Positions 1 through 64,000 of a stretch of 64,000 nt of DNA are shown here, one piece after another. The notes under the pieces are model-generated. The model was not told where the DNA came from. It saw only the letters and a program-made list of their open reading frames with translations, and searched no databases. Numbering within the stretch: position 1 is the stretch's first letter; every line of letters begins with the position of its first letter. The position numbers and the translations under genes are program-made. Source of the DNA: a bacterium (lineage in GTDB: Bacteria > Patescibacteriota > Minisyncoccia > Phycocordibacterales > UBA1006); assembly GCA_030433255.1 (NCBI GenBank), contig JAUIMI010000002.1, positions 239,396-303,395 on the forward strand. The letters are read 5' to 3'.

Positions 1-172
1 ATGTAAACAACGGAAAAGCCGCACTGCGCCGCTTATCATGCCGGGTAAGCGAGTAATCATTTTCTAAATTTTATTACCATGAAAGATAGAGTAATAGAAG
101 GGGGGTTGTGGGTACCATGACCCTATCAGACTAGAACAGACGGAATAAAACAAATTTAAGTATAACCCAAAC
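1..172 (+). other. 3' part of an unidentified transcribed element, possibly a structured RNA
   Basis: The stretch has no convincing reading frame. Bases 15-60 are clearly more GC-rich and more self-complementary than the AT-rich surroundings, and the segment ends at a strong intrinsic terminator, as expected for a stable RNA gene or the end of a transcript. I compared it by eye with tmRNA (no T-arm, no CCA end), RNase P RNA (no P4 motifs), SRP RNA and 5S/23S 3' ends, and none fits. The 5' part lies outside the window. Being a non-coding RNA is an inference. Confidence 0.3.
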
Positions 173-206
173 AAAGAGCAGCTCGTGTACCTGCTCTTTA
201 AAATTT
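173..206 (+). terminator. Intrinsic terminator
   Basis: A perfect 9-bp stem (AAAGAGCAG / CTGCTCTTT) with a 9-nt loop is followed by an A/T-rich tract containing TTTTT. It closes the transcript entering from the left edge. Confidence 0.75.
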
Positions 207-253
207 TTATATAAATGTTATAATTAATTAAATTTTTAAAATATTTTTATATT

Positions 254-490
254 ATGGATGTTATAGATTTGAGTCAGTATAAAAAAATACCAGGGAGAAA
301 GTCTTATAGTGTACGTAGTGATGGTACTGAGTTTGAGACGTACTATCATAAAGAGACGCAAGAAGAAGTTTTTGTACAAAGAGGTACTAATAAAATAATA
401 CCCTGGGTTATTGTAGAAAAGAGAGATTTCAATCGTGAAATTCCCGTAATTTCTATGTTACCTGTTGGGATTAGAGATTCTAAAAAATAA
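254..490 (+). CDS. Hypothetical protein, 78 aa
   Basis: I do not recognise this small protein. It is soluble, of mixed charge, with no signal peptide, membrane segment or cysteine. It begins MDVIDLSQYKK and has short beta-rich stretches (EEVFVQ, IIPWVIVEK). It lies alone between two terminators, 54 bases after the first and 11 bases before a short GC hairpin, so it may be its own transcription unit. The start at 254 is the only ATG near the beginning of the frame and has no Shine-Dalgarno site. That it is coding rests on its clean isolation and its own terminator. Confidence 0.5.
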   Translation: MDVIDLSQYKKIPGRKSYSVRSDGTEFETYYHKETQEEVFVQRGTNKIIPWVIVEKRDFNREIPVISMLPVGIRDSKK

Positions 491-501
491 TTGTTTAACT
501 T

Positions 502-524
502 GGAGCGAATGCTCCTTTTAATTT
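502..524 (+). terminator. Terminator after the 78-aa gene
   Basis: GGAGC-GAAT-GCTCC stem-loop directly followed by TTTTAATTTT. The stem is short but GC-rich for this genome. Confidence 0.6.
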
Positions 525-551
525 TGACAAAAAGAGATAAATCAGTAATGT
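524..551 (+). promoter_or_regulatory. Probable rpoB operon promoter
   Basis: A perfect -35 box TTGACA (524-529), a 16-bp spacer and a weak -10 TAATGT (546-551). A second -10-like TAGGAT lies at 551-556. Transcription from here would give a 5' leader of about 140 nt before rpoB, unusually long for this window. Confidence 0.5.
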
Positions 552-664
552 AGGATACTACCTAATAGCGATTGAGTTCTGATAGATACATTGGGTTTTA
601 CGTACACATTTAACTTATGTTAACTTTATTCGCTTCTACTAACATTTTATTTTTTAAATAAAAA

Positions 665-684
665 CACCAAAGGTAACTTTGGTG
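665..684 (+). promoter_or_regulatory. Leader hairpin just upstream of rpoB
   Basis: A perfect 8-bp stem CACCAAAG-GTAA-CTTTGGTG ends 12 nt before the rpoB ATG at 697. No T-run follows, so it is not a normal terminator. It could affect translation initiation or act as an attenuator; the role is inference. Confidence 0.45.
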
Positions 685-696
685 AATTTCTACTTT

Positions 697-3600
697 ATGA
701 CAACACGTGAAATGAAATATTTTTCAAAATATAAAGATCCTTTGATTGACGTACCAAATTTGGTTGAAAATCAGATCGATTCATTTGAAAAATTTATTAA
801 TGGAGGACTTCAAGAATCAATTATGGAGTTCTCGCCAATTTTAGATTACTCTGAAAAGAAATTTGAACTTAAATTTCTTGATTTTATTATTGAACATCCT
901 GAATTTGATGAATATCACGCTCGGGAAAACAAGGAAACGTATGAAGCTCGTTTAAAAGCTCGAGTTTCTCTTTATAATAAAACACTTGATTCAACCAAAG
1001 AAGAGGAAATTTTCTTAACAGAGATTCCTTACATGACACCTCATGGAACCTTTATTATTAATGGTATCGAACGTGTCATCGTTCCTCAATTAGCTCGTTC
1101 ATATGGTGTATTTTTTACCATGGACGACCATGTAAAAGGTCCATTTTTTGGTGCAAAAATTATTCCTGCACGAGGTGCATGGATTGAATTTGAATCGAAC
1201 AAAGATGGTGCTATCTATGTTCGTATTGATAAAAAACGTAAATTTGCTGCAACAGCGCTGTTACGTATTTTTGGTTTGGAATCAAATGACGATATTATGG
1301 CTGCTTTTGAAGGAGATGAAGTCGCCTTAAAACAAATTAAAGACACACTTGCAAAAGACTCATCAACTGACAAACAAAAAGCATATGCTGATGTTTATAA
1401 ACGAATTCGAGATGGTGAAGTTGCTTCTCCAGATGCTCTTGTTGAATATTTTGAAGCTATTTTCGGAGAAACTCTCTATGATTTATCAGAGGTGGGGCGA
1501 TTCCACTTTAATAAACGATTTGAAAAAGAGCTTCCTAAAAAAGGTGTGTACGAACAAACTCTTAATGTTGAAGATCTTGTAACTATTATTAAACACATTG
1601 CTGCTCTTAATGTAGACCCGAAAGGAAAGGCAGATGATATTGATCATCTTGGTTCACGTCGTGTGCGTTTTGTTGGTGAGCTCTTAGAACAAAAAGTACG
1701 CCAAGCACTGTCTCAGATGAAACGAAACATTAAAGACAGAATGTCTACTGTTGAGAATGATACAACGCAATCAATGACTTTGATTAACCAACGTCCGTTC
1801 CAGGCACGTATGAAAGAGTTTTTTGCTACATCTCAATTATCGCAATATATGGATCAAGAAAATGCACTTTCTGAAATCTCTCACTTACGTACACTTTCTG
1901 CATTAGGTCCAGGTGGTCTTACTCGTGAACGTGCTGGTTTTGAAGTACGTGACGTGCACCCATCTCATTATGGACGTGTTTGTCCAATTCATACTCCAGA
2001 AGGGCAAAACATTGGGCTTATCCTACGTATGTCAGTGTATGCACGTATTAATAATTTCGGAATGATTGAGTCACCATATGCAAAAGTAGTAAAAGGTAAG
2101 GTGACAAACGAAATTGTATATCTTAATGCTATGGATGAAGAGTTATATAATATCGCTCACGCATCTAATCCATATGATAAAAATGGGAAATTTACTAACG
2201 AAGTTGTAGAAGCTCGTATTAAAACTAAACCAGGTATTTGTTCACGTGATGAAGTTGATTTTATTGATGTCGCAACAAATGCAGCTTTCTCTGTCGCAAC
2301 GTCACTTATTCCTTTCTTGGAAGCAGATGATGCAAACCGATCACTTATGGGATCAAACATGATGAAACAAGCTGTTCCTTTGGTGGTACCACAAGCCCCT
2401 CTTGTTGGAACAGGGATGGAAGGAAAAGCAGCACTTGATACGGGTCGAGTGGTAATTTCACGTGGATCAGGAACTGTTATTGAATCAGATGGGAAACATA
2501 TTGTTGTTAAGGATTCGAAAGGAAATAAAGAAGAGTACAAACTTATTAACTTCATTCGAACAAACTCAAACTCATTTTTCCACCAACGTTCTATTGTAAC
2601 TGTTGGAGATAAGGTTAAAAAAGGACAAGTTCTTGCTGATACTTCAACGACAGAAGGTGGACAGTTGGCAATCGGTCAAAACGTACTGGTTGCATTTATG
2701 TGTTGGAATGGTCAAAACTTTGAGGATGCGATTATTCTTTCTGAAAAGTTAGTTAAGAATTCAATTTTTACTTCTATTAGAATTGATGAGTATGAATGTG
2801 TTATTCGAGACACTAAACTAGGGGAAGAACAGACAACAACAGATATTCCAAACGTAGGGGAGTCAAAACTAGGAAATCTTGATGAAGATGGAATTGTTCG
2901 TGTTGGAGCATATGTTGGAGAAAATGATATTCTTGTGGGTAAAATTACTCCAAAGGGGGAAACAGAATTAACACCAGAAGAAAAACTACTTCGTTCAATT
3001 TTTGGAGAAAAATCACGAGACGTAAAAGATACATCACTTCGATTAGGTTATGGAAAGAAAGGGCGTGTTATTGGGGTTAAGGTGTTTTCTCGAGAAGCAG
3101 GTCATAAATTAGAATCTGGAGTACTAAAGAAGGTGTATATTGAAATTGCTCAATTACGTAATATTAAAGTAGGAGATAAGCTTGCCGGGCGACATGGTAA
3201 CAAGGGAGTTATCTCTATTATTCTTCCAGAAGAAGACATGCCATACATGGAAGATGGAACACCAGTTGATGTTATCTTAACACCACTTGGAATTCCTTCT
3301 CGTATGAACTTAGGTCAAATTCTTGAAATGCACCTCGGTTTAGCCGCAAATACCCTTGGGTATCAAGCAATTGTTCCTTCATTTGCAGGAGCGTCTGCTG
3401 ATGAAATTGCAGAGGAATTAGAAAAAGCAGGATTTTCAGGTTCTGGAAAGGTAACACTCTATGATGGACGAACTGGTCAAAAATTTGATCAAGATGTTGC
3501 TGTTGGATATATGTATATTTTGAAATTACATCACATGATTGATGACAAGATGCACGCACGTTCAATTGGTCCATACTCACTTATTACACAACAGCCACTT

Positions 3601-3942
3601 GGAGGTAAGGCTCAGTCAGGAGGTCAACGGTTTGGAGAAATGGAGGTTTGGGCTCTTGAAGGATATGGTGCTGCTCATACATTACGAGAAATGCTTACTA
3701 TTAAATCAGATGACGTAACAGGGCGTTCTGCCGCTTTTGACTCAATTATTAAAGGTCAAAAAATCCAAGAGCAAAATACTCCAGCTTCGTTTAATGTACT
3801 TACTAATTACTTACGAGGACTCTCTCTTGATGTAAATCTAGAAATTATTAAAGAAGAAAACCTTGTTTCTTTTGCGGATGATGCTCTTGAGGCAGAGGTA
3901 GTAGATTCTTCAGAGGAAGAATTAGTTGAAAATAACGAATAA
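697..3942 (+). CDS. rpoB: DNA-directed RNA polymerase subunit beta
   Basis: Beta subunit of RNA polymerase, about 1081 aa. The rifampicin-pocket region is easy to align (QLSQYMDQ near residue 380, then GGLTRERAGFEVRDVH), and the C-terminal clamp segment (GGQRFGEMEVWALEGYGA) is intact. In the pocket the residues matching E. coli Q513, D516, H526 and S531 are kept, but the one matching R529 is Thr (T399). I use the ATG at 697 (MTTREMKYF) and not the in-frame TTG at 679, because that TTG lies inside the leader hairpin. First gene of the rpoB-rpoC-dnaG-rpoD run; rpoC follows after 5 bases. The upstream L10/L7-L12 genes usual in other bacteria are absent here. Confidence 0.97.
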   Translation: MTTREMKYFSKYKDPLIDVPNLVENQIDSFEKFINGGLQESIMEFSPILDYSEKKFELKFLDFIIEHPEFDEYHARENKETYEARLKARVSLYNKTLDSTKEEEIFLTEIPYMTPHGTFIINGIERVIVPQLARSYGVFFTMDDHVKGPFFGAKIIPARGAWIEFESNKDGAIYVRIDKKRKFAATALLRIFGLESNDDIMAAFEGDEVALKQIKDTLAKDSSTDKQKAYADVYKRIRDGEVASPDALVEYFEAIFGETLYDLSEVGRFHFNKRFEKELPKKGVYEQTLNVEDLVTIIKHIAALNVDPKGKADDIDHLGSRRVRFVGELLEQKVRQALSQMKRNIKDRMSTVENDTTQSMTLINQRPFQARMKEFFATSQLSQYMDQENALSEISHLRTLSALGPGGLTRERAGFEVRDVHPSHYGRVCPIHTPEGQNIGLILRMSVYARINNFGMIESPYAKVVKGKVTNEIVYLNAMDEELYNIAHASNPYDKNGKFTNEVVEARIKTKPGICSRDEVDFIDVATNAAFSVATSLIPFLEADDANRSLMGSNMMKQAVPLVVPQAPLVGTGMEGKAALDTGRVVISRGSGTVIESDGKHIVVKDSKGNKEEYKLINFIRTNSNSFFHQRSIVTVGDKVKKGQVLADTSTTEGGQLAIGQNVLVAFMCWNGQNFEDAIILSEKLVKNSIFTSIRIDEYECVIRDTKLGEEQTTTDIPNVGESKLGNLDEDGIVRVGAYVGENDILVGKITPKGETELTPEEKLLRSIFGEKSRDVKDTSLRLGYGKKGRVIGVKVFSREAGHKLESGVLKKVYIEIAQLRNIKVGDKLAGRHGNKGVISIILPEEDMPYMEDGTPVDVILTPLGIPSRMNLGQILEMHLGLAANTLGYQAIVPSFAGASADEIAEELEKAGFSGSGKVTLYDGRTGQKFDQDVAVGYMYILKLHHMIDDKMHARSIGPYSLITQQPLGGKAQSGGQRFGEMEVWALEGYGAAHTLREMLTIKSDDVTGRSAAFDSIIKGQKIQEQNTPASFNVLTNYLRGLSLDVNLEIIKEENLVSFADDALEAEVVDSSEEELVENNE

Positions 3943-3947
3943 TTATT

Positions 3948-6900
3948 ATGTCTACAAACTTACAACAACAAAAACAGGTATCAATTCGTTTGGCATCTCC
4001 AGAAAAAATTCGTTCATGGTCTCATGGTGAAGTAATTAAACCAGAAACTATTAACTATCGAACCGGTCGCTCAGAGCGAAATGGTCTTTTTGATGAGCGT
4101 ATTTTTGGTCCTGAAAAAGATTACGAATGTTACTGTGGTAAATATAAAGGGATTCGATATCGAGATATTGTGTGTGAAAAATGTGGTGTTGAGGTGACAC
4201 GTGCAATCGTGCGTCGGTCTCGGATGGGACACATCGAACTAGCTTCACCTGTTGCGCATATCTGGTTTCTTCGAGGTATTCCTTCTCGAATGGGATTAGT
4301 TCTTGATACACCTGTTTCAAAACTAGAAAAAGTTATTTACTTTGCAAGTTATATTATTACTGAAGTTCATGAAGAAGCGAAAGAAAATGTTTTGAAAGAG
4401 TTACAACGTGAATATAAGGTAAAATTAAAGTCTTTTGATAATGAAGAAGATAAAGAAAAGTTAAAAGAGCTTTTTGATAAAACAAAAAAGGATGTACAGG
4501 ATATTGTTCCGTATCGAATTATTACCGAAGATGAATATAATATTTTCTCACTAAAATTTGGTTCAATTTTTGAAGCAGGTATTGGAGCAGAGGCAATTTA
4601 TGACATCTTCAAAAAACTTGATTTAGCCGTACTTGAGAGTGAACTTGAAGAAGCTACACATCAGACAAAATCAGTAGCAGTTCGTACAAAAATTGAAAAA
4701 CGATTATCACTTCTTCGTTCTTTGAGCCGAGAAAACATTAAACCTGAATGGATGTTTCTTGAAACGATTCCTGTTATTCCGCCAGCACTAAGACCGATGG
4801 TGGCTCTTGAAGGAGGTCGATATGCAACATCAGATGTTAATGATTTGTATCGTCGAGTTATTAACCGAAATAATCGTCTGAAAAAATTGATGACCATTGG
4901 TGCTCCTGATGTGATTTTACGTAACGAAAAACGTATCTTACAAGAAGCAGTTGATTCTCTTATCGATAATACTATTCGAAAACATTCAGGAACTGTTGCA
5001 AAATCTTCTTCACAAAAAAGAAATCTAAAATCACTTTCAGATAATTTGAAAGGTAAACAAGGTCTTTTCCGACAAAATCTTCTTGGTAAACGTGTAGATT
5101 ACTCTGGACGTTCTGTTATTGTAGTTGGTCCAAAGCTAGGGATGGATCAATGTGGTTTGCCAAAAAATATGGCGCTTGAACTCTTTAGACCATTTGTTAT
5201 TTCAAAAATTATTGAACGTGAAATGGCATTTAATGTTAGAGGAGCAGGGAAGCTACTTGAGCAACCAACTGATGAAATTTGGGGTATCTTAGAGGAGGTT
5301 ATTGAAGGGAAATGGGTTCTTTTGAACCGTGCTCCTACACTTCACCGTCTATCAATTCGGGCATTTAAACCAATTCTTATTGAAGGAAAAGCTATTCAAT
5401 TACATCCATTATCATGTAATGGGTTTAACGCTGACTTTGATGGTGACCAAATGGCTGTTCATGTTCCACTTTCTGAAGAATCTCAATTTGAAGCAAAAGA
5501 GCTTATGGCTGCTGGAAAAAATCTTTTGCGACCAGCTTCAGGTGACCCAACCGTTTCTCCATCACAAGATATGGTGCTTGGGGTATATTGGATGACAAAA
5601 GCTATCGATGGAGCAAAAGGGGAAGGTAAAATTTTCTCATCTCCAAATGAAGCTATTACTGCATATGATTTTGAAAAAGTTGATTTCCGAGCAAAAATTC
5701 AAGTCCTTGGAACAGAATCAGAGCGCTATGCTGAATTCGAAGGGAAACCTTTTGAAACAACTGTTGGGCGATTACTTTTTAACAGTATTATGCCGAAAGA
5801 TTTTGGATATTTAAATCAGGATATTAAGAAAAAAGATATCTCTCGGATTATTTCAAAGCTTATCGAGAAATATGGTATTGATAACACAGCGCCAGTGTTA
5901 GATAAAATTAAAAACTTTGGATTCAAGTATGTAACATTTTCAGGTTCAACATTTGGATATTCAGATGCTGTAGTTCCAAAAGAAAAAAATGACGTTATTG
6001 AAAACGGACGTAATGAGGCTCTCACTATTCAAAATCAATATGATGAAGGTCTTATTTCAGAAACAGAACGATATCGTAAAACAATTGAGTTATGGGAAGG
6101 AATTAAGGTTGATGTTGAAAAAATTATTGGGGATAGGTTAGATTCATCAGAATCAATTTATGACATGGTTACTTCTGGTGCTCGTGGTTCAACTTCAAAC
6201 ATGCTGCAAATGGCAGGTATGAAAGGGGTTATTGTTAATGCTTCTGGTCGTGCTATTGATTTTCCAATTCTTAGTTCATATAAAGAAGGATTAACACCTA
6301 TTGAATACTTCATTACTACTCACGGTTCTCGTAAGGGTCTTACTGATACAGCTCTAAAAACAGCATCAGCTGGATACTTAACAAGACGACTTCATGATGT
6401 AGCTCAGGATGTTGTTATTACAAGTGTTGATTGTGAAACTAAAAATCACATTATCGCTAAAGAGGAAAACTTTGATGGAATTATTAAACCTCTTGAAGAT
6501 AATCTTTTTGGTCGAGTTCTCGCTCAAAAAATTGTAGATGCTGAAGGGAAAACACTATATAAAAAAGGAGATCTTATTGAAAAAGATGATGCTCAAAAAA
6601 TTGCTGCAACAGGTATTAAGGAAGTAGCAGTACGTGCACCGATTAAGTGTGAAAATCTCCATGGGGTATGTCAGCAATGTTATGGATTTGATCTTGGAAG
6701 AAATGAAATGGTTAAGGTTGGAGAAGCGGTAGGTACTATTGCATCACAATCTATCGGTGAACCAGGAACACAGTTAACACTGCGTACCTTCCACGCTGGA
6801 GGAGTTACTGGTCTAGATATTACAACTGGTCTTCCTCGTATCGAAGAGCTTTTTGAAAAAAGATCAAATATTAAATCACCAGCAACTATTTCAAAAACAG

Positions 6901-7631
6901 CAGGTATTGTTGCAGATATTAGAACCAAAGATGGTGTAAAAATTATTGAAGTTCTTTCTGATACTGAAGTGAAAGTAGGGGCTAAAAAGACACGTTCTCT
7001 CGAATACGAATTAGATAAACGACGAACTCCTATTGTAAAGAAAAACGATAGGGTTGAAGTTGGAGATCTTATAACAGATGGTTCAGCAAATATAGATGAA
7101 CTCTTTGATATTGCAGGTGCTGAGCGTACACAAGATTACATTGTTTCTGAGGTTGCCAAGGTATACGAGTTAAACTCTGCTCCGGTTGCAAAAAAACATA
7201 TTGAAATTATTACCCGTCGAATGTTCTCACGTCGTCGTATTACTCACCCTGGAGATACAAAATTCTCAACAGGAGATATTCTTGAAAACATAGAGGTTGT
7301 TCAAGAAAATGAAAAAGTTGAAGCTGCAGGTAAATTACCGGCAAAATATACAATTGTAGTAAATGGTATTTCAAATGTTGCTCTTTCTACTAAATCTTGG
7401 TTATCTTCTTCTTCTTTCCAGCACACAACACGTATTTTAGTGTCAGCTGCGGCTGCAGGAGAAGTTGATGATCTTCGTGGTCTTAAAGAAAATGTTATTG
7501 TTGGAAACCTTATTCCAGCAGGTACAGGTTTTGATCATAACTTTATTCCTTTTACAGATATGCCATCTATTCAAAATGAAGAAACACTGGTTGCTGTAGA
7601 AGGAGAACTTGAAGATACAATTAATGAATAA
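3948..7631 (+). CDS. rpoC: DNA-directed RNA polymerase subunit beta'
   Basis: Beta' subunit, 1227 aa, carrying the catalytic magnesium site. The invariant NADFDGD motif is at residues 494-500 (Asp 496, 498, 500). The N-terminal zinc ribbon is intact (Cys 61, 63, 76, 79), and the second zinc site is visible around the CENLHGVCQQC segment with its partner Cys in VDCETK. The bridge-helix/trigger-loop region (IGEPGTQLTLRTFHAGG) is normal. It is slightly shorter than the E. coli protein, with no large lineage insertions. It starts 5 bases after rpoB in the context TTATT-ATG with no Shine-Dalgarno site and is surely cotranscribed with it. Confidence 0.98.
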   Translation: MSTNLQQQKQVSIRLASPEKIRSWSHGEVIKPETINYRTGRSERNGLFDERIFGPEKDYECYCGKYKGIRYRDIVCEKCGVEVTRAIVRRSRMGHIELASPVAHIWFLRGIPSRMGLVLDTPVSKLEKVIYFASYIITEVHEEAKENVLKELQREYKVKLKSFDNEEDKEKLKELFDKTKKDVQDIVPYRIITEDEYNIFSLKFGSIFEAGIGAEAIYDIFKKLDLAVLESELEEATHQTKSVAVRTKIEKRLSLLRSLSRENIKPEWMFLETIPVIPPALRPMVALEGGRYATSDVNDLYRRVINRNNRLKKLMTIGAPDVILRNEKRILQEAVDSLIDNTIRKHSGTVAKSSSQKRNLKSLSDNLKGKQGLFRQNLLGKRVDYSGRSVIVVGPKLGMDQCGLPKNMALELFRPFVISKIIEREMAFNVRGAGKLLEQPTDEIWGILEEVIEGKWVLLNRAPTLHRLSIRAFKPILIEGKAIQLHPLSCNGFNADFDGDQMAVHVPLSEESQFEAKELMAAGKNLLRPASGDPTVSPSQDMVLGVYWMTKAIDGAKGEGKIFSSPNEAITAYDFEKVDFRAKIQVLGTESERYAEFEGKPFETTVGRLLFNSIMPKDFGYLNQDIKKKDISRIISKLIEKYGIDNTAPVLDKIKNFGFKYVTFSGSTFGYSDAVVPKEKNDVIENGRNEALTIQNQYDEGLISETERYRKTIELWEGIKVDVEKIIGDRLDSSESIYDMVTSGARGSTSNMLQMAGMKGVIVNASGRAIDFPILSSYKEGLTPIEYFITTHGSRKGLTDTALKTASAGYLTRRLHDVAQDVVITSVDCETKNHIIAKEENFDGIIKPLEDNLFGRVLAQKIVDAEGKTLYKKGDLIEKDDAQKIAATGIKEVAVRAPIKCENLHGVCQQCYGFDLGRNEMVKVGEAVGTIASQSIGEPGTQLTLRTFHAGGVTGLDITTGLPRIEELFEKRSNIKSPATISKTAGIVADIRTKDGVKIIEVLSDTEVKVGAKKTRSLEYELDKRRTPIVKKNDRVEVGDLITDGSANIDELFDIAGAERTQDYIVSEVAKVYELNSAPVAKKHIEIITRRMFSRRRITHPGDTKFSTGDILENIEVVQENEKVEAAGKLPAKYTIVVNGISNVALSTKSWLSSSSFQHTTRILVSAAAAGEVDDLRGLKENVIVGNLIPAGTGFDHNFIPFTDMPSIQNEETLVAVEGELEDTINE

Positions 7632-7636
7632 CTAAT

Positions 7637-9364
7637 ATGAATAACACCGACATCATTAAAGATAAACTAAATATTCTAGATGTGGTGAGTTCATATGTAA
7701 AGCTCGAAAGAGCAGGAAAAACCTATAAAGGAAGATCACCATTTACTAATGAAAAGACACCATCATTCTTTGTTTCTCCAGAGAAAGGTTTTTTCTATTG
7801 TTTTTCAAGTGGTAAGGGTGGAGATATTTTTACCTTTATTCAAGAAATAGAACGAGTTGATTTCAAAGAATCTTTGAAGATACTTGCTGATAAAGCAGGA
7901 ATTAGTTTGGATACACATACATTGGAAGACAATTCACAAAAAGATATCCAGTATAAAATCCTTGATGATATCACAAAAAGATATGAGATTCATTTACGTA
8001 AAAATTCTGCTGTTGTTGATTATCTTTTAAAAAGAGGATTAACAAAAGAAACATTGATTACATTTCGAATCGGTTTTGCTCGTGACGATTGGTCTGATGC
8101 ACTTGATTATTTAAAATCTCGAAAGTATACACAATCTGATATTGAATCGGTTGGTTTGATTATTCATAAAGAAGGAACATCTCGTTATTATGATAGGTTT
8201 CGTTCGCGTGTTATGTTTCCTTTATTTGATGGGCGAGGGAGAATTGTTGGTTTTTCTGGAAGAATTTTTTCAGATAACCTTGAGAGTAAAGGTGCTAAAT
8301 ATATAAATAGCCCTGAAGGACCACTCTTTGATAAATCTAAGGTTTTGTATGGATACCATACTGCAAAATCAGAAATGAGTAAGGCTGATGCATGTATTCT
8401 TGTAGAAGGACAATTTGATGTGCTCATGGCTCAGCAATCAGGATACGTTAATACCGTTGCTGTTTCGGGTACCGGTCTTACTGATGCTCATGTTAGTATG
8501 ATTAAGCGTTTTACTGATACACTTATTCTTGCGTTTGATTCTGATAACGCAGGTATAAAAGCTACAAGACGTAGTGCACTCGTTGGATATAAACATGGTA
8601 TGAACATTCGTATCGTATCACTTCCCGACGGAATGGATCCTGCGGATGTGATTCATCATAGTAAAGAACAATGGGACGTGGCTGTTCGTGATGCTCAAGA
8701 TTACATAGAGTATCGACTAGGTTTCCTTACTACTAAAAATCTTTCTTTTGAAGAAAAAAAGAAAATTATTAATGAAGATATTTTCACTTTTGTATACCTT
8801 ATGAAGAGTTCAATAACTCAAGATAAGATGTTACAAAAAATAGCACTCTTTTTAGGGGTAAGTGTAGAATCGGTAAGAGATGAATTCAAATCTTTTTCTC
8901 CTCATGAAGAAATACCATCCCAGGTAATAAAAGAGCATACCTTAAAGAAAAAAACAGAAGAAGTATCCATTCAAAAAGAAATATTACTATTTTACAATTA
9001 CGTTATAGACAAAAATATTCCTCTTGAGTCTGATTTATTGGATACCATAAAGAGCTTATATCAAGATGTCTATTCTTCAGAACTTTCAGAAGATGCACAA
9101 TCAATTGATGATACTGAAAAAAATATGCAACTCTTTGTTTTTGAAAATAAATACAAAGATACCGCAGAACATTTTTTCTTGAATGCAATACATACCATGA
9201 TTGCTGAAGAAAAAATAAGAATACTTAGTCAACAAGCAAATACATTATTAGAAAAAATTAGGCAGGCAGAAGGAAAAGGTGATGCTCATACGGTAATACA
9301 ATTACAAAAAGAACATCAACAATTACTTACTGAAAAAAATAACCTTACTCATACCATTCAATAA
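7637..9364 (+). CDS. dnaG: DNA primase DnaG
   Basis: Primase that makes RNA primers at the replication fork, 575 aa. The order is an N-terminal CHC2-type domain (about residues 1-95), then the catalytic core with TOPRIM motifs VEGQFD and FDSDNAG, then a variable helicase-binding tail. The fold-defining motif EKTPSF (39-44) is present, but three of the four zinc ligands are replaced: Cys to Ser34, His to Thr37, Cys to Ser58; only Cys55 remains. The domain therefore cannot bind zinc in the usual way. The gene lies 5 bases after rpoC and 2 bases before rpoD, extending the dnaG-rpoD pairing known from many bacteria with rpoBC. Confidence 0.95.
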
Positions 9365-9366
9365 CT

Positions 9367-10536
9367 ATGGCAAAAGCAAAAAAAACAACTAAAAAAACAA
9401 AAGCTGATCCAGTAAAAACTCATATTGCACAACAACGGGAAATAGAAATCCGTGATAAGAAAGCAAAAGAGTTGATAGCAAAAGGAAAAAAAAGGCGCTT
9501 TTTGACCTATGCAGAAATCCTCAAGGTATTTCCTGATATTGAAGATGATGTTTTGTTTCTTGATGAACTCTATACACAACTCGGCGATGCTGAAATTGAA
9601 GTTGTTGAAGGAGGAAATCAAGCCGGTGGTGGAGGTTTGTTAGATATCAACATGACCGATGATGATTTGTTAGCAAAAGATTTTGCGACAAAACGTCAAC
9701 CAGAAACAAAAGATTCTATTCAAATGTATCTACGTGAGATTGGTAAGTATCCATTGATTAAGGCTGCTGAAGAAGTCTCATTAGCAAAACGAATTGAATC
9801 AGGAGACGAAGAAGCAAAAAACTTACTTGCAAAAGCAAACCTACGTTTAGTCGTGTCATTAGCTAAAAAATATGTAGGACGAAGCCCTGATTTAACCTTG
9901 CTTGATCTTATCCAAGAAGGGAACATTGGACTTTTCAAGGCGGTTGAAAAATTCGATTGGACAAAGGGATATAAATTCTCGACCTATGCAACATGGTGGA
10001 TTCGTCAATCAATCACTCGTGCCTTGGCTGACCAATCACGAACGATTCGTATTCCAGTACATATGGTTGAGACGATTTCAAAATACAAACAAGTATTCAA
10101 GCGAATGAGTCAAGATTTAGGTCGCGAACCGCTTCCAGAAGAAATTGCCTTGGAAATGGAGCTCGATGTTGAAAAAATTCATATGATTGGGAAAATCAAT
10201 CAAACAACGATGTCTCTAGAAGAGCCAATTGGTTCAGATGGGGAAGAAAAATCAACACGTGGTGAGTTCATTGCAGATGAAACGATTGAATCTCCAGATA
10301 GTGAGTCTTCAAAGACTATTTTAAAGGACCAGCTACAAGAAATTCTTGATGAACTTACAGAGAAAGAGCGAACTATTATTGAGCTTCGGTATGGATTAAA
10401 AGATGGAATTTCACATACCTTGGAAGAAGTAGGACGTAAATTTGATGTAACCCGTGAACGTATTCGTCAAATTGAAGCAAAGGTTCATGAAAAAATCCGA
10501 GTAAATGAAAAAATTAAAAAGCTTCAAGATTACTAA
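9367..10536 (+). CDS. rpoD: Primary RNA polymerase sigma factor (sigma-70 family)
   Basis: Housekeeping sigma factor, 389 aa. A basic Lys-rich N-terminus is followed by a short region 1.1-like part, region 1.2 ([11 protein letters not shown]), region 2 with the -10-recognition helix ([20 protein letters not shown]), region 3, and region 4 with the -35-binding helix-turn-helix ([20 protein letters not shown]). No large non-conserved region between 1.2 and 2.1, as in compact sigma factors. It starts 2 bases after the dnaG stop and ends the operon at a strong terminator. The promoters seen in this window (TTGACA / TATAAT-like) fit a normal group-1 sigma factor. Confidence 0.96.
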
Positions 10537-10562
10537 AAAAATACCTGAAAGGGTATTTTTTG
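10535..10562 (+). terminator. Terminator of the rpoB-rpoD operon
   Basis: AAAAATACC-TGAAAG-GGTATTTTTT begins at the rpoD stop codon. The T-run runs directly into the -10 box of the next gene. Confidence 0.85.
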
Positions 10563-10563
10563 G

Positions 10564-10569
10564 TATAAT
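10564..10569 (+). promoter_or_regulatory. -10 box of a leaderless promoter
   Basis: A consensus TATAAT ends 8 nt before the ATG at 10578, so the predicted transcription start falls at or next to the start codon. No clear -35 box, since that position is inside the preceding terminator. Confidence 0.6.
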
Positions 10570-10577
10570 GTACGTAT

Positions 10578-11024
10578 ATGTATTGGAATGAATTAAAGAA
10601 AAAAACCTGGATTGATTGGATTAAAATTCTCGTAGCAGTTGATATTGCAAGTTCAGGTATTGGGCTTATTTTAAATGTTGATATGCATGTTTTTGCATAC
10701 ATACTACGTATTATTGGGCTTGGATTTTTGAGTCGTATTTTCTTTGGGATACTGTATGTATTTGTTGCGGTTCTTATATTTAAAAGAATTTTCCCACAGA
10801 AATTAGCTGAAGATGAAAATATTGAAGCAAAAAAAATGGATGAAGAAATTGTTGATACTACCGATCAAGTTAAGGCAGGCGTAAAAAAACTTGCTAAAAA
10901 GGCAGCCGAATTAACAGATAAGGCTCATGATAAACTCGATACACTTTTAGATAAAGGTGAGGATTTAATTAAGAAGGGGCACAAGGATGCTAAAGATGAA
11001 ATTGATAAACTAATGAAGGACTAA
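10578..11024 (+). CDS. Hypothetical membrane protein with a charged helical tail, 148 aa
   Basis: Family not recognised. Two to three hydrophobic segments lie in the first 75 residues (WIKILVAVDIASSGIGLIL, then ILRIIGLGFLSRIFFGILYVFVAVLIF). They are followed by a Lys/Asp/Glu/Ala-rich stretch (about 85-148) of heptad-like repeats such as KKLAKKAAELTDKAHDKL, which should form an amphipathic or coiled helix on the cytoplasmic side, like YtxH/LEA-type tails. It has its own -10 box 8 nt upstream and sits between rpoD and a glycosyltransferase. Function unknown. Confidence 0.75.
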   Translation: MYWNELKKKTWIDWIKILVAVDIASSGIGLILNVDMHVFAYILRIIGLGFLSRIFFGILYVFVAVLIFKRIFPQKLAEDENIEAKKMDEEIVDTTDQVKAGVKKLAKKAAELTDKAHDKLDTLLDKGEDLIKKGHKDAKDEIDKLMKD

Positions 11025-11040
11025 ACTTCATTTTTTTTAT

Positions 11041-11068
11041 TTGAAAAAAACTCATACTCAGGTAGGAT
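11041..11068 (+). promoter_or_regulatory. Promoter of the GT2 gene
   Basis: -35 TTGAAA (11041-11046), a 16-bp spacer and -10 TAGGAT (11063-11068), 11 nt before the ATG at 11080. The -35 box coincides with the in-frame TTG at 11041, so that TTG is unlikely to be the translation start. Confidence 0.5.
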
Positions 11069-11079
11069 GTTGGGTATCT

Positions 11080-12306
11080 ATGGAATATGTTTTATACGTA
11101 TTTTTGTTCATTACTTTGTATTTTCAAATTTTTCTTCTTGTTAGTTTTTTTGAAAAAAATGAATCTCAGCTAGAACAAAAAAAAGAACAAACAATTACAT
11201 ACTTATCTGCGACCGTTATTGTGCCATGTTTTAATGAAGAGGCGACTGTTGGTAGAACGATTGAATCATTATTACAACTTGAATACCCTGATGATAAATT
11301 AACTATTATGGTTATTGATGATGGTTCAACTGATAACACATGGAATGTTCTTCAGCAATATGTGCAGGAGCCAAGAATTACATTATTTCAAAAAGAAAAT
11401 GAAGGTTCAAAATTTGCGGCATTGAATTTTGCTCTTAAAAAAATTAACACGGAATTGGTTGGTGTACTTGATGCAGATTCATGGGTATCTATTGATGCCT
11501 TAAAAAACTATATGGAATTTTTTGCTGATCCAGAGGTTATGGCAACAATTCCTTCAATGGTAATTGCAGAGCCAGATTCATTTTTACGACGGGCACAAAA
11601 AGCAGAATATGATATTGGCCTTTTTGCACGGAAATCTTTTGCTCAAATTAATGCTATTTATATTACTCCAGGACCCTTTTCTTTTTTCAGGAAAGAGGTA
11701 TTTGATACACTTGGCCCCTATAAAGAAGCTCACCATACTGAAGATGCAGAAATTGCACTCCGTATGCAGAAAAATCATTATAAAATAGCATACAGTGAAA
11801 AATCAGTGGTATACACTGTTGGTCCTAAAAAATTACGACCACTCATTAAACAACGAGTTCGTTGGATTTATGGATTTTTACGAAACATGTTTGATTATAA
11901 AGACATGCTCTTTAAAAAAGAGTATAAATCGCTGGGTATGATTATTTTACCCCTTGGAATTTTCCGAGTATTTATTACTGTTATTCTTTTTCCCTTATCT
12001 ATGTGGCTCCTTGTGTTGCCACTATGGAGATGGTTTGAAAAATTATCAGTGGTTGGTCTATCAACAAGGTGGTCATGGGGAATCGATTGGTTTTTCGTGA
12101 ATGTAACGCAGCTTCAAATATTCACAATTATTGGAATCATTCTTTCTGTTATGACCCTATGGCTTGGAAGAGAGCTTGTGGGTGATAAAAGAAAATTTAC
12201 TATTGATGTGGTGTATATGTTTTTTATGTATACGTTTATCGCTCCACTATGGTTAATTAAATCAAGCTATAATGCTATTCTTTCTAAAAAAGAATCATGG
12301 CGTTAG
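11080..12306 (+). CDS. Processive-type family 2 glycosyltransferase, membrane bound
   Basis: An integral membrane glycosyltransferase of the cellulose/hyaluronan synthase or poly-GlcNAc type, 408 aa from the ATG at 11080. One N-terminal membrane helix is followed by a GT-A catalytic domain with DDGS (about 80-83), the DAD motif (131-133), the ED pair of TEDAEI (221-222) and QRVRW (258-262), the QxxRW signature of processive enzymes. Three or more C-terminal membrane helices follow. It most likely polymerises or transfers a sugar for surface polysaccharide; the sugar cannot be read from sequence. Single-gene unit with its own promoter and terminator, so no pathway context. Confidence 0.88.
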   Translation: MEYVLYVFLFITLYFQIFLLVSFFEKNESQLEQKKEQTITYLSATVIVPCFNEEATVGRTIESLLQLEYPDDKLTIMVIDDGSTDNTWNVLQQYVQEPRITLFQKENEGSKFAALNFALKKINTELVGVLDADSWVSIDALKNYMEFFADPEVMATIPSMVIAEPDSFLRRAQKAEYDIGLFARKSFAQINAIYITPGPFSFFRKEVFDTLGPYKEAHHTEDAEIALRMQKNHYKIAYSEKSVVYTVGPKKLRPLIKQRVRWIYGFLRNMFDYKDMLFKKEYKSLGMIILPLGIFRVFITVILFPLSMWLLVLPLWRWFEKLSVVGLSTRWSWGIDWFFVNVTQLQIFTIIGIILSVMTLWLGRELVGDKRKFTIDVVYMFFMYTFIAPLWLIKSSYNAILSKKESWR

Positions 12307-12310
12307 TAAA

Positions 12311-12337
12311 AACAATCCCTTAAAGGATTGTTTTTTT
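12311..12337 (+). terminator. Terminator after the GT2 gene
   Basis: AACAATCC-CTTAAA-GGATTGTT followed by TTTTT. Confidence 0.85.
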
Positions 12338-12349
12338 ATGTAAGCTAGA

Positions 12350-12355
12350 TAGAAT
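12350..12355 (+). promoter_or_regulatory. -10 box of the thioredoxin-like gene
   Basis: TAGAAT ends 7 nt before the ATG at 12363 and overlaps the earlier in-frame ATG at 12354. This argues that 12363 is the true, leaderless start. Confidence 0.5.
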
Positions 12356-12362
12356 GAATCTC

Positions 12363-13196
12363 ATGAATAATGATAGAAAAAAATATATAATCGTTTTTTT
12401 GATTACCTTGGGGATTTTTATTGTTGTGTTTGGTTTAGTATCTGTATTAAATCAGCAGAAAATACGACATATTGATGAACTACAAAGAGACATTACGGCT
12501 GATCTAATTGCCACTGAAACTCAATTTGATTTACTAAAAACCGCACCTTGTGGATCTTTAGAAAATTCACTTCTTTCTGAAGAACTGCATGAGTTTGGAC
12601 AAAAGCTTTCTTTTGCTCAGGAGAATCAGGGGTCTAATAATGATGATGTTTTGCAGCTTAAGAAATATTATTCATTATTACAGGTAAAAGATTACCTTCT
12701 TATGCAAGAATTTTCTAATAAGTGTAACTTAGACATTGATTCATTACTCTACTTCTATAGTACAGAGTGTGATGATTGTAGAAAGCAAGGGTATGTATTA
12801 ACTGAATTCAAAGAGCAGTATCCAGATGTACGAATTTATTCTTTTGATACTGATTTAGATTTTCCTGTAATTAATACTTTTGCTTCATTGTATGAATTTG
12901 ATACGTATCCAACACTTATTATTAATGATGATGTGTACCAAGAGTATATTAACCTAGAACAAATACAGGAATTGTTTCCTGAGCTTGTTCAGCGAAAGGT
13001 GACAGAGGAAAACATTGAAAAAGGTATTAACTATATTACTTCTCTTAACGAGTATTCAGAAATAGAACAAGAAAATATTATTTTTCACGAAGTAATTAAT
13101 GACGTTTATTATTATAACGTAGTTACCGATGATGGATTACTATTAGATGATATAGTGCTTAGCTTAAATGATGATTCATTTGAAATAAAAAAATAA
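12363..13196 (+). CDS. Membrane-anchored thioredoxin-fold protein with a CDDC motif
   Basis: 277 aa. One N-terminal membrane helix (YIIVFLITLGIFIVVFGLV) anchors an extracytoplasmic domain. After a helical linker comes a thioredoxin-like fold: the active-site pair FYSTECDDCRKQ (Cys 136 and 139) and a cis-Pro loop in TYPTLIIN. A C-terminal segment of about 75 residues is unlike known redox domains. The acidic CDDC dipeptide is unusual compared with CGPC or CPHC. Probably an extracytoplasmic thiol oxidoreductase; direction (oxidase, isomerase or reductase) unknown, with no DsbB/DsbD partner nearby. The start is chosen from promoter position; 12354 would add three residues. Confidence 0.75.
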   Translation: MNNDRKKYIIVFLITLGIFIVVFGLVSVLNQQKIRHIDELQRDITADLIATETQFDLLKTAPCGSLENSLLSEELHEFGQKLSFAQENQGSNNDDVLQLKKYYSLLQVKDYLLMQEFSNKCNLDIDSLLYFYSTECDDCRKQGYVLTEFKEQYPDVRIYSFDTDLDFPVINTFASLYEFDTYPTLIINDDVYQEYINLEQIQELFPELVQRKVTEENIEKGINYITSLNEYSEIEQENIIFHEVINDVYYYNVVTDDGLLLDDIVLSLNDDSFEIKK

Positions 13197-13219
13197 AAAC
13201 CGTTATATAACGGTTTTTA
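13197..13219. terminator. Bidirectional terminator
   Basis: AAAACCGTTAT/ATAACGGTTTT is a nearly perfect palindrome with A and T runs on both sides, between the convergent thioredoxin-like gene and tRNA-Thr. Confidence 0.85.
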
Positions 13220-13222
13220 TTT

Positions 13223-13298
13223 TGGAGCCATCTGTCGGGCTCGAACCGACGACCTATGGTTTACAAAACCATTGCTCTACCAACTGAGCTAAGATGGC
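13223..13298 (-). tRNA. tRNA-Thr (anticodon TGT)
   Basis: A complete cloverleaf on the minus strand, 76 nt including an encoded CCA. The acceptor stem GCCATCT pairs with AGATGGC; D-arm GCTC..GAGC; anticodon stem-loop ATGGT-TTTGTAA-ACCAT with TGT at 34-36; the T-arm contains GGTTCGAGCC. No intron. It sits 12 bases downstream of the stop of the minus-strand gene at 13311-13646, so it may be processed from a longer transcript. Confidence 0.97.
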
Positions 13299-13310
13299 GT
13301 AATAAACAAA

Positions 13311-13646
13311 TTATTTTTCTTTCATTTTGTTTATAAATTCAGAAGAATATTGTTTATCTTGCTGTGGATGTAGTGTTTTTCTTACAAAAGACTTAATTTT
13401 ACTTCCACATAAATATACGTAATTAACTATTTTCATTACTTTTTTCTTTATAAAAATAAAGAAGTCATGAGTCGTTTTTACAATATATTTTTTTGTATTT
13501 TCGAGTTTCTCCTCGAAAAGAACACTATCGATATTACACCAGTTTTTTACTATCTGCAACAAGGTTTTTTTTGTTTTATATTGTTCAATAAAAAGTAAAA
13601 CAAGGATCCCTACAGATGCAATAATAAGAATATATATAAATATCAT
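13311..13646 (-). CDS. Hypothetical membrane protein, 111 aa
   Basis: Not recognised. One N-terminal membrane helix (MIFIYILIIASVGILVLLFI) is followed by a strongly basic cytoplasmic part of about 90 residues rich in Lys with several aromatic residues (THDFFIFIKKKVMKIVNYVYL). It lies 9 bases after tsf and is probably the last protein gene of the rpsB-tsf transcript, before tRNA-Thr. No homology that I can name, and nothing links it to translation except position. Confidence 0.6.
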   Translation of the reverse strand: MIFIYILIIASVGILVLLFIEQYKTKKTLLQIVKNWCNIDSVLFEEKLENTKKYIVKTTHDFFIFIKKKVMKIVNYVYLCGSKIKSFVRKTLHPQQDKQYSSEFINKMKEK

Positions 13647-13655
13647 TAGTCTCTA

Positions 13656-14111
13656 TTATGAAATAGATAATCGTTTGAATTCAGCAACTTCAATACGTTC
13701 ACCGATTTTCAATGTTGCTTCTTCGATGAGTTTTGCAATAGTAATGTCTGGGTTTTTAACAAAAGGTTGTTCTAGCAACTCTTCGATTGTTTCAGTACCC
13801 ATAGCTGCAATATGCATAGCAATATCTGTTCCCAGAGTCATGAAATCTTCATTACGAGCAACATAATCAGTCTCACATGCTAATTGAATTAATACTCCAA
13901 CAGTTTTATTTGAATGAATGTATGATTCAATAATTCCTGCTGCAAGATCTCGATCTGCTTTTTTTGCTGCAGCTTTTGCTGAAATATCTCGCAAAAGTTC
14001 TCGTGCCTTATCCATATCTCCTCCCGCTTCGGTTAATGCTTGTTTACACTTTCCAATAGAAACCCCTGTTTCTTCTCGTAGTGTTTTAATTTGTTCGATT
14101 GAAATTTCCAT
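13656..14111 (-). CDS. tsf: Translation elongation factor Ts, short form
   Basis: Nucleotide exchange factor for EF-Tu. The N-terminal UBA-like domain (IKTLREETGVSIGKCKQAL) and the core signature TDYVARNEDF are present, so the EF-Tu contact is kept. At 151 aa it is far shorter than E. coli EF-Ts (about 283 aa) and shorter than the Thermus form: most of the second core subdomain and the coiled-coil and C-terminal modules are missing. The frame ends cleanly (KRLSIS), with no sign of a frameshift, so this is a real short form. It follows rpsB by 8 bases, the usual order. Confidence 0.93.
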   Translation of the reverse strand: MEISIEQIKTLREETGVSIGKCKQALTEAGGDMDKARELLRDISAKAAAKKADRDLAAGIIESYIHSNKTVGVLIQLACETDYVARNEDFMTLGTDIAMHIAAMGTETIEELLEQPFVKNPDITIAKLIEEATLKIGERIEVAEFKRLSIS

Positions 14112-14119
14112 ATAACTAA

Positions 14120-14797
14120 TTATTTAAGTACATCAGTAATTTTCTTTGTAAAAAGAGAAATTGATGAGACGTTAGTATCGTTTGCAACGATAGGGTGAGT
14201 AATAATTGAAATATCACAATCTGTGTTTGCAAGAGCAATAACAGGAATATTCATTTGTCGCGCTTCTGTTACTGCAATTTCTTCTTTTTTAGGGTCAACT
14301 ACAAAGAGTGCTGCTGGAGTATTTTTTAATGTTTTGATACCTCCAAATTTCTTTTCTAATCGTTCAATTTCACGTCCAAGCATTAATCGCTCTTTTTTGT
14401 TTGCGGCTACAAGTTCTCCTTTTTCAGATTGGTCTTGTAGTTTTATTAACCGAGCTACTCGTTGTTTAATTTCCCCAGCATTAGTAAGTGTTCCTCCAAG
14501 CCATCGTTCAGTCACAAAAGGCATATCAATAAGCTCTGCTGCTGCACGAATAATTTGTCGCGCTTCTGGTTTTGTTCCTACAAAGAGTACTTGTTTATCT
14601 GTTTTTTGTAATTCTTTAAGAAAAGTAAGAGCAGCTTCAAGTTGAGTACCTGTGTGCTCAAGGTTAATGATATCTTTTTTTTGCCGTGATTCGAAGATGA
14701 ATTCTCGGGTTGATGGGTGACGTCGTGTTTTTGAGTATCCAACGTGAGCACCAGCATCAAACATTTCATTAATTAATGTTTCGTTTACTTTTGACAT
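14120..14797 (-). CDS. rpsB: 30S ribosomal protein S2
   Basis: Ribosomal protein S2, 225 aa. Clear signature segments: GAHVGYSKTRRHPSTREFIF near the N-terminus, ERWLGGTLTN in the middle, and PVIALANTDCDISIITHPI towards the C-terminus. I start it at the ATG at 14797 (MSKVNETL), not at the upstream in-frame ATG at 14827, which would add ten non-homologous hydrophobic residues. First gene of rpsB-tsf. A structured 5' leader of about 140 nt precedes it, the place where S2 autoregulation acts in other bacteria. Confidence 0.96.
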   Translation of the reverse strand: MSKVNETLINEMFDAGAHVGYSKTRRHPSTREFIFESRQKKDIINLEHTGTQLEAALTFLKELQKTDKQVLFVGTKPEARQIIRAAAELIDMPFVTERWLGGTLTNAGEIKQRVARLIKLQDQSEKGELVAANKKERLMLGREIERLEKKFGGIKTLKNTPAALFVVDPKKEEIAVTEARQMNIPVIALANTDCDISIITHPIVANDTNVSSISLFTKKITDVLK

Positions 14798-14932
14798 TAT
14801 AGTTATTATTAGAAAAAGCTTGCACAATGGTTATAGCTAATAATAAAGAACCATCGTTTAATCTCGCATTCGACTGCGAGGGAAGGGAGTGGTCGACATC
14901 ATCTGAGAGACTCAATTCCACAAGTTTTTACA
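14798..14932 (-). promoter_or_regulatory. Structured 5' leader of rpsB-tsf
   Basis: Between the predicted promoter and rpsB lies a leader of about 135 nt that is GC-richer than its surroundings. It folds into at least two elements: a 6-bp hairpin CTCGCA-N6-TGCGAG (14863-14880), and a GTGG/CCAC stem (14889-14921) closing a small TGAG-AGA-CTCA hairpin. Leader-based autocontrol by S2 is known in other phyla. That this leader does the same is inference, and I do not recognise a listed S2-leader motif. Confidence 0.5.
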
Positions 14933-14938
14933 AGAAAT

Positions 14939-14966
14939 ATATTACTGATAATAAGTATTTTGTAAA
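14939..14966 (-). promoter_or_regulatory. Promoter of rpsB-tsf
   Basis: Read on the minus strand: -35 TTTACA (14961-14966), 16-bp spacer, -10 TAATAT (14939-14944). Confidence 0.5.
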
Positions 14967-14968
14967 TA

Positions 14969-14997
14969 AAAAACCATGAATCTAATCATGGTTTTAG
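14969..14997 (-). terminator. Terminator of the 93-aa gene
   Basis: AAACCATGA-N6-TCATGGTTT, a perfect 9-bp stem flanked by A and T runs, downstream of the minus-strand gene at 15013-15294 and just upstream of the rpsB promoter. Confidence 0.75.
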
Positions 14998-15012
14998 TAT
15001 TTAAATAATGGT

Positions 15013-15294
15013 TTAGAAAAGTTCACTTTTTCTATAATAATAAGCCTCTGTTCCAATAATTTTTTTCTGTGAATTATTATCTAATTCTACTATAGAAAAA
15101 GAAGATATTCGTTTTTTATTTTTTGAATTAGCTTTAGCTAAATCAGGTATATGATTCACTTTAGCAATTTCATTTGCTACTTGATGTCTCTTTTTGAAAC
15201 CTTGGACTACTACTGAATTATTTGTTTCTTTACATGCAACAAGAAAAGCATTAGTTTTTGTGTTCTCGTTGTTTTTTGAAATATCTAAAATCAT
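15013..15294 (-). CDS. Hypothetical protein, 93 aa
   Basis: Not recognised. A small basic soluble protein, Lys- and Asn-rich, with no signal peptide or membrane segment; one Cys in FLVACKETNN. It is a single-gene unit, divergent from proS and closed by its own terminator, which supports it being real. No domain visible. Confidence 0.55.
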   Translation of the reverse strand: MILDISKNNENTKTNAFLVACKETNNSVVVQGFKKRHQVANEIAKVNHIPDLAKANSKNKKRISSFSIVELDNNSQKKIIGTEAYYYRKSELF

Positions 15295-15379
15295 TTAAAT
15301 GTTTTTATTTTTATGTAAAATACTTGTTTTTTATAAAAAGTCAAATATTAAATATATTTGAAATATATAAACTTTCACG

Positions 15380-15385
15380 TACTAT
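15380..15385 (+). promoter_or_regulatory. -10 box of proS
   Basis: TACTAT ends 7 nt before the ATG at 15393, predicting a leaderless transcript. TATAGA at 15383-15388 is an alternative register. Confidence 0.45.
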
Positions 15386-15392
15386 AGAATGT

Positions 15393-16646
15393 ATGAAACA
15401 ATCTCAATTATTCACGAAAACTCGTAAAGAAGCACCAACTGATGAAGCATCAAAAAATGCACAACTACTCATTCGTGCTGGATATATACATAAGGTATTT
15501 GCAGGTGGGTATACTTTTTTACCGCTTGCAGTAAGGGTCTTGGATAATATTGCAGCTATTATTCGCGATGAAATGAATGCTATTGGAGGACAAGAGATGC
15601 AATCAACAGCATTGCAGTCAAAAGAACCATGGATTCTCACCAATCGTTGGGATGATGATGTTGTTGATAATTGGTTTAAAACACAACTAAAAAACGACAC
15701 CGAGCTAGGTCTTGCATTTACCCATGAAGAGCCAATGGCATTAATGATGAAAAATTTCATTTCTTCATATAAGGATTTACCAGCATATCCATACGATATT
15801 CGTAGTGTTTTTCGAAATGAAGCTCGCGCAAAATCAGGGGTAATGCGTGGACGTGAGTTTTATTGGAAAGCATTGTACTCATTTTCACAAAACGAAGAAG
15901 AACATGCTGTTTTCTATGAAAAAGCTGCCCATGCATATACACGAATATTTGAACGTATAGGGCTTGGAGATACTACCTATAAAACATTTGCTTCGGGTGG
16001 GACATTTTCGAAATATTCCCACGAGTTTCAAACGATATGTGATTCAGGAGAAGATACTATTTATATTGATGAAAAAACAGGGATTGCAATCAACAAAGAA
16101 GTTCATAATGATGAAGTGTTAGCAGAATTAGGTATAGAAAAAAACACCCTTATAGAGAAAAAAGCTGTTGAAGTCGGAAATATTTTTTCTCTTGCTGATA
16201 AATTCTCAGAGCCGATTGGTTTAACTTATACAAGCGAACAAGGAAAACCACAAAATGTATTCATGGGCTCATATGGTATTGGTATATCTCGTTTAATGGG
16301 TGTTGTTGTCGAAACAATGTCAGATGAAAAAGGTATTGTTTGGCCCGAAGAAATATCTCCGTTTACTATCCATTTACTAACATTTGGGAAAAACGAAAAT
16401 ATATTCCGTGAAGCTGAGAATCTTTATCACGATTTAAAAAACGCAGGTATTGAGGTTCTTTTTGATGATAGAGACTTAGGTCCAGGTCAAAAATTAAATG
16501 ATGCTGACTTGATGGGTATGCCGTACCGTGTTGTTGTTTCTGAGAAATCTGTAGAAAATGGAGGAGTAGAAATTACAAAACGTGATTCAGGAGATGTTGA
16601 GTATATTGATCAAAATCGTGTTGTTGCATATTTCACCGAAGGATAA
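15393..16646 (+). CDS. proS: Prolyl-tRNA synthetase without the editing insertion
   Basis: Class II synthetase that charges tRNA-Pro, 417 aa. Motif 2 (MRGREFYWKALYSF) and motif 3 (GSYGIGISRLMG) are clear, and the C-terminal anticodon-binding domain (FDDRDLGPGQKLNDADLMG) is present. The editing insertion of about 180 residues between motifs 2 and 3 of the E. coli enzyme (572 aa) is missing; only a short linker is left, as in other compact ProRS forms. I start it at 15393 (MKQSQLF), not at 15258, because the extra 45 residues are AT-rich, non-homologous and upstream of the -10 box. Followed closely by mreB. Confidence 0.95.
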   Translation: MKQSQLFTKTRKEAPTDEASKNAQLLIRAGYIHKVFAGGYTFLPLAVRVLDNIAAIIRDEMNAIGGQEMQSTALQSKEPWILTNRWDDDVVDNWFKTQLKNDTELGLAFTHEEPMALMMKNFISSYKDLPAYPYDIRSVFRNEARAKSGVMRGREFYWKALYSFSQNEEEHAVFYEKAAHAYTRIFERIGLGDTTYKTFASGGTFSKYSHEFQTICDSGEDTIYIDEKTGIAINKEVHNDEVLAELGIEKNTLIEKKAVEVGNIFSLADKFSEPIGLTYTSEQGKPQNVFMGSYGIGISRLMGVVVETMSDEKGIVWPEEISPFTIHLLTFGKNENIFREAENLYHDLKNAGIEVLFDDRDLGPGQKLNDADLMGMPYRVVVSEKSVENGGVEITKRDSGDVEYIDQNRVVAYFTEG

Positions 16647-16655
16647 AAATATTAT

Positions 16656-17711
16656 ATGAGTACAATTATAGAAAAAATTTATAAAAAGTTTTCTAATGAT
16701 ATTGGTATTGATTTAGGGACAGCAAATACTCTGGTTCATGTAAAAGGGCAGGGTGTTTTAATCAATGAGCCTTCAGTTGTTGCTATGAATACGAAAACAA
16801 ATCGTGTAGTGGCTGTTGGAAACGAAGCAAAAGAAATGTTGGGGCGTAATCCAGGTCATATCGAAGTTGTTCGCCCATTAGTTGATGGGGTTATTTCAGA
16901 TTTTGATGTAACCGAAGAAATGCTTTCATACCTTATTCGTAAAGCTGAATTAAAATCGAAAAAGTTCTTTAGACCTCGGGTTATTGTTGGTGTCCCTTCG
17001 GGAATTACCAATGTAGAACATCGTGCAGTATACGATGCAGCACATAATGCAGGTGCACGTGAGGTGTATATTATCGAAGAGCCTATGGCTGCAGCTGTAG
17101 GTCTTGGATTACCAGTTTTGGAACCTGTTGGTTCAATGGTTATTGATATTGGTGGCGGTACAACTGATGTCGCAGTTATTTCTCTATCTGGAGTAGTGCA
17201 ATCAAAAAATATGAAAATTGCTGGTGATAAATTAAATCAAGATATTATTGCTTACTTACGCGATGAATTTAAAATTCTTGTTGGAGAGAAAACAGCAGAA
17301 GAAATAAAAATTAAGATTGGTGCCATCAGTGATTACGAACAACTTGAGTCAGAAATCAGAGGGAGAGATATTATTACAGGTCTTCCACGACAAATTCTTG
17401 TAAATAATCACGATATTAGAGAAGCAATTAGGCACTCTATTGCTATCCTTGTTGATGGGGTAAAAGAAGTACTTGAAAAAACACCACCAGAAATTGTGTC
17501 TGATATTATGCAACGCGGTATTTATCTTGTTGGGGGAGGAGCAATGATTGGTGGGCTAGATGAATTACTGAAACACGAATTAGAGATTCCTGTTTATATT
17601 GGAGAAGAACCCTTGTATTCTGTTGTTACTGGTACCGGTCTTGTTTTGGACAATATTAATGATTACAAAGAAGTATTAATCCACGAAGACGATGAGTTAC
17701 CTTTACGATAA
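16656..17711 (+). CDS. mreB: Rod-shape-determining actin homolog MreB
   Basis: Bacterial actin that guides lateral cell-wall synthesis, 351 aa, full length. Phosphate-1 loop DIGIDLGTANTLVHV, phosphate-2 loop MVIDIGGGTTDVAVIS and the adenosine motif VGGGAMIGGLDELL are all intact. A short amphipathic N-terminus (MSTIIEKIYKKF) could bind the membrane. Nine bases after proS and overlapping mreC by 20 bases. MreB with MreC and the transglycosylase MltG elsewhere in the window shows this organism builds a peptidoglycan wall. Confidence 0.97.
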   Translation: MSTIIEKIYKKFSNDIGIDLGTANTLVHVKGQGVLINEPSVVAMNTKTNRVVAVGNEAKEMLGRNPGHIEVVRPLVDGVISDFDVTEEMLSYLIRKAELKSKKFFRPRVIVGVPSGITNVEHRAVYDAAHNAGAREVYIIEEPMAAAVGLGLPVLEPVGSMVIDIGGGTTDVAVISLSGVVQSKNMKIAGDKLNQDIIAYLRDEFKILVGEKTAEEIKIKIGAISDYEQLESEIRGRDIITGLPRQILVNNHDIREAIRHSIAILVDGVKEVLEKTPPEIVSDIMQRGIYLVGGGAMIGGLDELLKHELEIPVYIGEEPLYSVVTGTGLVLDNINDYKEVLIHEDDELPLR

Positions 17712-18483
17712 AAAAAGAAAAAACAAAAAACGATGGTACGGAGTAATTGTTGTTTTTTTAGGTCTCGCGCTTTTTACTCCTGTATATTCTTGGATGTTTA
17801 GTATCTTTGAAAAACCACTTTTGCGTTCATGGGAAAACAAAAATCAATTTTTTGATGGTACTGAAAATTTTTTTGAATCTTTCTATGGTAAAACAAAATT
17901 AATTCAAAAAAATAAAGAACTAGAAGAAGAAATTGCTCGATTGGAAGTTGATAATTTACGAACTCAATATTTATCACGTGAGCTTGAAAAAACAACTGGT
18001 ATTCTTTCACAAGAAGAGATGCTTAGTGCTCGCGTACTTTCACGAGGGGTGCTTGGCTCCCAAGATTCTTTTGTTGTAGATCAGGGTTCTCAACATGGTG
18101 TTGTAGTGGGAGATCACGTGTATACATATAATAATATTGCAATCGGTCTTGTTTCACAGGTATATGCTACAAGTTCACAAGTGATACTCTTTTCAGACGT
18201 TGATTCTGTGGTAGAAGGAATATTATTCCCTCATGAAGTAGAGCTTTCTATGAAAGGTCAGGGAAAGGGAGGATTTATTATACAAAGCCCGCGAGAAATT
18301 GATGTTACCTCAGGTGATATTCTATATAGCTTAGAACAACCCGGAAATATTATTGCTATTGTTCGAAATGTAACATTTGATCCTCGTGACCCATTTAAAC
18401 AAGTGTACCTATCGTATCCAGTTAATCTTAATGAGATTCAAACCGTAGGTATTAAAAAACAAACACCTAGCTCAATTGAGTAG
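17692..18483 (+). CDS. mreC: Rod-shape-determining protein MreC
   Basis: 263 aa. One N-terminal membrane helix (YGVIVVFLGLALFTPVYSWMF), a coiled-coil stretch rich in Glu/Leu (KNKELEEEIARLEVDNLRTQ), then two beta-barrel-like domains typical of MreC (VLSRGVLGSQDSFVVDQGS; GVVVGDHVYTYNNIAIGLV). It links the cytoplasmic MreB filament to wall-synthesis enzymes outside. The start overlaps mreB by 20 bases in another frame, so translation is probably coupled. No mreD or rodA follows; the terminator hairpin starts inside the last codons. Confidence 0.92.
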   Translation: MSYLYDKKRKNKKRWYGVIVVFLGLALFTPVYSWMFSIFEKPLLRSWENKNQFFDGTENFFESFYGKTKLIQKNKELEEEIARLEVDNLRTQYLSRELEKTTGILSQEEMLSARVLSRGVLGSQDSFVVDQGSQHGVVVGDHVYTYNNIAIGLVSQVYATSSQVILFSDVDSVVEGILFPHEVELSMKGQGKGGFIIQSPREIDVTSGDILYSLEQPGNIIAIVRNVTFDPRDPFKQVYLSYPVNLNEIQTVGIKKQTPSSIE

Positions 18484-18494
18484 GTGTTTTTATA
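18461..18494 (+). terminator. Terminator of proS-mreB-mreC
   Basis: AAACACCTA...TAGGTGTTT followed by T-rich sequence; the left arm lies in the last mreC codons. One of several terminators here with an AACACC/GGTGTT core. Confidence 0.85.
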
Positions 18495-18497
18495 TAA

Positions 18498-19034
18498 TTA
18501 TCGTAATAAATAAGATACAGAAAGAAGTTTTTTAGTAATATCAACTTCTTTTTTGACATCAATTCCTGGCGGGTGATAAAACTTATAAGGAATATTTTTT
18601 TTATTGAGATAATAAGATAAACGTAAGGCATGAGCATAATCATATCTTACTATTAAATTTTGCTTGTTCTTCTGTGTTTTTAAAGCAAGTTGTTGCAGCT
18701 CAGTATCTGGTAATTCTAGAAAATGACTAAATTTTTGTTCATAAGTAAAATGAGAATGTTTTTGAATTTCTCTGAGCACATACTCTTTTATCTGTTCAGA
18801 ATCCTTACTTTCCCAAATAGGAATTTGTAAATCAAAATTATTTTCTTTACATATTTTTTGAGCTGTTAGTAATACTTGATTTATAAATTTTGTTCGTTTT
18901 TTAGTGTATGCATAACTATAAAATTCTTGTATTTGGGGATTTTGGAATCTTTTATCGTCAGTTGCTTGTAATGTAAGATATTTACCTTGTTTAATATTAT
19001 TCCATTCAGCATCCTCTAAATCTTTTGTCATCAT
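18498..19034 (-). CDS. Hypothetical protein, 178 aa
   Basis: Not recognised. A soluble, charged, mostly helical protein with Gln/Lys-rich stretches and a C-terminal basic part (NIPYKFYHPPGIDVKKEVDITKKLL). No signal peptide or membrane helix. The start could be 19034 or the adjacent ATG at 19031. It is the second gene after a small lipoprotein-like frame (19056-19229), 21 bases away, so the two may form one unit. It is convergent with mreC and shares its terminator region. Confidence 0.6.
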   Translation of the reverse strand: MMTKDLEDAEWNNIKQGKYLTLQATDDKRFQNPQIQEFYSYAYTKKRTKFINQVLLTAQKICKENNFDLQIPIWESKDSEQIKEYVLREIQKHSHFTYEQKFSHFLELPDTELQQLALKTQKNKQNLIVRYDYAHALRLSYYLNKKNIPYKFYHPPGIDVKKEVDITKKLLSVSYLLR

Positions 19035-19055
19035 AGACTCATGGGTAAAAATTGT

Positions 19056-19229
19056 TTATTGTCTACTTTTTTCAAGATCTAATATTAAGCTTTTTGACTT
19101 TGATAAACCCCAAGATGCTGTATTACTTTTACCTGCAATAATATAAACAGTTGGAGTGAAGGTATCTGTATTTTTTTTATTACAACTAAAAATACAAAAA
19201 ATTAAAAAAAGAAAAGTATATTTTTTCAT
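19056..19229 (-). CDS. Small putative lipoprotein, 57 aa
   Basis: A short frame with a clear secretion signal: MKKYTFLFLIFCIFSC, where the Cys at position 16 follows a hydrophobic stretch and could be the lipidation site (box I-F-S-C, not a perfect lipobox). The mature part is about 40 residues, with Thr-rich and aromatic patches (TDTFTPTVYIIAGKSNTASW). It lies just upstream of the 178-aa gene on the same strand. The coding call rests on the signal peptide and the uninterrupted frame only. Confidence 0.5.
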   Translation of the reverse strand: MKKYTFLFLIFCIFSCNKKNTDTFTPTVYIIAGKSNTASWGLSKSKSLILDLEKSRQ

Positions 19230-19311
19230 ATATATAAAATTTTTTGTTTATTTAATTATTAATTTTATAAAATATTTGTCAAATATTTCTTTCATTTTAT
19301 AACTTCTCATA

Positions 19312-19317
19312 TATACT
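19312..19317 (+). promoter_or_regulatory. -10 box of tgt
   Basis: TATACT ends 7 nt before the tgt ATG at 19325; a leaderless transcript is predicted. Confidence 0.55.
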
Positions 19318-19321
19318 TTGA

Positions 19322-20524
<1,203 letters not shown>

Positions 20525-20525
20525 A

Positions 20526-20575
20526 ATCGAAGCATAAGAAAAAACACCATCTGGTGTTTTTTCTTATGCTTCGAT
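20526..20575. terminator. Very long bidirectional terminator between tgt and rpmA
   Basis: A perfect 24-bp inverted repeat (20526-20549 / 20552-20575) with only two unpaired bases between the arms. It contains the AACACC/GGTGTT core and overlaps the rpmA stop codon. It serves both convergent genes and is the longest perfect hairpin I found in the window. Confidence 0.9.
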
Positions 20576-20842
20576 AACTGAAACGATTTTCTTTACAACG
20601 GTATCTCCGTTAAAGTGTTTTTTACGTTTAGAACTGAATTTTACGATTCCGTCTTTCAGTGCAAATAGTGTGTGGTCTTTACCTACACCAACATTTGCTC
20701 CGGCCATAATTTTTGTTCCACGTTGTCGAACAATAATTGAACCAGTTTTTGCTGATTGTCCGTCAGCTAGTTTCGTTCCTAGATATTTAGGATTCGAATC
20801 TCGGAGGTTTTTTGCCGAACCACCGGCTTTCCTATGTGCCAT
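20564..20842 (-). CDS. rpmA: 50S ribosomal protein L27
   Basis: 92 aa. The N-terminus [21 protein letters not shown] is the canonical L27 tail that reaches the peptidyl-transferase centre; there is no cleavable N-terminal extension of the Firmicutes type. The core [29 protein letters not shown] is normal. It is separate from rplU (56532), with which it is usually cotranscribed in other bacteria. Transcribed alone, from a -10 box 10 nt upstream. Confidence 0.96.
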
Positions 20843-20852
20843 AGTAGATTAT

Positions 20853-20860
20853 TGTATACT
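20853..20860. promoter_or_regulatory. Overlapping divergent -10 boxes (rpmA and the 124-aa gene)
   Basis: The same 8 bp reads TATACA on the minus strand (20853-20858, 10 nt before the rpmA ATG) and TATACT on the plus strand (20855-20860), so two opposing promoters may share one melting region. Confidence 0.4.
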
Positions 20861-20924
20861 GTAATTATTACGAAATAATAATGTTGAACATCATGAGTAA
20901 TGGATTCACAACATTCAGAGTAAC

Positions 20925-21299
20925 ATGCGGATTATAGACAAAGTACACAAAAAAATCAAGAACTTTGCAAACCATAAATGGTTTGATGAAATTTTACTAT
21001 TTACGGTGATTATGTTTATTGGATTAGGTAACTTTTCTTTGGGAATATTGTATGAACGCCAGCAATACAATAAACAAAATCCGATAGAGATACGATACAG
21101 TACACAAGCAGTGGAATTATGGGAACAATACCAAAATAGTAGTAATCAAAATAATAATTTCTTTGCATCAAAAAATGGTTCCGTTGTATATCCTATAAAT
21201 TGTTCTGCCGGGAACAGAATACTGGAAGAAAATAAAATATATTTTACAACAATAGATCAAGCACTTGAGGAGGGATATCGAGAGAGTACTTCGTGTTAA
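20925..21299 (+). CDS. Membrane-anchored protein with an Ada-like metal-binding tail, 124 aa
   Basis: One membrane helix (EILLFTVIMFIGLGNFSLGILY) is followed by a linker and a C-terminal module of about 45 residues (FFASKNGSVVYPINCSAGNR.., then ENKIYFTTIDQALEEGYRES..C). This layout (SKNG..Y, Cys, EENK-x-YF, A-x-x-x-GY, Cys) resembles the small cysteine-containing domain related to the Ada metal-binding fold that is often attached to membrane or nuclease proteins in CPR genomes. The two Cys (in NCSAG and at the C-terminus) would be ligands. Role unknown. The domain call is by eye. Confidence 0.6.
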   Translation: MRIIDKVHKKIKNFANHKWFDEILLFTVIMFIGLGNFSLGILYERQQYNKQNPIEIRYSTQAVELWEQYQNSSNQNNNFFASKNGSVVYPINCSAGNRILEENKIYFTTIDQALEEGYRESTSC

Positions 21300-21322
21300 T
21301 TTTTTATATATAAGCTTATAAA

Positions 21323-21604
21323 TTATAAAATTCTAAATTGCTCACCAAGGTTTTCTTTCAAAATAGTTACAATAACGTCAGGTGACACATCGTCATATAT
21401 TCTAAATTCTTGCTTATAACGTTTTCCTGTTACTGTTAGTAAATGACATCCTGTTTCAGATCGATGCTTTATGGTTACAATATGATCCCTACGACCTTTA
21501 ATGGGGATAATAATTCCGTAACTCGTTTCTGAAATTCCATACTTTTTAAGAACTTTTTTAATCTTTTTTACTGGCTCAATTGCTGTGGTTTTGTTACCCT
21601 TCAT
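21323..21604 (-). CDS. Hypothetical protein, 93 aa
   Basis: Not recognised. A small basic protein (MKGNKTTAIEPVKKIKKVLKKYG...) with alternating beta-like segments (GIIIPIKGRRDHIVTIKH, GCHLLTVTGKRY) and no membrane helix. It might bind nucleic acid from its charge, but no known motif is visible. It is convergent with the 124-aa gene with only 23 bases between the stops, and divergent from the small gene at 21697. Confidence 0.55.
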   Translation of the reverse strand: MKGNKTTAIEPVKKIKKVLKKYGISETSYGIIIPIKGRRDHIVTIKHRSETGCHLLTVTGKRYKQEFRIYDDVSPDVIVTILKENLGEQFRIL

Positions 21605-21622
21605 GACCCTAATGTAGCATAT

Positions 21623-21650
21623 TTGACATAGATTTTGGTTTTGTTAGGAT
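21623..21650 (+). promoter_or_regulatory. Promoter of the small gene at 21697
   Basis: A perfect -35 TTGACA (21623-21628), 16-bp spacer and -10 TAGGAT (21645-21650). Together with the downstream terminator this marks a short transcript of about 250 nt. Confidence 0.6.
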
Positions 21651-21696
21651 ACACAACTCACATATAGTTCTTTTAATTTAATATTTAATTTAAGCA

Positions 21697-21846
21697 ATGA
21701 AAAACACCATTTCACAATCAACCAGACCAGCTACTTCAGGAGTAGTAAATTTTTTCAACGTTTTCCAACGCAAACACCATTGTGTTGGAGGACAACCATT
21801 ACGTAATGTTACACGTAGGCGAATGAGGCGTTTTTCTCAGTTTTAA
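21697..21846 (+). CDS. Small basic protein, 49 aa
   Basis: A short frame, MKNTISQSTRPATSGVVNFF..., ending in an Arg-rich tail (RNVTRRRMRRFSQF). It has one Cys and a His-His pair. It lies inside its own transcript, with a TTGACA promoter 45 bases upstream and a perfect 10-bp terminator 33 bases downstream, which makes coding or at least transcription likely. The basic tail suggests RNA or ribosome contact, but that is inference. The transcript could instead be a small RNA. Not recognised. Confidence 0.5.
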   Translation: MKNTISQSTRPATSGVVNFFNVFQRKHHCVGGQPLRNVTRRRMRRFSQF

Positions 21847-21879
21847 ATTATGTATGTTCTGTATTACAGAATATGTAAC

Positions 21880-21908
21880 AACCAAGGTAGTTTTACCTTG
21901 GTTTTTTA
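21880..21908 (+). terminator. Terminator of the small gene
   Basis: AACCAAGGTA-GTTT-TACCTTGGTT, a perfect 10-bp stem followed by TTTT. Confidence 0.85.
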
Positions 21909-21929
21909 ATGTTATTTTTTTATACATGA

Positions 21930-21935
21930 TATAGT
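21930..21935 (+). promoter_or_regulatory. -10 box of uvrB
   Basis: TATAGT ends 8 nt before the uvrB ATG at 21944; a leaderless transcript is predicted. No LexA-type box is evident. Confidence 0.5.
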
Positions 21936-21943
21936 ATGAGAAT

Positions 21944-23971
21944 ATGTCATCGTTTAATCTCCAATCTGAATATAAACCCGCAGGTGATCAACCTAAAGCC
22001 ATCGAGACGCTCGTTGCGGGACTACAGAGTAATCAACAAAAACAAACACTTCTTGGAGTTACTGGTTCAGGGAAAACATTTACCATGGCAAATGTTATTC
22101 AAGAGATTCAAAAACCAACATTAGTCATTGCTCATAACAAAACTCTTGCTGCGCAATTAGCCCAAGAGTTTAAGGAATTTTTTCCAGATGCTGCGGTACA
22201 TTATTTCGTTTCCTACTATGACTACTATCAACCAGAAGCATATGTGACTGCCAGTGATACCTATATTGAAAAAGATGCTCAAATTAATGATGAAATCGAT
22301 CGTCTACGTCACGCCACAACACAATCATTGCTGTCACGTGATGATGTGATTATTGTTGCTTCAGTTTCGTGTATTTATGGACTTGGTTCACCACAAGAGT
22401 ACCTTGATAAAAATCTACTTATCACTGTTGGGGAAAAAAGGTCAAAGACCGATATTATGCGTAAACTTGTTGATATTCATTTTGAACGTACTACTGCAGA
22501 TGTAACACCTGGTTCATTTCGTTCGGTAGGGAATTCTATCGATATCATGCCGACCGATTCTGATAAAATTATGTACAGTATTGATATTGTTGGCGGTACG
22601 ATTGATATGATTCGAGCAACTAATCCTGTTTCGGGTGTTATTGTAGAAGATATGGAAAGTGCATTAATTTTCCCAGCAAAACACTTTTTAACTAACGGAG
22701 AGAAAAAAGACCGCGCACTACAATTAATCAAAGACGAACTCACTCATTCTTTAAAAGAATTTGAAGATGCAAATAAGTACCTTGAACATGACAGGTTAAA
22801 ACGTCGAACAGAATATGACATAGCAATGATTCGTGAGGTTGGGTATTGTTCTGGTATTGAAAATTACTCACGACATCTTTCAGGGAAGGGAGAAGGAGAA
22901 GCTCCTGACACCTTATTGTCATACTTTCCACATGACGAGCACGGTAATCCTGAATTTCTTACTATTATTGATGAATCTCACGTAACGATTCCTCAAATTC
23001 GTGCTATGTATCGTGGTGATCAAGCACGAAAAGAAAACCTTGTTACGCACGGTTTTCGCTTACCAAGCGCCAAAGACAATCGACCGCTACGGTTTGAAGA
23101 ATTCGAAGAACGTGTCGGACAACAAATCTATGTTTCAGCTACACCGTCAGATTATGAACGAGAAGCTTCAGAGACCATTGTGGAACAGATTATTCGACCA
23201 ACCGGTCTACTCGATCCAATTATCGAACAACGTGGTGTAAAAGCGAATACAGAAAGTCGTTACCAAGGACAAATCCAAGATTTCATTGCTGCAGCAGAAC
23301 AAGACATCGCTAAGGGTGGACGTGTATTAGCAACAACTCTGACCAAGAAAATGGCAGAAGACCTATCGTCATACCTCAAAGATAAAGATATCAAGGCAGA
23401 GTACCTACACAGTGACGTAAAGACAATGGATAGGATTAAAATTATTAGTGATTTTCGTCGTGGTGAATTCGATATTTTAATTGGGGTCAATTTACTACGT
23501 GAAGGTCTTGATATGCCAGAGGTAACATTGATTGGAATTCTTGATGCAGATAAGGCTGGATTTCTGCGTTCTGAAACATCATTAATACAAACCATTGGAC
23601 GTGCCGCACGAAATGATAGAGGTCGCGTGATTGTTTATGCAGATGAAATGACCGACGCGCTAGAAGCTGCTATTAATGAAACACATCGTCGTCGTGAATT
23701 ACAAGAAGCATATAACAAAGAGCATGGGATTACTCCAAAAACTATCCAAAAAACTATTCACGATATTACCGAAAAAATGCAATCAGAACATGTGCAAACC
23801 GTTATATCTGAACTTGAAACAGATATCGCTGCGTTTTCTGGAAACATTAAAAAATTGATTAAATACAAGAAACGAGCCATGAATGATGCGGTTTCTGAAC
23901 TTGATTTTGAACGCGCTGCTATTGTACGTGATCAAATCATTGAATTAGAAGGACGTTCATTAGAAAAATAA
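21944..23971 (+). CDS. uvrB: Excinuclease ABC subunit B
   Basis: Damage-verification helicase of nucleotide excision repair, 675 aa, full length. Walker A GVTGSGKTFT, the beta-hairpin segment FVSYYDYYQPEAY that grips the damaged strand, helicase motifs ATLTKKMAEDL and QTIGRAARN, and the C-terminal UVR motif (ELDFERAAIVRDQIIELE) that recruits UvrC are all present. uvrA is 2.7 kb downstream in its own unit; uvrC is not in the window. It stands alone, between the small-gene terminator and its own terminator. Confidence 0.97.
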   Translation: MSSFNLQSEYKPAGDQPKAIETLVAGLQSNQQKQTLLGVTGSGKTFTMANVIQEIQKPTLVIAHNKTLAAQLAQEFKEFFPDAAVHYFVSYYDYYQPEAYVTASDTYIEKDAQINDEIDRLRHATTQSLLSRDDVIIVASVSCIYGLGSPQEYLDKNLLITVGEKRSKTDIMRKLVDIHFERTTADVTPGSFRSVGNSIDIMPTDSDKIMYSIDIVGGTIDMIRATNPVSGVIVEDMESALIFPAKHFLTNGEKKDRALQLIKDELTHSLKEFEDANKYLEHDRLKRRTEYDIAMIREVGYCSGIENYSRHLSGKGEGEAPDTLLSYFPHDEHGNPEFLTIIDESHVTIPQIRAMYRGDQARKENLVTHGFRLPSAKDNRPLRFEEFEERVGQQIYVSATPSDYEREASETIVEQIIRPTGLLDPIIEQRGVKANTESRYQGQIQDFIAAAEQDIAKGGRVLATTLTKKMAEDLSSYLKDKDIKAEYLHSDVKTMDRIKIISDFRRGEFDILIGVNLLREGLDMPEVTLIGILDADKAGFLRSETSLIQTIGRAARNDRGRVIVYADEMTDALEAAINETHRRRELQEAYNKEHGITPKTIQKTIHDITEKMQSEHVQTVISELETDIAAFSGNIKKLIKYKKRAMNDAVSELDFERAAIVRDQIIELEGRSLEK

Positions 23972-24000
23972 AACCATCAATATATTATTGATGGTTTTTT
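23969..24000. terminator. Terminator after uvrB, also serving the convergent gene
   Basis: AAACCATCAATA-TAT-TATTGATGGTTT followed by TTTT, a perfect 12-bp stem. Confidence 0.9.
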
Positions 24001-24305
24001 GATAGGTATATTAATTTTTCTTTGAGAAATGTCTTGTGTGCATCATTAATTGTATCAGCAACAACAACAGCATCACGATTTTTATAATCGATAAATTCTA
24101 GTTCCACAAGGTATTCTTTTTCTAAATCATAAGGGCAATGAGCCTCAAAATCTATATAGTATTCGCACACACTTGGGTGGATTTTTACAAACTCTTTTTT
24201 CTTGGTTTTTCTATGAGAAGAAGAGATAGCAAAAAATACCATAATTACAATCCAAATACCTAAAAGTTGTAGAATTTGTTTATCTGTTTTGGAAAGGTTT
24301 TTCAT
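23985..24305 (-). CDS. Hypothetical membrane-anchored protein, 106 aa
   Basis: Not recognised. One N-terminal membrane helix (LGIWIVIMVFFAISS) is followed by a small extracytoplasmic or cytoplasmic domain of about 75 residues with two Cys (SVCEYYIDFEAHCPYD) that could form a disulfide. The stop lies inside the shared terminator with uvrB. Upstream (24306-24509) is a very AT-rich stretch of about 200 bases with no feature other than the promoter of the next gene. Confidence 0.55.
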   Translation of the reverse strand: MKNLSKTDKQILQLLGIWIVIMVFFAISSSHRKTKKKEFVKIHPSVCEYYIDFEAHCPYDLEKEYLVELEFIDYKNRDAVVVADTINDAHKTFLKEKLIYLSKNHQ

Positions 24306-24497
24306 TATTTTATTTTTTTATATTTTATTTAATTTTTACATGTATATATTTTAAGTCAATATTTGGTGTAGAAAATAAACTGCATAAAGCACTCTTTTTT
24401 GTTAAAATTTAATTATATAGCATCAATTTTTTTAATTTTGAGAAACTTATTTTATTTCTTAGAAATTTTGTTTTTTATTATAATTATTGATTTTTAG

Positions 24498-24503
24498 TAT
24501 AAG
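24498..24503 (+). promoter_or_regulatory. -10 box of the DpnI-like gene
   Basis: TATAAG ends 6 nt before the ATG at 24510; leaderless. No -35 box is seen. Confidence 0.45.
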
Positions 24504-24509
24504 AGCATA

Positions 24510-25277
24510 ATGAAAAATTTTTTAGATAAAGAAATAACAAAAAAATATAAAAATAATTCTCAAAAAATTCGAATAATGTCAGAAATTTGGACAGAAAAAA
24601 ATATTTTTTGTCCAAATTGTGGGAGTAGGATACTAAATTACGAGAATAATAAACCTGTTGCAGATTTTTACTGTGAAAAATGTTCAGAACAATTTGAGCT
24701 GAAATCAAAGAAAGAGAAGGTTAATAAAAAAATTCCTGCCGGAGCATATTCAAAAATGATTGAGAGGTTAAGTTTTTCTGAGAAGCCAAATTTCTTTTTT
24801 ATGATATATGTAAATGAAAATTATCTTATTAATGATTTTTTTGTTGTTCCAAAGTATTTTTTTACTCCAAGTATTATTGAAAAAAGAAAACCACTTTCTG
24901 TAAATGCAAAAAGAGCAGGTTGGGTTGGTTCGAATATCTTATTTTCACGGATTCCAAATTTTGGGAAAATTTATTATATAAAAAATGGAAAAGAATTTTT
25001 GAAAAAGGATATTTTGGAAAAATGGAAAAAAACACTTTTTCTTAAAGAAATTAAAAAAGATAATTTAAAAGGTTGGATTTTAGATATTATGAATTGTATA
25101 GAATCATTAAATAAAAAAGACTTTAAACTCTCTGAAATATATGCTTTTGAAAAAATTTTAAGTATTTTACATCCTGAAAATAAAAATATAAAAGCTAAAA
25201 TTCGTCAGCAGTTACAATTTTTAAGAGATAAAGGGTATATAGAATTCCTAGAAAAAGGAAAATATAGATTAAAATAA
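24510..25277 (+). CDS. DpnI-family methylation-dependent restriction endonuclease
   Basis: Strong full-length similarity (255 aa) to DpnI of Streptococcus pneumoniae, which cuts GATC only when the adenine is methylated. The PD-(D/E)xK site is intact: Asp52 in PVADFY, then Glu63 and Lys65 in FELKSK. The zinc-binding Cys pairs (34/37 and 55/58) frame it. The methyl-adenine-contacting region RAGWVG keeps the Trp (138). The C-terminal winged helix (KIRQQLQFLRDKGYIEFLEKGKYR) that also reads GmATC is present. No Dam-like methylase is in the window, as expected for a type IIM enzyme. The region is more AT-rich than its neighbours and stands between housekeeping genes, suggesting transfer. Likely role: cleaving Dam-methylated incoming phage or host DNA. 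Confidence 0.93.
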   Translation: MKNFLDKEITKKYKNNSQKIRIMSEIWTEKNIFCPNCGSRILNYENNKPVADFYCEKCSEQFELKSKKEKVNKKIPAGAYSKMIERLSFSEKPNFFFMIYVNENYLINDFFVVPKYFFTPSIIEKRKPLSVNAKRAGWVGSNILFSRIPNFGKIYYIKNGKEFLKKDILEKWKKTLFLKEIKKDNLKGWILDIMNCIESLNKKDFKLSEIYAFEKILSILHPENKNIKAKIRQQLQFLRDKGYIEFLEKGKYRLK

Positions 25278-25314
25278 ACTTGATCTATTTTTCTTTTTGA
25301 TCAATCATTTAGTT

Positions 25315-25494
25315 ATGGACAAAAAACATAGATGTAAAAAATTTTATGCAACCGAAGAATACTTCTTAAAAGGAGAATTACTTAATAATGTTTTATATCT
25401 AAAAACAACTGGAGATAGTAATGGAATTGAGGATATTAGATGTTTTGAATGTAATAAGGAAATTACTCATAACTTTAGAATAGAATTATGTTAA
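25315..25494 (+). CDS. Small cysteine-containing protein next to the DpnI gene, 59 aa
   Basis: Starts MDKKHRCKKFYATEEYF and has a CxxC pair in RCFECNKEI plus Cys near both ends, so a small zinc ribbon is possible. Not recognised; I cannot show that it matches DpnD, the companion gene in the pneumococcal DpnI cassette. I start it at the ATG 25315 rather than the in-frame TTG at 25297. It lies 37 bases after the DpnI-like gene, and the gap holds two GATC sequences in a TGATC...GATCA arrangement. Both genes end at the terminator shared with metK. Confidence 0.5.
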   Translation: MDKKHRCKKFYATEEYFLKGELLNNVLYLKTTGDSNGIEDIRCFECNKEITHNFRIELC

Positions 25495-25495
25495 T

Positions 25496-25530
25496 AAAAC
25501 AAAAACACCTAATTGGTGTTTTTGTTTTGG
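25496..25530. terminator. Bidirectional terminator between the DpnI unit and metK
   Basis: A perfect 14-bp stem (25496-25509 / 25515-25528) with a 5-nt loop and the AACACC/GGTGTT core. It overlaps the metK stop codon. Confidence 0.9.
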
Positions 25531-26444
25531 ATAAATTTTTTAATTCCATCCATAGCACAATCCCGCTCTAAAATTTCAGTTGGTAGGCTATCTATGTAGG
25601 CAATTTTTTGAATTGGATATGCAACACCTATGGCGTAGGCGAGCTCGACGCGTACTTCTTTTGCATTGTGTTTTTGTAGTAGTTGTTGAGCGATATATTG
25701 TGCATATTTGGCTCCACTGCGATCAACCTTGGTCCAATCTTTACCCGAGAATGCACCGCCACCAACAGGAACGCGTGGCCCATACTGATCAATGACAATT
25801 TTACGACCAGTTAATCCTGCATCAGCTTCGAATCCACCAATATGCCATTCTCCGGCTGGGTTAATAAGTAATATTACTTCATCAATATTTGTTTGTTTAT
25901 CTTGCAACCAATGAATAACATCTTTAGTTAGTTGTGTTGTTTGTGTTCCTTGGAAGCTTGCGACAACATGGGTAATGTCATGTTTATGATTGACGGTTAT
26001 TTGAGTTTTTCCATCAACAGGATATTTTTTATATAAATAATTACATAATGATTTTGCGAGATAAAACTCTTGTGGAATCATTTCTTTGTTATGATTACAT
26101 GCATAGCCAATGACAATTCCTTGGTCTCCTGCACCACCTGTATCGACTCCTTGGGCTATTTCGGATGATTGCTGAGCAATATGTACCGTCACATCATAAC
26201 TATTAATACCAGTAACATCAGCAACCATTTGCTCATATTCTGATTGGTTTATTTTTCCTGTGCTGGTAACTTCACCAACAATAAATACCTTTCCATGTCC
26301 ACCTAATGTTTCGATTGCAACGCGACTATTTGGGTCTTGAGTAATAAATGCTTCTAAAATTGTGTCAGAAATACGATCACACATTTTGTCAGGGTGTTTT
26401 GGTGATACGTATTCTGCGGTGAATAATTGAATGTTCTTTTTCAT
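25509..26444 (-). CDS. metK: S-adenosylmethionine synthetase, shortened
   Basis: Makes SAM from methionine and ATP. The signatures are clear: HPDKMCDRISD near the N-terminus, GAGDQGIVIGYA in the middle, and GGGAFSGKDWTKVDRSGA at the glycine-rich loop. At 311 aa it is much shorter than E. coli MetK (384 aa); the loss is spread over internal loops and the C-terminus rather than one break, and the frame is clean. EGHPDK of other MetK proteins reads PKHPDK here, keeping the catalytic His. It is controlled by the SAM-type riboswitch directly upstream, and is divergent from uvrA. Confidence 0.94.
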   Translation of the reverse strand: MKKNIQLFTAEYVSPKHPDKMCDRISDTILEAFITQDPNSRVAIETLGGHGKVFIVGEVTSTGKINQSEYEQMVADVTGINSYDVTVHIAQQSSEIAQGVDTGGAGDQGIVIGYACNHNKEMIPQEFYLAKSLCNYLYKKYPVDGKTQITVNHKHDITHVVASFQGTQTTQLTKDVIHWLQDKQTNIDEVILLINPAGEWHIGGFEADAGLTGRKIVIDQYGPRVPVGGGAFSGKDWTKVDRSGAKYAQYIAQQLLQKHNAKEVRVELAYAIGVAYPIQKIAYIDSLPTEILERDCAMDGIKKFIQNKNTN

Positions 26445-26479
26445 AAAAATAAAAGTATATTAATTGAATAATATACTTT
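26445..26479 (-). promoter_or_regulatory. Expression-platform hairpin of the metK riboswitch
   Basis: On the minus strand, AAAGTATATTA-N6-TAATATACTTT forms a perfect 11-bp hairpin (26452-26479) followed by TATTTTT running into the metK start codon. Its 5' arm overlaps the 3' strand of riboswitch helix P1 by 4 nt (26476-26479), so the two folds compete. It could terminate transcription or hide the start codon. Confidence 0.6.
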
Positions 26480-26590
26480 CATCGATATCTCTGAGTTGTG
26501 GTCATCAGCTGTAAATGGAGCACCTTGTGATTTCTCATAGGTTGCTGGTAGGTCACAGAGTTACATCTCTCGCTACACTCTCGATGAAAG
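26476..26590 (-). promoter_or_regulatory. SAM-I-type (S-box) riboswitch
   Basis: Aptamer on the minus strand upstream of metK. P1 is a perfect 10-bp helix joining both ends (26476-26485 with 26581-26590). Read 5' to 3' it has the S-box core: CTACCAGCAACC, then AAGGTGCTCC, then CAGC, and the closing AGAGAT before P1. GTAG pairs with CTAC for P2, and ACCT with AGGT for P3. The gene it precedes is SAM synthetase, the expected target: SAM binding should lower metK expression. SAM-I and SAM-IV share this core, so the subclass is less certain than the ligand. Confidence 0.85.
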
Positions 26591-26597
26591 TAATTAG

Positions 26598-26626
26598 AGT
26601 GTAACATCTTTTGTGTTTTCTGAAAA
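26598..26626 (-). promoter_or_regulatory. Promoter of the riboswitch-metK transcript
   Basis: Minus strand: -35 TTTTCA (26621-26626), 17-bp spacer, -10 TACACT (26598-26603). The predicted start, about 7 nt on, coincides with the first base of riboswitch P1. Confidence 0.6.
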
Positions 26627-26630
26627 AATG

Positions 26631-26636
26631 TACACT
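26631..26636 (+). promoter_or_regulatory. -10 box of uvrA
   Basis: TACACT ends 10 nt before the ATG at 26647, leaving a leader of only a few bases. It lies downstream of the earlier in-frame TTG at 26611, which supports 26647 as the start. Confidence 0.4.
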
Positions 26637-26646
26637 ACATAGAGTT

Positions 26647-29298
26647 ATGGCTTCTCAAAAAGAAAAAGAAAATAAACACAACCAAGAATGGATTACCGTC
26701 AAAGGTGCACGGACGCATAATCTAAAAGATATTACTGTTCAAATCCCACGTAACAAAATGACTGTTATTACTGGTCTATCTGGTTCTGGTAAATCTTCGC
26801 TTGCATTTGATACGATTTTCGCTGAAGGGCAGAGACGTTACGTTGAGTCACTTTCAAGTTATGCTCGTCAGTTTCTTAATCAAATGTCAAAACCTGATGT
26901 TGATGAAATTACTGGGCTTTCTCCTGCAATTTCTATTGATCAAAAAACGCGTTCAAATAACCCACGTTCAACTGTTGCAACGATTACTGAAGTATATGAT
27001 TACTTACGTATTCTCTATGCACGTGTTGGTCAACCATTTTCTCCAATTTCTGGAAAACGTATCAAGAAATTATCAAATCAAGAGATTCTTGATTTTGTTT
27101 TCAAATTGGTAGAAAAAAATAATAACCCAAAAACAGCAAAAAAAATAATGGGAGTTACCGTAGATGAAATGCAAATTCATATCATGGCACCTGTTATTCG
27201 TGGACGAAAAGGAGAGCATTACCAGCTCTTGTACGACATGTTGAACAAAGGCTACGCACAGGCACGTGTTGATGGGAGTATGAAGTCTTTGCGTAATAAA
27301 ATTACTATGACAAAGACAAAGAAACACGATATTGATTTTGTGGTTGATAGTTTTGCACTCCATGAATTTTCTGATAATCCAGACGATGTCCGATTACGGC
27401 TTGGTGAAGCTGTTGAAAAAGCTATCGATGAAGCTGAAGGTATGATAAAAATTCTCATTGAAACTGAAGATGGAAATGATATTGATGAAATATTGCTTTC
27501 TGCAAAATTAATATGTCCTGAAGATGGGTACGTATTCCCTGAAATTGAACCACGGTTATTTTCATTTAACTCACCCTATGGAGCATGTCCTGTTTGTAAT
27601 GGGTTAGGAACAAAGCATATGTTTGGTGAAGATGTATGTCCAGAATGTATGGGAGCACGATTGCGACCAGAGGCATTGCAAGTATTCCTAGGTGTATATG
27701 ATGAAGACGGTAATGTCGTTGACGATGAAGAAAAACGAAAGAGTATTGATGACTTTGTCGATATGAAAATCGAAGAAGCCTATGAATTTATGGCGACCAT
27801 TGATCTCACCGAAAAAGAGCAAAAAATTGCAGCTCCGCTGATTCGTGAAATTGAAAACCGACTTGAATTTATGATGTCTGTTGGGTTAGAATATTTAACC
27901 TTAGGACGACGTGCACATACCCTCTCTGGTGGGGAATCACAACGTATTCGTCTTTCATCTCAGTTAGGTTCGCAATTAGTTGGTGCATTATATGTATTAG
28001 ATGAACCAACAATTGGGTTACATGCACGTGATAACAAGCGACTCATTCAAACCCTGAGAGAATTAGCGGATAAAGGGAATACTATTTTGATTGTTGAACA
28101 TGATGAAGAAACTATTTTCGCTTCAGATTATTTAATCGAAATTGGTCCTGGTGCAGGAGAGCATGGTGGTGAAGTTATTGTTGCAGATGATCTTGATAAA
28201 CTATTAAAATCACCAACAGCTATAAAAAAATCTCTAACATTACAATATCTTACTGGTAAAAAGAAGGTTGAATTACCACAACGTCGTCGAACCAAAGACA
28301 AGGGTGGAATTGCTCTAGAGGGAATCGTATATAATAATTTAAATAATGTGAATGTTGAAATTCCATTAAATAAACTGACTTGTATTACGGGAGTTTCTGG
28401 GTCTGGAAAATCATCATTTATGCATGGAGTGTTAGCAAAAAACATGGAGGCTCGTTTATCGAGACGAAATCGTTCAAATGATGTTATTCGTGCACATACT
28501 GCTCATGGGTTTGGACAAATTTCTCGGGGAATTGTACTGGACCAATCACCAATTGGAAGAACACCACGGTCAAATCCTGCGACATATACAGGAACTTTTG
28601 ATCATATTCGTGACCTCTTTGCAGAAACAACTGAAGCCCAAATTCGTGGATGGAAAGCTGGACGTTTTTCATTTAATACTAAGGGTGGACGTTGTGAAGC
28701 TTGTCAGGGGCGTGGTGTTGTTGCTGTTGAGATGGGATTTTTACCAACCGTATATGTTACCTGTGATGTCTGTATGGGAACTCGCTATGAAAAGGAAACC
28801 TTACAAGTAAAATTTAAAGGGAAAAATATTTTTGAAGTATTAGAAATGACTGTTGAGGAAGCTCAAGAATTTTTCCAAGATATACCAGCAATTAACGATA
28901 GATTGAAAACGATGCTCGAGACTGGACTAGGGTACTTGCGTTTAGGTCAACCAGCAAACACACTCTCTGGTGGAGAATCACAACGAGTAAAAATAGCATC
29001 AGAATTGTACCGTCCTCAGTTAGAAAAATCATTATATTTATTGGATGAACCGACGGTTGGATTACATTTTGATGATGTTGCAAAGCTTATTGATATCATC
29101 CAACGACTTGTAAATAAAGGGAATACTGTTGTTGTAATTGAACACAATATGGATTTGATTAAGTGTAGTGATTATATTATTGATTTTGGTCCAAAGTCAG
29201 GAGACGAAGGGGGTAGGGTCGTTGCAAAGGGAAGTCCTGAAAATATTATTGATAATAAAAATTCAGTTACTGGGGAGTTTCTGAAGAAACATATGTAG
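26647..29298 (+). CDS. uvrA: Excinuclease ABC subunit A
   Basis: Damage-sensing ATPase of nucleotide excision repair, 883 aa. Two ABC modules: Walker A GLSGSGKSSL and GVSGSGKSSF, signatures LSGGESQRI and LSGGESQRV. Two zinc modules: CPVCNGLG...CPECMGARLRP in the first half and CEACQGRG...CDVCMGTRYE in the second. The damage-binding insertions are present, so the protein looks complete, slightly shorter than E. coli (940 aa). I start it at 26647 (MASQKEKEN). It shares a 200-bp divergent control region with metK; no SOS box is obvious. Confidence 0.97.
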   Translation: MASQKEKENKHNQEWITVKGARTHNLKDITVQIPRNKMTVITGLSGSGKSSLAFDTIFAEGQRRYVESLSSYARQFLNQMSKPDVDEITGLSPAISIDQKTRSNNPRSTVATITEVYDYLRILYARVGQPFSPISGKRIKKLSNQEILDFVFKLVEKNNNPKTAKKIMGVTVDEMQIHIMAPVIRGRKGEHYQLLYDMLNKGYAQARVDGSMKSLRNKITMTKTKKHDIDFVVDSFALHEFSDNPDDVRLRLGEAVEKAIDEAEGMIKILIETEDGNDIDEILLSAKLICPEDGYVFPEIEPRLFSFNSPYGACPVCNGLGTKHMFGEDVCPECMGARLRPEALQVFLGVYDEDGNVVDDEEKRKSIDDFVDMKIEEAYEFMATIDLTEKEQKIAAPLIREIENRLEFMMSVGLEYLTLGRRAHTLSGGESQRIRLSSQLGSQLVGALYVLDEPTIGLHARDNKRLIQTLRELADKGNTILIVEHDEETIFASDYLIEIGPGAGEHGGEVIVADDLDKLLKSPTAIKKSLTLQYLTGKKKVELPQRRRTKDKGGIALEGIVYNNLNNVNVEIPLNKLTCITGVSGSGKSSFMHGVLAKNMEARLSRRNRSNDVIRAHTAHGFGQISRGIVLDQSPIGRTPRSNPATYTGTFDHIRDLFAETTEAQIRGWKAGRFSFNTKGGRCEACQGRGVVAVEMGFLPTVYVTCDVCMGTRYEKETLQVKFKGKNIFEVLEMTVEEAQEFFQDIPAINDRLKTMLETGLGYLRLGQPANTLSGGESQRVKIASELYRPQLEKSLYLLDEPTVGLHFDDVAKLIDIIQRLVNKGNTVVVIEHNMDLIKCSDYIIDFGPKSGDEGGRVVAKGSPENIIDNKNSVTGEFLKKHM

Positions 29299-29304
29299 AA
29301 AAAT

Positions 29305-29333
29305 AAAAGCTAATCAATATGATTAGCTTTTTC
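29305..29333. terminator. Terminator between uvrA and the convergent small gene
   Basis: AAAAGCTAATCA-ATA-TGATTAGCTTTT, a perfect 12-bp stem with T-runs. Confidence 0.9.
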
Positions 29334-29346
29334 TTTGTTGTACATG

Positions 29347-29475
29347 TTAACTATTCGCCTCGCCATGTGTGGTAGGTGCTGATTCTTCAAATTCAGCGAT
29401 GTCGGTGTGTCCCGACATAGTAGCAATACGATTTCCTTGTGCGTCTGTTATTGTAACAGTTTCTCTTTGTGCCAT
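29347..29475 (-). CDS. Small acidic protein, 42 aa
   Basis: A short frame on the minus strand, MAQRETVTITDAQGNRIATM..., ending THGEANS. It is acidic and Thr-rich, with a beta-like first half. It has a plausible promoter 27-56 bases upstream and ends 14 bases before the uvrA terminator, so it makes a short transcript of its own. Not recognised. It fills most of the 313-base gap between uvrA and the next plus-strand gene. Confidence 0.5.
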   Translation of the reverse strand: MAQRETVTITDAQGNRIATMSGHTDIAEFEESAPTTHGEANS

Positions 29476-29501
29476 ATTGTTTAATTTAAGTTATTTTTTT
29501 C

Positions 29502-29531
29502 ACTATACATTATGTATTACCTATTTGTAAA
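29502..29531 (-). promoter_or_regulatory. Promoter of the 42-aa gene
   Basis: Minus strand: -35 TTTACA (29526-29531), 18-bp spacer, -10 TATAGT (29502-29507). Confidence 0.5.
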
Positions 29532-29611
29532 GTATTATTTATAGCTCTTGCTAAAAATAATACTTTATGTTACTGTGAACTTTGTAATCAATACAGTTAG
29601 TGTAAAAAAAT

Positions 29612-30679
29612 ATGAAAAAATCACGAAAAATTAAACTTAATTTCAAACCTCAAAATTCTTCAAAAAAATTATTAAAGGATTTGAAGGATAGAGATCGATA
29701 TGTACTAGAAAGTCGTTTCGGTCTTGCAAATACAAAAAAGAAGACTTTGGAGTCAATTGGTCAAGAGTATGATATTACTCGAGAACGTGTTCGTCAAATT
29801 CAAGATGCTGCATTAAAAGCCATCCGTAAATCTGATAGTTATGATGAAGCACGTGAAATTTTTACAGAAATTGAAACTATTATTCATGACCTAGGAGGTG
29901 TTGTTTCAGAAGATCATTTACTTGACTATGTTCATGATGATGAATTGATGCAAAACCATATTCATTTCCACCTTGTTGTTGGAGATAATTTCAAAAAACA
30001 CAAAGAAGATAAAAAATTCCGATCACGATGGTCAGTGAATGGAGATTTAACAGAAAAAGTTCATAATGCATTAGAGAAACTTCACGGTCATGTAACTGAA
30101 GAAGAACTCCTCTCAGAAGAACAAATGGTATTAAAATTCCTCGATAGACTTGATGGCGTTGAAGACGGTCATATTGATGATGATATAGCTCGGCGTTTCT
30201 TAACTCTTTCGAAAATTATCGACAGTAATCCACTTGGTGATTGGGGGCTAACTGCTTCTCAAAATATTTCGGTACGTGGTATTCGTGATTATGCTTACCT
30301 TATTATGAAGAAAAATGGTTCACCTATGCACTTCCGAGAGGTAGCTGAACAAATCACTGATACCTTTGATAAGAAAGCACACCCAGCAACAACTCACAAT
30401 GAACTCATTAAGGATGATAGATTTGTTCTTGTTGGACGAGGTATGTATGGGCTTAAGGAATGGGGGTATCGAAGTGGTGTCGTAAAAGATGTTATTAAAG
30501 ATTTAATTGACGAACGAGGACCACTTAGTAAAGAAGAAATTATTGAAGCAGTTCTGAAAGAACGATATTTGAAAGAGAATACGATTCTTGTAAATCTTTC
30601 AAATAAGGATTATTTCAAAAAAAATGATGAAGGTAAGTACATTTTATCTGATAAATTAACAAAGAAATTAAAGAAGTAA
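29612..30679 (+). CDS. Sigma-70 region 4 fused to a HARE-HTH-like domain
   Basis: 355 aa. The N-terminus holds a sigma region 4 (residues about 20-72: LKDRDRYVLESRFGL, then TLESIGQEYDITRERVRQIQDAALKAIRK), very like the RpoD -35-binding helix-turn-helix. Regions 1-3 are absent, so it cannot act as a normal sigma factor. The middle is helical and charged. Around residues 222-295 (GIRDYAYLIMKKNGSPMHFREVAEQI ... RFVLVGRGMYGLKEWGY) it matches the HARE-HTH winged helix found in the delta subunit RpoE of Firmicutes, and the last 60 residues hold a second winged-helix-like stretch. It probably binds RNA polymerase or -35 DNA as a regulator. Monocistronic, with a strong terminator. Confidence 0.8.
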   Translation: MKKSRKIKLNFKPQNSSKKLLKDLKDRDRYVLESRFGLANTKKKTLESIGQEYDITRERVRQIQDAALKAIRKSDSYDEAREIFTEIETIIHDLGGVVSEDHLLDYVHDDELMQNHIHFHLVVGDNFKKHKEDKKFRSRWSVNGDLTEKVHNALEKLHGHVTEEELLSEEQMVLKFLDRLDGVEDGHIDDDIARRFLTLSKIIDSNPLGDWGLTASQNISVRGIRDYAYLIMKKNGSPMHFREVAEQITDTFDKKAHPATTHNELIKDDRFVLVGRGMYGLKEWGYRSGVVKDVIKDLIDERGPLSKEEIIEAVLKERYLKENTILVNLSNKDYFKKNDEGKYILSDKLTKKLKK

Positions 30680-30689
30680 TTTCTTATCT

Positions 30690-30720
30690 AAAACAATTCA
30701 TAATTGTATGAATTGTTTTT
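30690..30720 (+). terminator. Terminator of the sigma4-HARE gene
   Basis: AAACAATTCATA-ATTG-TATGAATTGTTT, a perfect 12-bp stem followed by a T-run. Confidence 0.9.
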
Positions 30721-30740
30721 CTTTTTTAATACATAAATGA

Positions 30741-30746
30741 TACACT
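30741..30746 (+). promoter_or_regulatory. -10 box of the 30753 unit
   Basis: TACACT ends 6 nt before the ATG at 30753; leaderless. Confidence 0.4.
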
Positions 30747-30752
30747 TGAGTT

Positions 30753-31997
30753 ATGAATTTTCTATGGAATATTTTTGCTCAAACGGCATTTATTTGGGTT
30801 CCTATTATTTTAGGAATTATTTCTTGGCGTTTGTATATGGAATATCAGAGGCAACGATACGTATCAAATAAAATTTCATACGTAATGCTTGAAATAAATA
30901 TCCCAAAAGATGTACATAAATCTCCAGAGGCTATGGAAATAATTATTGATGTGCTTCATCATATGGGTGGTGGTGGAATGTCTTGGCGTCACCGCGTATG
31001 GATGGGAGCACAACTTCATCCTGCTTCTCTTGAAATTATTTCGGTTGAAGGTTCAGTTTATTTTTTTATGAGAGTGAGCACACAGATTGCTCAATTGGTA
31101 AAAAGTACTATCTATTCTCAATACCCAAATGTCGAGATTAACGAGGTGGATGATTACACAAAATATGTGCCGAATTATAATTTTCATCAACATTCATGGG
31201 ATGTATATGGAGCTGATTTTAAACTTAGTGGACCAAACTTTCTTCCCATCAAAACATATATTGATTATGGATTAGATAAGGCGGTTGGAAGCCTTGAAGA
31301 AGAGCAAAAAATTGACCCACTTACTCCGCTCTTGGAATATTTAGGAACCTTAAGAGCTGGTGAACAAATTTGGTTACAATTTATTGTTCGTGCAGATGGT
31401 TTTTCAAATTGGCGTGATCAAGCAAAAGAATACATTAAGGAAAAAATAGGAAAGGCAAGTATGATTTCTGATGATGAAACATTCCAAACGGTTAGACTAT
31501 CGCATGGAGAACAAGAACAAATAAAAGCTATTGAACGTAGCCTCTCTAAACTCGCATTTGAAACAGTTATTCGAGGAGTCTATATTGCAAAAAAAGATGA
31601 CTTTAAAAAAACATCTGTAGGTTTTTTTAAAAACCCAATATTTAAACCTTTTAACTCTCAATATTTAAATAGTATTCGTAAAAAGAGTGATAGTGATCCT
31701 ATTGATTGGGTCTGGCAAGATATTACGGGATTAAAAGGACCTCGATTAAAACGCGATTTTTTTAACGCATATGTAGCGAGGTCTTCTTTCTATGGTTCTC
31801 CATTTGATTTTTCTCGTCCTTCAACATTACCCTCTGCATTCTTTCAATTACTTTTCCCAAAAAAAGAAGAACACATGGTTTTGACGAGTGAAGAGCTTGC
31901 AACACTATTTCATATTCCAGGTCGAGTTTCTGAAACAACAAGTGTTGCTCGTATTGATGCAACAAAATCAGAACCTCCTGTTAACCTTCCTTTATAA
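30753..31997 (+). CDS. Conserved CPR-type membrane protein, possible partner of the TraD-like ATPase
   Basis: 414 aa. An N-terminal membrane helix (FIWVPIILGIISWRLYMEY) is followed by a large soluble domain with features such as INIPKDVHKSPEAMEIIIDVLHH, MGGGGMSWRHRVW and GEQIWLQFIVR. I recognise the general type from CPR genomes, where such proteins commonly lie beside the VirD4/TraD-like ATPase of the kind encoded here at 59990. In this window the two are 28 kb apart, and this gene is instead coupled to mltG (stop and start 2 bases apart). The role is not established; a membrane platform for DNA or protein transfer is a guess. Confidence 0.6.
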   Translation: MNFLWNIFAQTAFIWVPIILGIISWRLYMEYQRQRYVSNKISYVMLEINIPKDVHKSPEAMEIIIDVLHHMGGGGMSWRHRVWMGAQLHPASLEIISVEGSVYFFMRVSTQIAQLVKSTIYSQYPNVEINEVDDYTKYVPNYNFHQHSWDVYGADFKLSGPNFLPIKTYIDYGLDKAVGSLEEEQKIDPLTPLLEYLGTLRAGEQIWLQFIVRADGFSNWRDQAKEYIKEKIGKASMISDDETFQTVRLSHGEQEQIKAIERSLSKLAFETVIRGVYIAKKDDFKKTSVGFFKNPIFKPFNSQYLNSIRKKSDSDPIDWVWQDITGLKGPRLKRDFFNAYVARSSFYGSPFDFSRPSTLPSAFFQLLFPKKEEHMVLTSEELATLFHIPGRVSETTSVARIDATKSEPPVNLPL

Positions 31998-31999
31998 TA

Positions 32000-32965
32000 A
32001 TGACATTTGATTTAGAACAACAACCAAAAAACCAAAAAAACAAAACAATGAGAAATCTTATCATTGTTTTGTTTTTGTTCTTTGTACTGATAGTAGGTGT
32101 TTCTGGTATGTACTTATTTTCACCTATTTCTTTGTCTCAAGAGGAAAGAATAAATATTCCAAACGGGTATTCTATTATTCAGACTGGGAACCTCTTAGAA
32201 GAAAAAAAAATTATAACATCATCACTTTTTTTTAGGATTCTTGGTCAGCTTGATAATATTGTTATAAAGTCTGGAACGTATTCTTTTGAAGGTAGCTTTG
32301 GTATTACGGAAGTTATTGAACGTTTACGGATTGGTGACTATGGTGATGTTTATATTTCTGTAACTATTCCTGAGGGATCTACAACCTTACAGATAGCAAA
32401 CATCTTGGAGGAAAAAATTGAGAACTTTGATAAAAATCTATTCATTGAATTAACACAAGATAAAGAAGGGTATTTATTCCCAGATACGTATCAGTTTTTA
32501 CCGGAAGTGAGTACAGAATCTGTTGCCCGTATTCTTATCAATACTTTTAATGAGCGCACTGAAGAATTACAAAAAGGATATACAGACCGTACATGGGAAG
32601 ATGTTATTATTATGGCTTCTATTCTCGAAAAAGAAGCAACTGGTAACCAAGAAGAGAAACAAATAGTGTCAGGTATCCTATGGAAACGAATAGACGAAGG
32701 TAAATTGCTACAAGTCGATGCTCCTTTTCAATATATCAATGGAGTTGTTGATGCAAAAGATTTGCGCGTTGATGGTCCATATAATACCTATACTCGTAAG
32801 GGTCTAACCCCAACGCCTATTGGTAATCCTGGTATTGATTCAATTACTGCAGCTCTTTCTCCAATTTCAAGTCCTTATTATTTTTATTTACATGCTGGTG
32901 GTCAAATTTATTATGGAAGAACATATAACGACCATATTAATAATATAAATCGGTATTTACGGTAG
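32000..32965 (+). CDS. mltG: Endolytic murein transglycosylase MltG
   Basis: Cuts nascent glycan strands and is thought to end their elongation. 321 aa: one N-terminal membrane helix (NLIIVLFLFFVLIVGVSGMYLF), a LysM-like subdomain (IPNGYSIIQTGNLLEEKKII), then the YceG catalytic domain with FPDTYQF, ILEKEA (the likely catalytic Glu is residue 210), VDAPFQYI and TPTPIGNPG. Full length for the family. Two bases after the preceding membrane-protein gene, so coexpressed with it. With MreB/MreC it supports an active peptidoglycan wall. Confidence 0.94.
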   Translation: MTFDLEQQPKNQKNKTMRNLIIVLFLFFVLIVGVSGMYLFSPISLSQEERINIPNGYSIIQTGNLLEEKKIITSSLFFRILGQLDNIVIKSGTYSFEGSFGITEVIERLRIGDYGDVYISVTIPEGSTTLQIANILEEKIENFDKNLFIELTQDKEGYLFPDTYQFLPEVSTESVARILINTFNERTEELQKGYTDRTWEDVIIMASILEKEATGNQEEKQIVSGILWKRIDEGKLLQVDAPFQYINGVVDAKDLRVDGPYNTYTRKGLTPTPIGNPGIDSITAALSPISSPYYFYLHAGGQIYYGRTYNDHINNINRYLR

Positions 32966-32977
32966 GTAATGTTTATG

Positions 32978-32983
32978 TACAAT
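32978..32983 (+). promoter_or_regulatory. -10 box of the exonuclease gene
   Basis: TACAAT preceded by TG ends 7 nt before the ATG at 32991 and overlaps the earlier in-frame ATG at 32982. This selects 32991 as the leaderless start. Confidence 0.5.
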
Positions 32984-32990
32984 GGGAACC

Positions 32991-33530
32991 ATGAAGAATA
33001 AAAATCTTGCCTTTATTGATATTGAAACAACAGGGTTTAATCCAGAGACCCAAGAAATCATAGAAATCGGATGTGTCATTGTTAAACAAAATGATGGAGC
33101 TCTTGGTGACATTGTAGAAGAATTTGAGCTTAAAATTAAACCAGAAAAGTTAGAAAATGCTGACCCTGAAGCCTTATCCATTAATGGATACAATGAGGCA
33201 GAATGGCTTTTTGCTTCAACCTTGGAACAAGCCATGCAGGTATTTGCTGATAAAACAAAAGATTGTATTTTCGTTGCTCATAATGCAGCATTCGATTGGT
33301 CGTTCATTGCAAAAGCATTTGCCACCACGGGTATTGAGAATAAAATGTTTTATGCAAAAATTGATACTATCTCCTTTGCATTTGCAAAACTTCACAAAGA
33401 TCCAAGTGTAACTAAATATAATCTAGGTTCATTATGTGAACGATTTGATATTACTAACGATAGAGCTCATACGGCATTAGCTGATACCCGTGCAACTGTT
33501 GAAGTGTATCGAAAATTATTAGAGCTTTAA
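32991..33530 (+). CDS. DnaQ-like 3'-5' exonuclease (DEDDh family)
   Basis: 179 aa, a single exonuclease domain. The three motifs are complete: Exo I DIETTGFNPETQEIIEIG (Asp and Glu), Exo II HNAAFDWSFI, Exo III HTALADTRATVEVY with the DEDDh His. This fits the epsilon proofreading subunit, or a stand-alone RNase T/oligoribonuclease-like enzyme; lack of extra domains leaves both open. The start at 32991 (MKNKNLAFID) is chosen from the -10 position; 32982 would add three residues. Short single-gene unit with a terminator at its stop. Confidence 0.88.
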   Translation: MKNKNLAFIDIETTGFNPETQEIIEIGCVIVKQNDGALGDIVEEFELKIKPEKLENADPEALSINGYNEAEWLFASTLEQAMQVFADKTKDCIFVAHNAAFDWSFIAKAFATTGIENKMFYAKIDTISFAFAKLHKDPSVTKYNLGSLCERFDITNDRAHTALADTRATVEVYRKLLEL

Positions 33531-33553
33531 ACACTGTTTCAGTGTTTTTTTTC
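33529..33553 (+). terminator. Terminator of the exonuclease gene
   Basis: AAACACTG-TTT-CAGTGTTT followed by TTTTT, starting at the stop codon. Confidence 0.85.
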
Positions 33554-33560
33554 TACATGA

Positions 33561-33566
33561 TATAAT
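33561..33566 (+). promoter_or_regulatory. -10 box of the Nudix gene
   Basis: A consensus TATAAT ends 10 nt before the ATG at 33577. Confidence 0.5.
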
Positions 33567-33576
33567 TCTAATAATT

Positions 33577-33990
33577 ATGCGTTATCGAGTGTCATGTGGT
33601 GTTATTCCTGTGTATAGAGAAGCGAACGGAACTATTCGTTTTCTACTTGTTCAAGGTCATGGAAATTATTGGGGTTTTCCCAAAGGTCATAAGGAAAAAA
33701 ATGAAACACATAGACAAACAGCAGAACGAGAATTGAAAGAAGAAACTGGCCTTGTATGTAAAGAGTATTTTGGAAATACTATGTTTACTGAACGATATAG
33801 AATTCCTAAAAAAAGAGGGAGTGATATTATTAAAAAAGTATTATATTTTGTTGGGATTGTTTCTGATAATTCTGTGGATCTTCAAACAACAGAATTAAAA
33901 AAATACGGCTGGTTCACTTTAGAAGAGGCTGAATTAAAGCTTATGAAGAATAGAATTAGCATGTTATATGAGGTAATGCGGTTACTATAA
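33577..33990 (+). CDS. Nudix hydrolase
   Basis: 137 aa. A complete Nudix box (GHKEKNETHRQTAERELKEETGL, fitting GX5EX7REUXEEXGU) follows FLLVQGHGNYWGFPKG. The layout, with an N-terminal CGVIPVYREANGTIRFLLV and no extra domain, is like the Ap4A-hydrolase-type Nudix proteins, but the substrate cannot be read from this. It would hydrolyse nucleoside diphosphate-linked compounds, removing toxic or signalling nucleotides. Single gene between a terminator and mnmA; the 50-base gap after it has no clear terminator, so mnmA may be reached by read-through. Confidence 0.88.
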   Translation: MRYRVSCGVIPVYREANGTIRFLLVQGHGNYWGFPKGHKEKNETHRQTAERELKEETGLVCKEYFGNTMFTERYRIPKKRGSDIIKKVLYFVGIVSDNSVDLQTTELKKYGWFTLEEAELKLMKNRISMLYEVMRLL

Positions 33991-34040
33991 CTTCTTTTAC
34001 TATCTTTACTTATTATATTTTCTTATTAAAATCATACATT

Positions 34041-35129
34041 ATGAAAAAACCATCAGAAACAACTGTGTTTGTTGGTGTTTCTGGAGGTGTTGATTCCTCT
34101 GTTTCATTAGCGCTATTACAAGAACAAGGCTATCGTGTCGTTGGTGTTTTTATACGTACATGGCAGCCGGACTGGATAGAATGTACGTGGCGAGATGAAC
34201 GTCGTGATGCTATGCGTGTATGCGCTCATTTAAATGTTCCTTTTGTTGAACTAGATTTAGAAAAAGAATACAAAGAAGGTGTTGCTGATTACATGATTCG
34301 TGAATATCGTTCCGGAAGAACCCCAAATCCAGATGTTATGTGTAATCGAGAAGTAAAATTTGGTGGTTTTCTACGGTGGGCATTGGATAAAGGTGCAGAT
34401 TACGTTGCAACAGGTCATTATGTAGATAGATTAGTTAACGAAAACGGCTCAGTCACGATGCTACGTGGAAACGACCCTCAAAAAGACCAATCTTATTTTT
34501 TATGGACGTTAACACAAGAGCAATTACAACATATACTATTTCCTGTTGGTAATATACCAAAATCTCATGTTCGAAAATTAGCAAAAAAATATAATCTACC
34601 TACTGCGGTTAAAAAAGACTCACAGGGTATTTGTTTTATCGGCGATATTGATATGAAAGATTTTCTTCGTCATTATATTAATGAACAAGAAGGTAGTGTA
34701 TTAAACGCTTATGGGGAAATTATTGGTACTCATAATGGGGCATTATTTTATACTATTAATGAGCGACATGGTTTTTTAATCCATAAAGAGTTCAAGGGAA
34801 CTAATGATAATCCGTATTATGTTATTGCAAAAGATATCGAAAACAACACTATTACTGTCTCTCAAAATCCAGAACAAGACACAGAGGTGGTTACTTCGTA
34901 TCGTCTTGTTGATATGGTTGATAATCAAAATATCTTTTCAGTAGAACAAGATTTAGAGGCTCAAATTCGTTACCGAGGTTCTGTAAAAAAAATCACTATC
35001 AATGAATTCAATAGTATACAAAAAACTGCAATAATCACATTTTCTGAACCTGATACAACTATTGCACCTGGTCAATCAGTTGTGTTTTATAAAGGACGTA
35101 CGTGTCTTGGTGGTGGAATTATTGCTTGA
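34041..35129 (+). CDS. mnmA: tRNA-specific 2-thiouridylase MnmA
   Basis: Adds sulfur to the wobble uridine (s2U34) of tRNAs for Lys, Glu and Gln. 362 aa. The ATP PP-loop SGGVDSSVSLALL is at the N-terminus. The two catalytic cysteines are visible: TPNPDVMCNREVKFG (nucleophile) and DSQGICFIGD (second Cys). The C-terminal beta-barrel (AQIRYRGS...IAPGQSVVFYKG) is present. Full length. The stop is TGA, showing the standard code. The sulfur donors (IscS, TusA) are not in the window. Confidence 0.96.
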   Translation: MKKPSETTVFVGVSGGVDSSVSLALLQEQGYRVVGVFIRTWQPDWIECTWRDERRDAMRVCAHLNVPFVELDLEKEYKEGVADYMIREYRSGRTPNPDVMCNREVKFGGFLRWALDKGADYVATGHYVDRLVNENGSVTMLRGNDPQKDQSYFLWTLTQEQLQHILFPVGNIPKSHVRKLAKKYNLPTAVKKDSQGICFIGDIDMKDFLRHYINEQEGSVLNAYGEIIGTHNGALFYTINERHGFLIHKEFKGTNDNPYYVIAKDIENNTITVSQNPEQDTEVVTSYRLVDMVDNQNIFSVEQDLEAQIRYRGSVKKITINEFNSIQKTAIITFSEPDTTIAPGQSVVFYKGRTCLGGGIIA

Positions 35130-35142
35130 TTATTACACTGAG

Positions 35143-35174
35143 AAATAGATTTTTTGACTAAATCTATTTTTTTT
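35143..35174 (+). terminator. Terminator of mnmA, overlapping a possible -35 box
   Basis: AAATAGATTT-N7-AAATCTATTT followed by TTTTT. The loop contains TTGACT, which with TTAAAT 17 bp further on could be a promoter for the antiporter gene. Confidence 0.75.
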
Positions 35175-35219
35175 GTTTAAATATAGAAAATTATACAAAT
35201 CAAAATTAAATAAAAAAGA

Positions 35220-36626
35220 ATGGAAACACTTATTATCGGAGTATTTATTATTGGCTATTTAGCTATAACCCTAGAGCACAATCTTAAAATTGATAAACTT
35301 ATTCCCGCGTTGGTTATGATGGCTGTTAGTTGGGCATTAATATCTTTTGGACTCGAACATTTTTCTCAATGGTTTGATTCAAGTAAGCATGCTCTATTAG
35401 AAAATTTTGGACTTCTGGAACATGAAGAGAAAATGCATCTTATGGAGGAAACCTTGTTGCATCACCTAGGGAAAACAGCTGAAATTTTAGTTTTCTTGTT
35501 AGGCGCAATGACCATTGTTGAAATTATTGATTACTTTGATGGGTTTTCAACCATAAAAAGTTTTATTAAAACCAAGAGTAAGAAAAAGATTTTATGGATT
35601 TTTGCTATTCTCGCCTTTATTTTATCAGCAATAATTGATAACTTAACTGCAACTATTGTACTTATTTCAATTTTACAAAAAATTGTAAAAGAGAGAGGCA
35701 CTCGTATTTGGTTTGCTGGGTTAATTATTATTGCAGCTAATGCTGGTGGAGCTTGGTCACCTATAGGTGACGTAACTACAACCATGTTATGGATTGGTAA
35801 AAAAGTAACAACTGATCATTTGATTGGATACTTACTATTACCATCTCTTGTATGCATGCTTGTTCCAACATTTATTGCGTCATTTTTACCTGCGTTTAGA
35901 GGTAATTTAGTCACTACAGATGATGATACGTCTGAGGAATCAAGACCTCGCTTTAGTTCTATTATGTTGTATTTAGGACTTGGAGCAATTGTTTTTGTAC
36001 CAATTTTTAAAACAATAACTCATTTACCTCCATACGTAGGTATGATGTTGGCACTTGGTGTTGTTGCGATTTTTGCAGAGGTTTATTCTTCTGGAAAATT
36101 TGCACCTACTACACCTACTGGTGATATGAGTAGCGACCATGATAGTGCTGCACATCATAGCCCTGTCCACCATTCGCTGTCTAAGATAGAATTGCCAAGT
36201 ATTTTATTTTTCTTAGGTATTTTGATGGCTGTTGGTGCACTGGAGTCTTTAGGTATATTGTTTGGATTTGCAAACACCTTACAAGAAACCATGCCAATGT
36301 TGGGAACAGAATTACACCATGAAGGTGTTTCTGATTTAGTTGTTATTTTGCTAGGTATTGGTTCTGCAGTAATAGATAATGTGCCTTTAGTTGCAGCAAG
36401 TTTAGGAATGTTTTCTGAACCTATTAACAATGAATTATGGCACTTTATTGCATATTCTGCTGGAACAGGAGGTTCCATGTTAATTATTGGTTCTGCTGCA
36501 GGAGTTGTTGCGATGGGTATGGAAAAAATTGATTTTTTTTGGTACTTAAAGAAAATAGCTTGGTTGGCACTTATTGGTTTTCTTGCAGGAACACTCGTGT
36601 TTTTTTGGACAAGAACCTTGTTTTAA
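35220..36626 (+). CDS. nhaD: NhaD-type sodium/proton antiporter
   Basis: 468 aa, about 12 membrane segments, ion transporter superfamily. Typical NhaD segments: SAIIDNLTATIVLISIL, AANAGGAWSPIGDVTTTMLWI and, in the second half, IGSAVIDNVPLVAASLGMF, AGTGGSMLIIGSAAGVVAM; the paired D-N-(L/V) motifs are the ion site. It would export Na+ (or Li+) using the proton gradient. An unusual His/Asp/Ser-rich loop at about residues 300-322 (DHDSAAHHSPVHHS) lies between the two halves and is not typical of the family. Single-gene unit. Confidence 0.9.
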   Translation: METLIIGVFIIGYLAITLEHNLKIDKLIPALVMMAVSWALISFGLEHFSQWFDSSKHALLENFGLLEHEEKMHLMEETLLHHLGKTAEILVFLLGAMTIVEIIDYFDGFSTIKSFIKTKSKKKILWIFAILAFILSAIIDNLTATIVLISILQKIVKERGTRIWFAGLIIIAANAGGAWSPIGDVTTTMLWIGKKVTTDHLIGYLLLPSLVCMLVPTFIASFLPAFRGNLVTTDDDTSEESRPRFSSIMLYLGLGAIVFVPIFKTITHLPPYVGMMLALGVVAIFAEVYSSGKFAPTTPTGDMSSDHDSAAHHSPVHHSLSKIELPSILFFLGILMAVGALESLGILFGFANTLQETMPMLGTELHHEGVSDLVVILLGIGSAVIDNVPLVAASLGMFSEPINNELWHFIAYSAGTGGSMLIIGSAAGVVAMGMEKIDFFWYLKKIAWLALIGFLAGTLVFFWTRTLF

Positions 36627-36639
36627 AATTTTATAACAT

Positions 36640-36671
36640 AAAACCCTAACGTTATTACGTTGGGGTTTTTA
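36640..36671 (+). terminator. Terminator of nhaD
   Basis: AAAACCCTAACGT-TATT-ACGTTGGGGTTTT (one G-U pair) followed by T. Confidence 0.85.
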
Positions 36672-36691
36672 TAGATAAAAACAAGCTATGT

Positions 36692-36697
36692 TATAAT
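36692..36697 (+). promoter_or_regulatory. -10 box of the mgtC-like gene
   Basis: A consensus TATAAT ends 7 nt before the ATG at 36705; leaderless. Confidence 0.6.
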
Positions 36698-36704
36698 AAT
36701 ATTT

Positions 36705-37154
36705 ATGGATGAATACACTATTATATTACGCTTAACCTTGGCTCTTGTTCTTGGAGCACTCATTGGTATTGAGCGAGTGCATGCAGGGAAAAAAGCAGGG
36801 ATTAGGACACTTGGTTTAGTCTCTCTTGGTTCTGCTTTGTTTATTATTATTTCGGAACATGTTATTGCTCAATATGGATATGAAATTGATCCACTTCGTG
36901 TTGCTGCGAATGTTGTCACTGGTATTGGATTTTTAGGAGCAGGAATGATTATTTTTAAAGAAGATCATGTTTCAAATTTAACCACAGCTGCTGGTGTATG
37001 GTTATCTGCAGCTATTGGTGTTGCTGTTGGTTTTGGGATGTATGCCGCTGCTATTACTGTTACGGTTTTGGTTATTGTGACGTTTACTATTATGTGGAAT
37101 TTGGAAATTTTCTTGAAAAAGAGATTTGATGCAAATAAAAAAACAAACAGATAA
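36705..37154 (+). CDS. MgtC/SapB family membrane protein
   Basis: 149 aa with four to five membrane helices and the MgtC signatures LALVLGALIGIERVHAGKKAGIRT and VANVVTGIGFLGAGMI, followed by LTTAAGVWLSAAIGVAVG. It lacks the C-terminal cytoplasmic ACT-like domain of longer MgtC proteins. In pathogens MgtC binds the F1F0 ATP synthase and helps survival at low Mg2+; in this organism its role is open. Sits after nhaD but has its own promoter. Confidence 0.9.
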   Translation: MDEYTIILRLTLALVLGALIGIERVHAGKKAGIRTLGLVSLGSALFIIISEHVIAQYGYEIDPLRVAANVVTGIGFLGAGMIIFKEDHVSNLTTAAGVWLSAAIGVAVGFGMYAAAITVTVLVIVTFTIMWNLEIFLKKRFDANKKTNR

Positions 37155-37166
37155 GTTTGTTTTTAT
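37139..37166 (+). terminator. Terminator of the mgtC-like gene
   Basis: AAAAACAAAC-AGATAA-GTTTGTTTTT, overlapping the stop codon. Confidence 0.85.
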
Positions 37167-37210
37167 TTTTCTTTATGTTTTAATTTAAAAAACTATTAAA
37201 TTTATTAATA

Positions 37211-37678
37211 ATGAGTACAAGTAAATACATAACTTCACTGCAAAGAGCAAATAAATCTTTAACCAATAAAATTATTTCTTTTCAAAAAATTAAAACAAAA
37301 CACAATAAACAATTTTTAAATTTTGCAAGAAATTATTTTATACAAAGAAAAAAGAATTCAGGAAATATAGATAATTTGAAGTATTTGATGATATTAACCC
37401 ATTCAGGATTAACAAACAAAAAAAACTTAAGAACTATACTCTATTACGCGGTGCATACTGGTGATACTCAGGCTGCATTATTTTTTGTCGAATTACTTGG
37501 GCGTGAATTAACTTATTCTGAGCTAGCAAGATTAGCAAAGTTTAATAATTCATTAGAATGGATGGAGAATTATTTCCCAGAGCGTATCGGGGAAATAGCT
37601 GCAAAGGGAGTATATGAAGCTTCACAAAAAGCACTTACTACAGGTCATAAGTTTCGACATGACGGAAATATTCTTTAG
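37211..37678 (+). CDS. Hypothetical protein, 155 aa
   Basis: Not recognised. A basic, all-helical soluble protein: a Lys-rich N-terminal half (QRANKSLTNKIISFQKIKTKHNKQF) and a C-terminal half of helical hairpins (TILYYAVHTGDTQAALFFVELLGRELTYSELARLAKF) that looks like alpha-alpha repeats. No membrane helix or metal site. Single-gene unit with its own terminator, more AT-rich in its first half than its neighbours. Confidence 0.6.
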   Translation: MSTSKYITSLQRANKSLTNKIISFQKIKTKHNKQFLNFARNYFIQRKKNSGNIDNLKYLMILTHSGLTNKKNLRTILYYAVHTGDTQAALFFVELLGRELTYSELARLAKFNNSLEWMENYFPERIGEIAAKGVYEASQKALTTGHKFRHDGNIL

Positions 37679-37685
37679 ATTTTTG

Positions 37686-37715
37686 AAACAGGTAAATTGA
37701 ATTTACCTGTTTTTT
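37686..37715 (+). terminator. Terminator of the 155-aa gene
   Basis: AAACAGGTAAAT-TGA-ATTTACCTGTTT, a perfect 12-bp stem followed by TTTT. Confidence 0.9.
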
Positions 37716-37751
37716 CTTGCTCAAATTTTGCAATGATTTAGAATTAACACT

Positions 37752-39563
37752 ATGACATCACAGGAAATACGAAAACGTTTTTTAGATTTTTTTGCAAAAA
37801 GGAATCACGCTATTTTAGATTCAGCATCATTGATTACTGCTGATGACCCAAAGGCAACAAATGCCACTTTGTTTAATACTGCCGGGATGCAACCACTCAT
37901 CCCATATTTAATGGGAGAGAAACATTCTCGAGGAACACGTCTTGCAAGTTCACAAAAATGCGTACGAACCGGAGATTTAGAGGAAGTTGGAGACAATACC
38001 CATGCAACTTTTTTTGAAATGTTAGGTAATTGGTCACTAGGAGATTATTTTAAAAAAGAAGCTATTACTTGGTCATGGGAATTTTTAACTGATATAAATG
38101 AAGGATTAGGATTAGACCCAAATCGTTTATATGTAACGGTGTTTGCAGGAAACGATATGGTTCCTCGTGATACTGAGGCGGTAGAGATTTGGAAACAATT
38201 TATTCCAGAACATCGTATTTATTATCGTGACTCCAAAGATAATTGGTGGACCGCAGGTGCAAATTCTCCAGCAGGACCTTCAACAGAAATGTTCTATGAT
38301 TTAACAGGAGGATTAGGTGATTTATCGGCAGAAGAGTTTGAACAAGCTGATGAAGATCAAAAACTCATTGAAATTTGGAATGATGTGTTTATGTCATATC
38401 GACTTGAAGGAGGAGAGATTGTAGGTGAACTTCCTCAAAAAAATGTTGATACAGGAGCTGGTCTTGAGAGAGTTACTGCGGTAATGCAGGGAACAACAAA
38501 TATTTTTGATACTGATTTGTTCTTACCATTATTAACTATTGTCAAAGATGGTGCAGAAAATTATAACGAGAGGCATGCTCGTATTGTTGCTGATCATATT
38601 AAAACAGCAGTATTTTTGATAAACGATGGTGTGGTTATTTCAAATACGGGACGTGGATACGTACTTCGCCGAATATTACGGCGTGCATATTCATCTCTTG
38701 AAGAAATGCAGTGTTCAGAAAAAATTATCCCAGACCTTATTCATGCTGTAATTGAGATGTATCGAGATTTATATTTTAAAGATGTCGATGAAAAGAAAAT
38801 TGCAGTTAAAATTAAAATTGTTGCAACTGAAATGGATAAAATCATTCGCATTATTAAACGCGGAGTAAAAATATTCAAAAAAATAAAAGATAACCCTAAT
38901 ACTCTTGTGACTGGAAAGTTTTTGATGGATTTAGAACAAACTCAAGGTCTTCCTCTATCAATGTCATTAAAACTTGCAAAGCAGTTTGGTATTGATATTT
39001 CTCACGAAGCAATCCAAGAAGCTAAACGGTTACGCAAAGAACACCAGGAGCTTTCTCGAAAGGGTGCAGCTCAAAAGTTTAAGGGTGGTTTAGCTGAAGA
39101 TACGCCGAAAATTCGCGCGCTTCACACTGCAACCCACCTTATGCTGGCTGGCTTACGTCAAGAATTAGGAAATGATGTTCATCAAAAAGGATCAAATATC
39201 ACTGAAGAGCGGACACGTTTTGATTTTACGTATAATGAAAAAGTTTCAAGGGAGACACTAGATAAAGTCGAAGAGTATGTAAATAATGCCATCCAGACAC
39301 ATGCAAAAATGGGCGTACAATTAATGGAAAAAGAAAAGGCAAAGCAGTCAGATGTTGTAGGTTCATTTTGGGAGAAATATCCAGATACGGTAAAAGTGTG
39401 GACCATTTCTGATAATAAGGGCAACATTTATTCTCGCGAATTATGTGGTGGTCCGCATGTAGATGACTTGTCTCAAATTGCAGAATTTGGAGTATTTAAA
39501 ATTAAAAAAGAAGAATCTAGTTCAGCAGGAGTAAGACGTATTAAAGCTGTGTTGGAAAAATAG
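37752..39563 (+). CDS. alaS: Alanyl-tRNA synthetase lacking the C-Ala domain
   Basis: Class II synthetase for tRNA-Ala, 603 aa. The catalytic domain (ATNATLFNTAGMQPLIPYLMG; ATFFEMLGNWSLGDYFKKEAI; VDTGAGLERVTAVMQG) and the tRNA-recognition helices (NTGRGYVLRRILRRAY) are normal. The editing domain is present with its zinc-type motifs HTATHLM and CGGPHVD. The protein stops directly after the editing domain (GVRRIKAVLEK), without the C-Ala linker and oligomerisation domain that take E. coli AlaRS to 876 aa. The C-terminus is clean and followed by a terminator, so this is a natural short form, probably monomeric. Confidence 0.95.
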   Translation: MTSQEIRKRFLDFFAKRNHAILDSASLITADDPKATNATLFNTAGMQPLIPYLMGEKHSRGTRLASSQKCVRTGDLEEVGDNTHATFFEMLGNWSLGDYFKKEAITWSWEFLTDINEGLGLDPNRLYVTVFAGNDMVPRDTEAVEIWKQFIPEHRIYYRDSKDNWWTAGANSPAGPSTEMFYDLTGGLGDLSAEEFEQADEDQKLIEIWNDVFMSYRLEGGEIVGELPQKNVDTGAGLERVTAVMQGTTNIFDTDLFLPLLTIVKDGAENYNERHARIVADHIKTAVFLINDGVVISNTGRGYVLRRILRRAYSSLEEMQCSEKIIPDLIHAVIEMYRDLYFKDVDEKKIAVKIKIVATEMDKIIRIIKRGVKIFKKIKDNPNTLVTGKFLMDLEQTQGLPLSMSLKLAKQFGIDISHEAIQEAKRLRKEHQELSRKGAAQKFKGGLAEDTPKIRALHTATHLMLAGLRQELGNDVHQKGSNITEERTRFDFTYNEKVSRETLDKVEEYVNNAIQTHAKMGVQLMEKEKAKQSDVVGSFWEKYPDTVKVWTISDNKGNIYSRELCGGPHVDDLSQIAEFGVFKIKKEESSSAGVRRIKAVLEK

Positions 39564-39578
39564 AATACAGATTCTATT

Positions 39579-39607
39579 AAAAAACACTTCTAGTAAGGTG
39601 TTTTTTA
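39579..39607 (+). terminator. Terminator of alaS
   Basis: AAAAAACACTT-CTAGT-AAGGTGTTTTTT with one imperfect position in the stem; T-run at the end. Confidence 0.8.
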
Positions 39608-39615
39608 ATTTGTGC

Positions 39616-39621
39616 TATAAT
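39616..39621 (+). promoter_or_regulatory. Extended -10 box of the 39628 gene
   Basis: A consensus TATAAT preceded by TGC ends 6 nt before the ATG at 39628. It lies inside the longer frame that begins at 39598, so that earlier start is unlikely. Confidence 0.6.
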
Positions 39622-39627
39622 TATTTT

Positions 39628-39948
39628 ATGAAAAAATCTTTTGAATTTATTCTTATTCTTATTATTTTCTATGGTGTATATTCTGCATTTAACCATATTG
39701 CACCTATGTTTACTGAACATCCGAATTCATTTTGGGTTGTTATTGCAAGCTTACTTGTTGCTACTGGGTTATTATTGTTATACGCAGGTGTTATTGCGAC
39801 ATCAGCAAAACAAAAATTTACGGAAAAAGTTTTAGAACTAGAACAAGAAATACATAAAAAAGACGAAGAAATAAAATCAGCAAAATCTTTTAAAGAAAAT
39901 TTGGTTAGGGAAGCAGAGGCAACCATTGATAATAATTCATTAGAGTAA
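39628..39948 (+). CDS. Hypothetical membrane protein with a coiled-coil tail, 106 aa
   Basis: Two membrane helices (FEFILILIIFYGVYSAF and FWVVIASLLVATGLLLLYAGVI) are followed by a Lys/Glu-rich coiled coil (KQKFTEKVLELEQEIHKKDEEIKSAKS). Family not recognised. It is 9 bases upstream of the actin-like gene and probably cotranscribed with it and the following membrane protein, so a structural role with them is possible. The start at 39628 is set by the promoter. Confidence 0.65.
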   Translation: MKKSFEFILILIIFYGVYSAFNHIAPMFTEHPNSFWVVIASLLVATGLLLLYAGVIATSAKQKFTEKVLELEQEIHKKDEEIKSAKSFKENLVREAEATIDNNSLE

Positions 39949-39957
39949 AATACTATT

Positions 39958-41139
39958 ATGTCCGATAAGGTTACGACAAATAAACAGTACATTATTTTTG
40001 ATATAGACAGCACGAGTATTGGTGGTGGTGTTTTTCGTTTTGGATATGATGCAAATAATAACCATATTCAAACAACAGAATTGTTTTCGGTTCGTAAAAA
40101 TATTACCAATGGAAAAAAATATCCATTTGACTATTTTTTTAAACAAACCTTAAAAACACTTGAACAGGTTGCCCAAGATGTGTACCTACAATCTCATATT
40201 TCAATTCATGGGTTCTACTGTAATATTGGTACACCTTGGATGAGTGCCCAAAAACAAATTGTTACGTATACAAGTAAAAAACCATTTACGTTTACACAGG
40301 AATTTGCTGATTCTTTAATAGAAAAAGAGTTTCAAGTGTCTTTCAAAAAAAATAAAAATTATGCAAAACATCAAGTGGAGCTTATTGATAGAAGAACAAT
40401 TGATGTCTATGGAAACGGATACCCAACACGAAATCCAATTGGTAAAAAAATGAGTGATGTTCATATTCATTCTTTAGTAAGTGTTATGTCCACATCAACC
40501 AAAAAAGCTTTTTCCGAAGTGTTTGAAAAGGTCTTTCACCAAGAAGTAATATATCTTTCAAACACCTTTTTATCTTATCAAACCCTATACTCTCACTCTG
40601 AACAAACAGATAATGCTATTATTATTGATGTTTCTGGTGAGGTGACAGAGCTACTTGTTGTACAAAAAGATCACCTTACTCACATTGGATCTATTCCTAT
40701 TGGTTCGAATGGTATTATTCGTCATCTTGCCGAGAACCTTAAGGTTCCGTATGGCAAAGCACAAAGTATTATTTCTTTATACCAGCAACAGAAACTAGAC
40801 ACTACCTATGAAGATAACATTCAAAATCAATTACATGATTCATTTCGACTGTGGTTTAAAGAATTCTTTAATGCTTGTGACTCGTACGCAAAAGAAGGCT
40901 TACTTCCTCATGTAATTATTTTACGAAGCAGTAAAGCAACATCATTATGGCTAGAATACATGATTCTAAATGAAGATTCTCTTCGTGAGCATATACATAC
41001 AAAAGGTCGTATTTACTTACAACATATGGATTCATTTTTTATTGATAAGGCAGAAGAACATGAAGACTTGGAATTAAATGTTGTAGCTGGTTTTATTTCA
41101 GGATATTTAAATCACAATGGATCAACAAAAACGAATTAA
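39958..41139 (+). CDS. Actin-like ATPase of the FtsA/PilM fold
   Basis: 393 aa. The two phosphate loops of the actin fold are visible: FDIDSTSIGGGVF at about residue 14 and IIIDVSGEVTELLVVQ near 225, followed by GSIPIGSNGIIRHLA. The region between them (SHIHSLVSV-like segment and the VIYLSNTFLSYQTLYS stretch) fits an SHS2-type insertion as in FtsA and PilM. The conserved Gly/Asp pattern is weaker than in true FtsA, so ATP binding is not certain. It overlaps the next gene by 23 bases, so the two products are probably made together. A cell-division or envelope-scaffold role is inference. Confidence 0.6.
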   Translation: MSDKVTTNKQYIIFDIDSTSIGGGVFRFGYDANNNHIQTTELFSVRKNITNGKKYPFDYFFKQTLKTLEQVAQDVYLQSHISIHGFYCNIGTPWMSAQKQIVTYTSKKPFTFTQEFADSLIEKEFQVSFKKNKNYAKHQVELIDRRTIDVYGNGYPTRNPIGKKMSDVHIHSLVSVMSTSTKKAFSEVFEKVFHQEVIYLSNTFLSYQTLYSHSEQTDNAIIIDVSGEVTELLVVQKDHLTHIGSIPIGSNGIIRHLAENLKVPYGKAQSIISLYQQQKLDTTYEDNIQNQLHDSFRLWFKEFFNACDSYAKEGLLPHVIILRSSKATSLWLEYMILNEDSLREHIHTKGRIYLQHMDSFFIDKAEEHEDLELNVVAGFISGYLNHNGSTKTN

Positions 41140-42484
41140 TTCAATAGAAGGTATTAAGCGTAGAAAAAAAAGAACGAGAAATGCTCGTTCTTTTCGCCAT
41201 GATACACCTGATTCATTCATAGATAAAAAAGAGGTTAAAACACAAAATTTCATTTCAAAAAAAGTAAAACCAAAAAAAAGAGCTGTTACAAAGAAAACGC
41301 CAACTAAATTACTTCAAAGTAGGCAAAACTATTTGAGTAGTAGTATTTCATTTTTTAAAACTCAATGGTTTTGGTTACGATATATTATTTGGATTTTTGT
41401 TATTAGTATTGGTATTGTAATTTTTTTTAATACAAGAGAAAAAACGTATATTACTATCCGTCCACACCATGAATACATGAGTGTTGATACGAATATTATG
41501 TTACACAAAAACCCACAAGAAGATGAATTAGGTTTTGATATTATTGCAATACACGATGAAGTTTCCATTCCAGTAATTGCTGAAGGTATTCGTGATGTGC
41601 AAAAAAAATCATCAGGTGTGGTAACTATCTATAATAATTACAGTACTGAACCACAACGTTTGTTGGCTGAAACTCGTTTTCAATCCGCGGGAGGTAAGAT
41701 TTTTAAACTTGGAACAGATGAAGTAATCATTCCTGGAAAACAACAGGATTCACCTGGTACTATTCAGGTAAGGTTGTATGCAGACCAATCTGGCTCTGAA
41801 TATAATATTGATAGTACTGATTTTACTATCCCAGGATTTAAGGAAGTTGGACTCAATGAAAAGTATAATACTATATACGCAGTATCAGAAGAACGATTTT
41901 CTGGCGGGTATTCAGGTACAGAACCGTACATTACAGACATACAAAAACAAACCCTAGAAGAAGAGTTACGTAAGAGATTACAAGAACGTCTTGTTTTACG
42001 ATTAGGACACGAAAAAACAGATCAATTGATGCTTGTTAAAGAGTCAGCTCAAATTGATATTCAAGATTCTTATCTTACGACAGGTTCTGGTGGTAATGGT
42101 GATACATTAGTGCAGCCAGGTACTATAATTGCGGTACTTGTTGGTCTTGATGAATTTATTTTCTATATAGAAGATGTATTAAACACAGGTGAAATACCAG
42201 AATTTATTATTGATGATATTAATGACGCCAGTATCACTCAGTACACAGAATTTGATTTTGAAAGTGATGATGCATTAGAAGTTACGATACAAGGTGAATT
42301 GTTTACAGAATCTCTTCTTGATGAAGATATTTTAAAACAAAAATTTAATAATCAATCTTTTGATGATTTAGGAGTAGTATTCAATAGTATGAATACCATT
42401 GACAGGTTACATGTAGTTACTCGACCATTTTGGAAGAAAAAGGTTTCAAATAATGTTGATAATATATATATTTTGTATGAATAA
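41117..42484 (+). CDS. Conserved CPR-type membrane protein, partner of the actin-like gene
   Basis: 455 aa. A very basic cytoplasmic N-terminus (KRRKKRTRNARSF, KKVKPKKRAVTKK; about 95 residues), one membrane helix (YIIWIFVISIGIVIFF), and a large acidic extracytoplasmic part. The latter contains SSGVVTIYNNYSTEPQRLLA and GTIQVRLYADQSGSEYNI, segments common to CPR proteins often annotated as baseplate-J-like. Topology resembles bitopic division proteins such as FtsQ, without sequence evidence for it. It overlaps the actin-like gene by 23 bases. Directly after its stop the sequence changes to an Rhs fragment. Confidence 0.65.
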   Translation: MDQQKRINSIEGIKRRKKRTRNARSFRHDTPDSFIDKKEVKTQNFISKKVKPKKRAVTKKTPTKLLQSRQNYLSSSISFFKTQWFWLRYIIWIFVISIGIVIFFNTREKTYITIRPHHEYMSVDTNIMLHKNPQEDELGFDIIAIHDEVSIPVIAEGIRDVQKKSSGVVTIYNNYSTEPQRLLAETRFQSAGGKIFKLGTDEVIIPGKQQDSPGTIQVRLYADQSGSEYNIDSTDFTIPGFKEVGLNEKYNTIYAVSEERFSGGYSGTEPYITDIQKQTLEEELRKRLQERLVLRLGHEKTDQLMLVKESAQIDIQDSYLTTGSGGNGDTLVQPGTIIAVLVGLDEFIFYIEDVLNTGEIPEFIIDDINDASITQYTEFDFESDDALEVTIQGELFTESLLDEDILKQKFNNQSFDDLGVVFNSMNTIDRLHVVTRPFWKKKVSNNVDNIYILYE

Positions 42485-42486
42485 TA

Positions 42487-43086
42487 TGTGACATAGTAAA
42501 TGATGTAACCACACACAATGGTTTATATTACATCAAGGCACGTTATTATGATGCTAAACTTGGACGTTTCTTAACTCAAGACCCTATTTGGAGTACGAAT
42601 TTGTATCCGTATTCTGATAATAATCCGATTAGTAGAATAGATTTTAATGGAGCGAACTATTTTAACTATAATTATTCAGCTTACCAACACGAATTTTTTA
42701 ATTACACAGCAAATGTTTCAGAAAGTTTTAATAATGGAATTGAAAGAATTGCAAGGTTAACTTTTGAAAAATTACAAAACAATGGATTATTAATTTCCGC
42801 AACAGGTGCCGGAGTATTTGTAGCTGGTGGTCCTTTAGCCCCTGTTGGTGCAAAACTGTTTGTAGCAGGTGGTATTATTTCGGGCATCGGAGCAATAGGT
42901 GAAGGATTAACAGATTATATAGTTTATAATGACCCTAATGGACTAATAAGAGTTCTATCCTTTGAAGCGGTTAATTATGCCTTAGGAAAAACATTAAGTA
43001 TTTTGAAAGCTACACCTAAAGAAAAAATCACATCAGAATTTATACTACAAATTTTTAATGAATCTATAGAAAATTATGAAAGATAA
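42487..43086 (+). pseudogene. C-terminal fragment of an Rhs/YD-repeat protein with a tip domain
   Basis: The frame opens without a start codon and reads NGLYYIKARYYDAKLGRFL, then TQDPIWSTNLYPYSDNNPIS and RIDFNGANY: the end of an Rhs core, whose usual form is ARYYDP..GRF..QDP. After it comes a Gly/Ala-rich hydrophobic stretch (GVFVAGGPLAPVGAKLFVAGG) and a helical tail, as in variable Rhs tips. The repeat core that should precede it is missing and no promoter is seen. A TTG at 42601 could start a 161-aa piece lacking the core motif. The CPR gene ends at 42484, so the junction is within a few bases of it. A remnant of a transferred Rhs-type toxin gene; toxin activity of the tip is inference. Confidence 0.75.
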
Positions 43087-43231
43087 GGTAATCTCAAAAA
43101 AACAAATAATAAAAAAATTTATAGCATTACTGACATTTGTTTTTATAGTTATTCATTGGTTTACAGAATTTGATATTCTTTTTTTGATATTGTTTCTAAT
43201 ATTTATTTTTTATTTAATAGATAAATCATGA
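43076..43231 (+). CDS. Small membrane protein overlapping the Rhs tip, 51 aa
   Basis: MKDKVISKKQIIKKFIALL... with two hydrophobic helices (FIALLTFVFIVIHWF and ILFLILFLIFIFYLI). It overlaps the end of the Rhs tip frame by 11 bases. A small gene directly after an Rhs tip is often the immunity gene of that toxin, and a membrane immunity protein would fit a pore-type toxin. That is inference from position; the sequence matches nothing I know. It ends in TGA. Confidence 0.45.
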   Translation: MKDKVISKKQIIKKFIALLTFVFIVIHWFTEFDILFLILFLIFIFYLIDKS

Positions 43232-43258
43232 TTTTTTAAAATTCCAAAAAAATTATAA

Positions 43259-43822
43259 ATGAAAAACCTAGTACACATACTATTCTTCATCCCAATCACG
43301 CTATTCGCTCAAGATTGGCATGAAGAACAACGCACCTATGAATACGACAACCTCAACCGTTTGGTTAAGGTTGTTTTTCATAATGGTATTGTTTACGAGT
43401 ACCAATACGATAATTTAGGTAATCGCTTGGGTAAAACCATAGATGTAGAATTGCCAGCAGATAACTATGAGATTTCAACGGTTGGTTTAACTTGCATTAA
43501 TAGTAGCGATGGTATCATCCACATAGAAGTCGACAGAAAAAATACTTACAATGTGGAGATAGATAGTCCAGACAATAGTTTTAATGAAATCTTTCAGCTA
43601 TCAACAACTAACGATTGGACATTAGATATTGATTACCTTGAAGGTGGAGAATGCTTTGTGTATGTAACTATTGATGGTATTGATGACTCTATTTACAAAA
43701 AGACTTTTATCCTAAATCTCGATGAACCAGAACCATTAGAAGCTGTAAGCAGAATGGCAAATACCAATGGACGTTTTACCGTTGAAATGACATGGAATGA
43801 ACGTAATAATTTTAATGTCTGA
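43259..43822 (+). pseudogene. Truncated secreted YD-repeat protein of Bacteroidota type
   Basis: 187 aa. A Bacteroidota-style signal peptide (MKNLVHILFFIPITLFAQ) is followed by two YD repeats (YEYDNLNRLVKVVFHNG and YEYQYDNLGNRLGKTI). Then comes a beta-rich domain (NYEISTVGLTCINSSDGIIH ... GGECFVYVTIDG ... LDEPEPLEAVS) that looks like the modules near the C-terminus of type IX secretion substrates in Flavobacteriia. The domain breaks off shortly after (TWNERNNFNV), where such proteins normally continue, so it is probably truncated. Base composition is less AT-rich than around it. CPR bacteria are not known for T9SS, so it is best read as transferred DNA, possibly from a host. Confidence 0.7.
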
Positions 43823-43849
43823 GTAATAAAGAAAAAGACTCTTTACGAT

Positions 43850-43877
43850 TTGACTAAAATATGCTTTCTGTTAGTAT
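43850..43877 (+). promoter_or_regulatory. Promoter of the infA-rpmJ-rpsM operon
   Basis: -35 TTGACT (43850-43855), 16-bp spacer, -10 TAGTAT (43872-43877), 13 nt before the infA ATG at 43891. It lies inside the longer frame beginning at 43861, arguing against that earlier start. Confidence 0.5.
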
Positions 43878-43890
43878 GGTCGTTATTGTA

Positions 43891-44142
43891 ATGAGCAGTA
43901 ATAAAGGAGAAACAAAAATTGGGGTAGTCGTGGAAAATCTTCCAAATACGATGTTCCGTATCCAGTTTGAAGGAGAGGATATTCCTCTTGACGCAAATGG
44001 GGAGCCAAATATGGCTCAACTTCCTATTGCGTATCTTGCTGGAAAGATGAAGTTATACCGGATTAGGATACTTGTCGGAGATAAGGTTGAGGTACTTCTC
44101 GACCCGTATGGAGGAAAGGGAAGAATTATCAAACGACTGTAA
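43891..44142 (+). CDS. infA: Translation initiation factor IF-1 with a loop insertion
   Basis: 83 aa, an S1/OB-fold protein that occupies the 30S A site during initiation. VVVENLPNTMFRIQF and GKMKLYRIRILVGDKVEVLLDPYGGKGRIIKR align directly with E. coli IF-1 (72 aa). Between them the strand-connecting loop carries about 13 extra residues (GEDIPLDANGEPNMAQLPIA), acidic and Pro-rich. I start at 43891 (MSSNKGETKIG), as the upstream ATG at 43861 would precede the promoter start point. First gene of the infA-rpmJ-S13-S11-S4 cluster; the foreign Rhs island ends just upstream. Confidence 0.93.
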   Translation: MSSNKGETKIGVVVENLPNTMFRIQFEGEDIPLDANGEPNMAQLPIAYLAGKMKLYRIRILVGDKVEVLLDPYGGKGRIIKRL

Positions 44143-44190
44143 CCACCGGTTTTTTCGTATTATAAATCAGCACAAAGGAAATTACGTATT

Positions 44191-44304
44191 ATGAAAGTTA
44201 AATCATCAATCAAAAAACGAAGTTCAGACGATAAAATTGTTCGTCGAAAAGGTCGATTATATCTTATTAACAAGAAAAACCCACGAAATAAAGCTCGACA
44301 ATAA
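44191..44304 (+). CDS. rpmJ: 50S ribosomal protein L36, zinc-free form
   Basis: 37 aa, [20 protein letters not shown]..., between infA and rpsM, the usual L36 place. All four zinc ligands of classical L36 (CxxC...C....H) are missing: the segment reads KRSSDDKIV and [13 protein letters not shown]. So it is a cysteine-free L36 held by basic contacts to rRNA. Starts in the context GTATT-ATG. Confidence 0.92.
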
Positions 44305-44333
44305 TTGTCAGTTTTAATTAATTACATTATATT

Positions 44334-44699
44334 ATGAGAATTTTTGGTATTACTATCCCAGATGAAAAACAAATCCAATATGGACTTACTGTTCTTTATG
44401 GAATTGGTCTTTCACGGGCACAAAAAATTTGTAGTCAAGCTGGAGTAAATCCAGTAACAAAAACAAAAGATATTACTGAAGCTGAAGATAAAAAGCTTCG
44501 TGATATTATTGAATCACTTACTCTTGAGGGAGATCTAAAACGAGTAGTAAGTCAAAACGTTAAACGTCTTATTGATATTGATTCATATATTGGAGGTCGA
44601 CATAGTCGAAAATTACCAGCTCGCGGTCAACGCACAAAAACAAACAGCCGAACTCGTCGTGGAAACAAACGTGCCACTATGGGGTCTGGACGAAAATAA
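44334..44699 (+). CDS. rpsM: 30S ribosomal protein S13
   Basis: 121 aa. The N-terminus RIFGITIPDEKQIQYGLTVLYGIG and the C-terminal RHSRKLPARGQRTKTNSRTRRG are classical S13 segments; the Lys/Arg-rich tail reaches the decoding centre and P-site tRNA. Full length. Part of the alpha-type operon, 29 bases after rpmJ and 6 bases before rpsK. Start context ATATT-ATG. Confidence 0.97.
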   Translation: MRIFGITIPDEKQIQYGLTVLYGIGLSRAQKICSQAGVNPVTKTKDITEAEDKKLRDIIESLTLEGDLKRVVSQNVKRLIDIDSYIGGRHSRKLPARGQRTKTNSRTRRGNKRATMGSGRK

Positions 44700-44705
44700 T
44701 AGCTT

Positions 44706-45140
44706 ATGGGAAAGAAAAGAATTGTTAAACAAAAAGGACGGACAATGGACAAGAACCTTAAATCTCGTTCATTATCTCGAGTTCCTAAGAAAAAATTAGC
44801 AAAAGCAATTTTGCACGTACAATCTACATACAACAATACCAAGGCTATTGTTACTGATATGAAAGGAAACGCTATTATGTTTTCTTCATCAGGGGCTCTT
44901 GGGTTCAAGGGTGCTAAAAAAGGAACACCTTTTGCAGCAGCAAAAGTTGGAGAAGTTCTTGGAGAAAAAGCAGCACTTATTGGAATTAAAGAAGTTGAAG
45001 TTATTGTAAAGGGGGTTGGTTCAGGTCGTGAATCAACAATTCGAGGGTTTGTATCACATGGTATTGATATTTTACGAATCCAAGATAAAACTCCTGTACC
45101 ATTTAACGGTCCGCGACCACCAAAACCACGTCGCGTGTAA
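44706..45140 (+). CDS. rpsK: 30S ribosomal protein S11
   Basis: 144 aa. The core HVQSTYNNTKAIVTDMKGNA, SSSGALGFKGAKKGTPFAAAKVG, and the tail GIDILRIQDKTPVPFNGPRPPKPRRV are typical; S11 lies at the 30S platform near the mRNA exit. The N-terminus carries about 15 extra basic residues (MGKKRIVKQKGRTMDK) compared with E. coli; an internal ATG (TMDKNL) is an alternative start, but the first ATG is only 6 bases after rpsM, as expected in this operon. Confidence 0.96.
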   Translation: MGKKRIVKQKGRTMDKNLKSRSLSRVPKKKLAKAILHVQSTYNNTKAIVTDMKGNAIMFSSSGALGFKGAKKGTPFAAAKVGEVLGEKAALIGIKEVEVIVKGVGSGRESTIRGFVSHGIDILRIQDKTPVPFNGPRPPKPRRV

Positions 45141-45155
45141 TCACTATTATTATAT

Positions 45156-45767
45156 ATGGCAAAGATCAAAAAATATAAAATTGCACGACGGCTTGGTGCT
45201 GGTGTATATGAAAAAACCCAATCGCAAAAGTTTATGCTTTCTGAACAAAAACGTCGAAAAGCACGAACTGGTCGTCCAAAACGACCGACTGATTATGGGT
45301 TGTCACTTATTCAAAAACAACGAGTGCGTTTCGCTTACGGAGTTTCTGAAAAGCAATTTCAAGGTTATGTTAAGAAAGCTCTTGCGGCTGCTAAGACTGG
45401 GTCAGTTCCAGCTGATACATTATTTAAAACCATCGAATCACGATTTGATAATGTGGTATACCGATCAGGGATTGCAAAAACACGTGCGTTTGCACGACAA
45501 TTAACAACTCATGGACACCTTACCGTAAACGGAAAAAAATTAGATGTTCCATCGTATCTTGTTAAGAAAGGAGATGTCATTGCTCTTCGAGAAGGAAGTA
45601 AATCAAAAACAGTATTTGCAGATTTATCAAAGACTCTTGAATCAAATAATGCTCCGGCATGGCTTCAAGTAGATGCCAAAAATATGACTGTTACCGTAAC
45701 AGGAGAACCGAAGAATCCAGATGCATTCTTTAACTTCCAAGCTGTTATTGAGTTCTACAGTCGATAA
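45156..45767 (+). CDS. rpsD: 30S ribosomal protein S4
   Basis: 203 aa. A primary 16S rRNA-binding protein. The N-terminal part is the Cys-free type (no zinc knuckle): KKYKIARRLGAGVYEK and RKARTGRPKRPTDYGLSLIQKQRVRFAYGVSEKQF; then the S4 RNA-binding domain (SRFDNVVYRSGIAKTRAFARQL..HGHLTVNGKKLDVPSYLVKKGD). Full length. In other bacteria S4 represses this operon. A 66-base gap follows before rpoA. Confidence 0.97.
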   Translation: MAKIKKYKIARRLGAGVYEKTQSQKFMLSEQKRRKARTGRPKRPTDYGLSLIQKQRVRFAYGVSEKQFQGYVKKALAAAKTGSVPADTLFKTIESRFDNVVYRSGIAKTRAFARQLTTHGHLTVNGKKLDVPSYLVKKGDVIALREGSKSKTVFADLSKTLESNNAPAWLQVDAKNMTVTVTGEPKNPDAFFNFQAVIEFYSR

Positions 45768-45833
45768 AATCGTAATCGTTGTTTTAGGCAACCTTACTCT
45801 TTATTCAATCTACTAATACAATCATCGTATATT

Positions 45834-46838
45834 ATGTTTCATCAAAACATCGTTCTACCAAAAAAACTTAATGTAGTTCAAGAAGAAGGCTCAAAAGGTA
45901 TCTATGAAATCGAAGGTCTTTATCCAGGGTATGGTCATACTCTCGGAAATTCACTACGACGAATTATTCTTTCATCACTTCCAGGTGTATCAATTACTTC
46001 AGTAAAAATTAAAGACGCTGAACATGAATTTGCCACACTTAATGGTGTAAAAGAAGATGTTCTTTCAATTCTTTTGAATTTAAAGAAAGTTCGTTTCAGT
46101 CTTGCTACTGAAGAAGAAGCAGTTGTTACACTTTCAGTAAAAGGAAATAAAGAAGTTACTGCAGCTGATTTTGATACCGTTGGTGGTGTTGAGGTTATGA
46201 ATCCTGAACAGTACATCGCAGAAGTTACTGCAAAAACAGGTTCTCTTGATATTGAATTAACTCTTGCAAAAGGAATTGGTTTTGTTTCAAAGGAAGATTT
46301 TACCGATAATAAACCTTCTGTAGGGACTATCCTTGTCGATGCAATTTTTAGCCCTATTCGTAAGGTTAATTATGAAGTAGAACATATGCGTGTTGGTGAT
46401 CGAACAGACTATAATCTTCTTCGAGTTAATCTTGAAACTGATGGTAGCATTACTGCAAAAGAGGCACTTGAACAATCACTTCATATTATGATTAATCAAT
46501 TTCGAAGTATTCTTGATTTGAAACATATAGAAGAAAGTAACACGGTATTAAATAATACTGTTGAAGAAGAAGGTATTGTTCGTGTTGAGCAAACCGTTGA
46601 AGAAGAAACCATTGATGAAGAAGAACGTGTAGAATTACTAAAAACACGTATTGATACTCTTGATTTTTCTTCTCGGACAGAAAAATCATTAAATGAAGCA
46701 AGTATTCGAACACTTGGTGGTCTTGTTCAGAAAACAGCAGATGATTTGTTAGATCTTGATGGTTTTGGACAAAAGAGTCTTGAAGAGGTAGAAGAAACCC
46801 TAACAACTTTTAAACTACACTTAAAAGACAGTAAATAA
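45834..46838 (+). CDS. rpoA: DNA-directed RNA polymerase subunit alpha
   Basis: 334 aa. The N-terminal assembly domain (YEIEGLYPGYGHTLGNSLRRIILSSLPG) and C-terminal domain (SSRTEKSLNEASIRTLGGLVQKTADDLLDLDGFGQKSLEEVEETL) are both present, joined by an acidic linker (about 235-262, Glu/Thr/Val-rich). The C-terminal domain keeps the fold, but the residue matching E. coli R265 is not the usual Arg (NEASIRTLG in place of NCLKAENI.TIG; alignment by eye). Normal place after rpsD; the rpoA-rplQ gap is 6 bases. Confidence 0.97.
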   Translation: MFHQNIVLPKKLNVVQEEGSKGIYEIEGLYPGYGHTLGNSLRRIILSSLPGVSITSVKIKDAEHEFATLNGVKEDVLSILLNLKKVRFSLATEEEAVVTLSVKGNKEVTAADFDTVGGVEVMNPEQYIAEVTAKTGSLDIELTLAKGIGFVSKEDFTDNKPSVGTILVDAIFSPIRKVNYEVEHMRVGDRTDYNLLRVNLETDGSITAKEALEQSLHIMINQFRSILDLKHIEESNTVLNNTVEEEGIVRVEQTVEEETIDEEERVELLKTRIDTLDFSSRTEKSLNEASIRTLGGLVQKTADDLLDLDGFGQKSLEEVEETLTTFKLHLKDSK

Positions 46839-46844
46839 TTTATT

Positions 46845-47198
46845 ATGAGACACGGAAGAAAAAACCGAAAATTTGGACGAAAAGCAAATGTACGACGAGG
46901 GTTCATTCGATCTCTTGCTGTTGCGTTAATTACTTATGGTGCAATTAAAACAACAGAAGCACGAGCTAAAGAATTACGTCCATATATCGAAAAAATGATT
47001 ACAAAAGCAAAATCGGGAGATCTTGCAGCACGACGTTTATTATCCGCACGTCTTGGTAATCAAGAAACATTAGCAAACAAATTGGTTGATGAAATTGCTC
47101 CAAAATATGCTGATAGACAAGGTGGATATACACGTATTACTAAATTGCCACGAAGACAAGGAGACGCCAGTCCTATGGCAGTTATTGAATTTGTATAA
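46845..47198 (+). CDS. rplQ: 50S ribosomal protein L17
   Basis: 117 aa. MRHGRKNRKFGRKANVRRGFIRSLAVALITYGAIKTTEARAKELRPYIEKMITKAK is the diagnostic N-terminal half; the C-terminal part ends TKLPRRQGDASPMAVIEFV. Close to E. coli length (127 aa). It lies near the polypeptide exit tunnel on the 50S. Sits between rpoA and rplM with 5-6-base gaps and starts in the context TTATT-ATG. Confidence 0.97.
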   Translation: MRHGRKNRKFGRKANVRRGFIRSLAVALITYGAIKTTEARAKELRPYIEKMITKAKSGDLAARRLLSARLGNQETLANKLVDEIAPKYADRQGGYTRITKLPRRQGDASPMAVIEFV

Positions 47199-47203
47199 GT
47201 ATT

Positions 47204-47566
47204 ATGACTACAGAAACAAAAACAAAAGAATACGTATTTGATGCAACAGGGGCGAGTCTTGGTCGTTTATCTACTGAAGTTGCTATGGCACTTCGTGGTA
47301 AAAATCAACCAGATTTTCAGCCACATATTGCTCCAAAGGTACGTGTAATAATCAATAATGCTTCAAAGGTTGCATTAAATGATTCACAGCTAAAAGCTGA
47401 ATACAAACGTTATTCAGGATATCCAGGTGGATTAACTGAAGAGAGTCGAGAGCATGCAATTGACCGATTGGGATACAAAATTGTATTTGAAAAGGCAGTG
47501 TATGGAATGTTACCAAATAACCGCTTACGAGCAGTAATGATGAAAAATCTCATTATTAATGAATAA
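47204..47566 (+). CDS. rplM: 50S ribosomal protein L13
   Basis: 120 aa, about 20 residues shorter than E. coli L13, mostly at the C-terminus. Typical segments: FDATGASLGRLSTEVAMALRGKNQPDFQPH, YKRYSGYPGGLTEES and AVYGMLPNNRLRAVMMKNLII. An early assembly protein of the 50S. Paired with rpsI, as in most bacteria, 4 bases apart. Start context GTATT-ATG. Confidence 0.96.
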   Translation: MTTETKTKEYVFDATGASLGRLSTEVAMALRGKNQPDFQPHIAPKVRVIINNASKVALNDSQLKAEYKRYSGYPGGLTEESREHAIDRLGYKIVFEKAVYGMLPNNRLRAVMMKNLIINE

Positions 47567-47570
47567 TATT

Positions 47571-47972
47571 ATGGCAAAAGATACACAATATATAGCGGCT
47601 ATTGGTCGTCGAAAAAATGCAACAGCTCAAGTACGATTAACACCTGATACAAAACGAACATTTGTTATTAACGAACGTTCACTTGATGAATACTTTACAG
47701 TTGAAGAATTACGGAAAGTTGTTCAATCACCATTAAACCTCGTTGAAACAAAAGATAATTTTCATGTTTCAGTTGTGGTAAAAGGAGGTGGTATTTCAGC
47801 TCAAGCTGATGCTATCCGTCATGGTATTGCTCGTGCATTAAATAAATATAATGAAGATTTACGTACAGAATTAAAATCTGCAGGTTATCTTAAACGAGAC
47901 CCTCGACGTAAAGAACGTAAAAAACCAGGACTTCGCAAGGCCCGAAAACGTCCAGCATGGTCAAAACGTTAA
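47571..47972 (+). CDS. rpsI: 30S ribosomal protein S9
   Basis: 133 aa. AAIGRRKNATAQVRL at the N-terminus and GIARALNKYNEDLRTELKSAGYLKRDPRRKERKKPGLRKARKRPAWSKR at the C-terminus; the last Lys-Arg contacts the P-site tRNA. I use the ATG at 47571 (MAKDTQY); the in-frame ATG at 47559 lies inside the end of rplM and would add four residues. Last gene of the ribosomal operon, followed by a perfect terminator. Confidence 0.97.
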   Translation: MAKDTQYIAAIGRRKNATAQVRLTPDTKRTFVINERSLDEYFTVEELRKVVQSPLNLVETKDNFHVSVVVKGGGISAQADAIRHGIARALNKYNEDLRTELKSAGYLKRDPRRKERKKPGLRKARKRPAWSKR

Positions 47973-47983
47973 TTTGTATATAC

Positions 47984-48013
47984 AACAAAAAACACCAAAA
48001 GGTGTTTTTTGTT
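47984..48013 (+). terminator. Terminator of the ribosomal protein operon
   Basis: AACAAAAAACACC-AAAA-GGTGTTTTTTGTT, a perfect 13-bp stem with the AACACC/GGTGTT core. Confidence 0.92.
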
Positions 48014-48026
48014 TGATATAAATTAT
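47988..48026 (+). repeat. 39-bp direct repeat, copy 1
   Basis: An exact 39-bp copy of 49036-49074. It contains the terminator core and the sequence TTTGATATAAATTAT just after it. The two copies flank the peptidoglycan-binding gene. Confidence 0.85.
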
Positions 48027-48041
48027 GCTTTAATATGTTAT

Positions 48042-49037
48042 ATGAAAAAATATTTCTTAATTATATTGATATTCAGTTTTATTATTCCTATTGTACAAAA
48101 ACCTATAGAAGTTGAAGCATTATCTTGTTTATTTGTTCCAGATAGAATTGGTGTTATCAACACTATTCCGGAAGATAAAATTGTTGGTGGGAATTTTCAA
48201 AAGTATTCTTTGGAAGAAGTCTTTTTCCCAGCGAGAGAAGTAAACCTTGATACATTGGAACAACAACAAAATGCATTGAATAGATATTTAACAAATTCTC
48301 TAGATGAGCTTGAGGATCAATTTTATCCTGATTTAGAAGAAGATGAGATTAGTGAAATAAGTGAAATTTTTATTCCTAATATTTTTGAAAATAATTTAAA
48401 TATTGGTGATATTATTGTATCTGGTGGAAATCAATCTGTTGCAGATTGTGGCGGTTCAAGTTTAACAACTCTATTTGATGGAAAAACAAAAAAACCTAAA
48501 TTTATTGTATATTCTGGAGTCCCAATTGGAGAATATAATATTAACGGTAATATTATTAACTTAATTGGGTTAGATACACCTGATGATGCAACAGAAAGTG
48601 CTACCTTTAAAATCAATAATCAAATTATTAATTTAAATGGAGAAGGATTAAATATTTTGGTAAATAATAATAATAAAATGTTTACTATTAATTATAGAAT
48701 TTTAAATACCTTATATTTATTATATTCAACATCTCAACAAAGTATGTGGGGCGGGCAACCTAACGCAACTTTTGTAATTTCTCTACAGCAAGATTCTGTG
48801 ATTAATAATAACTTATGTACTATTAATTATTCAGGTCTTATTCGTTATGGACGAATTGGTGAAGATGTTCGTCAAACACAGGAATGTCTTAATAACCTTG
48901 GTTACAATACTGGGTTTGCAGATGGTATTTATGGACCAAAAACATATGCGGGAATTCGTGAGTTTCAAATTTCACAGAATATCAAGGTTGATGGAATTGT
49001 AGGACCACAAACAGTTTCATATCTAAATAATCTATAA
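48042..49037 (+). CDS. Secreted protein with a C-terminal peptidoglycan-binding domain
   Basis: 331 aa. Signal peptide or anchor MKKYFLIILIFSFIIPIVQKP, then an Asn/Ile-rich, beta-rich middle without a family I know, and a C-terminal peptidoglycan-binding domain of type 1 (YGRIGEDVRQTQECLNNLGY...ADGIYGPKTYAGIREFQISQNIKVDGIVGPQT). It probably attaches a surface protein to the cell wall, or guides one to a host wall. I start at 48042; the in-frame TTG at 48009 lies in the preceding terminator. A TTTAAT -10 box with TGC (48029-48034) ends 7 nt upstream. The composition is more AT-rich than the ribosomal genes. Confidence 0.8.
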   Translation: MKKYFLIILIFSFIIPIVQKPIEVEALSCLFVPDRIGVINTIPEDKIVGGNFQKYSLEEVFFPAREVNLDTLEQQQNALNRYLTNSLDELEDQFYPDLEEDEISEISEIFIPNIFENNLNIGDIIVSGGNQSVADCGGSSLTTLFDGKTKKPKFIVYSGVPIGEYNINGNIINLIGLDTPDDATESATFKINNQIINLNGEGLNILVNNNNKMFTINYRILNTLYLLYSTSQQSMWGGQPNATFVISLQQDSVINNNLCTINYSGLIRYGRIGEDVRQTQECLNNLGYNTGFADGIYGPKTYAGIREFQISQNIKVDGIVGPQTVSYLNNL

Positions 49038-49074
49038 AAACACCAAAAGGTGTTTTTTGTTTGATATAAATTAT
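49036..49074 (+). repeat. 39-bp direct repeat, copy 2
   Basis: Exact copy of 47988-48026. It starts in the stop codon of the peptidoglycan-binding gene and supplies that gene's terminator (AAAAACACC-AAAA-GGTGTTTTT). Confidence 0.85.
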
Positions 49075-49077
49075 TGA

Positions 49078-49083
49078 TATAAT
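49078..49083 (+). promoter_or_regulatory. Extended -10 box of the 92-aa gene
   Basis: A consensus TATAAT preceded by TGA ends 9 nt before the ATG at 49093. Confidence 0.6.
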
Positions 49084-49092
49084 TAATACATT

Positions 49093-49371
49093 ATGAATAC
49101 AGAAAAAAATGAAAAAGAGTCATTTCTACAACACGCAAGGCATATTGAACATGATTTAGAAGAAAAAGTAATTCACTATCAAAAAAATGCTATTGAAAAA
49201 TTTCCATTCATTTTCCTTGGTTTATCTACATTCGGTGGGGTTGCGGTGTTTTATGGATTTGAAAAAATTATTGAGCAAACACCACTCTTGGCAGATAAAC
49301 CAGTGCCTATTTTAATTTTTGGTTTTATTACTCTTATTCTCACAGGAGCTTTGTATCGAAAGTTAAATTAA
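49093..49371 (+). CDS. Hypothetical membrane protein, 92 aa
   Basis: Not recognised. A charged N-terminal helix (NEKESFLQHARHIEHDLEEKVIHYQKN) is followed by two membrane helices (FPFIFLGLSTFGGVAVFYGF and PVPILIFGFITLILTGALY) ending in a short basic tail. Single-gene unit with an extended -10 promoter and a shared terminator, convergent with the PaaX-like regulator gene. Confidence 0.65.
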   Translation: MNTEKNEKESFLQHARHIEHDLEEKVIHYQKNAIEKFPFIFLGLSTFGGVAVFYGFEKIIEQTPLLADKPVPILIFGFITLILTGALYRKLN

Positions 49372-49395
49372 AAAGACGATTAATCGTCTTTTTTT
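49370..49395. terminator. Bidirectional terminator
   Basis: AAAAGACGATTAATCGTCTTTT, a fully palindromic stem with A and T runs, between two convergent genes. Confidence 0.85.
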
Positions 49396-49973
49396 TGTGC
49401 TTCAGAGAATTTTTCCATCATAAGTTGCTCTGTTACAGGATCAAGCTTATTGGTTACTAAAACTAAAATATCTTCCTCTAGATTCATATCATGTTTAATG
49501 TTTATCATCATGTGCTCCATAGGGTAGGGCGTTATCCAGATTGAGTTTTTTATTTGTACGAATTGAGCTTTTTTTAATAAATAGCGAACAGCATCTTGAT
49601 CTTTCTTTCGTGACTCTGGAATATCAACAATAATTACTCTCCAATAACCATCCCATGTAGTAGATACAAGATGGTGTTGTGAATTTAATTTTATGTTTCG
49701 TAATTTTTGACGCCCTGAAGATGTGAGAGACAAGAAAGAAGATCGTTCGGTTTCATGCTCATCAATCATCTCATCATCAACCATTTTCTTTAATGTTCTT
49801 GCGATGGTGTATTTTGGTTTTGTTTTTCGTTCATCTTCTTCGTATTTTTCTAAGATAACTTCAATATCTTTTATTATCTCTTTCTTTTTTCTAGCTTTTG
49901 ATTGAGAAAGTGTATTGAGAATTAGTTCCTGTAAGCTTTTTTTAGGCTCTTTCATATACATAAAATCTATCAT
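49380..49973 (-). CDS. PaaX-like regulator: winged helix plus Cas2-like domain
   Basis: 197 aa. The N-terminal half is a winged-helix DNA-binding domain (TIARTLKKMVDDEMIDEHETERSSFLSLTSSGRQKL). The C-terminal half (DGYWRVIIVDIPESRKKDQDAVRYLL, FVQIKNSIWITPYP, DILVLVTNKLD) has the Cas2-like ferredoxin fold seen in the C-terminal part of PaaX regulators: a W..V..DIPE strand and an SIWI.PYP strand. No cas1 or CRISPR repeat is nearby, so Cas2 in the adaptation sense is unlikely. Divergent from grpE with a perfect 20-bp palindrome in between. Start 49973 is set by a -10 TAAAAT (49982-49987) ending 8 nt upstream; the ATG at 49955 is an alternative. Confidence 0.8.
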   Translation of the reverse strand: MIDFMYMKEPKKSLQELILNTLSQSKARKKKEIIKDIEVILEKYEEDERKTKPKYTIARTLKKMVDDEMIDEHETERSSFLSLTSSGRQKLRNIKLNSQHHLVSTTWDGYWRVIIVDIPESRKKDQDAVRYLLKKAQFVQIKNSIWITPYPMEHMMINIKHDMNLEEDILVLVTNKLDPVTEQLMMEKFSEAQKKDD

Positions 49974-49993
49974 TTTTATTTATTTTAGGCAAT

Positions 49994-50013
49994 TTTTTCA
50001 TTTAAATGAAAAA
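49994..50013. promoter_or_regulatory. Perfect 20-bp palindrome, candidate operator
   Basis: TTTTTCATTTAAATGAAAAA, symmetric at every position. It ends one base before the grpE -35 box (50015) and covers the -35 position of the divergent regulator promoter, the place expected of an operator controlling both. The PaaX-like protein is the obvious candidate binder. Confidence 0.6.
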
Positions 50014-50014
50014 C

Positions 50015-50043
50015 TTGTCAAAAAAATGATATTCGTGTATATT
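50015..50043 (+). promoter_or_regulatory. Promoter of the grpE operon
   Basis: -35 TTGTCA (50015-50020), exactly 17-bp spacer, -10 TATATT (50038-50043) with TG upstream. A further small inverted repeat TAACT-GATAA-AGTTA (50052-50066) lies at the predicted start. No CIRCE element is present. Confidence 0.7.
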
Positions 50044-50085
50044 ACATACTGTAACTGATAAAGTTATATTATTTTACATAAAAAT

Positions 50086-50691
50086 ATGAGTAAAAAAGAA
50101 GATAACCAACAGCATAAAGAAACAATTATTGAAAATGAAGATGGTATTTCTATTGACGATGTTGATATTGAATTAGAAGAAACTGAATACGAGGAAGTGA
50201 GTCAAAAAGATAAATTAAAAAAACTTCGTGATGAATTAAAAGAAGTAAAACAACAATCACACGAGTACTTAACTGGATGGCAGAAAGAACGTGCTGATTT
50301 TGCTAATTACAAATCAGAGGAGGAAAAGAAACGTAAGGATCGTATTGAAGGAATGAAATTAAATCTTGTTTCTGATTTCTTCCCAGTATTAGATTCATTT
50401 GATATGGCGTTTAGTAATAAAGACGCATGGGAAAAAGTTGATTCAGCGTGGCGCACAGGAATCGAATATATTCATACACAGTTTATGAATACATTAATGC
50501 AATATAACATTACCTTAATTGATACTACTGGGGTTGAATTTAATCCTAAGATACATGACCCTGTTGAACACATAGTGGTCGAAAATTCAAACGATAATGA
50601 TAAAATTATCACCATTATTCAAAAAGGATACATGTCAGGAGATGTTGTTTTGAGACCAGCTAAGGTGAAAGTGGGTAAGTATGAAAACTAA
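50086..50691 (+). CDS. grpE: Nucleotide exchange factor GrpE
   Basis: 201 aa. An acidic disordered N-terminus, the long coiled coil (KDKLKKLRDELKEVKQQSHEYLTGWQKERADFANYKSEEEK), the four-helix part (LVSDFFPVLDSFDMAF) and the C-terminal beta-wing (EFNPKIHDPVEHI...IIQKGYMSGDVVLRPAKVKVGKY) are all clear. It releases ADP from DnaK. First gene of the chaperone cluster; its last 11 bases overlap the next gene. Expression is probably governed by the palindrome/regulator upstream. Confidence 0.96.
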   Translation: MSKKEDNQQHKETIIENEDGISIDDVDIELEETEYEEVSQKDKLKKLRDELKEVKQQSHEYLTGWQKERADFANYKSEEEKKRKDRIEGMKLNLVSDFFPVLDSFDMAFSNKDAWEKVDSAWRTGIEYIHTQFMNTLMQYNITLIDTTGVEFNPKIHDPVEHIVVENSNDNDKIITIIQKGYMSGDVVLRPAKVKVGKYEN

Positions 50692-51052
50692 TGAAATAAA
50701 AGTTAACATTGATATCCCAGTTGAAGCAGTGTTTGAATTTACTCTTGAGCCAGCTAATACCTCAAGATGGATAGATGCTATTGAGGAAGAAACAGTAAAT
50801 ACCAAACAAATTGGTTTAGGAACTATTTACTCTAATAGTTACGGAAACCTAGAAGTAACTGATTATGAATTAAATAGATTCCTTGAGTTAACTAATCAAA
50901 AAACAGGATATCAATGTTCATATTCGTTTAGAAAGATAGATAATGACACGACAGAAATTATCTATTTTGAACAGATGCTCGATGGTTCAAAACTAACAGA
51001 ACCAATGAAAATAGAAAGTTTTAAAAAATTACAAGAAATTTTAGAAAAATAA
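50681..51052 (+). CDS. SRPBCC (START-like) domain protein, 123 aa
   Basis: The pattern VNIDIPVEAVFEFTLEPANTSRWIDAI followed by beta strands (GTIYSNSYGNLEVTDYELNRFLELT, SYSFRKIDNDTTEIIYFEQML) and a C-terminal helix (SFKKLQEIL) is that of the SRPBCC ligand-binding fold. These proteins hold a hydrophobic ligand; some act with stress chaperones (the Aha1 family has the same fold). The 11-base overlap with grpE suggests translational coupling, so it is a heat-shock operon member. The ligand is unknown. Confidence 0.75.
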   Translation: MKTNEIKVNIDIPVEAVFEFTLEPANTSRWIDAIEEETVNTKQIGLGTIYSNSYGNLEVTDYELNRFLELTNQKTGYQCSYSFRKIDNDTTEIIYFEQMLDGSKLTEPMKIESFKKLQEILEK

Positions 51053-51053
51053 T

Positions 51054-51275
51054 ATGGAGATTAAGAATAGATTAGTTAAATATATACTGGCTTCAATTGT
51101 TTTTCCTTTATCTACATGGGTAATAATGGAGTCTTTTATAGAAAATATAATGAGTAAAAGCTTCTTAAGTTTTGAAGTTATCATATCTTTAATCTTATCA
51201 TTAACTTTTCTCTATGCTTCTTTTATTTCTATATTTGGTCTTATTTTGGAGATTAAGAAAATAAAAGAAAAATAA
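51054..51275 (+). CDS. Hypothetical membrane protein, 73 aa
   Basis: Two membrane helices (YILASIVFPLSTWVIMESF and FEVIISLILSLTFLYASFISIFGLIL) and a Lys-rich C-terminus. Not recognised. It starts one base after the SRPBCC gene and 32 bases before dnaK, inside the chaperone cluster, and is AT-rich. Coding support is position and the clean frame. Confidence 0.6.
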   Translation: MEIKNRLVKYILASIVFPLSTWVIMESFIENIMSKSFLSFEVIISLILSLTFLYASFISIFGLILEIKKIKEK

Positions 51276-51307
51276 ATTAATTATTAAAATTATTAACAAA
51301 AAATATT

Positions 51308-53200
51308 ATGTCAAAAATTATAGGAATTGATCTGGGTACAACAAACTCAGCGGTTGCTTTTGTTGAAGGAGGGCAACCAAAAATTATAGAAAATAACGAA
51401 GGAAATCGAACAACTCCTTCAATCGCAGCTATTGGTAAAAATAGTGATCGTCTTGTTGGTCTTTTGGCTAAACGTCAGGCGGTAACAAACCCTGAAAATA
51501 CCATTTTTGGAGTAAAGCGTTACATGGGACATAAATTCTCTGATGATGCTGTCCAAAAAGATATTAAAAATTCACCATTTAAAATTAAAAAGGGAGAGAA
51601 TGATAAAATCCTTATTGAAATGAGTGGAAAAGACTACTCTCCAGAAGAAATTTCAGCAATGATTTTGAAAAAAATCAAAACAGATGTTGAAGAAAAAACA
51701 GGAGAAAAAGTTACCGAAGCGGTTATTACTGTTCCAGCATATTTTGATGATGCACAAAGGCAGGCAACCAAAGATGCTGGAAAAATTGCAGGTCTTGAGG
51801 TAAAACGAATTATTAATGAACCTACTGCTGCAGCTCTTGCATACGGATTCAATAAGAAAAAAGATGAAAAAATCGTTGTATACGATTTTGGAGGAGGAAC
51901 ATTTGATGTTTCTGTTCTAGAAGTCGCTGATGATGTTGTTGAAGTTAAATCAACCGGTGGTGATGCTCACATGGGAGGAGAAGATATCGACCGAGCAATC
52001 ATTGATTGGATTGGATCTGAATATAAAAAAGATTCTGGTATTGATGTAACAAATGATGTATTAGCTCTGCAACGACTAAAAGAAGCAGCAGAAAAAGCAA
52101 AGCACGAGCTCTCAAACACTTCTGAAACAGAAATTAATATTCCGTTTATTACTTCTGATGATACCGGACCGAAACACCTTCTTCTTACACTTTCTCGAGC
52201 AAAACTCGAAGAATTAGCAGCCCCATACTTAGATAAATCTATCGAAATCACCAAGGATGTTCTTAAATCAGCAGGTTTCAGTGCATCAGATATTGATGAG
52301 GTAATTCTTGTTGGAGGGCAAACACGAATGCCAAAAATATCAGAAATGGTAAAAGAAGTGTTTGGAAAGGAACCAAATAAATCAATTAACCCTGATGAGG
52401 TTGTAGCCCTTGGAGCAGCACTGCAAGGTGGAGTTATGCAAGGAGACGTAAAAGATGTTCTCTTGCTTGATGTAATTCCACTTTCGCTTTCTATTGAAAC
52501 AATGGGTTCTGTCGCTACCAAGCTTGTGGAACGAAACACAACCATTCCCGCATCAGCATCACAGGTATTTTCAACAGCAGTTGATAATCAGACATCAGTA
52601 GAAATTCATATTGTTCAAGGTGAACGACCAATGGCAAATGACAACAAGTCTCTTGGGCGATTTATTCTTGAAGGAATTCCACCAGCACCACGAGGTGTTC
52701 CTCAGGTAGAGGTAACCTTTAACGTTGATGCAAACGGAATCTTAGAGGTAACAGCTAAAGATAAGGCAACAAACAAAGAAAACTCAATTCGCATTGAAGG
52801 CGGTTCAAAACTTTCTGACGAAGAGATTAAGCGAATGCAAGATGAAGCTGAAGAACATGCTGATGAAGACAAGAAAAAGAAAGAGCTTGTTGATGTACGA
52901 AATATGGCTGACTCTATGATTTTCTCTGCAGAGAAAGCAGTAAAAGAGCATGGAGATCAGGTTGATGAAGAAACTAAAACAAAGATAGAAGATGCTATTA
53001 AAGCATTAAAAGAAGTTAAAGACGGTGACGATAAAGAAGCTATTGATACAAAAACAGCAGAATTATCAGAATCAATGCAAAAGATTGGAGAAATAATGCA
53101 AAAAAAAGCAGCTGAAGATGCACAAGCTTCATCAGAAGGAGCTACTGATACAGAAGGAGAAACTGTTGATGTGGAAGCTGAAGATTCAAAAGAAGAATAA
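51308..53200 (+). CDS. dnaK: Chaperone DnaK (Hsp70)
   Basis: 630 aa, full length. Phosphate loops [19 protein letters not shown] and [18 protein letters not shown], the adenosine motif [12 protein letters not shown], the linker [15 protein letters not shown] and the substrate-binding domain are typical. It includes the insertion in the ATPase domain ([23 protein letters not shown]) found in most bacterial DnaK proteins. The C-terminal tail is acidic ([29 protein letters not shown]). Starts TATT-ATG, without a Shine-Dalgarno site. dnaJ follows after 74 bases with two hairpins in the gap. Confidence 0.98.
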
Positions 53201-53214
53201 AATTATTATTCATG

Positions 53215-53259
53215 TATACTACGAAAATATATTCGTAGTATAAATGAGTAATAACTCAT
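53215..53259 (+). promoter_or_regulatory. Twin hairpins between dnaK and dnaJ
   Basis: An 11-bp hairpin TATACTACGAA-N6-TTCGTAGTATA (53215-53242) is followed at once by ATGAGT-AATA-ACTCAT (53244-53259). Neither has a T-run, so they are not plain terminators. They may act as an RNA thermosensor, an mRNA-processing or stability site, or a binding site; the GAGT/ACTC pair is not a full CIRCE. Confidence 0.5.
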
Positions 53260-53274
53260 AGACACAGAAATATT

Positions 53275-54342
53275 ATGTCAAAAGATTATTATAAAATTTT
53301 AGAAGTTGAAAAAACAGCTTCCCAAGAAGAAATTAAGAAAGCTTTTCGAAAACAAGCTCACAAATACCATCCTGATAAAAAAGATGGTGATGAAGTAAAG
53401 TTTAAAGAAGCAAACGAAGCATATCAAATTCTTTCAGATGAAAAGAAGCGTGCTCAGTATGACCAATTTGGAAGTACAGGATCAAATCCGTTTGGAGGTA
53501 CTGGAAGTCAGAATGGTTTTGGCGGTTTTGATTTCTCAGGGTTTCAAAATGGACAAGGATTTGATTTTGGTGATATTGATCTTGGTGACTTATTTGGAGG
53601 CGGTTTTGGTGGACGACGTTCTCGAAGGCGAAAGGGTAATGATATGCAGATGCGTATTGAGATTGATTTTATTGATTCAGTATTTGGTGTTACAAAGACA
53701 ATTAACGTTGATCATCCAAAGACATGCTCGGATTGTAGTGGAACAGGAGCAGAAGATACATCAAATTTTGATACCTGTCCTGAATGTAATGGTCAAGGTA
53801 AGGTGCAAACTCAGATGATGGGTATTTTTGCCACTGTTACTGAATGTCCTACATGTAACGGTCAAGGGAAAGTACCTAAAAATAAATGTAAAAAATGTAA
53901 GGGTGCTGGTGTAACAAAGGAGAAAGATACTATTGAATTTAAAATTCCTGCAGGTATAAAACATGGAGATACGCTGCGGATTACAGGTAGAGGTGAAGCT
54001 ATAAAAAATGGACCATCAGGTGATTTATTTATTCAAGTGCTTGTTAGGTCTCATGAGGTGTTTAAACGTAATGGTTTCGATTTAATTACTGAACATGAAA
54101 TACCTATGAGTGATGCTGTGCTAGGTGCTAAACACAGTATTGAGTTGTTAGATAAAACAAAACTAGATATTAAAATCCCAGCAGGAACAAAACATGGAAC
54201 AGTTTTACGTGTTTCAGGAAGAGGTATTCAATCTGATAGAATGAAAGGTAATTTACTTATTAATGTAAAAATCAAAATACCAAAAAAACTTTCCAAAAAA
54301 GCAAAAGAAGCAATGGAGGTACTACAATCAGAAGGGTATTAA
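53275..54342 (+). CDS. dnaJ: Chaperone DnaJ (Hsp40)
   Basis: 355 aa, type I DnaJ. J-domain with the HPD motif ([10 protein letters not shown]), a Gly/Phe-rich linker (about 70-115), four CxxCxGxG zinc repeats ([32 protein letters not shown]), and two C-terminal substrate-binding domains. It brings clients to DnaK and stimulates its ATPase. Closes the grpE-SRPBCC-DnaK-DnaJ cluster; the terminator follows the stop directly. Confidence 0.97.
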
Positions 54343-54370
54343 AAAAACGACCAGATTAGTCGTTTTTTGT
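54341..54370. terminator. Terminator between dnaJ and the convergent gene
   Basis: AAAAAACGAC-N7-GTCGTTTTTT, a 10-bp stem with A/T runs on both sides. Confidence 0.9.
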
Positions 54371-54619
54371 ATTAGTTTTTTTATTAAAATATTGTTCCCA
54401 ATATTGTATATAGGTTTTTCCAGATGATGACATCGTTATTGATAGTGTATCTGTTTTTTCAATATATGTTAACGTTGAAGGAATTGATTTTCTTTTTAAC
54501 TTTAAAAAATATTCTTTAAGTTGTTTCTTCACTTCTTCAATTTCTTCACTACTTCCTGTAATTTTAAAAATAGCTAGAAATTGATTATCTCTTATTTCAG
54601 GTGTTTTAATAAATTTCAT
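54356..54619 (-). CDS. Hypothetical protein, 87 aa
   Basis: Not recognised. A basic soluble protein with a beta-alpha-beta look: FLAIFKITGSSEEIEEVKKQLKEYFLKLKRKSIPSTLTYIEKTDTLSITM. The spacing resembles a small ferredoxin-like (ACT- or KH-like) fold, but no signature is certain. Convergent with dnaJ and sharing its terminator. The 98 bases between it and the next gene hold only the divergent promoters. Confidence 0.55.
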   Translation of the reverse strand: MKFIKTPEIRDNQFLAIFKITGSSEEIEEVKKQLKEYFLKLKRKSIPSTLTYIEKTDTLSITMSSSGKTYIQYWEQYFNKKTNTKND

Positions 54620-54704
54620 TTTTATTTTTTATTTACGTGGTTCTTTTTATTAATAATATAATTTTATAAAAAATAATCAATTTACTTTTTTATGTCTTTT
54701 TATA

Positions 54705-54710
54705 TATACT
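54705..54710 (+). promoter_or_regulatory. -10 box of the 92-aa gene at 54718
   Basis: TATACT ends 7 nt before the ATG at 54718, with a -35-like TTTACT 18 bp upstream (54681-54686). Leaderless. Confidence 0.55.
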
Positions 54711-54717
54711 TATATAC

Positions 54718-54996
54718 ATGAGAGGTTTTATTATATTACTAATATTTATTGGATTGGGATATTTTGCATATCAAGCCTTTGTAAACACAGAGGTAATACA
54801 ATCAGAGAATACATACGAGCAACAACTTCGTGACGAGGGTATAGGACTAGAAGAAGTGCCTTTAACTACGAGTGAAGCTATCCAAAACGCAAATGCTGAC
54901 ATAACTATAGATGCAAATAGTTTTTTTCAACCTATATTAGAAAAGATTAAAGAGTGGCAAATTCAAATAAATACATATATTGAAGCTCATTTATAA
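54718..54996 (+). CDS. Hypothetical membrane-anchored protein, 92 aa
   Basis: Not recognised. One N-terminal helix (GFIILLIFIGLGYFAYQAF), then an acidic extracytoplasmic tail with Glu/Gln-rich helices (ENTYEQQLRDEGIGLEEV; FFQPILEKIKEWQIQINTYI). The overall look is a small tethered protein. Single-gene unit with a good leaderless promoter, sharing its terminator with cysS. Confidence 0.6.
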   Translation: MRGFIILLIFIGLGYFAYQAFVNTEVIQSENTYEQQLRDEGIGLEEVPLTTSEAIQNANADITIDANSFFQPILEKIKEWQIQINTYIEAHL

Positions 54997-54998
54997 AT

Positions 54999-55022
54999 AA
55001 AAAACACCTTAAGTGTTTTTTA
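54999..55022. terminator. Terminator shared with cysS
   Basis: AAAAACAC-CTTAA-GTGTTTTT plus T-rich sequence; overlaps the cysS stop codon. Confidence 0.8.
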
Positions 55023-56445
55023 TTTTTTCAATTTTTTGTTCATTTCCTACGTCTGAAACTTGGTACCCTTTTTCCCTTAAGGTATCTCGTAATATATCAG
55101 ATGTTTCAAAATCTTTTGTCTCTCGAGCAATTTTTCTTTTATCTAAAATTTCTTGTATTTCTGATGGTATAGGTATTTGTTCTTCTTGGTAGTGAGATAG
55201 GTTAAGACCAAGAACCTTATCAAAATCATATGCAGTAGCTAATTTATTAGCGTCAGGTATATCTGATTTCATCATGGTGTGAAATACCGCCAATGCTTGA
55301 GGAATATTGATATCATCTGAAATTTTCTGAATAAAATCATCTTTGAATGATACATCCATTACACCTGAGTTTTGAGTGCTTTTATTTCGTAAGAAAATAA
55401 TATCACGATATATTTTATTTAAAGCTGTACGTGAAGCATCAAGGGATTCCCATGTAAAGTTTTGTTTCGATCGGTAGTGTGCTTGCAGGAAAAAATATCG
55501 CACGTCGAGTGCTGAATATCCTTTTTCTAGGATGTCTTGTAGTGTGTAACTCGTTCCTTCTGATTTTGACATCTTACCTCCATTTACAGATAAATGTTCA
55601 TTGTGTACCCAATAAGTGCTCATTGGTTTTCCTGTTGCAGATTCAGATTGAGCAATTTCATTGGTGTGATGAATAGGGATATGTTCAATTCCACCCATGT
55701 GAATATCAAATGAATCACCAAGATATTTTTTACTCATTGCTGAACATTCAATGTGCCAACCTGGAAATCCTTCTCCATTTTCAACAAGAGATGATTGAAA
55801 AGGGGATTTCCATGTTTGTAACGCATGTGTATGTGAACCTGCTTTAAAGAACCATAATGCAAAATCCTGCGTGTTTTTTTTCTGTGGATCTGAAACAGAA
55901 CCATGACCTGCATCTTTTATTTGTTCTTCTATTTTTTGACCAGATAATTTTGTATAATCTTCTTTTTTCGTTACATCAAAATAAATTGCTAAATCAGTAT
56001 TGTACGCAAAACCTTTATTAATGAGCGTTTGTACCATTTCAATCATTTCTTGAATATGATTGGTTGCACATGGGCTATACTCAGGGCTGAGTGTATTAAG
56101 TGCTGTTCGGTCTTGTTCATAAATATCAATATATTTTTTTGCAATAACCATAGGATCAACATTTTCACGTTGTGCTGCTTTACTCATCCTATCTTCTCCT
56201 GTATCTGCATCACCTTCATTATCTCCAGTTAGATGACCTACATCGGTATAATTTCGTACCAAGGTTACATCGTAATCAAGATATTCTAAAGACCGTTTTA
56301 TAAGATCAGCCATAACTACCGCTCGCATATTTCCAATATGTTGAGTCCAATATACGGTTGGGCCGCAGTGGTACATACCAACTTTTTTTGCAGAGAGAGG
56401 GGTGAATGTTTCTTTTTGTTTTGAAAGCGTATTGTAGAGTTTCAT
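55009..56445 (-). CDS. cysS: Cysteinyl-tRNA synthetase
   Basis: Class I synthetase, 478 aa, full length. The HIGH-type motif ([21 protein letters not shown]) and KMSKSEG signature are normal. The zinc site that selects cysteine is visible: Cys in [21 protein letters not shown] (Cys and His) and [14 protein letters not shown]. The C-terminal DALR-like helical domain ([26 protein letters not shown]) follows. Starts at 56445 behind a -10 TATACT (56455-56460 on the minus strand), 9 nt upstream. Divergent from rplU. Confidence 0.97.
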
Positions 56446-56454
56446 AGTCTTATT

Positions 56455-56521
56455 AGTATACCAAAACTCCTTATAAAATCATGTTTTAGAAACTTGCAGG
56501 TCTGTTTTTTGTATGTATAAT
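56455..56521. promoter_or_regulatory. Divergent promoters of cysS and rplU
   Basis: Minus strand: -10 TATACT (56455-56460), 9 nt before the cysS ATG. Plus strand: consensus TATAAT (56516-56521), 10 nt before the rplU ATG at 56532. Both give leaders of only a few bases. Confidence 0.55.
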
Positions 56522-56531
56522 GGTGCGTATT

Positions 56532-56852
56532 ATGAGTAAATTTGCAATTATTGAAACCGGTGGAAAACAATACCGAGTTTCAGAAGGAGATGTTATAACC
56601 ATCGAGAAACTAGAAGGAGACTTCAATCAAGGGGATAAAATTGTTTTTGATAAAGTTTTGATGACTGATGACGGTAAAAAATCAGATATTGGAACACCAT
56701 ACTTGACTGGAGCAAAGGTTACCGCAGAACTTGTTGAGCAAGGACGAGCAAAAAAGGTAACTGTTATTCGTTATAAAGCAAAATCACGTTACTTTAAAAA
56801 GAAAGGTCATAGGCAACCTTTTATGAAAGTAAAAGTTACTACATTAGCTTAA
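56532..56852 (+). CDS. rplU: 50S ribosomal protein L21
   Basis: 106 aa. KFAIIETGGKQYRVSEGDVITIEKL at the N-terminus and KAKSRYFKKKGHRQPFMKVKVTTL at the C-terminus are diagnostic. I use the ATG at 56532 (MSKFAII) rather than 56520, which overlaps the -10 box. It is separated from rpmA (20564), although the two genes normally form one operon. Single gene, ending at a perfect terminator. Confidence 0.96.
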   Translation: MSKFAIIETGGKQYRVSEGDVITIEKLEGDFNQGDKIVFDKVLMTDDGKKSDIGTPYLTGAKVTAELVEQGRAKKVTVIRYKAKSRYFKKKGHRQPFMKVKVTTLA

Positions 56853-56853
56853 C

Positions 56854-56881
56854 AAAAAAAACACCAAAAGGTGTTTTTTTT
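56854..56881 (+). terminator. Terminator of rplU
   Basis: AAAAAAACACC-AAAA-GGTGTTTTTTT, same core and loop as the terminators at 47984 and 49036. Confidence 0.9.
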
Positions 56882-56896
56882 GTCATTCTTATTAGA

Positions 56897-57368
56897 ATGA
56901 CAAATATTAAATTTACTGAAAATCTTATTAAGGGAAAGATTGCAGAAATAGTTTTTGAAAATATGTTACGCGAAGCAGGAGTTTTTACTATTCTACATTT
57001 TGGATATGAACATATTCTTCCTGAGCTAGCTCATGGAGGAGTTTTTGATAGGGAATCAGAAACAGCTCGTGCTGTTCGTACAGCACCTGATTTTGCTATT
57101 ATTAATAACGAAACAAAACAAGTTAACCTTATTGAAGTAAAATATCGTAAAATTATTCGTAAAGATGACTTACTTAATATTGCAGAACGGTATGGCAGAA
57201 GCATGGAACCCTTCATATATTTTTCTCGCATCAAAAACAGGTTTTTATTTTGATAGTATTAGCGATATTATTAAAAATAAAGGTCAAATTAGTCCGCTTA
57301 TACATAAAAATATACCCCTTGAGTTACAAGAAAAATATCTTAAGCTACTTAATAAAATGGAACAATAA
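56897..57368 (+). pseudogene. PD-(D/E)xK nuclease-like gene with a frameshift
   Basis: The first frame (56897-57253) carries a nuclease-like core: KGKIAEIVFENMLREAG, then TAPDFAIINNETKQVNLIEVKYRK, fitting PD...ExK. It should continue after NIAERY with AEAWNPSYIFLASKTGFYFD, but that part is in the +1 frame (to 57368). One extra G at 57194-57195 explains the break: with a single G the two halves join into one protein of about 156 aa. Either a real inactivating mutation, a sequencing or assembly error, or, less likely, a programmed shift. The active-site residues lie before the break. Confidence 0.7.
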
Positions 57369-57391
57369 AAAACACCGAAAGGTGTTTTTTA
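57365..57391. terminator. Bidirectional terminator
   Basis: AAAAAACACC-GAAA-GGTGTTTTTT with a GNRA-type loop, overlapping the stops of the convergent genes on both sides. Confidence 0.9.
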
Positions 57392-57850
57392 TTGATATTT
57401 TTTCCCGAAACAATTCCACGGTAATTTAATATTTGCTTCAGGAAATGCATCGAGAATCCATTGGATATAGGTATTACTATTGGGTCCAGGATAAAAATGA
57501 TAAACATCTCGATAAGGGTAATTCTTTGAATTATTTTCTATAAATCTAACCATGTTATAGGCAAGACTATTTTCATTTCCTGTTATTGTTCCAATACAGG
57601 TGCTATTCCAATATTTAGTACTATTTGGATGTTTTTTAATTCCTTGGATTGGATTTGAATAGAAATTTTTGTATACATATCCAAAATGATCTTTTTTATT
57701 ATATAATCGATGGATAATTTCCCATCGATGAATTCCAGAAGGTGATACTGTTACCACCCATGGGTGACGAGCAAATTGAAAGGGTATGTGTGCAGGGCAG
57801 GTGTAAAAATAAACTTGGTACGGCTCATTTGATTGCAATAATTCTTTCAT
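57389..57850 (-). CDS. DUF3750-like protein, 153 aa
   Basis: The pattern FARHPWVVTVSPSGIHRWEI, then YPYRDVYHFYPGPNSNTYIQWILDAFPEANIKLPWNCFGKKY, agrees with the family known as DUF3750 (PGPNSNT followed by a Leu-Pro..A/C-hGK ending). Function unknown for the whole family. Cysteines at YTCPAHI and NSTCIG. Two bases after recR on the same strand and probably cotranscribed with it. The family call is from memory of its motif. Confidence 0.65.
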   Translation of the reverse strand: MKELLQSNEPYQVYFYTCPAHIPFQFARHPWVVTVSPSGIHRWEIIHRLYNKKDHFGYVYKNFYSNPIQGIKKHPNSTKYWNSTCIGTITGNENSLAYNMVRFIENNSKNYPYRDVYHFYPGPNSNTYIQWILDAFPEANIKLPWNCFGKKYQ

Positions 57851-57852
57851 AT

Positions 57853-58464
57853 TTATTGCGTAATACGTGAATTAAATGCATGCTTTAGGGTTTCCATGTC
57901 AGAATATTCTAGTTCTGTTCCTGTGGAAAGACCACGACCTAAGGTAGAAAAAATAAGCTCAGGAAATTTTTCACGCAACATTGTGTAGAGACGAATACGT
58001 GTGTGCTCGGCTTCAGGGCTCACTGATAAACCAAAAATAAGTTCAGAGATTTTTCCATTTTGCGTGTCTCTTTTGATACGATGTATAAGTTGTTCTGTTC
58101 TGGCAAAAGAACGTTTCTTTTCATTTGGGTTAATGAATCCACCAAGAATAAAATATTTTCCATCATATACTTTTGTTTTTTCAATATTTTCAAAATCAGC
58201 ATCTTTTTCTACTACCATTAATTGATTGCTGTGTTCGTGATTAATACAGGTGTCACAAACATCTTTTCCTGTTTTCGTAAAAAAACGGTAGCATTCATGG
58301 CATTGATCAATTTCAGATTTTACATTTATAATTCCTGTAGTCAGATCATGGATATATCCATTGTCTTTGTGGAGTAAGAAATATACAAAACGTCGCGCTT
58401 GGCGTTTCCCAATACCTGGAAATGATTCAAAAAGTTGTGCTAATTTATCAATACGATTATTCAT
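57853..58464 (-). CDS. recR: Recombination mediator RecR
   Basis: 203 aa, full length. Helix-hairpin-helix (FESFPGIGKRQARRFVYFLL), zinc finger (CHECYRFFTKTGKDVCDTC), TOPRIM domain (LMVVEKDADFENIE...YFILGGFINPNEK) and C-terminal Walker B-like strand (LIFGLSVSPEAEHTRIRLY) are all present. With RecO/RecF it loads RecA at gaps. Its usual neighbour dnaX is not here; dnaB is upstream on the same strand, separated by a terminator. Confidence 0.96.
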   Translation of the reverse strand: MNNRIDKLAQLFESFPGIGKRQARRFVYFLLHKDNGYIHDLTTGIINVKSEIDQCHECYRFFTKTGKDVCDTCINHEHSNQLMVVEKDADFENIEKTKVYDGKYFILGGFINPNEKKRSFARTEQLIHRIKRDTQNGKISELIFGLSVSPEAEHTRIRLYTMLREKFPELIFSTLGRGLSTGTELEYSDMETLKHAFNSRITQ

Positions 58465-58481
58465 TGTTCTATTGTAACAAA

Positions 58482-58508
58482 AAAACCTTATCTATAAATA
58501 AGGTTTTA
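58482..58508 (-). terminator. Terminator of dnaB
   Basis: AAAACCTTAT-N6-ATAAGGTTTT, a 10-bp stem with an A-run and T-run, between dnaB and recR. Confidence 0.85.
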
Positions 58509-59879
58509 AAATTCATTATCTAAACTATCCTCGTATCCAGCATGATTTTTATCTAAATCGAGAAATGTTGTGCGGGCATCATCAAAGAATAATTGGCAAA
58601 ATCCAACCGCACCATTTCTATGTTTTTCAATAAGAACATCAGTAACCTGACTTCTCCCAACACCATCTTCGTTACGTTCTTTATGAAGGAACATTACAAC
58701 ATCGGCATCTTGCTCGATTGAACCTGAATCACGCAAGTCAGATAGTCGTGGTTTTCCACCGCGAGACTCAACTGCACGAGAAAGTTGTGAAAGAGCAATA
58801 ACAGGTACCTCTAGCTCACGAGCTAGCGCTTTGAGTGAACGAGAAATTTCAGTTACTTGGTTCACCATTGAATCATGGTGTTTACTAGTAGTCATGAGCT
58901 GTAAGTAATCAACAACAATCAACCCAAGTCCGTGTTCAGCTTTTAATCTACGGGCAGTCGAACGCATTTGGTTAATTGAATTACCTGGTTTGTCATCGAT
59001 ATAAATTGGTGCCTTAGACAAGGTTTCCATGGCAATTGAAATACGCCCAAAATCATCATCGGTAAGTCCCTTACCAGTTCGCATTCGCCATGAATCAACT
59101 TGTGCTTCCGCAGAAAGCATACGGTCTGTTAATTGATCTGCACTCATTTCCAGTGAGAAAAAACCAATAGGGACATTATGATTTACCGCAGCCTTACGTG
59201 CAATATCTAATGAAAGTGCAGTTTTACCGGTTGATGGTCGTGCAGCTAAAATAATTAAATCAGAATCTTGGAATCCAGAAAGGATATTATCGAGTGCTGA
59301 GTAGCCTGTAGGTACACCACGTAGTGAACCATCGCTCTGTGATAAGGTTTCAAGTTTCTCCCATGATTTAGGGATAATATCTTTAATACTTGTAAATTTT
59401 TGTGCAGATGTTGGATTTCCAGTAATTTCAAAAACTTTTTTCTCTGCATCATCTAACACAACCTCTATATCTTCTCCTTCTTTAAAACCAAGTTCAGAAA
59501 CATAATCCCCTGCATTAATAAGCTTTCGAAGGGTTGATTTATTTGCAACGGTTTTTGCATAATATTCTATATTCGTTGAAGAGGGGACAGTATTAGCAAG
59601 TTCATTTAAGTAGCTCACACCGCCAGCTTGTTCTACAAGATTTAAACTAGTGAGTTTTTCTGAAACAGATACAAGATCAATAGGGTCACCAACACGTGCT
59701 AGGTCAGACATTACCCGATAAATAACCCGATGTTTTTGTACATAAAAATCATCTTCCGAAACAGTATCGAGAACATCATTTAATGCTACAGGGCGTAGCA
59801 TAATTGAACCGAGTAATGCTCGTTCAGCATCAATATTTTGTGGAGGGATTCGCATGTGATTGTTATTTTGGTCTACCAT
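58506..59879 (-). CDS. dnaB: Replicative DNA helicase DnaB
   Basis: 457 aa. N-terminal domain (PPQNIDAERALLGSIMLRPVAL), linker helix, then the RecA-like motor: Walker A AARPSTGKTALSLDIA, Walker B LIVVDYLQLM, and the H4-type segment IALSQLSRAVESRGGKPRLSDLRDSGSIEQDADVVMFLHKE. Full length, with no intein. It unwinds the fork and calls in DnaG (at 7637). The start at 59879 has a TATAAT (59890-59895, minus strand) 10 nt upstream. Confidence 0.97.
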   Translation of the reverse strand: MVDQNNNHMRIPPQNIDAERALLGSIMLRPVALNDVLDTVSEDDFYVQKHRVIYRVMSDLARVGDPIDLVSVSEKLTSLNLVEQAGGVSYLNELANTVPSSTNIEYYAKTVANKSTLRKLINAGDYVSELGFKEGEDIEVVLDDAEKKVFEITGNPTSAQKFTSIKDIIPKSWEKLETLSQSDGSLRGVPTGYSALDNILSGFQDSDLIILAARPSTGKTALSLDIARKAAVNHNVPIGFFSLEMSADQLTDRMLSAEAQVDSWRMRTGKGLTDDDFGRISIAMETLSKAPIYIDDKPGNSINQMRSTARRLKAEHGLGLIVVDYLQLMTTSKHHDSMVNQVTEISRSLKALARELEVPVIALSQLSRAVESRGGKPRLSDLRDSGSIEQDADVVMFLHKERNEDGVGRSQVTDVLIEKHRNGAVGFCQLFFDDARTTFLDLDKNHAGYEDSLDNEF

Positions 59880-59889
59880 ATTGGTTACT

Positions 59890-59983
59890 ATTATAAACAG
59901 GACTTCAAACTATGCAAAAGCAAGCCGTGGAGAGTCTGTGGGTTAGGGGGATAATTAATTTTCATTAGATAAAATGATATACT
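59890..59983. promoter_or_regulatory. Divergent promoters of dnaB and the TraD-like gene
   Basis: Minus: TATAAT at 59890-59895. Plus: TATACT at 59978-59983 preceded by TGA, ending 6 nt before the ATG at 59990. The middle (59918-59952) is a GC/G-rich patch containing TGTGGGTTAG and GGGGGATAA, similar but not equal to a DnaA box. Confidence 0.5.
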
Positions 59984-59989
59984 ATTCAT

Positions 59990-61798
59990 ATGTCATCTGG
60001 TGAGCAAGTAACTTATTTTGGAGAAACAGATTTTAGGAATCAACGAACAAAATTTGGAATAAAAAATTCAGATCGTTCACGTCACGTCTATATTATTGGA
60101 AAGACTGGAATGGGGAAATCGACCGTATTAGAAAATATGGCAGCACAAGATATTCTCAATGGAGAAGGTATGTGTTTTATGGACCCTCATGGTTCTGCTA
60201 TTGATGTTCTTATTGATTATATTCCACAACACCGTATTCAAGATGTCGTTTACTTTGCTCCATTTGATACTGATTTCCCAATGTCATTTAATGTTATGGA
60301 AGCAGTTGACCCAGATAAACGACACCTTGTTGTTGCTGGTCTTATGGCGTCTTTTAAAAAGATTTGGGTTGACGCATGGTCTGCTCGTATGGAGTATATT
60401 CTCGCGAATACTTTGCTAGCCTTACTAGAATACCCAGGAGCAACACTGTTAGGGGTTAATAGAATGCTAGCAGAAAAAGATTACCGTGAAGATGTTATTA
60501 AGCATATTACTGATTCTTCAGTAAAAGCTTTCTGGACTGATGAGTATGGTAAATGGGATCCACGGTACGCACGAGAGGCTGGTGCAGCTATTCAAAATAA
60601 AATTGGACAATTTACTTCAAACCCACTTATTCGAAATATTGTCGGACAGGAAACCTCAAGTATTGATTTTCGTGAGATTATGGATGATCAAAAGATTCTA
60701 TTGGTTAATTTATCAAAAGGTCTTATTGGGGAAGCGAATGGAAATCTTTTGGGTGGTATGTTGATTACCAAACTCTATCTTGCTGCAATGAGCCGTGCCG
60801 ATGTTGGAGCAGGTAATTTAAAAAATCTCCCTAATTTCTTTTTCTTTGTTGATGAGTTTCAAAATTTTGCTAATGAATCTTTTGCTGATATCTTATCCGA
60901 AGCACGGAAATACAAACTTAATCTAACCGTTGCACACCAATATGTTGAACAAATGGAGGAACAAGTAGCTGCGGCTATTTTTGGTAACGTGGGAACCATG
61001 ATTACATTCCGTATTGGTGCAACTGATGCTGAGGTTTTTGAAAAACAATTCGCACCTACTTTTTCTGCTGAAGATATCGTAAATCTTGGTAAATTTCAAA
61101 TTTATCTTTCTCTTATGATTGATGGAATAGGTTCACGTCCGTTTTCTGCGCGTACCTTAGCTCCAATTCCAAAACCAGGACCAAGCCAACGAGCGAATGT
61201 AATTGCTTTTTCACGTACTCATTTTGCTCGACCACGAAGGGAGGTTGAAGCACGTATTGCACAATGGTATGAACCAATTAAAAAACCCGAAAAACGAAGT
61301 TTTCGAGATGATGCTTTAGATAATAAGCAAAAAAAATCTTTTAAAGAAAAACGTAGCTTTGTAATAAATAACAACAGAGATACAAACACTTCTCCTAAAA
61401 AAAATAGTACCGATATACATGAAAAGGAAGTTGAACTGGAAATGAAACAAATCGTTTCTCCTAAATTAAATGAGTTGTTAGGTAAAATGGATACACTTCA
61501 GAAAAAAACAAAAGATAATACAAAAACAAAAATACCACGTTCAATAGCTCAAAAGACTGCAACTATTACACCTCAATCTAAAGAAGTAACTAAGAAATCA
61601 TCTCGGTCTGCAAATACCAAAACAACATCTTCACTCCAAGAACTACTTAATAAAGCGATTAAGGATTCTCCTCAAAAAACAAAAAATAAAAAAACAACAA
61701 TACCTACCTCTCAGAAAAAAGAAGCAGTATCTAACCATCCATCTCAAAAAAATAGTAAGGAAATTCCTGAAAACATACTTCGTGGCATATTTGAGTAA
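59990..61798 (+). CDS. VirD4/TraD-like ATPase (type IV coupling protein or HerA/FtsK group)
   Basis: 602 aa. Walker A GKTGMGKST (residues 37-45), Walker B FFFFVDEFQNF (Asp288, Glu289), and TraD-like segments CFMDPHGSAIDVLIDYIP, GALLVNLSKG-type strand (ILLVNLSKGLIGE) and HQYVEQMEEQVAAAIFGNVGTMITFRIG. No N-terminal membrane helices, unlike classic VirD4, so it must be brought to the membrane by a partner. The last 170 residues are Lys/Ser/Thr-rich and disordered. Such ATPases are common in CPR genomes; a role in DNA or protein transfer across the envelope is inferred. Two bases before the lamin-tail gene. Confidence 0.85.
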   Translation: MSSGEQVTYFGETDFRNQRTKFGIKNSDRSRHVYIIGKTGMGKSTVLENMAAQDILNGEGMCFMDPHGSAIDVLIDYIPQHRIQDVVYFAPFDTDFPMSFNVMEAVDPDKRHLVVAGLMASFKKIWVDAWSARMEYILANTLLALLEYPGATLLGVNRMLAEKDYREDVIKHITDSSVKAFWTDEYGKWDPRYAREAGAAIQNKIGQFTSNPLIRNIVGQETSSIDFREIMDDQKILLVNLSKGLIGEANGNLLGGMLITKLYLAAMSRADVGAGNLKNLPNFFFFVDEFQNFANESFADILSEARKYKLNLTVAHQYVEQMEEQVAAAIFGNVGTMITFRIGATDAEVFEKQFAPTFSAEDIVNLGKFQIYLSLMIDGIGSRPFSARTLAPIPKPGPSQRANVIAFSRTHFARPRREVEARIAQWYEPIKKPEKRSFRDDALDNKQKKSFKEKRSFVINNNRDTNTSPKKNSTDIHEKEVELEMKQIVSPKLNELLGKMDTLQKKTKDNTKTKIPRSIAQKTATITPQSKEVTKKSSRSANTKTTSSLQELLNKAIKDSPQKTKNKKTTIPTSQKKEAVSNHPSQKNSKEIPENILRGIFE

Positions 61799-61800
61799 AC

Positions 61801-63264
61801 ATGTTGTGTGTATTTAAAAAATTATTGATACTTTTTTTGCTATTTCCTACCTATGTTTTCGCACAAATTGAAATTACTGAAATTATGTACGATCACGAGG
61901 GGACAGATACTGATTATGAATGGGTAGAAATCTACAATACAGGATCTACCGTTGATATTTCATCTTGGCATTTTTATGAAGCAGATACCCATCATGGGTT
62001 ATTTCCTGATGGTTTTACTCAACTGGAATCTGGTGAGCGAGCTGTTATTGTTCAAGATTTAGATACTATGAGGGATGAATTAGGTGATAGTATTAATCTT
62101 ATAAAAAGTTCTTTTTCTTTAAATAATACCGGTGAAGAGCTTGCAATGAGTGATGCTGATAAACTCATTCATACAAGTGCTGTGTATTCAAGTGAAGATG
62201 GTGCTTTGGGTAACGGTATGAGTTTACAAAAAACAGGTAATAATTGGATTCAAGCATCGCCAACTCCTGGGAGAATAAACGCTTCTTCGGAAGAAACTTC
62301 TGAAGGGGTATCTGGAAGTTCTTCTTCAGGTAATTCTCAGGTAGAAAAAGACGCACAAGTGCTAAAGCGAGATTATTATAAAGGAATAATTGAGACTGAT
62401 AATCAAGTTATTTCTCGAACCCCTATTTCTATACATGCGTATGTAATACATTACAAGAACAACAAGGAGACCAAAAAATTGAAAGGTGGAACGTATTATA
62501 TTAACTTCGGAGATGGCGATTTTCTGGAATCAAATGAACGTATTGAAGTCGAGCACATTTATGAATATCCAGGTACTTACGAGGTTGTATTTGAATTCTA
62601 TTCAAATACAATTTCTGCAGTACAAGGCGAAAAACCAAAAGTAAGAATTAACAAAACGGTTTTTGTAGAAAAGCCTCAAGTTGAAATTTCTGATATCGAT
62701 ATCCGCAGTTCTATTGTTATTAACAACAACGGTAATTCTGATATTGATCTTGGTGAATGGAGTATATATGTTCCACGAGATGGTGTTTCATATATATTTC
62801 CAAAATATTCAATTATTAAATCTGGACAACAATTAAATATACCTCGTAGTATTCATGGTTTGGATAATATTCAATCTGACACCTGGATTGTCTTAAGAAA
62901 TAATAATGGAATTTCAGTCTCTTCTTATACTGAAAATATTCTCAAACTACAGCGAGCACGAAATGAATATGTAACAAAAGAAGTTACAGAAACAGCGTTT
63001 CCATCTAACAATCAGATAGAGGAAAATCCTATTGTAGATGCTTTTTTGGAACAACATCCAAATAAAGAACAAGTTGATTTTGGTTCAAATAATTATATTT
63101 CTCCTAAAGAGCAAACAGGGACAAATACACAGGTACCGTTTACTGGAGTTATTATTTTTGGGTTATTAGGTTTAGTATTCGTTGTTACTAGGGCTGTTTA
63201 TAAGGATATAAAAAGTAAAAAAGAAGAACATGTAGTACTTGGAGATATAGAATTAATGGAATAA
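61801..63264 (+). CDS. Surface protein with lamin-tail and PKD-like domains
   Basis: 487 aa. Signal peptide (KKLLILFLLFPTYVFAQ), a lamin-tail domain (about 22-150: IEITEIMYDHEGTDTDYEWVEIYN ... WHFYEADTHHG), a Ser/Gly-rich linker, a PKD-like beta domain (YYINFGDGDFLESNERIEVEHIYEYPGTYEVVFEF), a second lamin-tail-like domain (about 290-385), and a C-terminal membrane helix (FTGVIIFGLLGLVFVVTRAVY) with a short charged cytoplasmic tail. It is likely displayed on the cell surface. Its 2-base distance from the TraD-like ATPase gene suggests cotranscription. Confidence 0.82.
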   Translation: MLCVFKKLLILFLLFPTYVFAQIEITEIMYDHEGTDTDYEWVEIYNTGSTVDISSWHFYEADTHHGLFPDGFTQLESGERAVIVQDLDTMRDELGDSINLIKSSFSLNNTGEELAMSDADKLIHTSAVYSSEDGALGNGMSLQKTGNNWIQASPTPGRINASSEETSEGVSGSSSSGNSQVEKDAQVLKRDYYKGIIETDNQVISRTPISIHAYVIHYKNNKETKKLKGGTYYINFGDGDFLESNERIEVEHIYEYPGTYEVVFEFYSNTISAVQGEKPKVRINKTVFVEKPQVEISDIDIRSSIVINNNGNSDIDLGEWSIYVPRDGVSYIFPKYSIIKSGQQLNIPRSIHGLDNIQSDTWIVLRNNNGISVSSYTENILKLQRARNEYVTKEVTETAFPSNNQIEENPIVDAFLEQHPNKEQVDFGSNNYISPKEQTGTNTQVPFTGVIIFGLLGLVFVVTRAVYKDIKSKKEEHVVLGDIELME

Positions 63265-63265
63265 T

Positions 63266-63294
63266 AAAAAACTATCGATAGGATAGTTTTTTAT
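63266..63294. terminator. Terminator after the surface protein
   Basis: AAAAAACTATC-N5-GATAGTTTTTT, an 11-bp stem with A/T runs. Confidence 0.9.
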
Positions 63295-63310
63295 TATTTA
63301 GATACCAATA

Positions 63311-64000
63311 TTAATTATTAATATTGATTCCAAGATCAATTTCTACTTCTTCAGCTATTAATTGCTCTTGATAGTAAGAAAGAATTTCTTTTAATTGTAT
63401 AAAGGCCTTTTTGTATTTGCGTTCTTTAATAAAGAGTTCTGCTTCGTTACGAAGAGTTGCTTCGTCTGGTTTTGGGATAATAGAAAGCTCTTTTTGAGAT
63501 ATTTTTTCTTTAACCTCTGTAATACGTTTTTGCACAGAAAGAATTTCTTCTAATGAATCTATCTCGTTAATAATTTTTGTTTCTGAAACAGATACTTGTT
63601 CTTCAGTTTTTGTATTGTTTTGGGTAACTTCTGTTACCTGTAGTGGTTCTTCTTGTTCTTTAATCTTGTTAGCCTCTTCTTCTTTTTGAACAATTTCTTC
63701 TTCGACTTGCTGTTCGAATGCTTCTATTTCTTTTACGTTATTATCGATTTCGTTAAGTAATTTCTCTGCAAAAGAATACTCTTCTTCAGTTGGTTCTACA
63801 ACCTCTTCAATTACTTCTTCTTCGACTACTGGAGTATCTTCGGTTACTTCTTCTGCTACTTCTTTCAGTTCAGCTTCTTCAGTTGGTTCTACAACCTCTT
63901 CAATTACTTCTTCTTCGACTACTGGAGTATCTTCGGTTACTTCTTCTGCTACTTCTTTCAGTTCAGCTTCTTCAGTTGGTTCTACAACCTCTTCAATTAC
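63311..64000 (-). CDS. Acidic repeat protein, partial (5' end outside the window)
   Basis: The minus-strand frame is open from base 64000 to the stop at 63311, so the start lies beyond the window. At least 229 residues are visible. The first part consists of tandem 31-residue repeats rich in Glu, Val and Thr (EEVVEPTEEAELKEVAEEVT and so on, encoded by 93-bp units at 63788-64000). Then follows a Glu/Lys helical region, and a C-terminal part (PDEATLRNEAELFIKERKYKKAFIQLKEILSYYQEQL) that resembles a TPR-like helical hairpin. Low-complexity acidic repeats suggest a flexible spacer. Function unknown. Confidence 0.7.
   Translation of the reverse strand, partial: VIEEVVEPTEEAELKEVAEEVTEDTPVVEEEVIEEVVEPTEEAELKEVAEEVTEDTPVVEEEVIEEVVEPTEEEYSFAEKLLNEIDNNVKEIEAFEQQVEEEIVQKEEEANKIKEQEEPLQVTEVTQNNTKTEEQVSVSETKIINEIDSLEEILSVQKRITEVKEKISQKELSIIPKPDEATLRNEAELFIKERKYKKAFIQLKEILSYYQEQLIAEEVEIDLGININN
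63788..64000 (-). repeat. 93-bp tandem repeat within the acidic protein gene
   Basis: Two complete units (63788-63880 and 63881-63973) are identical over all 93 bases, and a third (63974-64000) begins identically and runs off the window. The unit is a multiple of three, so the frame is kept (31 aa per unit). Confidence 0.95.

Follow-up and report, generated by a model that had tools for sequence, protein, structure and literature searches.

The window, a stretch of 64,000 nucleotides (C4:239396-303395) from the genome G000 (812,087 bp in 6 contigs, estimated at 99.4% complete and 2.65% contaminated), which is taken as CPR from its small size, its gene content and an earlier sequence-only reading, holds 1406 bp between the stop codon of a 455-aa gene at 42484 and infA at 43891. 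Three plus-strand open reading frames lie in this interval, which is laid out with its flanks as follows.

41117..42484, plus strand: native left-flank gene of 455 aa, intact up to its stop codon
42485..42493: left junction, at most 9 bp past the stop codon; similarity to Xanthomarina begins at 42493
42493..42651, plus strand: Rhs core end without a start (GLYYIKARYYDAKLGRFLTQDP...NNPISRIDFNG); TIGR03696, 50.8 bits
42652..43086, plus strand: variable C-terminal Rhs tip with a hydrophobic stretch; open frame, positioned behind the core
43076..43231, plus strand: hydrophobic 51-aa protein overlapping the stop of the tip; candidate immunity gene
43259..43792, plus strand: N-terminal 178 codons of a signal-peptide/YD-repeat gene, cut ahead of the T9SS tail
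43793..43822, plus strand: run-out of the truncated YD frame, ending in TGA; alignment to the Xanthomarina gelatinilytica locus L041 fails from 43792 onward
43838..43890, plus strand: native infA leader, conserved with same-genus genomes
43891..44142, plus strand: infA, right flank; PF01176, 48.1 bits

The interval between the 455-aa gene and infA

The sequence-only reading had described a start-less Rhs core end directly past 42484, a small membrane gene after the Rhs tip, and a separate gene with a signal peptide, YD repeats and a truncated domain of the kind found near T9SS-type C-termini, and all three were recovered. The Rhs frame is open over 42481-43083 with no ATG, GTG or TTG before 42601, and its core matches TIGR03696 (Rhs_assc_core) well above the cut-off of 32.5 bits, over model positions 26-75 of 76. 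About 57 residues of the core region remain; the long N-terminal YD-repeat shell and the export signal are gone. Neither Pfam nor NCBIfam gives a match above cut-off in the tip, and a protein search with the Rhs piece returned its own window protein alone. Candidates in that search were confined to 0.55-1.75 times the query length, which left full-length Rhs proteins invisible, and therefore a donor with the same tip may exist. A resemblance to the tip of an Aequorivita Rhs gene scored 53 against a shuffle maximum of 56, and we do not claim homology. The 51-aa frame sits directly 3' of the tip, which is the place of a cognate immunity gene.

The third frame (43259-43822, 187 aa) starts, by eye, with a signal-peptide-like sequence, carries RHS repeats (PF05593, 30.9 bits, cut-off 22) and ends in a truncated second domain. 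It has no match to the sorting domains PF18962 or TIGR04183 in Pfam and NCBIfam and so does not itself class as a T9SS substrate. Its longer homologues, of about 310 aa, do have a T9SS tail (PF18962), and alignment to them breaks abruptly at residue 178. The best match, P0002 (310 aa, with a T9SS tail), is 93% identical over 95% of the frame (E 4e-106), well past anything that chance would give.

In relatives the site is empty. The surroundings of the upstream gene were retrieved for 29 relative loci, of which 27 were testable. In 25 of these infA lies directly 3', its alignment starting 60-335 bp beyond the end of that of the upstream gene. Two of the 29 reach a contig end within 142 bp of the upstream gene, and two of the eight testable same-genus loci (L010 and L011) have other sequence behind it and no infA. 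The gap to infA is 33-80 bp in six same-genus loci versus 1406 bp in the window. The proposed insertion between two conserved genes is supported. The upstream gene was matched in 38 of 41 searched genomes (its own counted), and its C-terminus is as long as in eight same-genus loci. On the other side, native sequence had been read as resuming at about 43.85 kb; by eye, sequence matching the same-genus infA leader has resumed by about 43838. A TTGACTAAAATATGCTTTCTG-type leader block, again identified by eye, is common to the window and L003-L007, and is preceded by CTCTTTAC in L003 and L004. Taken together, the empty site, the resumed leader and the full-length upstream gene indicate that about 1.3 kb was added and nothing visibly lost.

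We place the foreign DNA at about 42493-43791, with the left junction within 42485-42493 because similarity to flavobacterial DNA starts at 42493. The junction stretches have no direct or inverted repeats of at least 7 bp in common, and the two ORFs of at least 100 aa and the 51-aa ORF contain no recombinase domain in Pfam or NCBIfam. The island thus has neither an integrase or recombinase of its own nor the defined ends of an integrative element. As a separate observation, infA of the window encodes 83 aa with about 12 extra residues (the PLDANGEPNMAQL region); the infA match spans 71 codons in several same-genus loci.

Relation to Flavobacteriaceae Rhs loci

The sequence-only reading suggested a Bacteroidota source and a database search with the pieces, and this search narrows the source to Flavobacteriaceae. 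The YD protein has 29 matches, three of them with a named organism (Kordia twice, Polaribacter). In named genomes it matches 16 loci, and the five that match at near full length (at least 293 of 310 residues) all belong to Flavobacteriaceae: Xanthomarina gelatinilytica (L041), an uncultured member of the family (L042), two Kordia (L043 and L044) and an Aequorivita MAG (L045). The other 11 match only in short stretches around the YD repeats. Relatives of the YD gene at this infA site were absent from the genomes searched.

All five of these loci have the same arrangement on one strand: a Rhs gene with core and variable tip (1322-1386 aa), one small gene (82-182 aa), and the YD/T9SS gene (310-405 aa). 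The window shares this order and strand of core end, tip, small gene and YD gene, but keeps only the roughly 57 core-region residues and 178 YD residues, and the tip differs between loci. Between the core end and the YD start lie about 740-1210 bp in the Flavobacteriaceae loci and about 610 bp in the window; the difference is made up by the tip and the small gene, which are not constant between loci. Since the donor-type loci have the same order, the gene layout identifies the island as one contiguous slice of a flavobacterial Rhs locus, truncated on the left within the Rhs core and on the right at codon 178 of about 310 in the YD gene. The order of a C-terminal piece before an N-terminal piece had been taken as a sign of rearranged remnants. 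It is instead the end of one gene followed by the start of the next, which is normal in 5/5 donor-type loci, and we reject rearrangement within the island.

The sequence itself points the same way. Xanthomarina gelatinilytica DNA is 89% identical to the window over 42493-42641 (149 bp) and 43259-43791 (533 bp). The Rhs core is 83-88% identical to the five Flavobacteriaceae loci and at most 44% identical to 33 CPR-side Rhs loci, which leads us to reject a native CPR Rhs. That comparison set (L059-L091) represents 30 of the 36 further order genomes in which a Rhs core occurs, four of its loci lying on one contig of the genome G003; counting G000, 37 of 397 order genomes have such a core. A check of composition against the flanks gave a divided answer. 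GC in the windows over the island is 27-35%, similar to that of the flanks, and is not informative. In its synonymous codons the island is flavobacterial: 64 of 65 native chunks score above the YD piece and 65/65 above the Rhs piece, with a flavobacterial reference that contains homologous loci and so somewhat favours this result. Between the window and Xanthomarina YD pieces, dN is 0.048 and dS 0.53 (NG86), and the bulk of this divergence may have arisen on the donor side. A phage or plasmid carrier was considered and set aside, as no match was found in the phage or plasmid collection; viral contigs contained no relative of the YD family. With an island nearer to another phylum than to its own kin, at a site that is empty in kin, the locus has the marks of a horizontal acquisition. 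DNA identity, core identity, gene order and codon use all identify Flavobacteriaceae as the family of origin.

Further flavobacterial-type DNA in the genus

The YD protein also matches a fragment in the same-genus genome G002 (L038:5340-5660), between dnaB and a VirD4-like ATPase gene. The intergenic space there measures 367 bp, some 270 bp more than in G011, the nearest relative (about 96 bp); the corresponding space in the window genome is 110 bp. Of the 10 other genomes whose locus was retrieved, 5 have dnaB ahead of the ATPase gene and 5 show no dnaB there. The fragment joins a short bit of Rhs core (KHGIINDVNARYGLY, identified by eye) to YD repeats and to the beginning of a domain of leucine-rich-repeat type like that in the Aequorivita gene; it is eroded and frameshifted. 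On the left, the window and G002 fragments start at nearly the same place in the Rhs core, no more than about 12 bp apart (n=2). Random breakage would rarely yield such closeness, but at two cases the coincidence is no more than suggestive. The flanks of the two insertions are no more similar than shuffles, and neither a target-site duplication nor a common attachment site was found at the junctions or at the G002 site.

Elsewhere in G000, contig C3 (L139:8855-19001 and the start of L146) carries a flavobacterial-looking island beside genes that by eye are native-looking. It encodes a 456-aa T9SS-tail protein, a serine recombinase (PF00239 and PF07508; of the NCBIfam models CcrB scores best, at 161.7 bits and below its cut-off of 900), a VirD4-like ATPase (PF10412 and PF12696), a 194-aa protein and a TauD-like hydroxylase. 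Further genes of the island also look flavobacterial, and there are, by eye, a HlyD-like fragment and a possible remnant of a GG-leader peptide.

These genes provide the main rival to simple uptake of DNA: a Flavobacteriaceae mobile element with the serine recombinase, the VirD4-like ATPase and the 194-aa protein would move between Flavobacteriaceae and the CPR genus with Rhs genes as cargo, and the window piece would be a leftover. Homologues of the three genes lie directly 3' of the Rhs/YD-T9SS locus in 3/5 Flavobacteriaceae loci, and the same three genes recur beside large Rhs ORFs on contig C16 of G003 (19 kb, which could be a binning error). They also have a restricted distribution: alignment of the ATPase begins in its N-terminal part in 6/197 order genomes (and covers its whole length in four) and the 194-aa gene occurs in 8/397, the organisms named among the best 120 of its 259 matches being Flavobacteriaceae. 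However, the window island holds none of the three genes, has no junction repeat, and has no flank in common with the G002 site. Identity to the recombinases of Kordia and Aequorivita reaches only 40-43%, and their orientation is different. About 8 kb downstream in L041 and L042 yielded none of the three genes, and a hit to the ATPase at E 1e-30 or better, usually confined to the ATPase domain, occurs in nearly every genome of the order (193/197). We therefore regard an element as a possible but doubtful source of the window island. As a side observation, nine T9SS-tail matches occur in one order relative (G053), which also has the 194-aa gene and a VirD4-like ATPase homologue that aligns over its whole length.

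T9SS tails themselves (PF18962, E 1e-4 or better) were found in 32/397 order genomes. They are concentrated in the family of the window genome, with 12/14 genomes versus 20/383 outside (Fisher p 7e-13, ignoring shared descent); above the PF18962 cut-off there are 29 genomes, 11 in the family and 18 outside. Four of the five same-genus genomes that have a T9SS-tail gene carry it within about 3 kb of tpiA (named by eye), as listed here.

L140:8621-10096: secreted-type gene with T9SS type A tail near tpiA; tail checked individually
L142:9280-11580: secreted-type gene with T9SS type A tail near tpiA
L143:8453-9919: secreted-type gene with T9SS type A tail near tpiA
L144:3390-4931: secreted-type gene with T9SS type A tail near tpiA

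Because of this shared position, the gene was probably inherited in the same-genus genomes, and the T9SS-tail gene of the window genome is nearer to native genes in codon use. A search for T9SS machinery in the family gave 0/20 for SprA_N, with positive controls likewise without signal. A T9SS is not known from CPR bacteria, and no description of T9SS tails in CPR was found in the open-licence literature. Tails of this type also occur in a second family, f87 (G235, G285, G306, G362, G377 and G391); that in G377 (L099) is of the QNYPNPFNPST type known from Ignavibacteria. Por-tail proteins are reported in a section of PMC5596340 on MGII, SAR406 and SAR202.

Proposed entry of the island and a possible host

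We propose that the island is a contiguous slice of a Flavobacteriaceae-type Rhs locus that probably integrated through illegitimate recombination once the cell had taken up DNA of a flavobacterial host or neighbour. Donor DNA would have entered the CPR cell through ComEC, which is encoded in the genome (PF03772), or by spill-over from a flavobacterial-type element elsewhere in the genome, and illegitimate recombination would then have placed the 1.3-kb slice between the upstream gene and infA. PMC12455944 proposes competence and pili as the likely uptake route in Patescibacteria and gives Bacteroidota as donor in 6 transfer events to that group. The transfers treated there are of genes, genomic islands and prophages, whereas the window has a slice across two genes for which the empty site and the donor-type locus are both resolved; the term "Rhs" is not present in the main text of that paper. 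We found no description of the island itself in the open-licence literature.

The capture would be recent, since the frames are open and 89% identity to a living species is retained. It is likely that the island is non-functional in the CPR cell, because the Rhs piece lacks a start codon and the YD piece lacks its T9SS tail. The open frames could instead reflect retained function, in which case one proposal is an orphan tip/immunity module, kept because the 51-aa protein shields the cell from the Rhs toxin of a flavobacterial partner. As described in PMC3967940, orphan rhs-CT/rhsI modules of Enterobacteriaceae such as Salmonella likewise pair a displaced rhs fragment that has no start with a small gene linked to it, and here the 51-aa frame is intact, overlaps the stop of the tip and lies on the strand of the flanking genes. 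The start-less core remnant with its tip is of the orphan rhs-CT kind. In contrast to the enterobacterial modules, however, the window fragment adds the start of the next gene, belongs to a distant bacterial group, and stands in a genome with no main rhs gene, its own core being the single Rhs core match in G000. No homologue of the tip or the 51-aa protein was identified, and the G002 fragment has no tip or immunity region. Retained immunity is thus a minor alternative that we consider quite improbable.

A chimera of assembly or binning, in which flavobacterial reads were misjoined into a CPR contig, was a concern from the outset, given a bin contamination estimate of 2.65% and the repeat-rich nature of Rhs and YD sequences, but is very unlikely: on a single 303-kb contig, each flank agrees in synteny with relatives, and a chimera would therefore take two wrong joins at a distance of 1.3 kb; the foreign stretch begins no more than 9 bp past a stop codon and leaves the genes on either side intact; a fragment of the same type sits at another site in the G002 assembly; and contig C2 of G003 has, by eye, Bacteroidota-type Rhs together with CPR-type genes. 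Uptake followed by illegitimate recombination ranks as the most likely explanation.

The sequence-only reading saw in this DNA a possible hint of host identity. That hint falls short of proof and has been strengthened, because the G002 fragment and the C3 island accompany it and T9SS-tail genes are concentrated in the family. On these genomic comparisons, Flavobacteriaceae are plausible as our best guess for the host of this CPR bacterium, or they may be a mere neighbour. A fuller picture can be drawn in which the CPR genus lives on Flavobacteriaceae, trades DNA with them via a Rhs-carrying recombinase/VirD4 element, and keeps host parts for its contact surface (T9SS-tailed proteins near tpiA, immunity genes against host Rhs toxins), with the window island as a fresh, still open example. 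We offer this whole only as speculation and think it unlikely to hold in full.

For most CPR lineages no host is known. In this genome a fragment identifies the donor to family level at the scale of a single locus, further lines in the genome and the genus agree, and the host hypothesis becomes directly testable. The island also shows that tiny stretches of DNA from a neighbour can lie between the core operons of a streamlined genome, and gene-level surveys of transfer could miss them.
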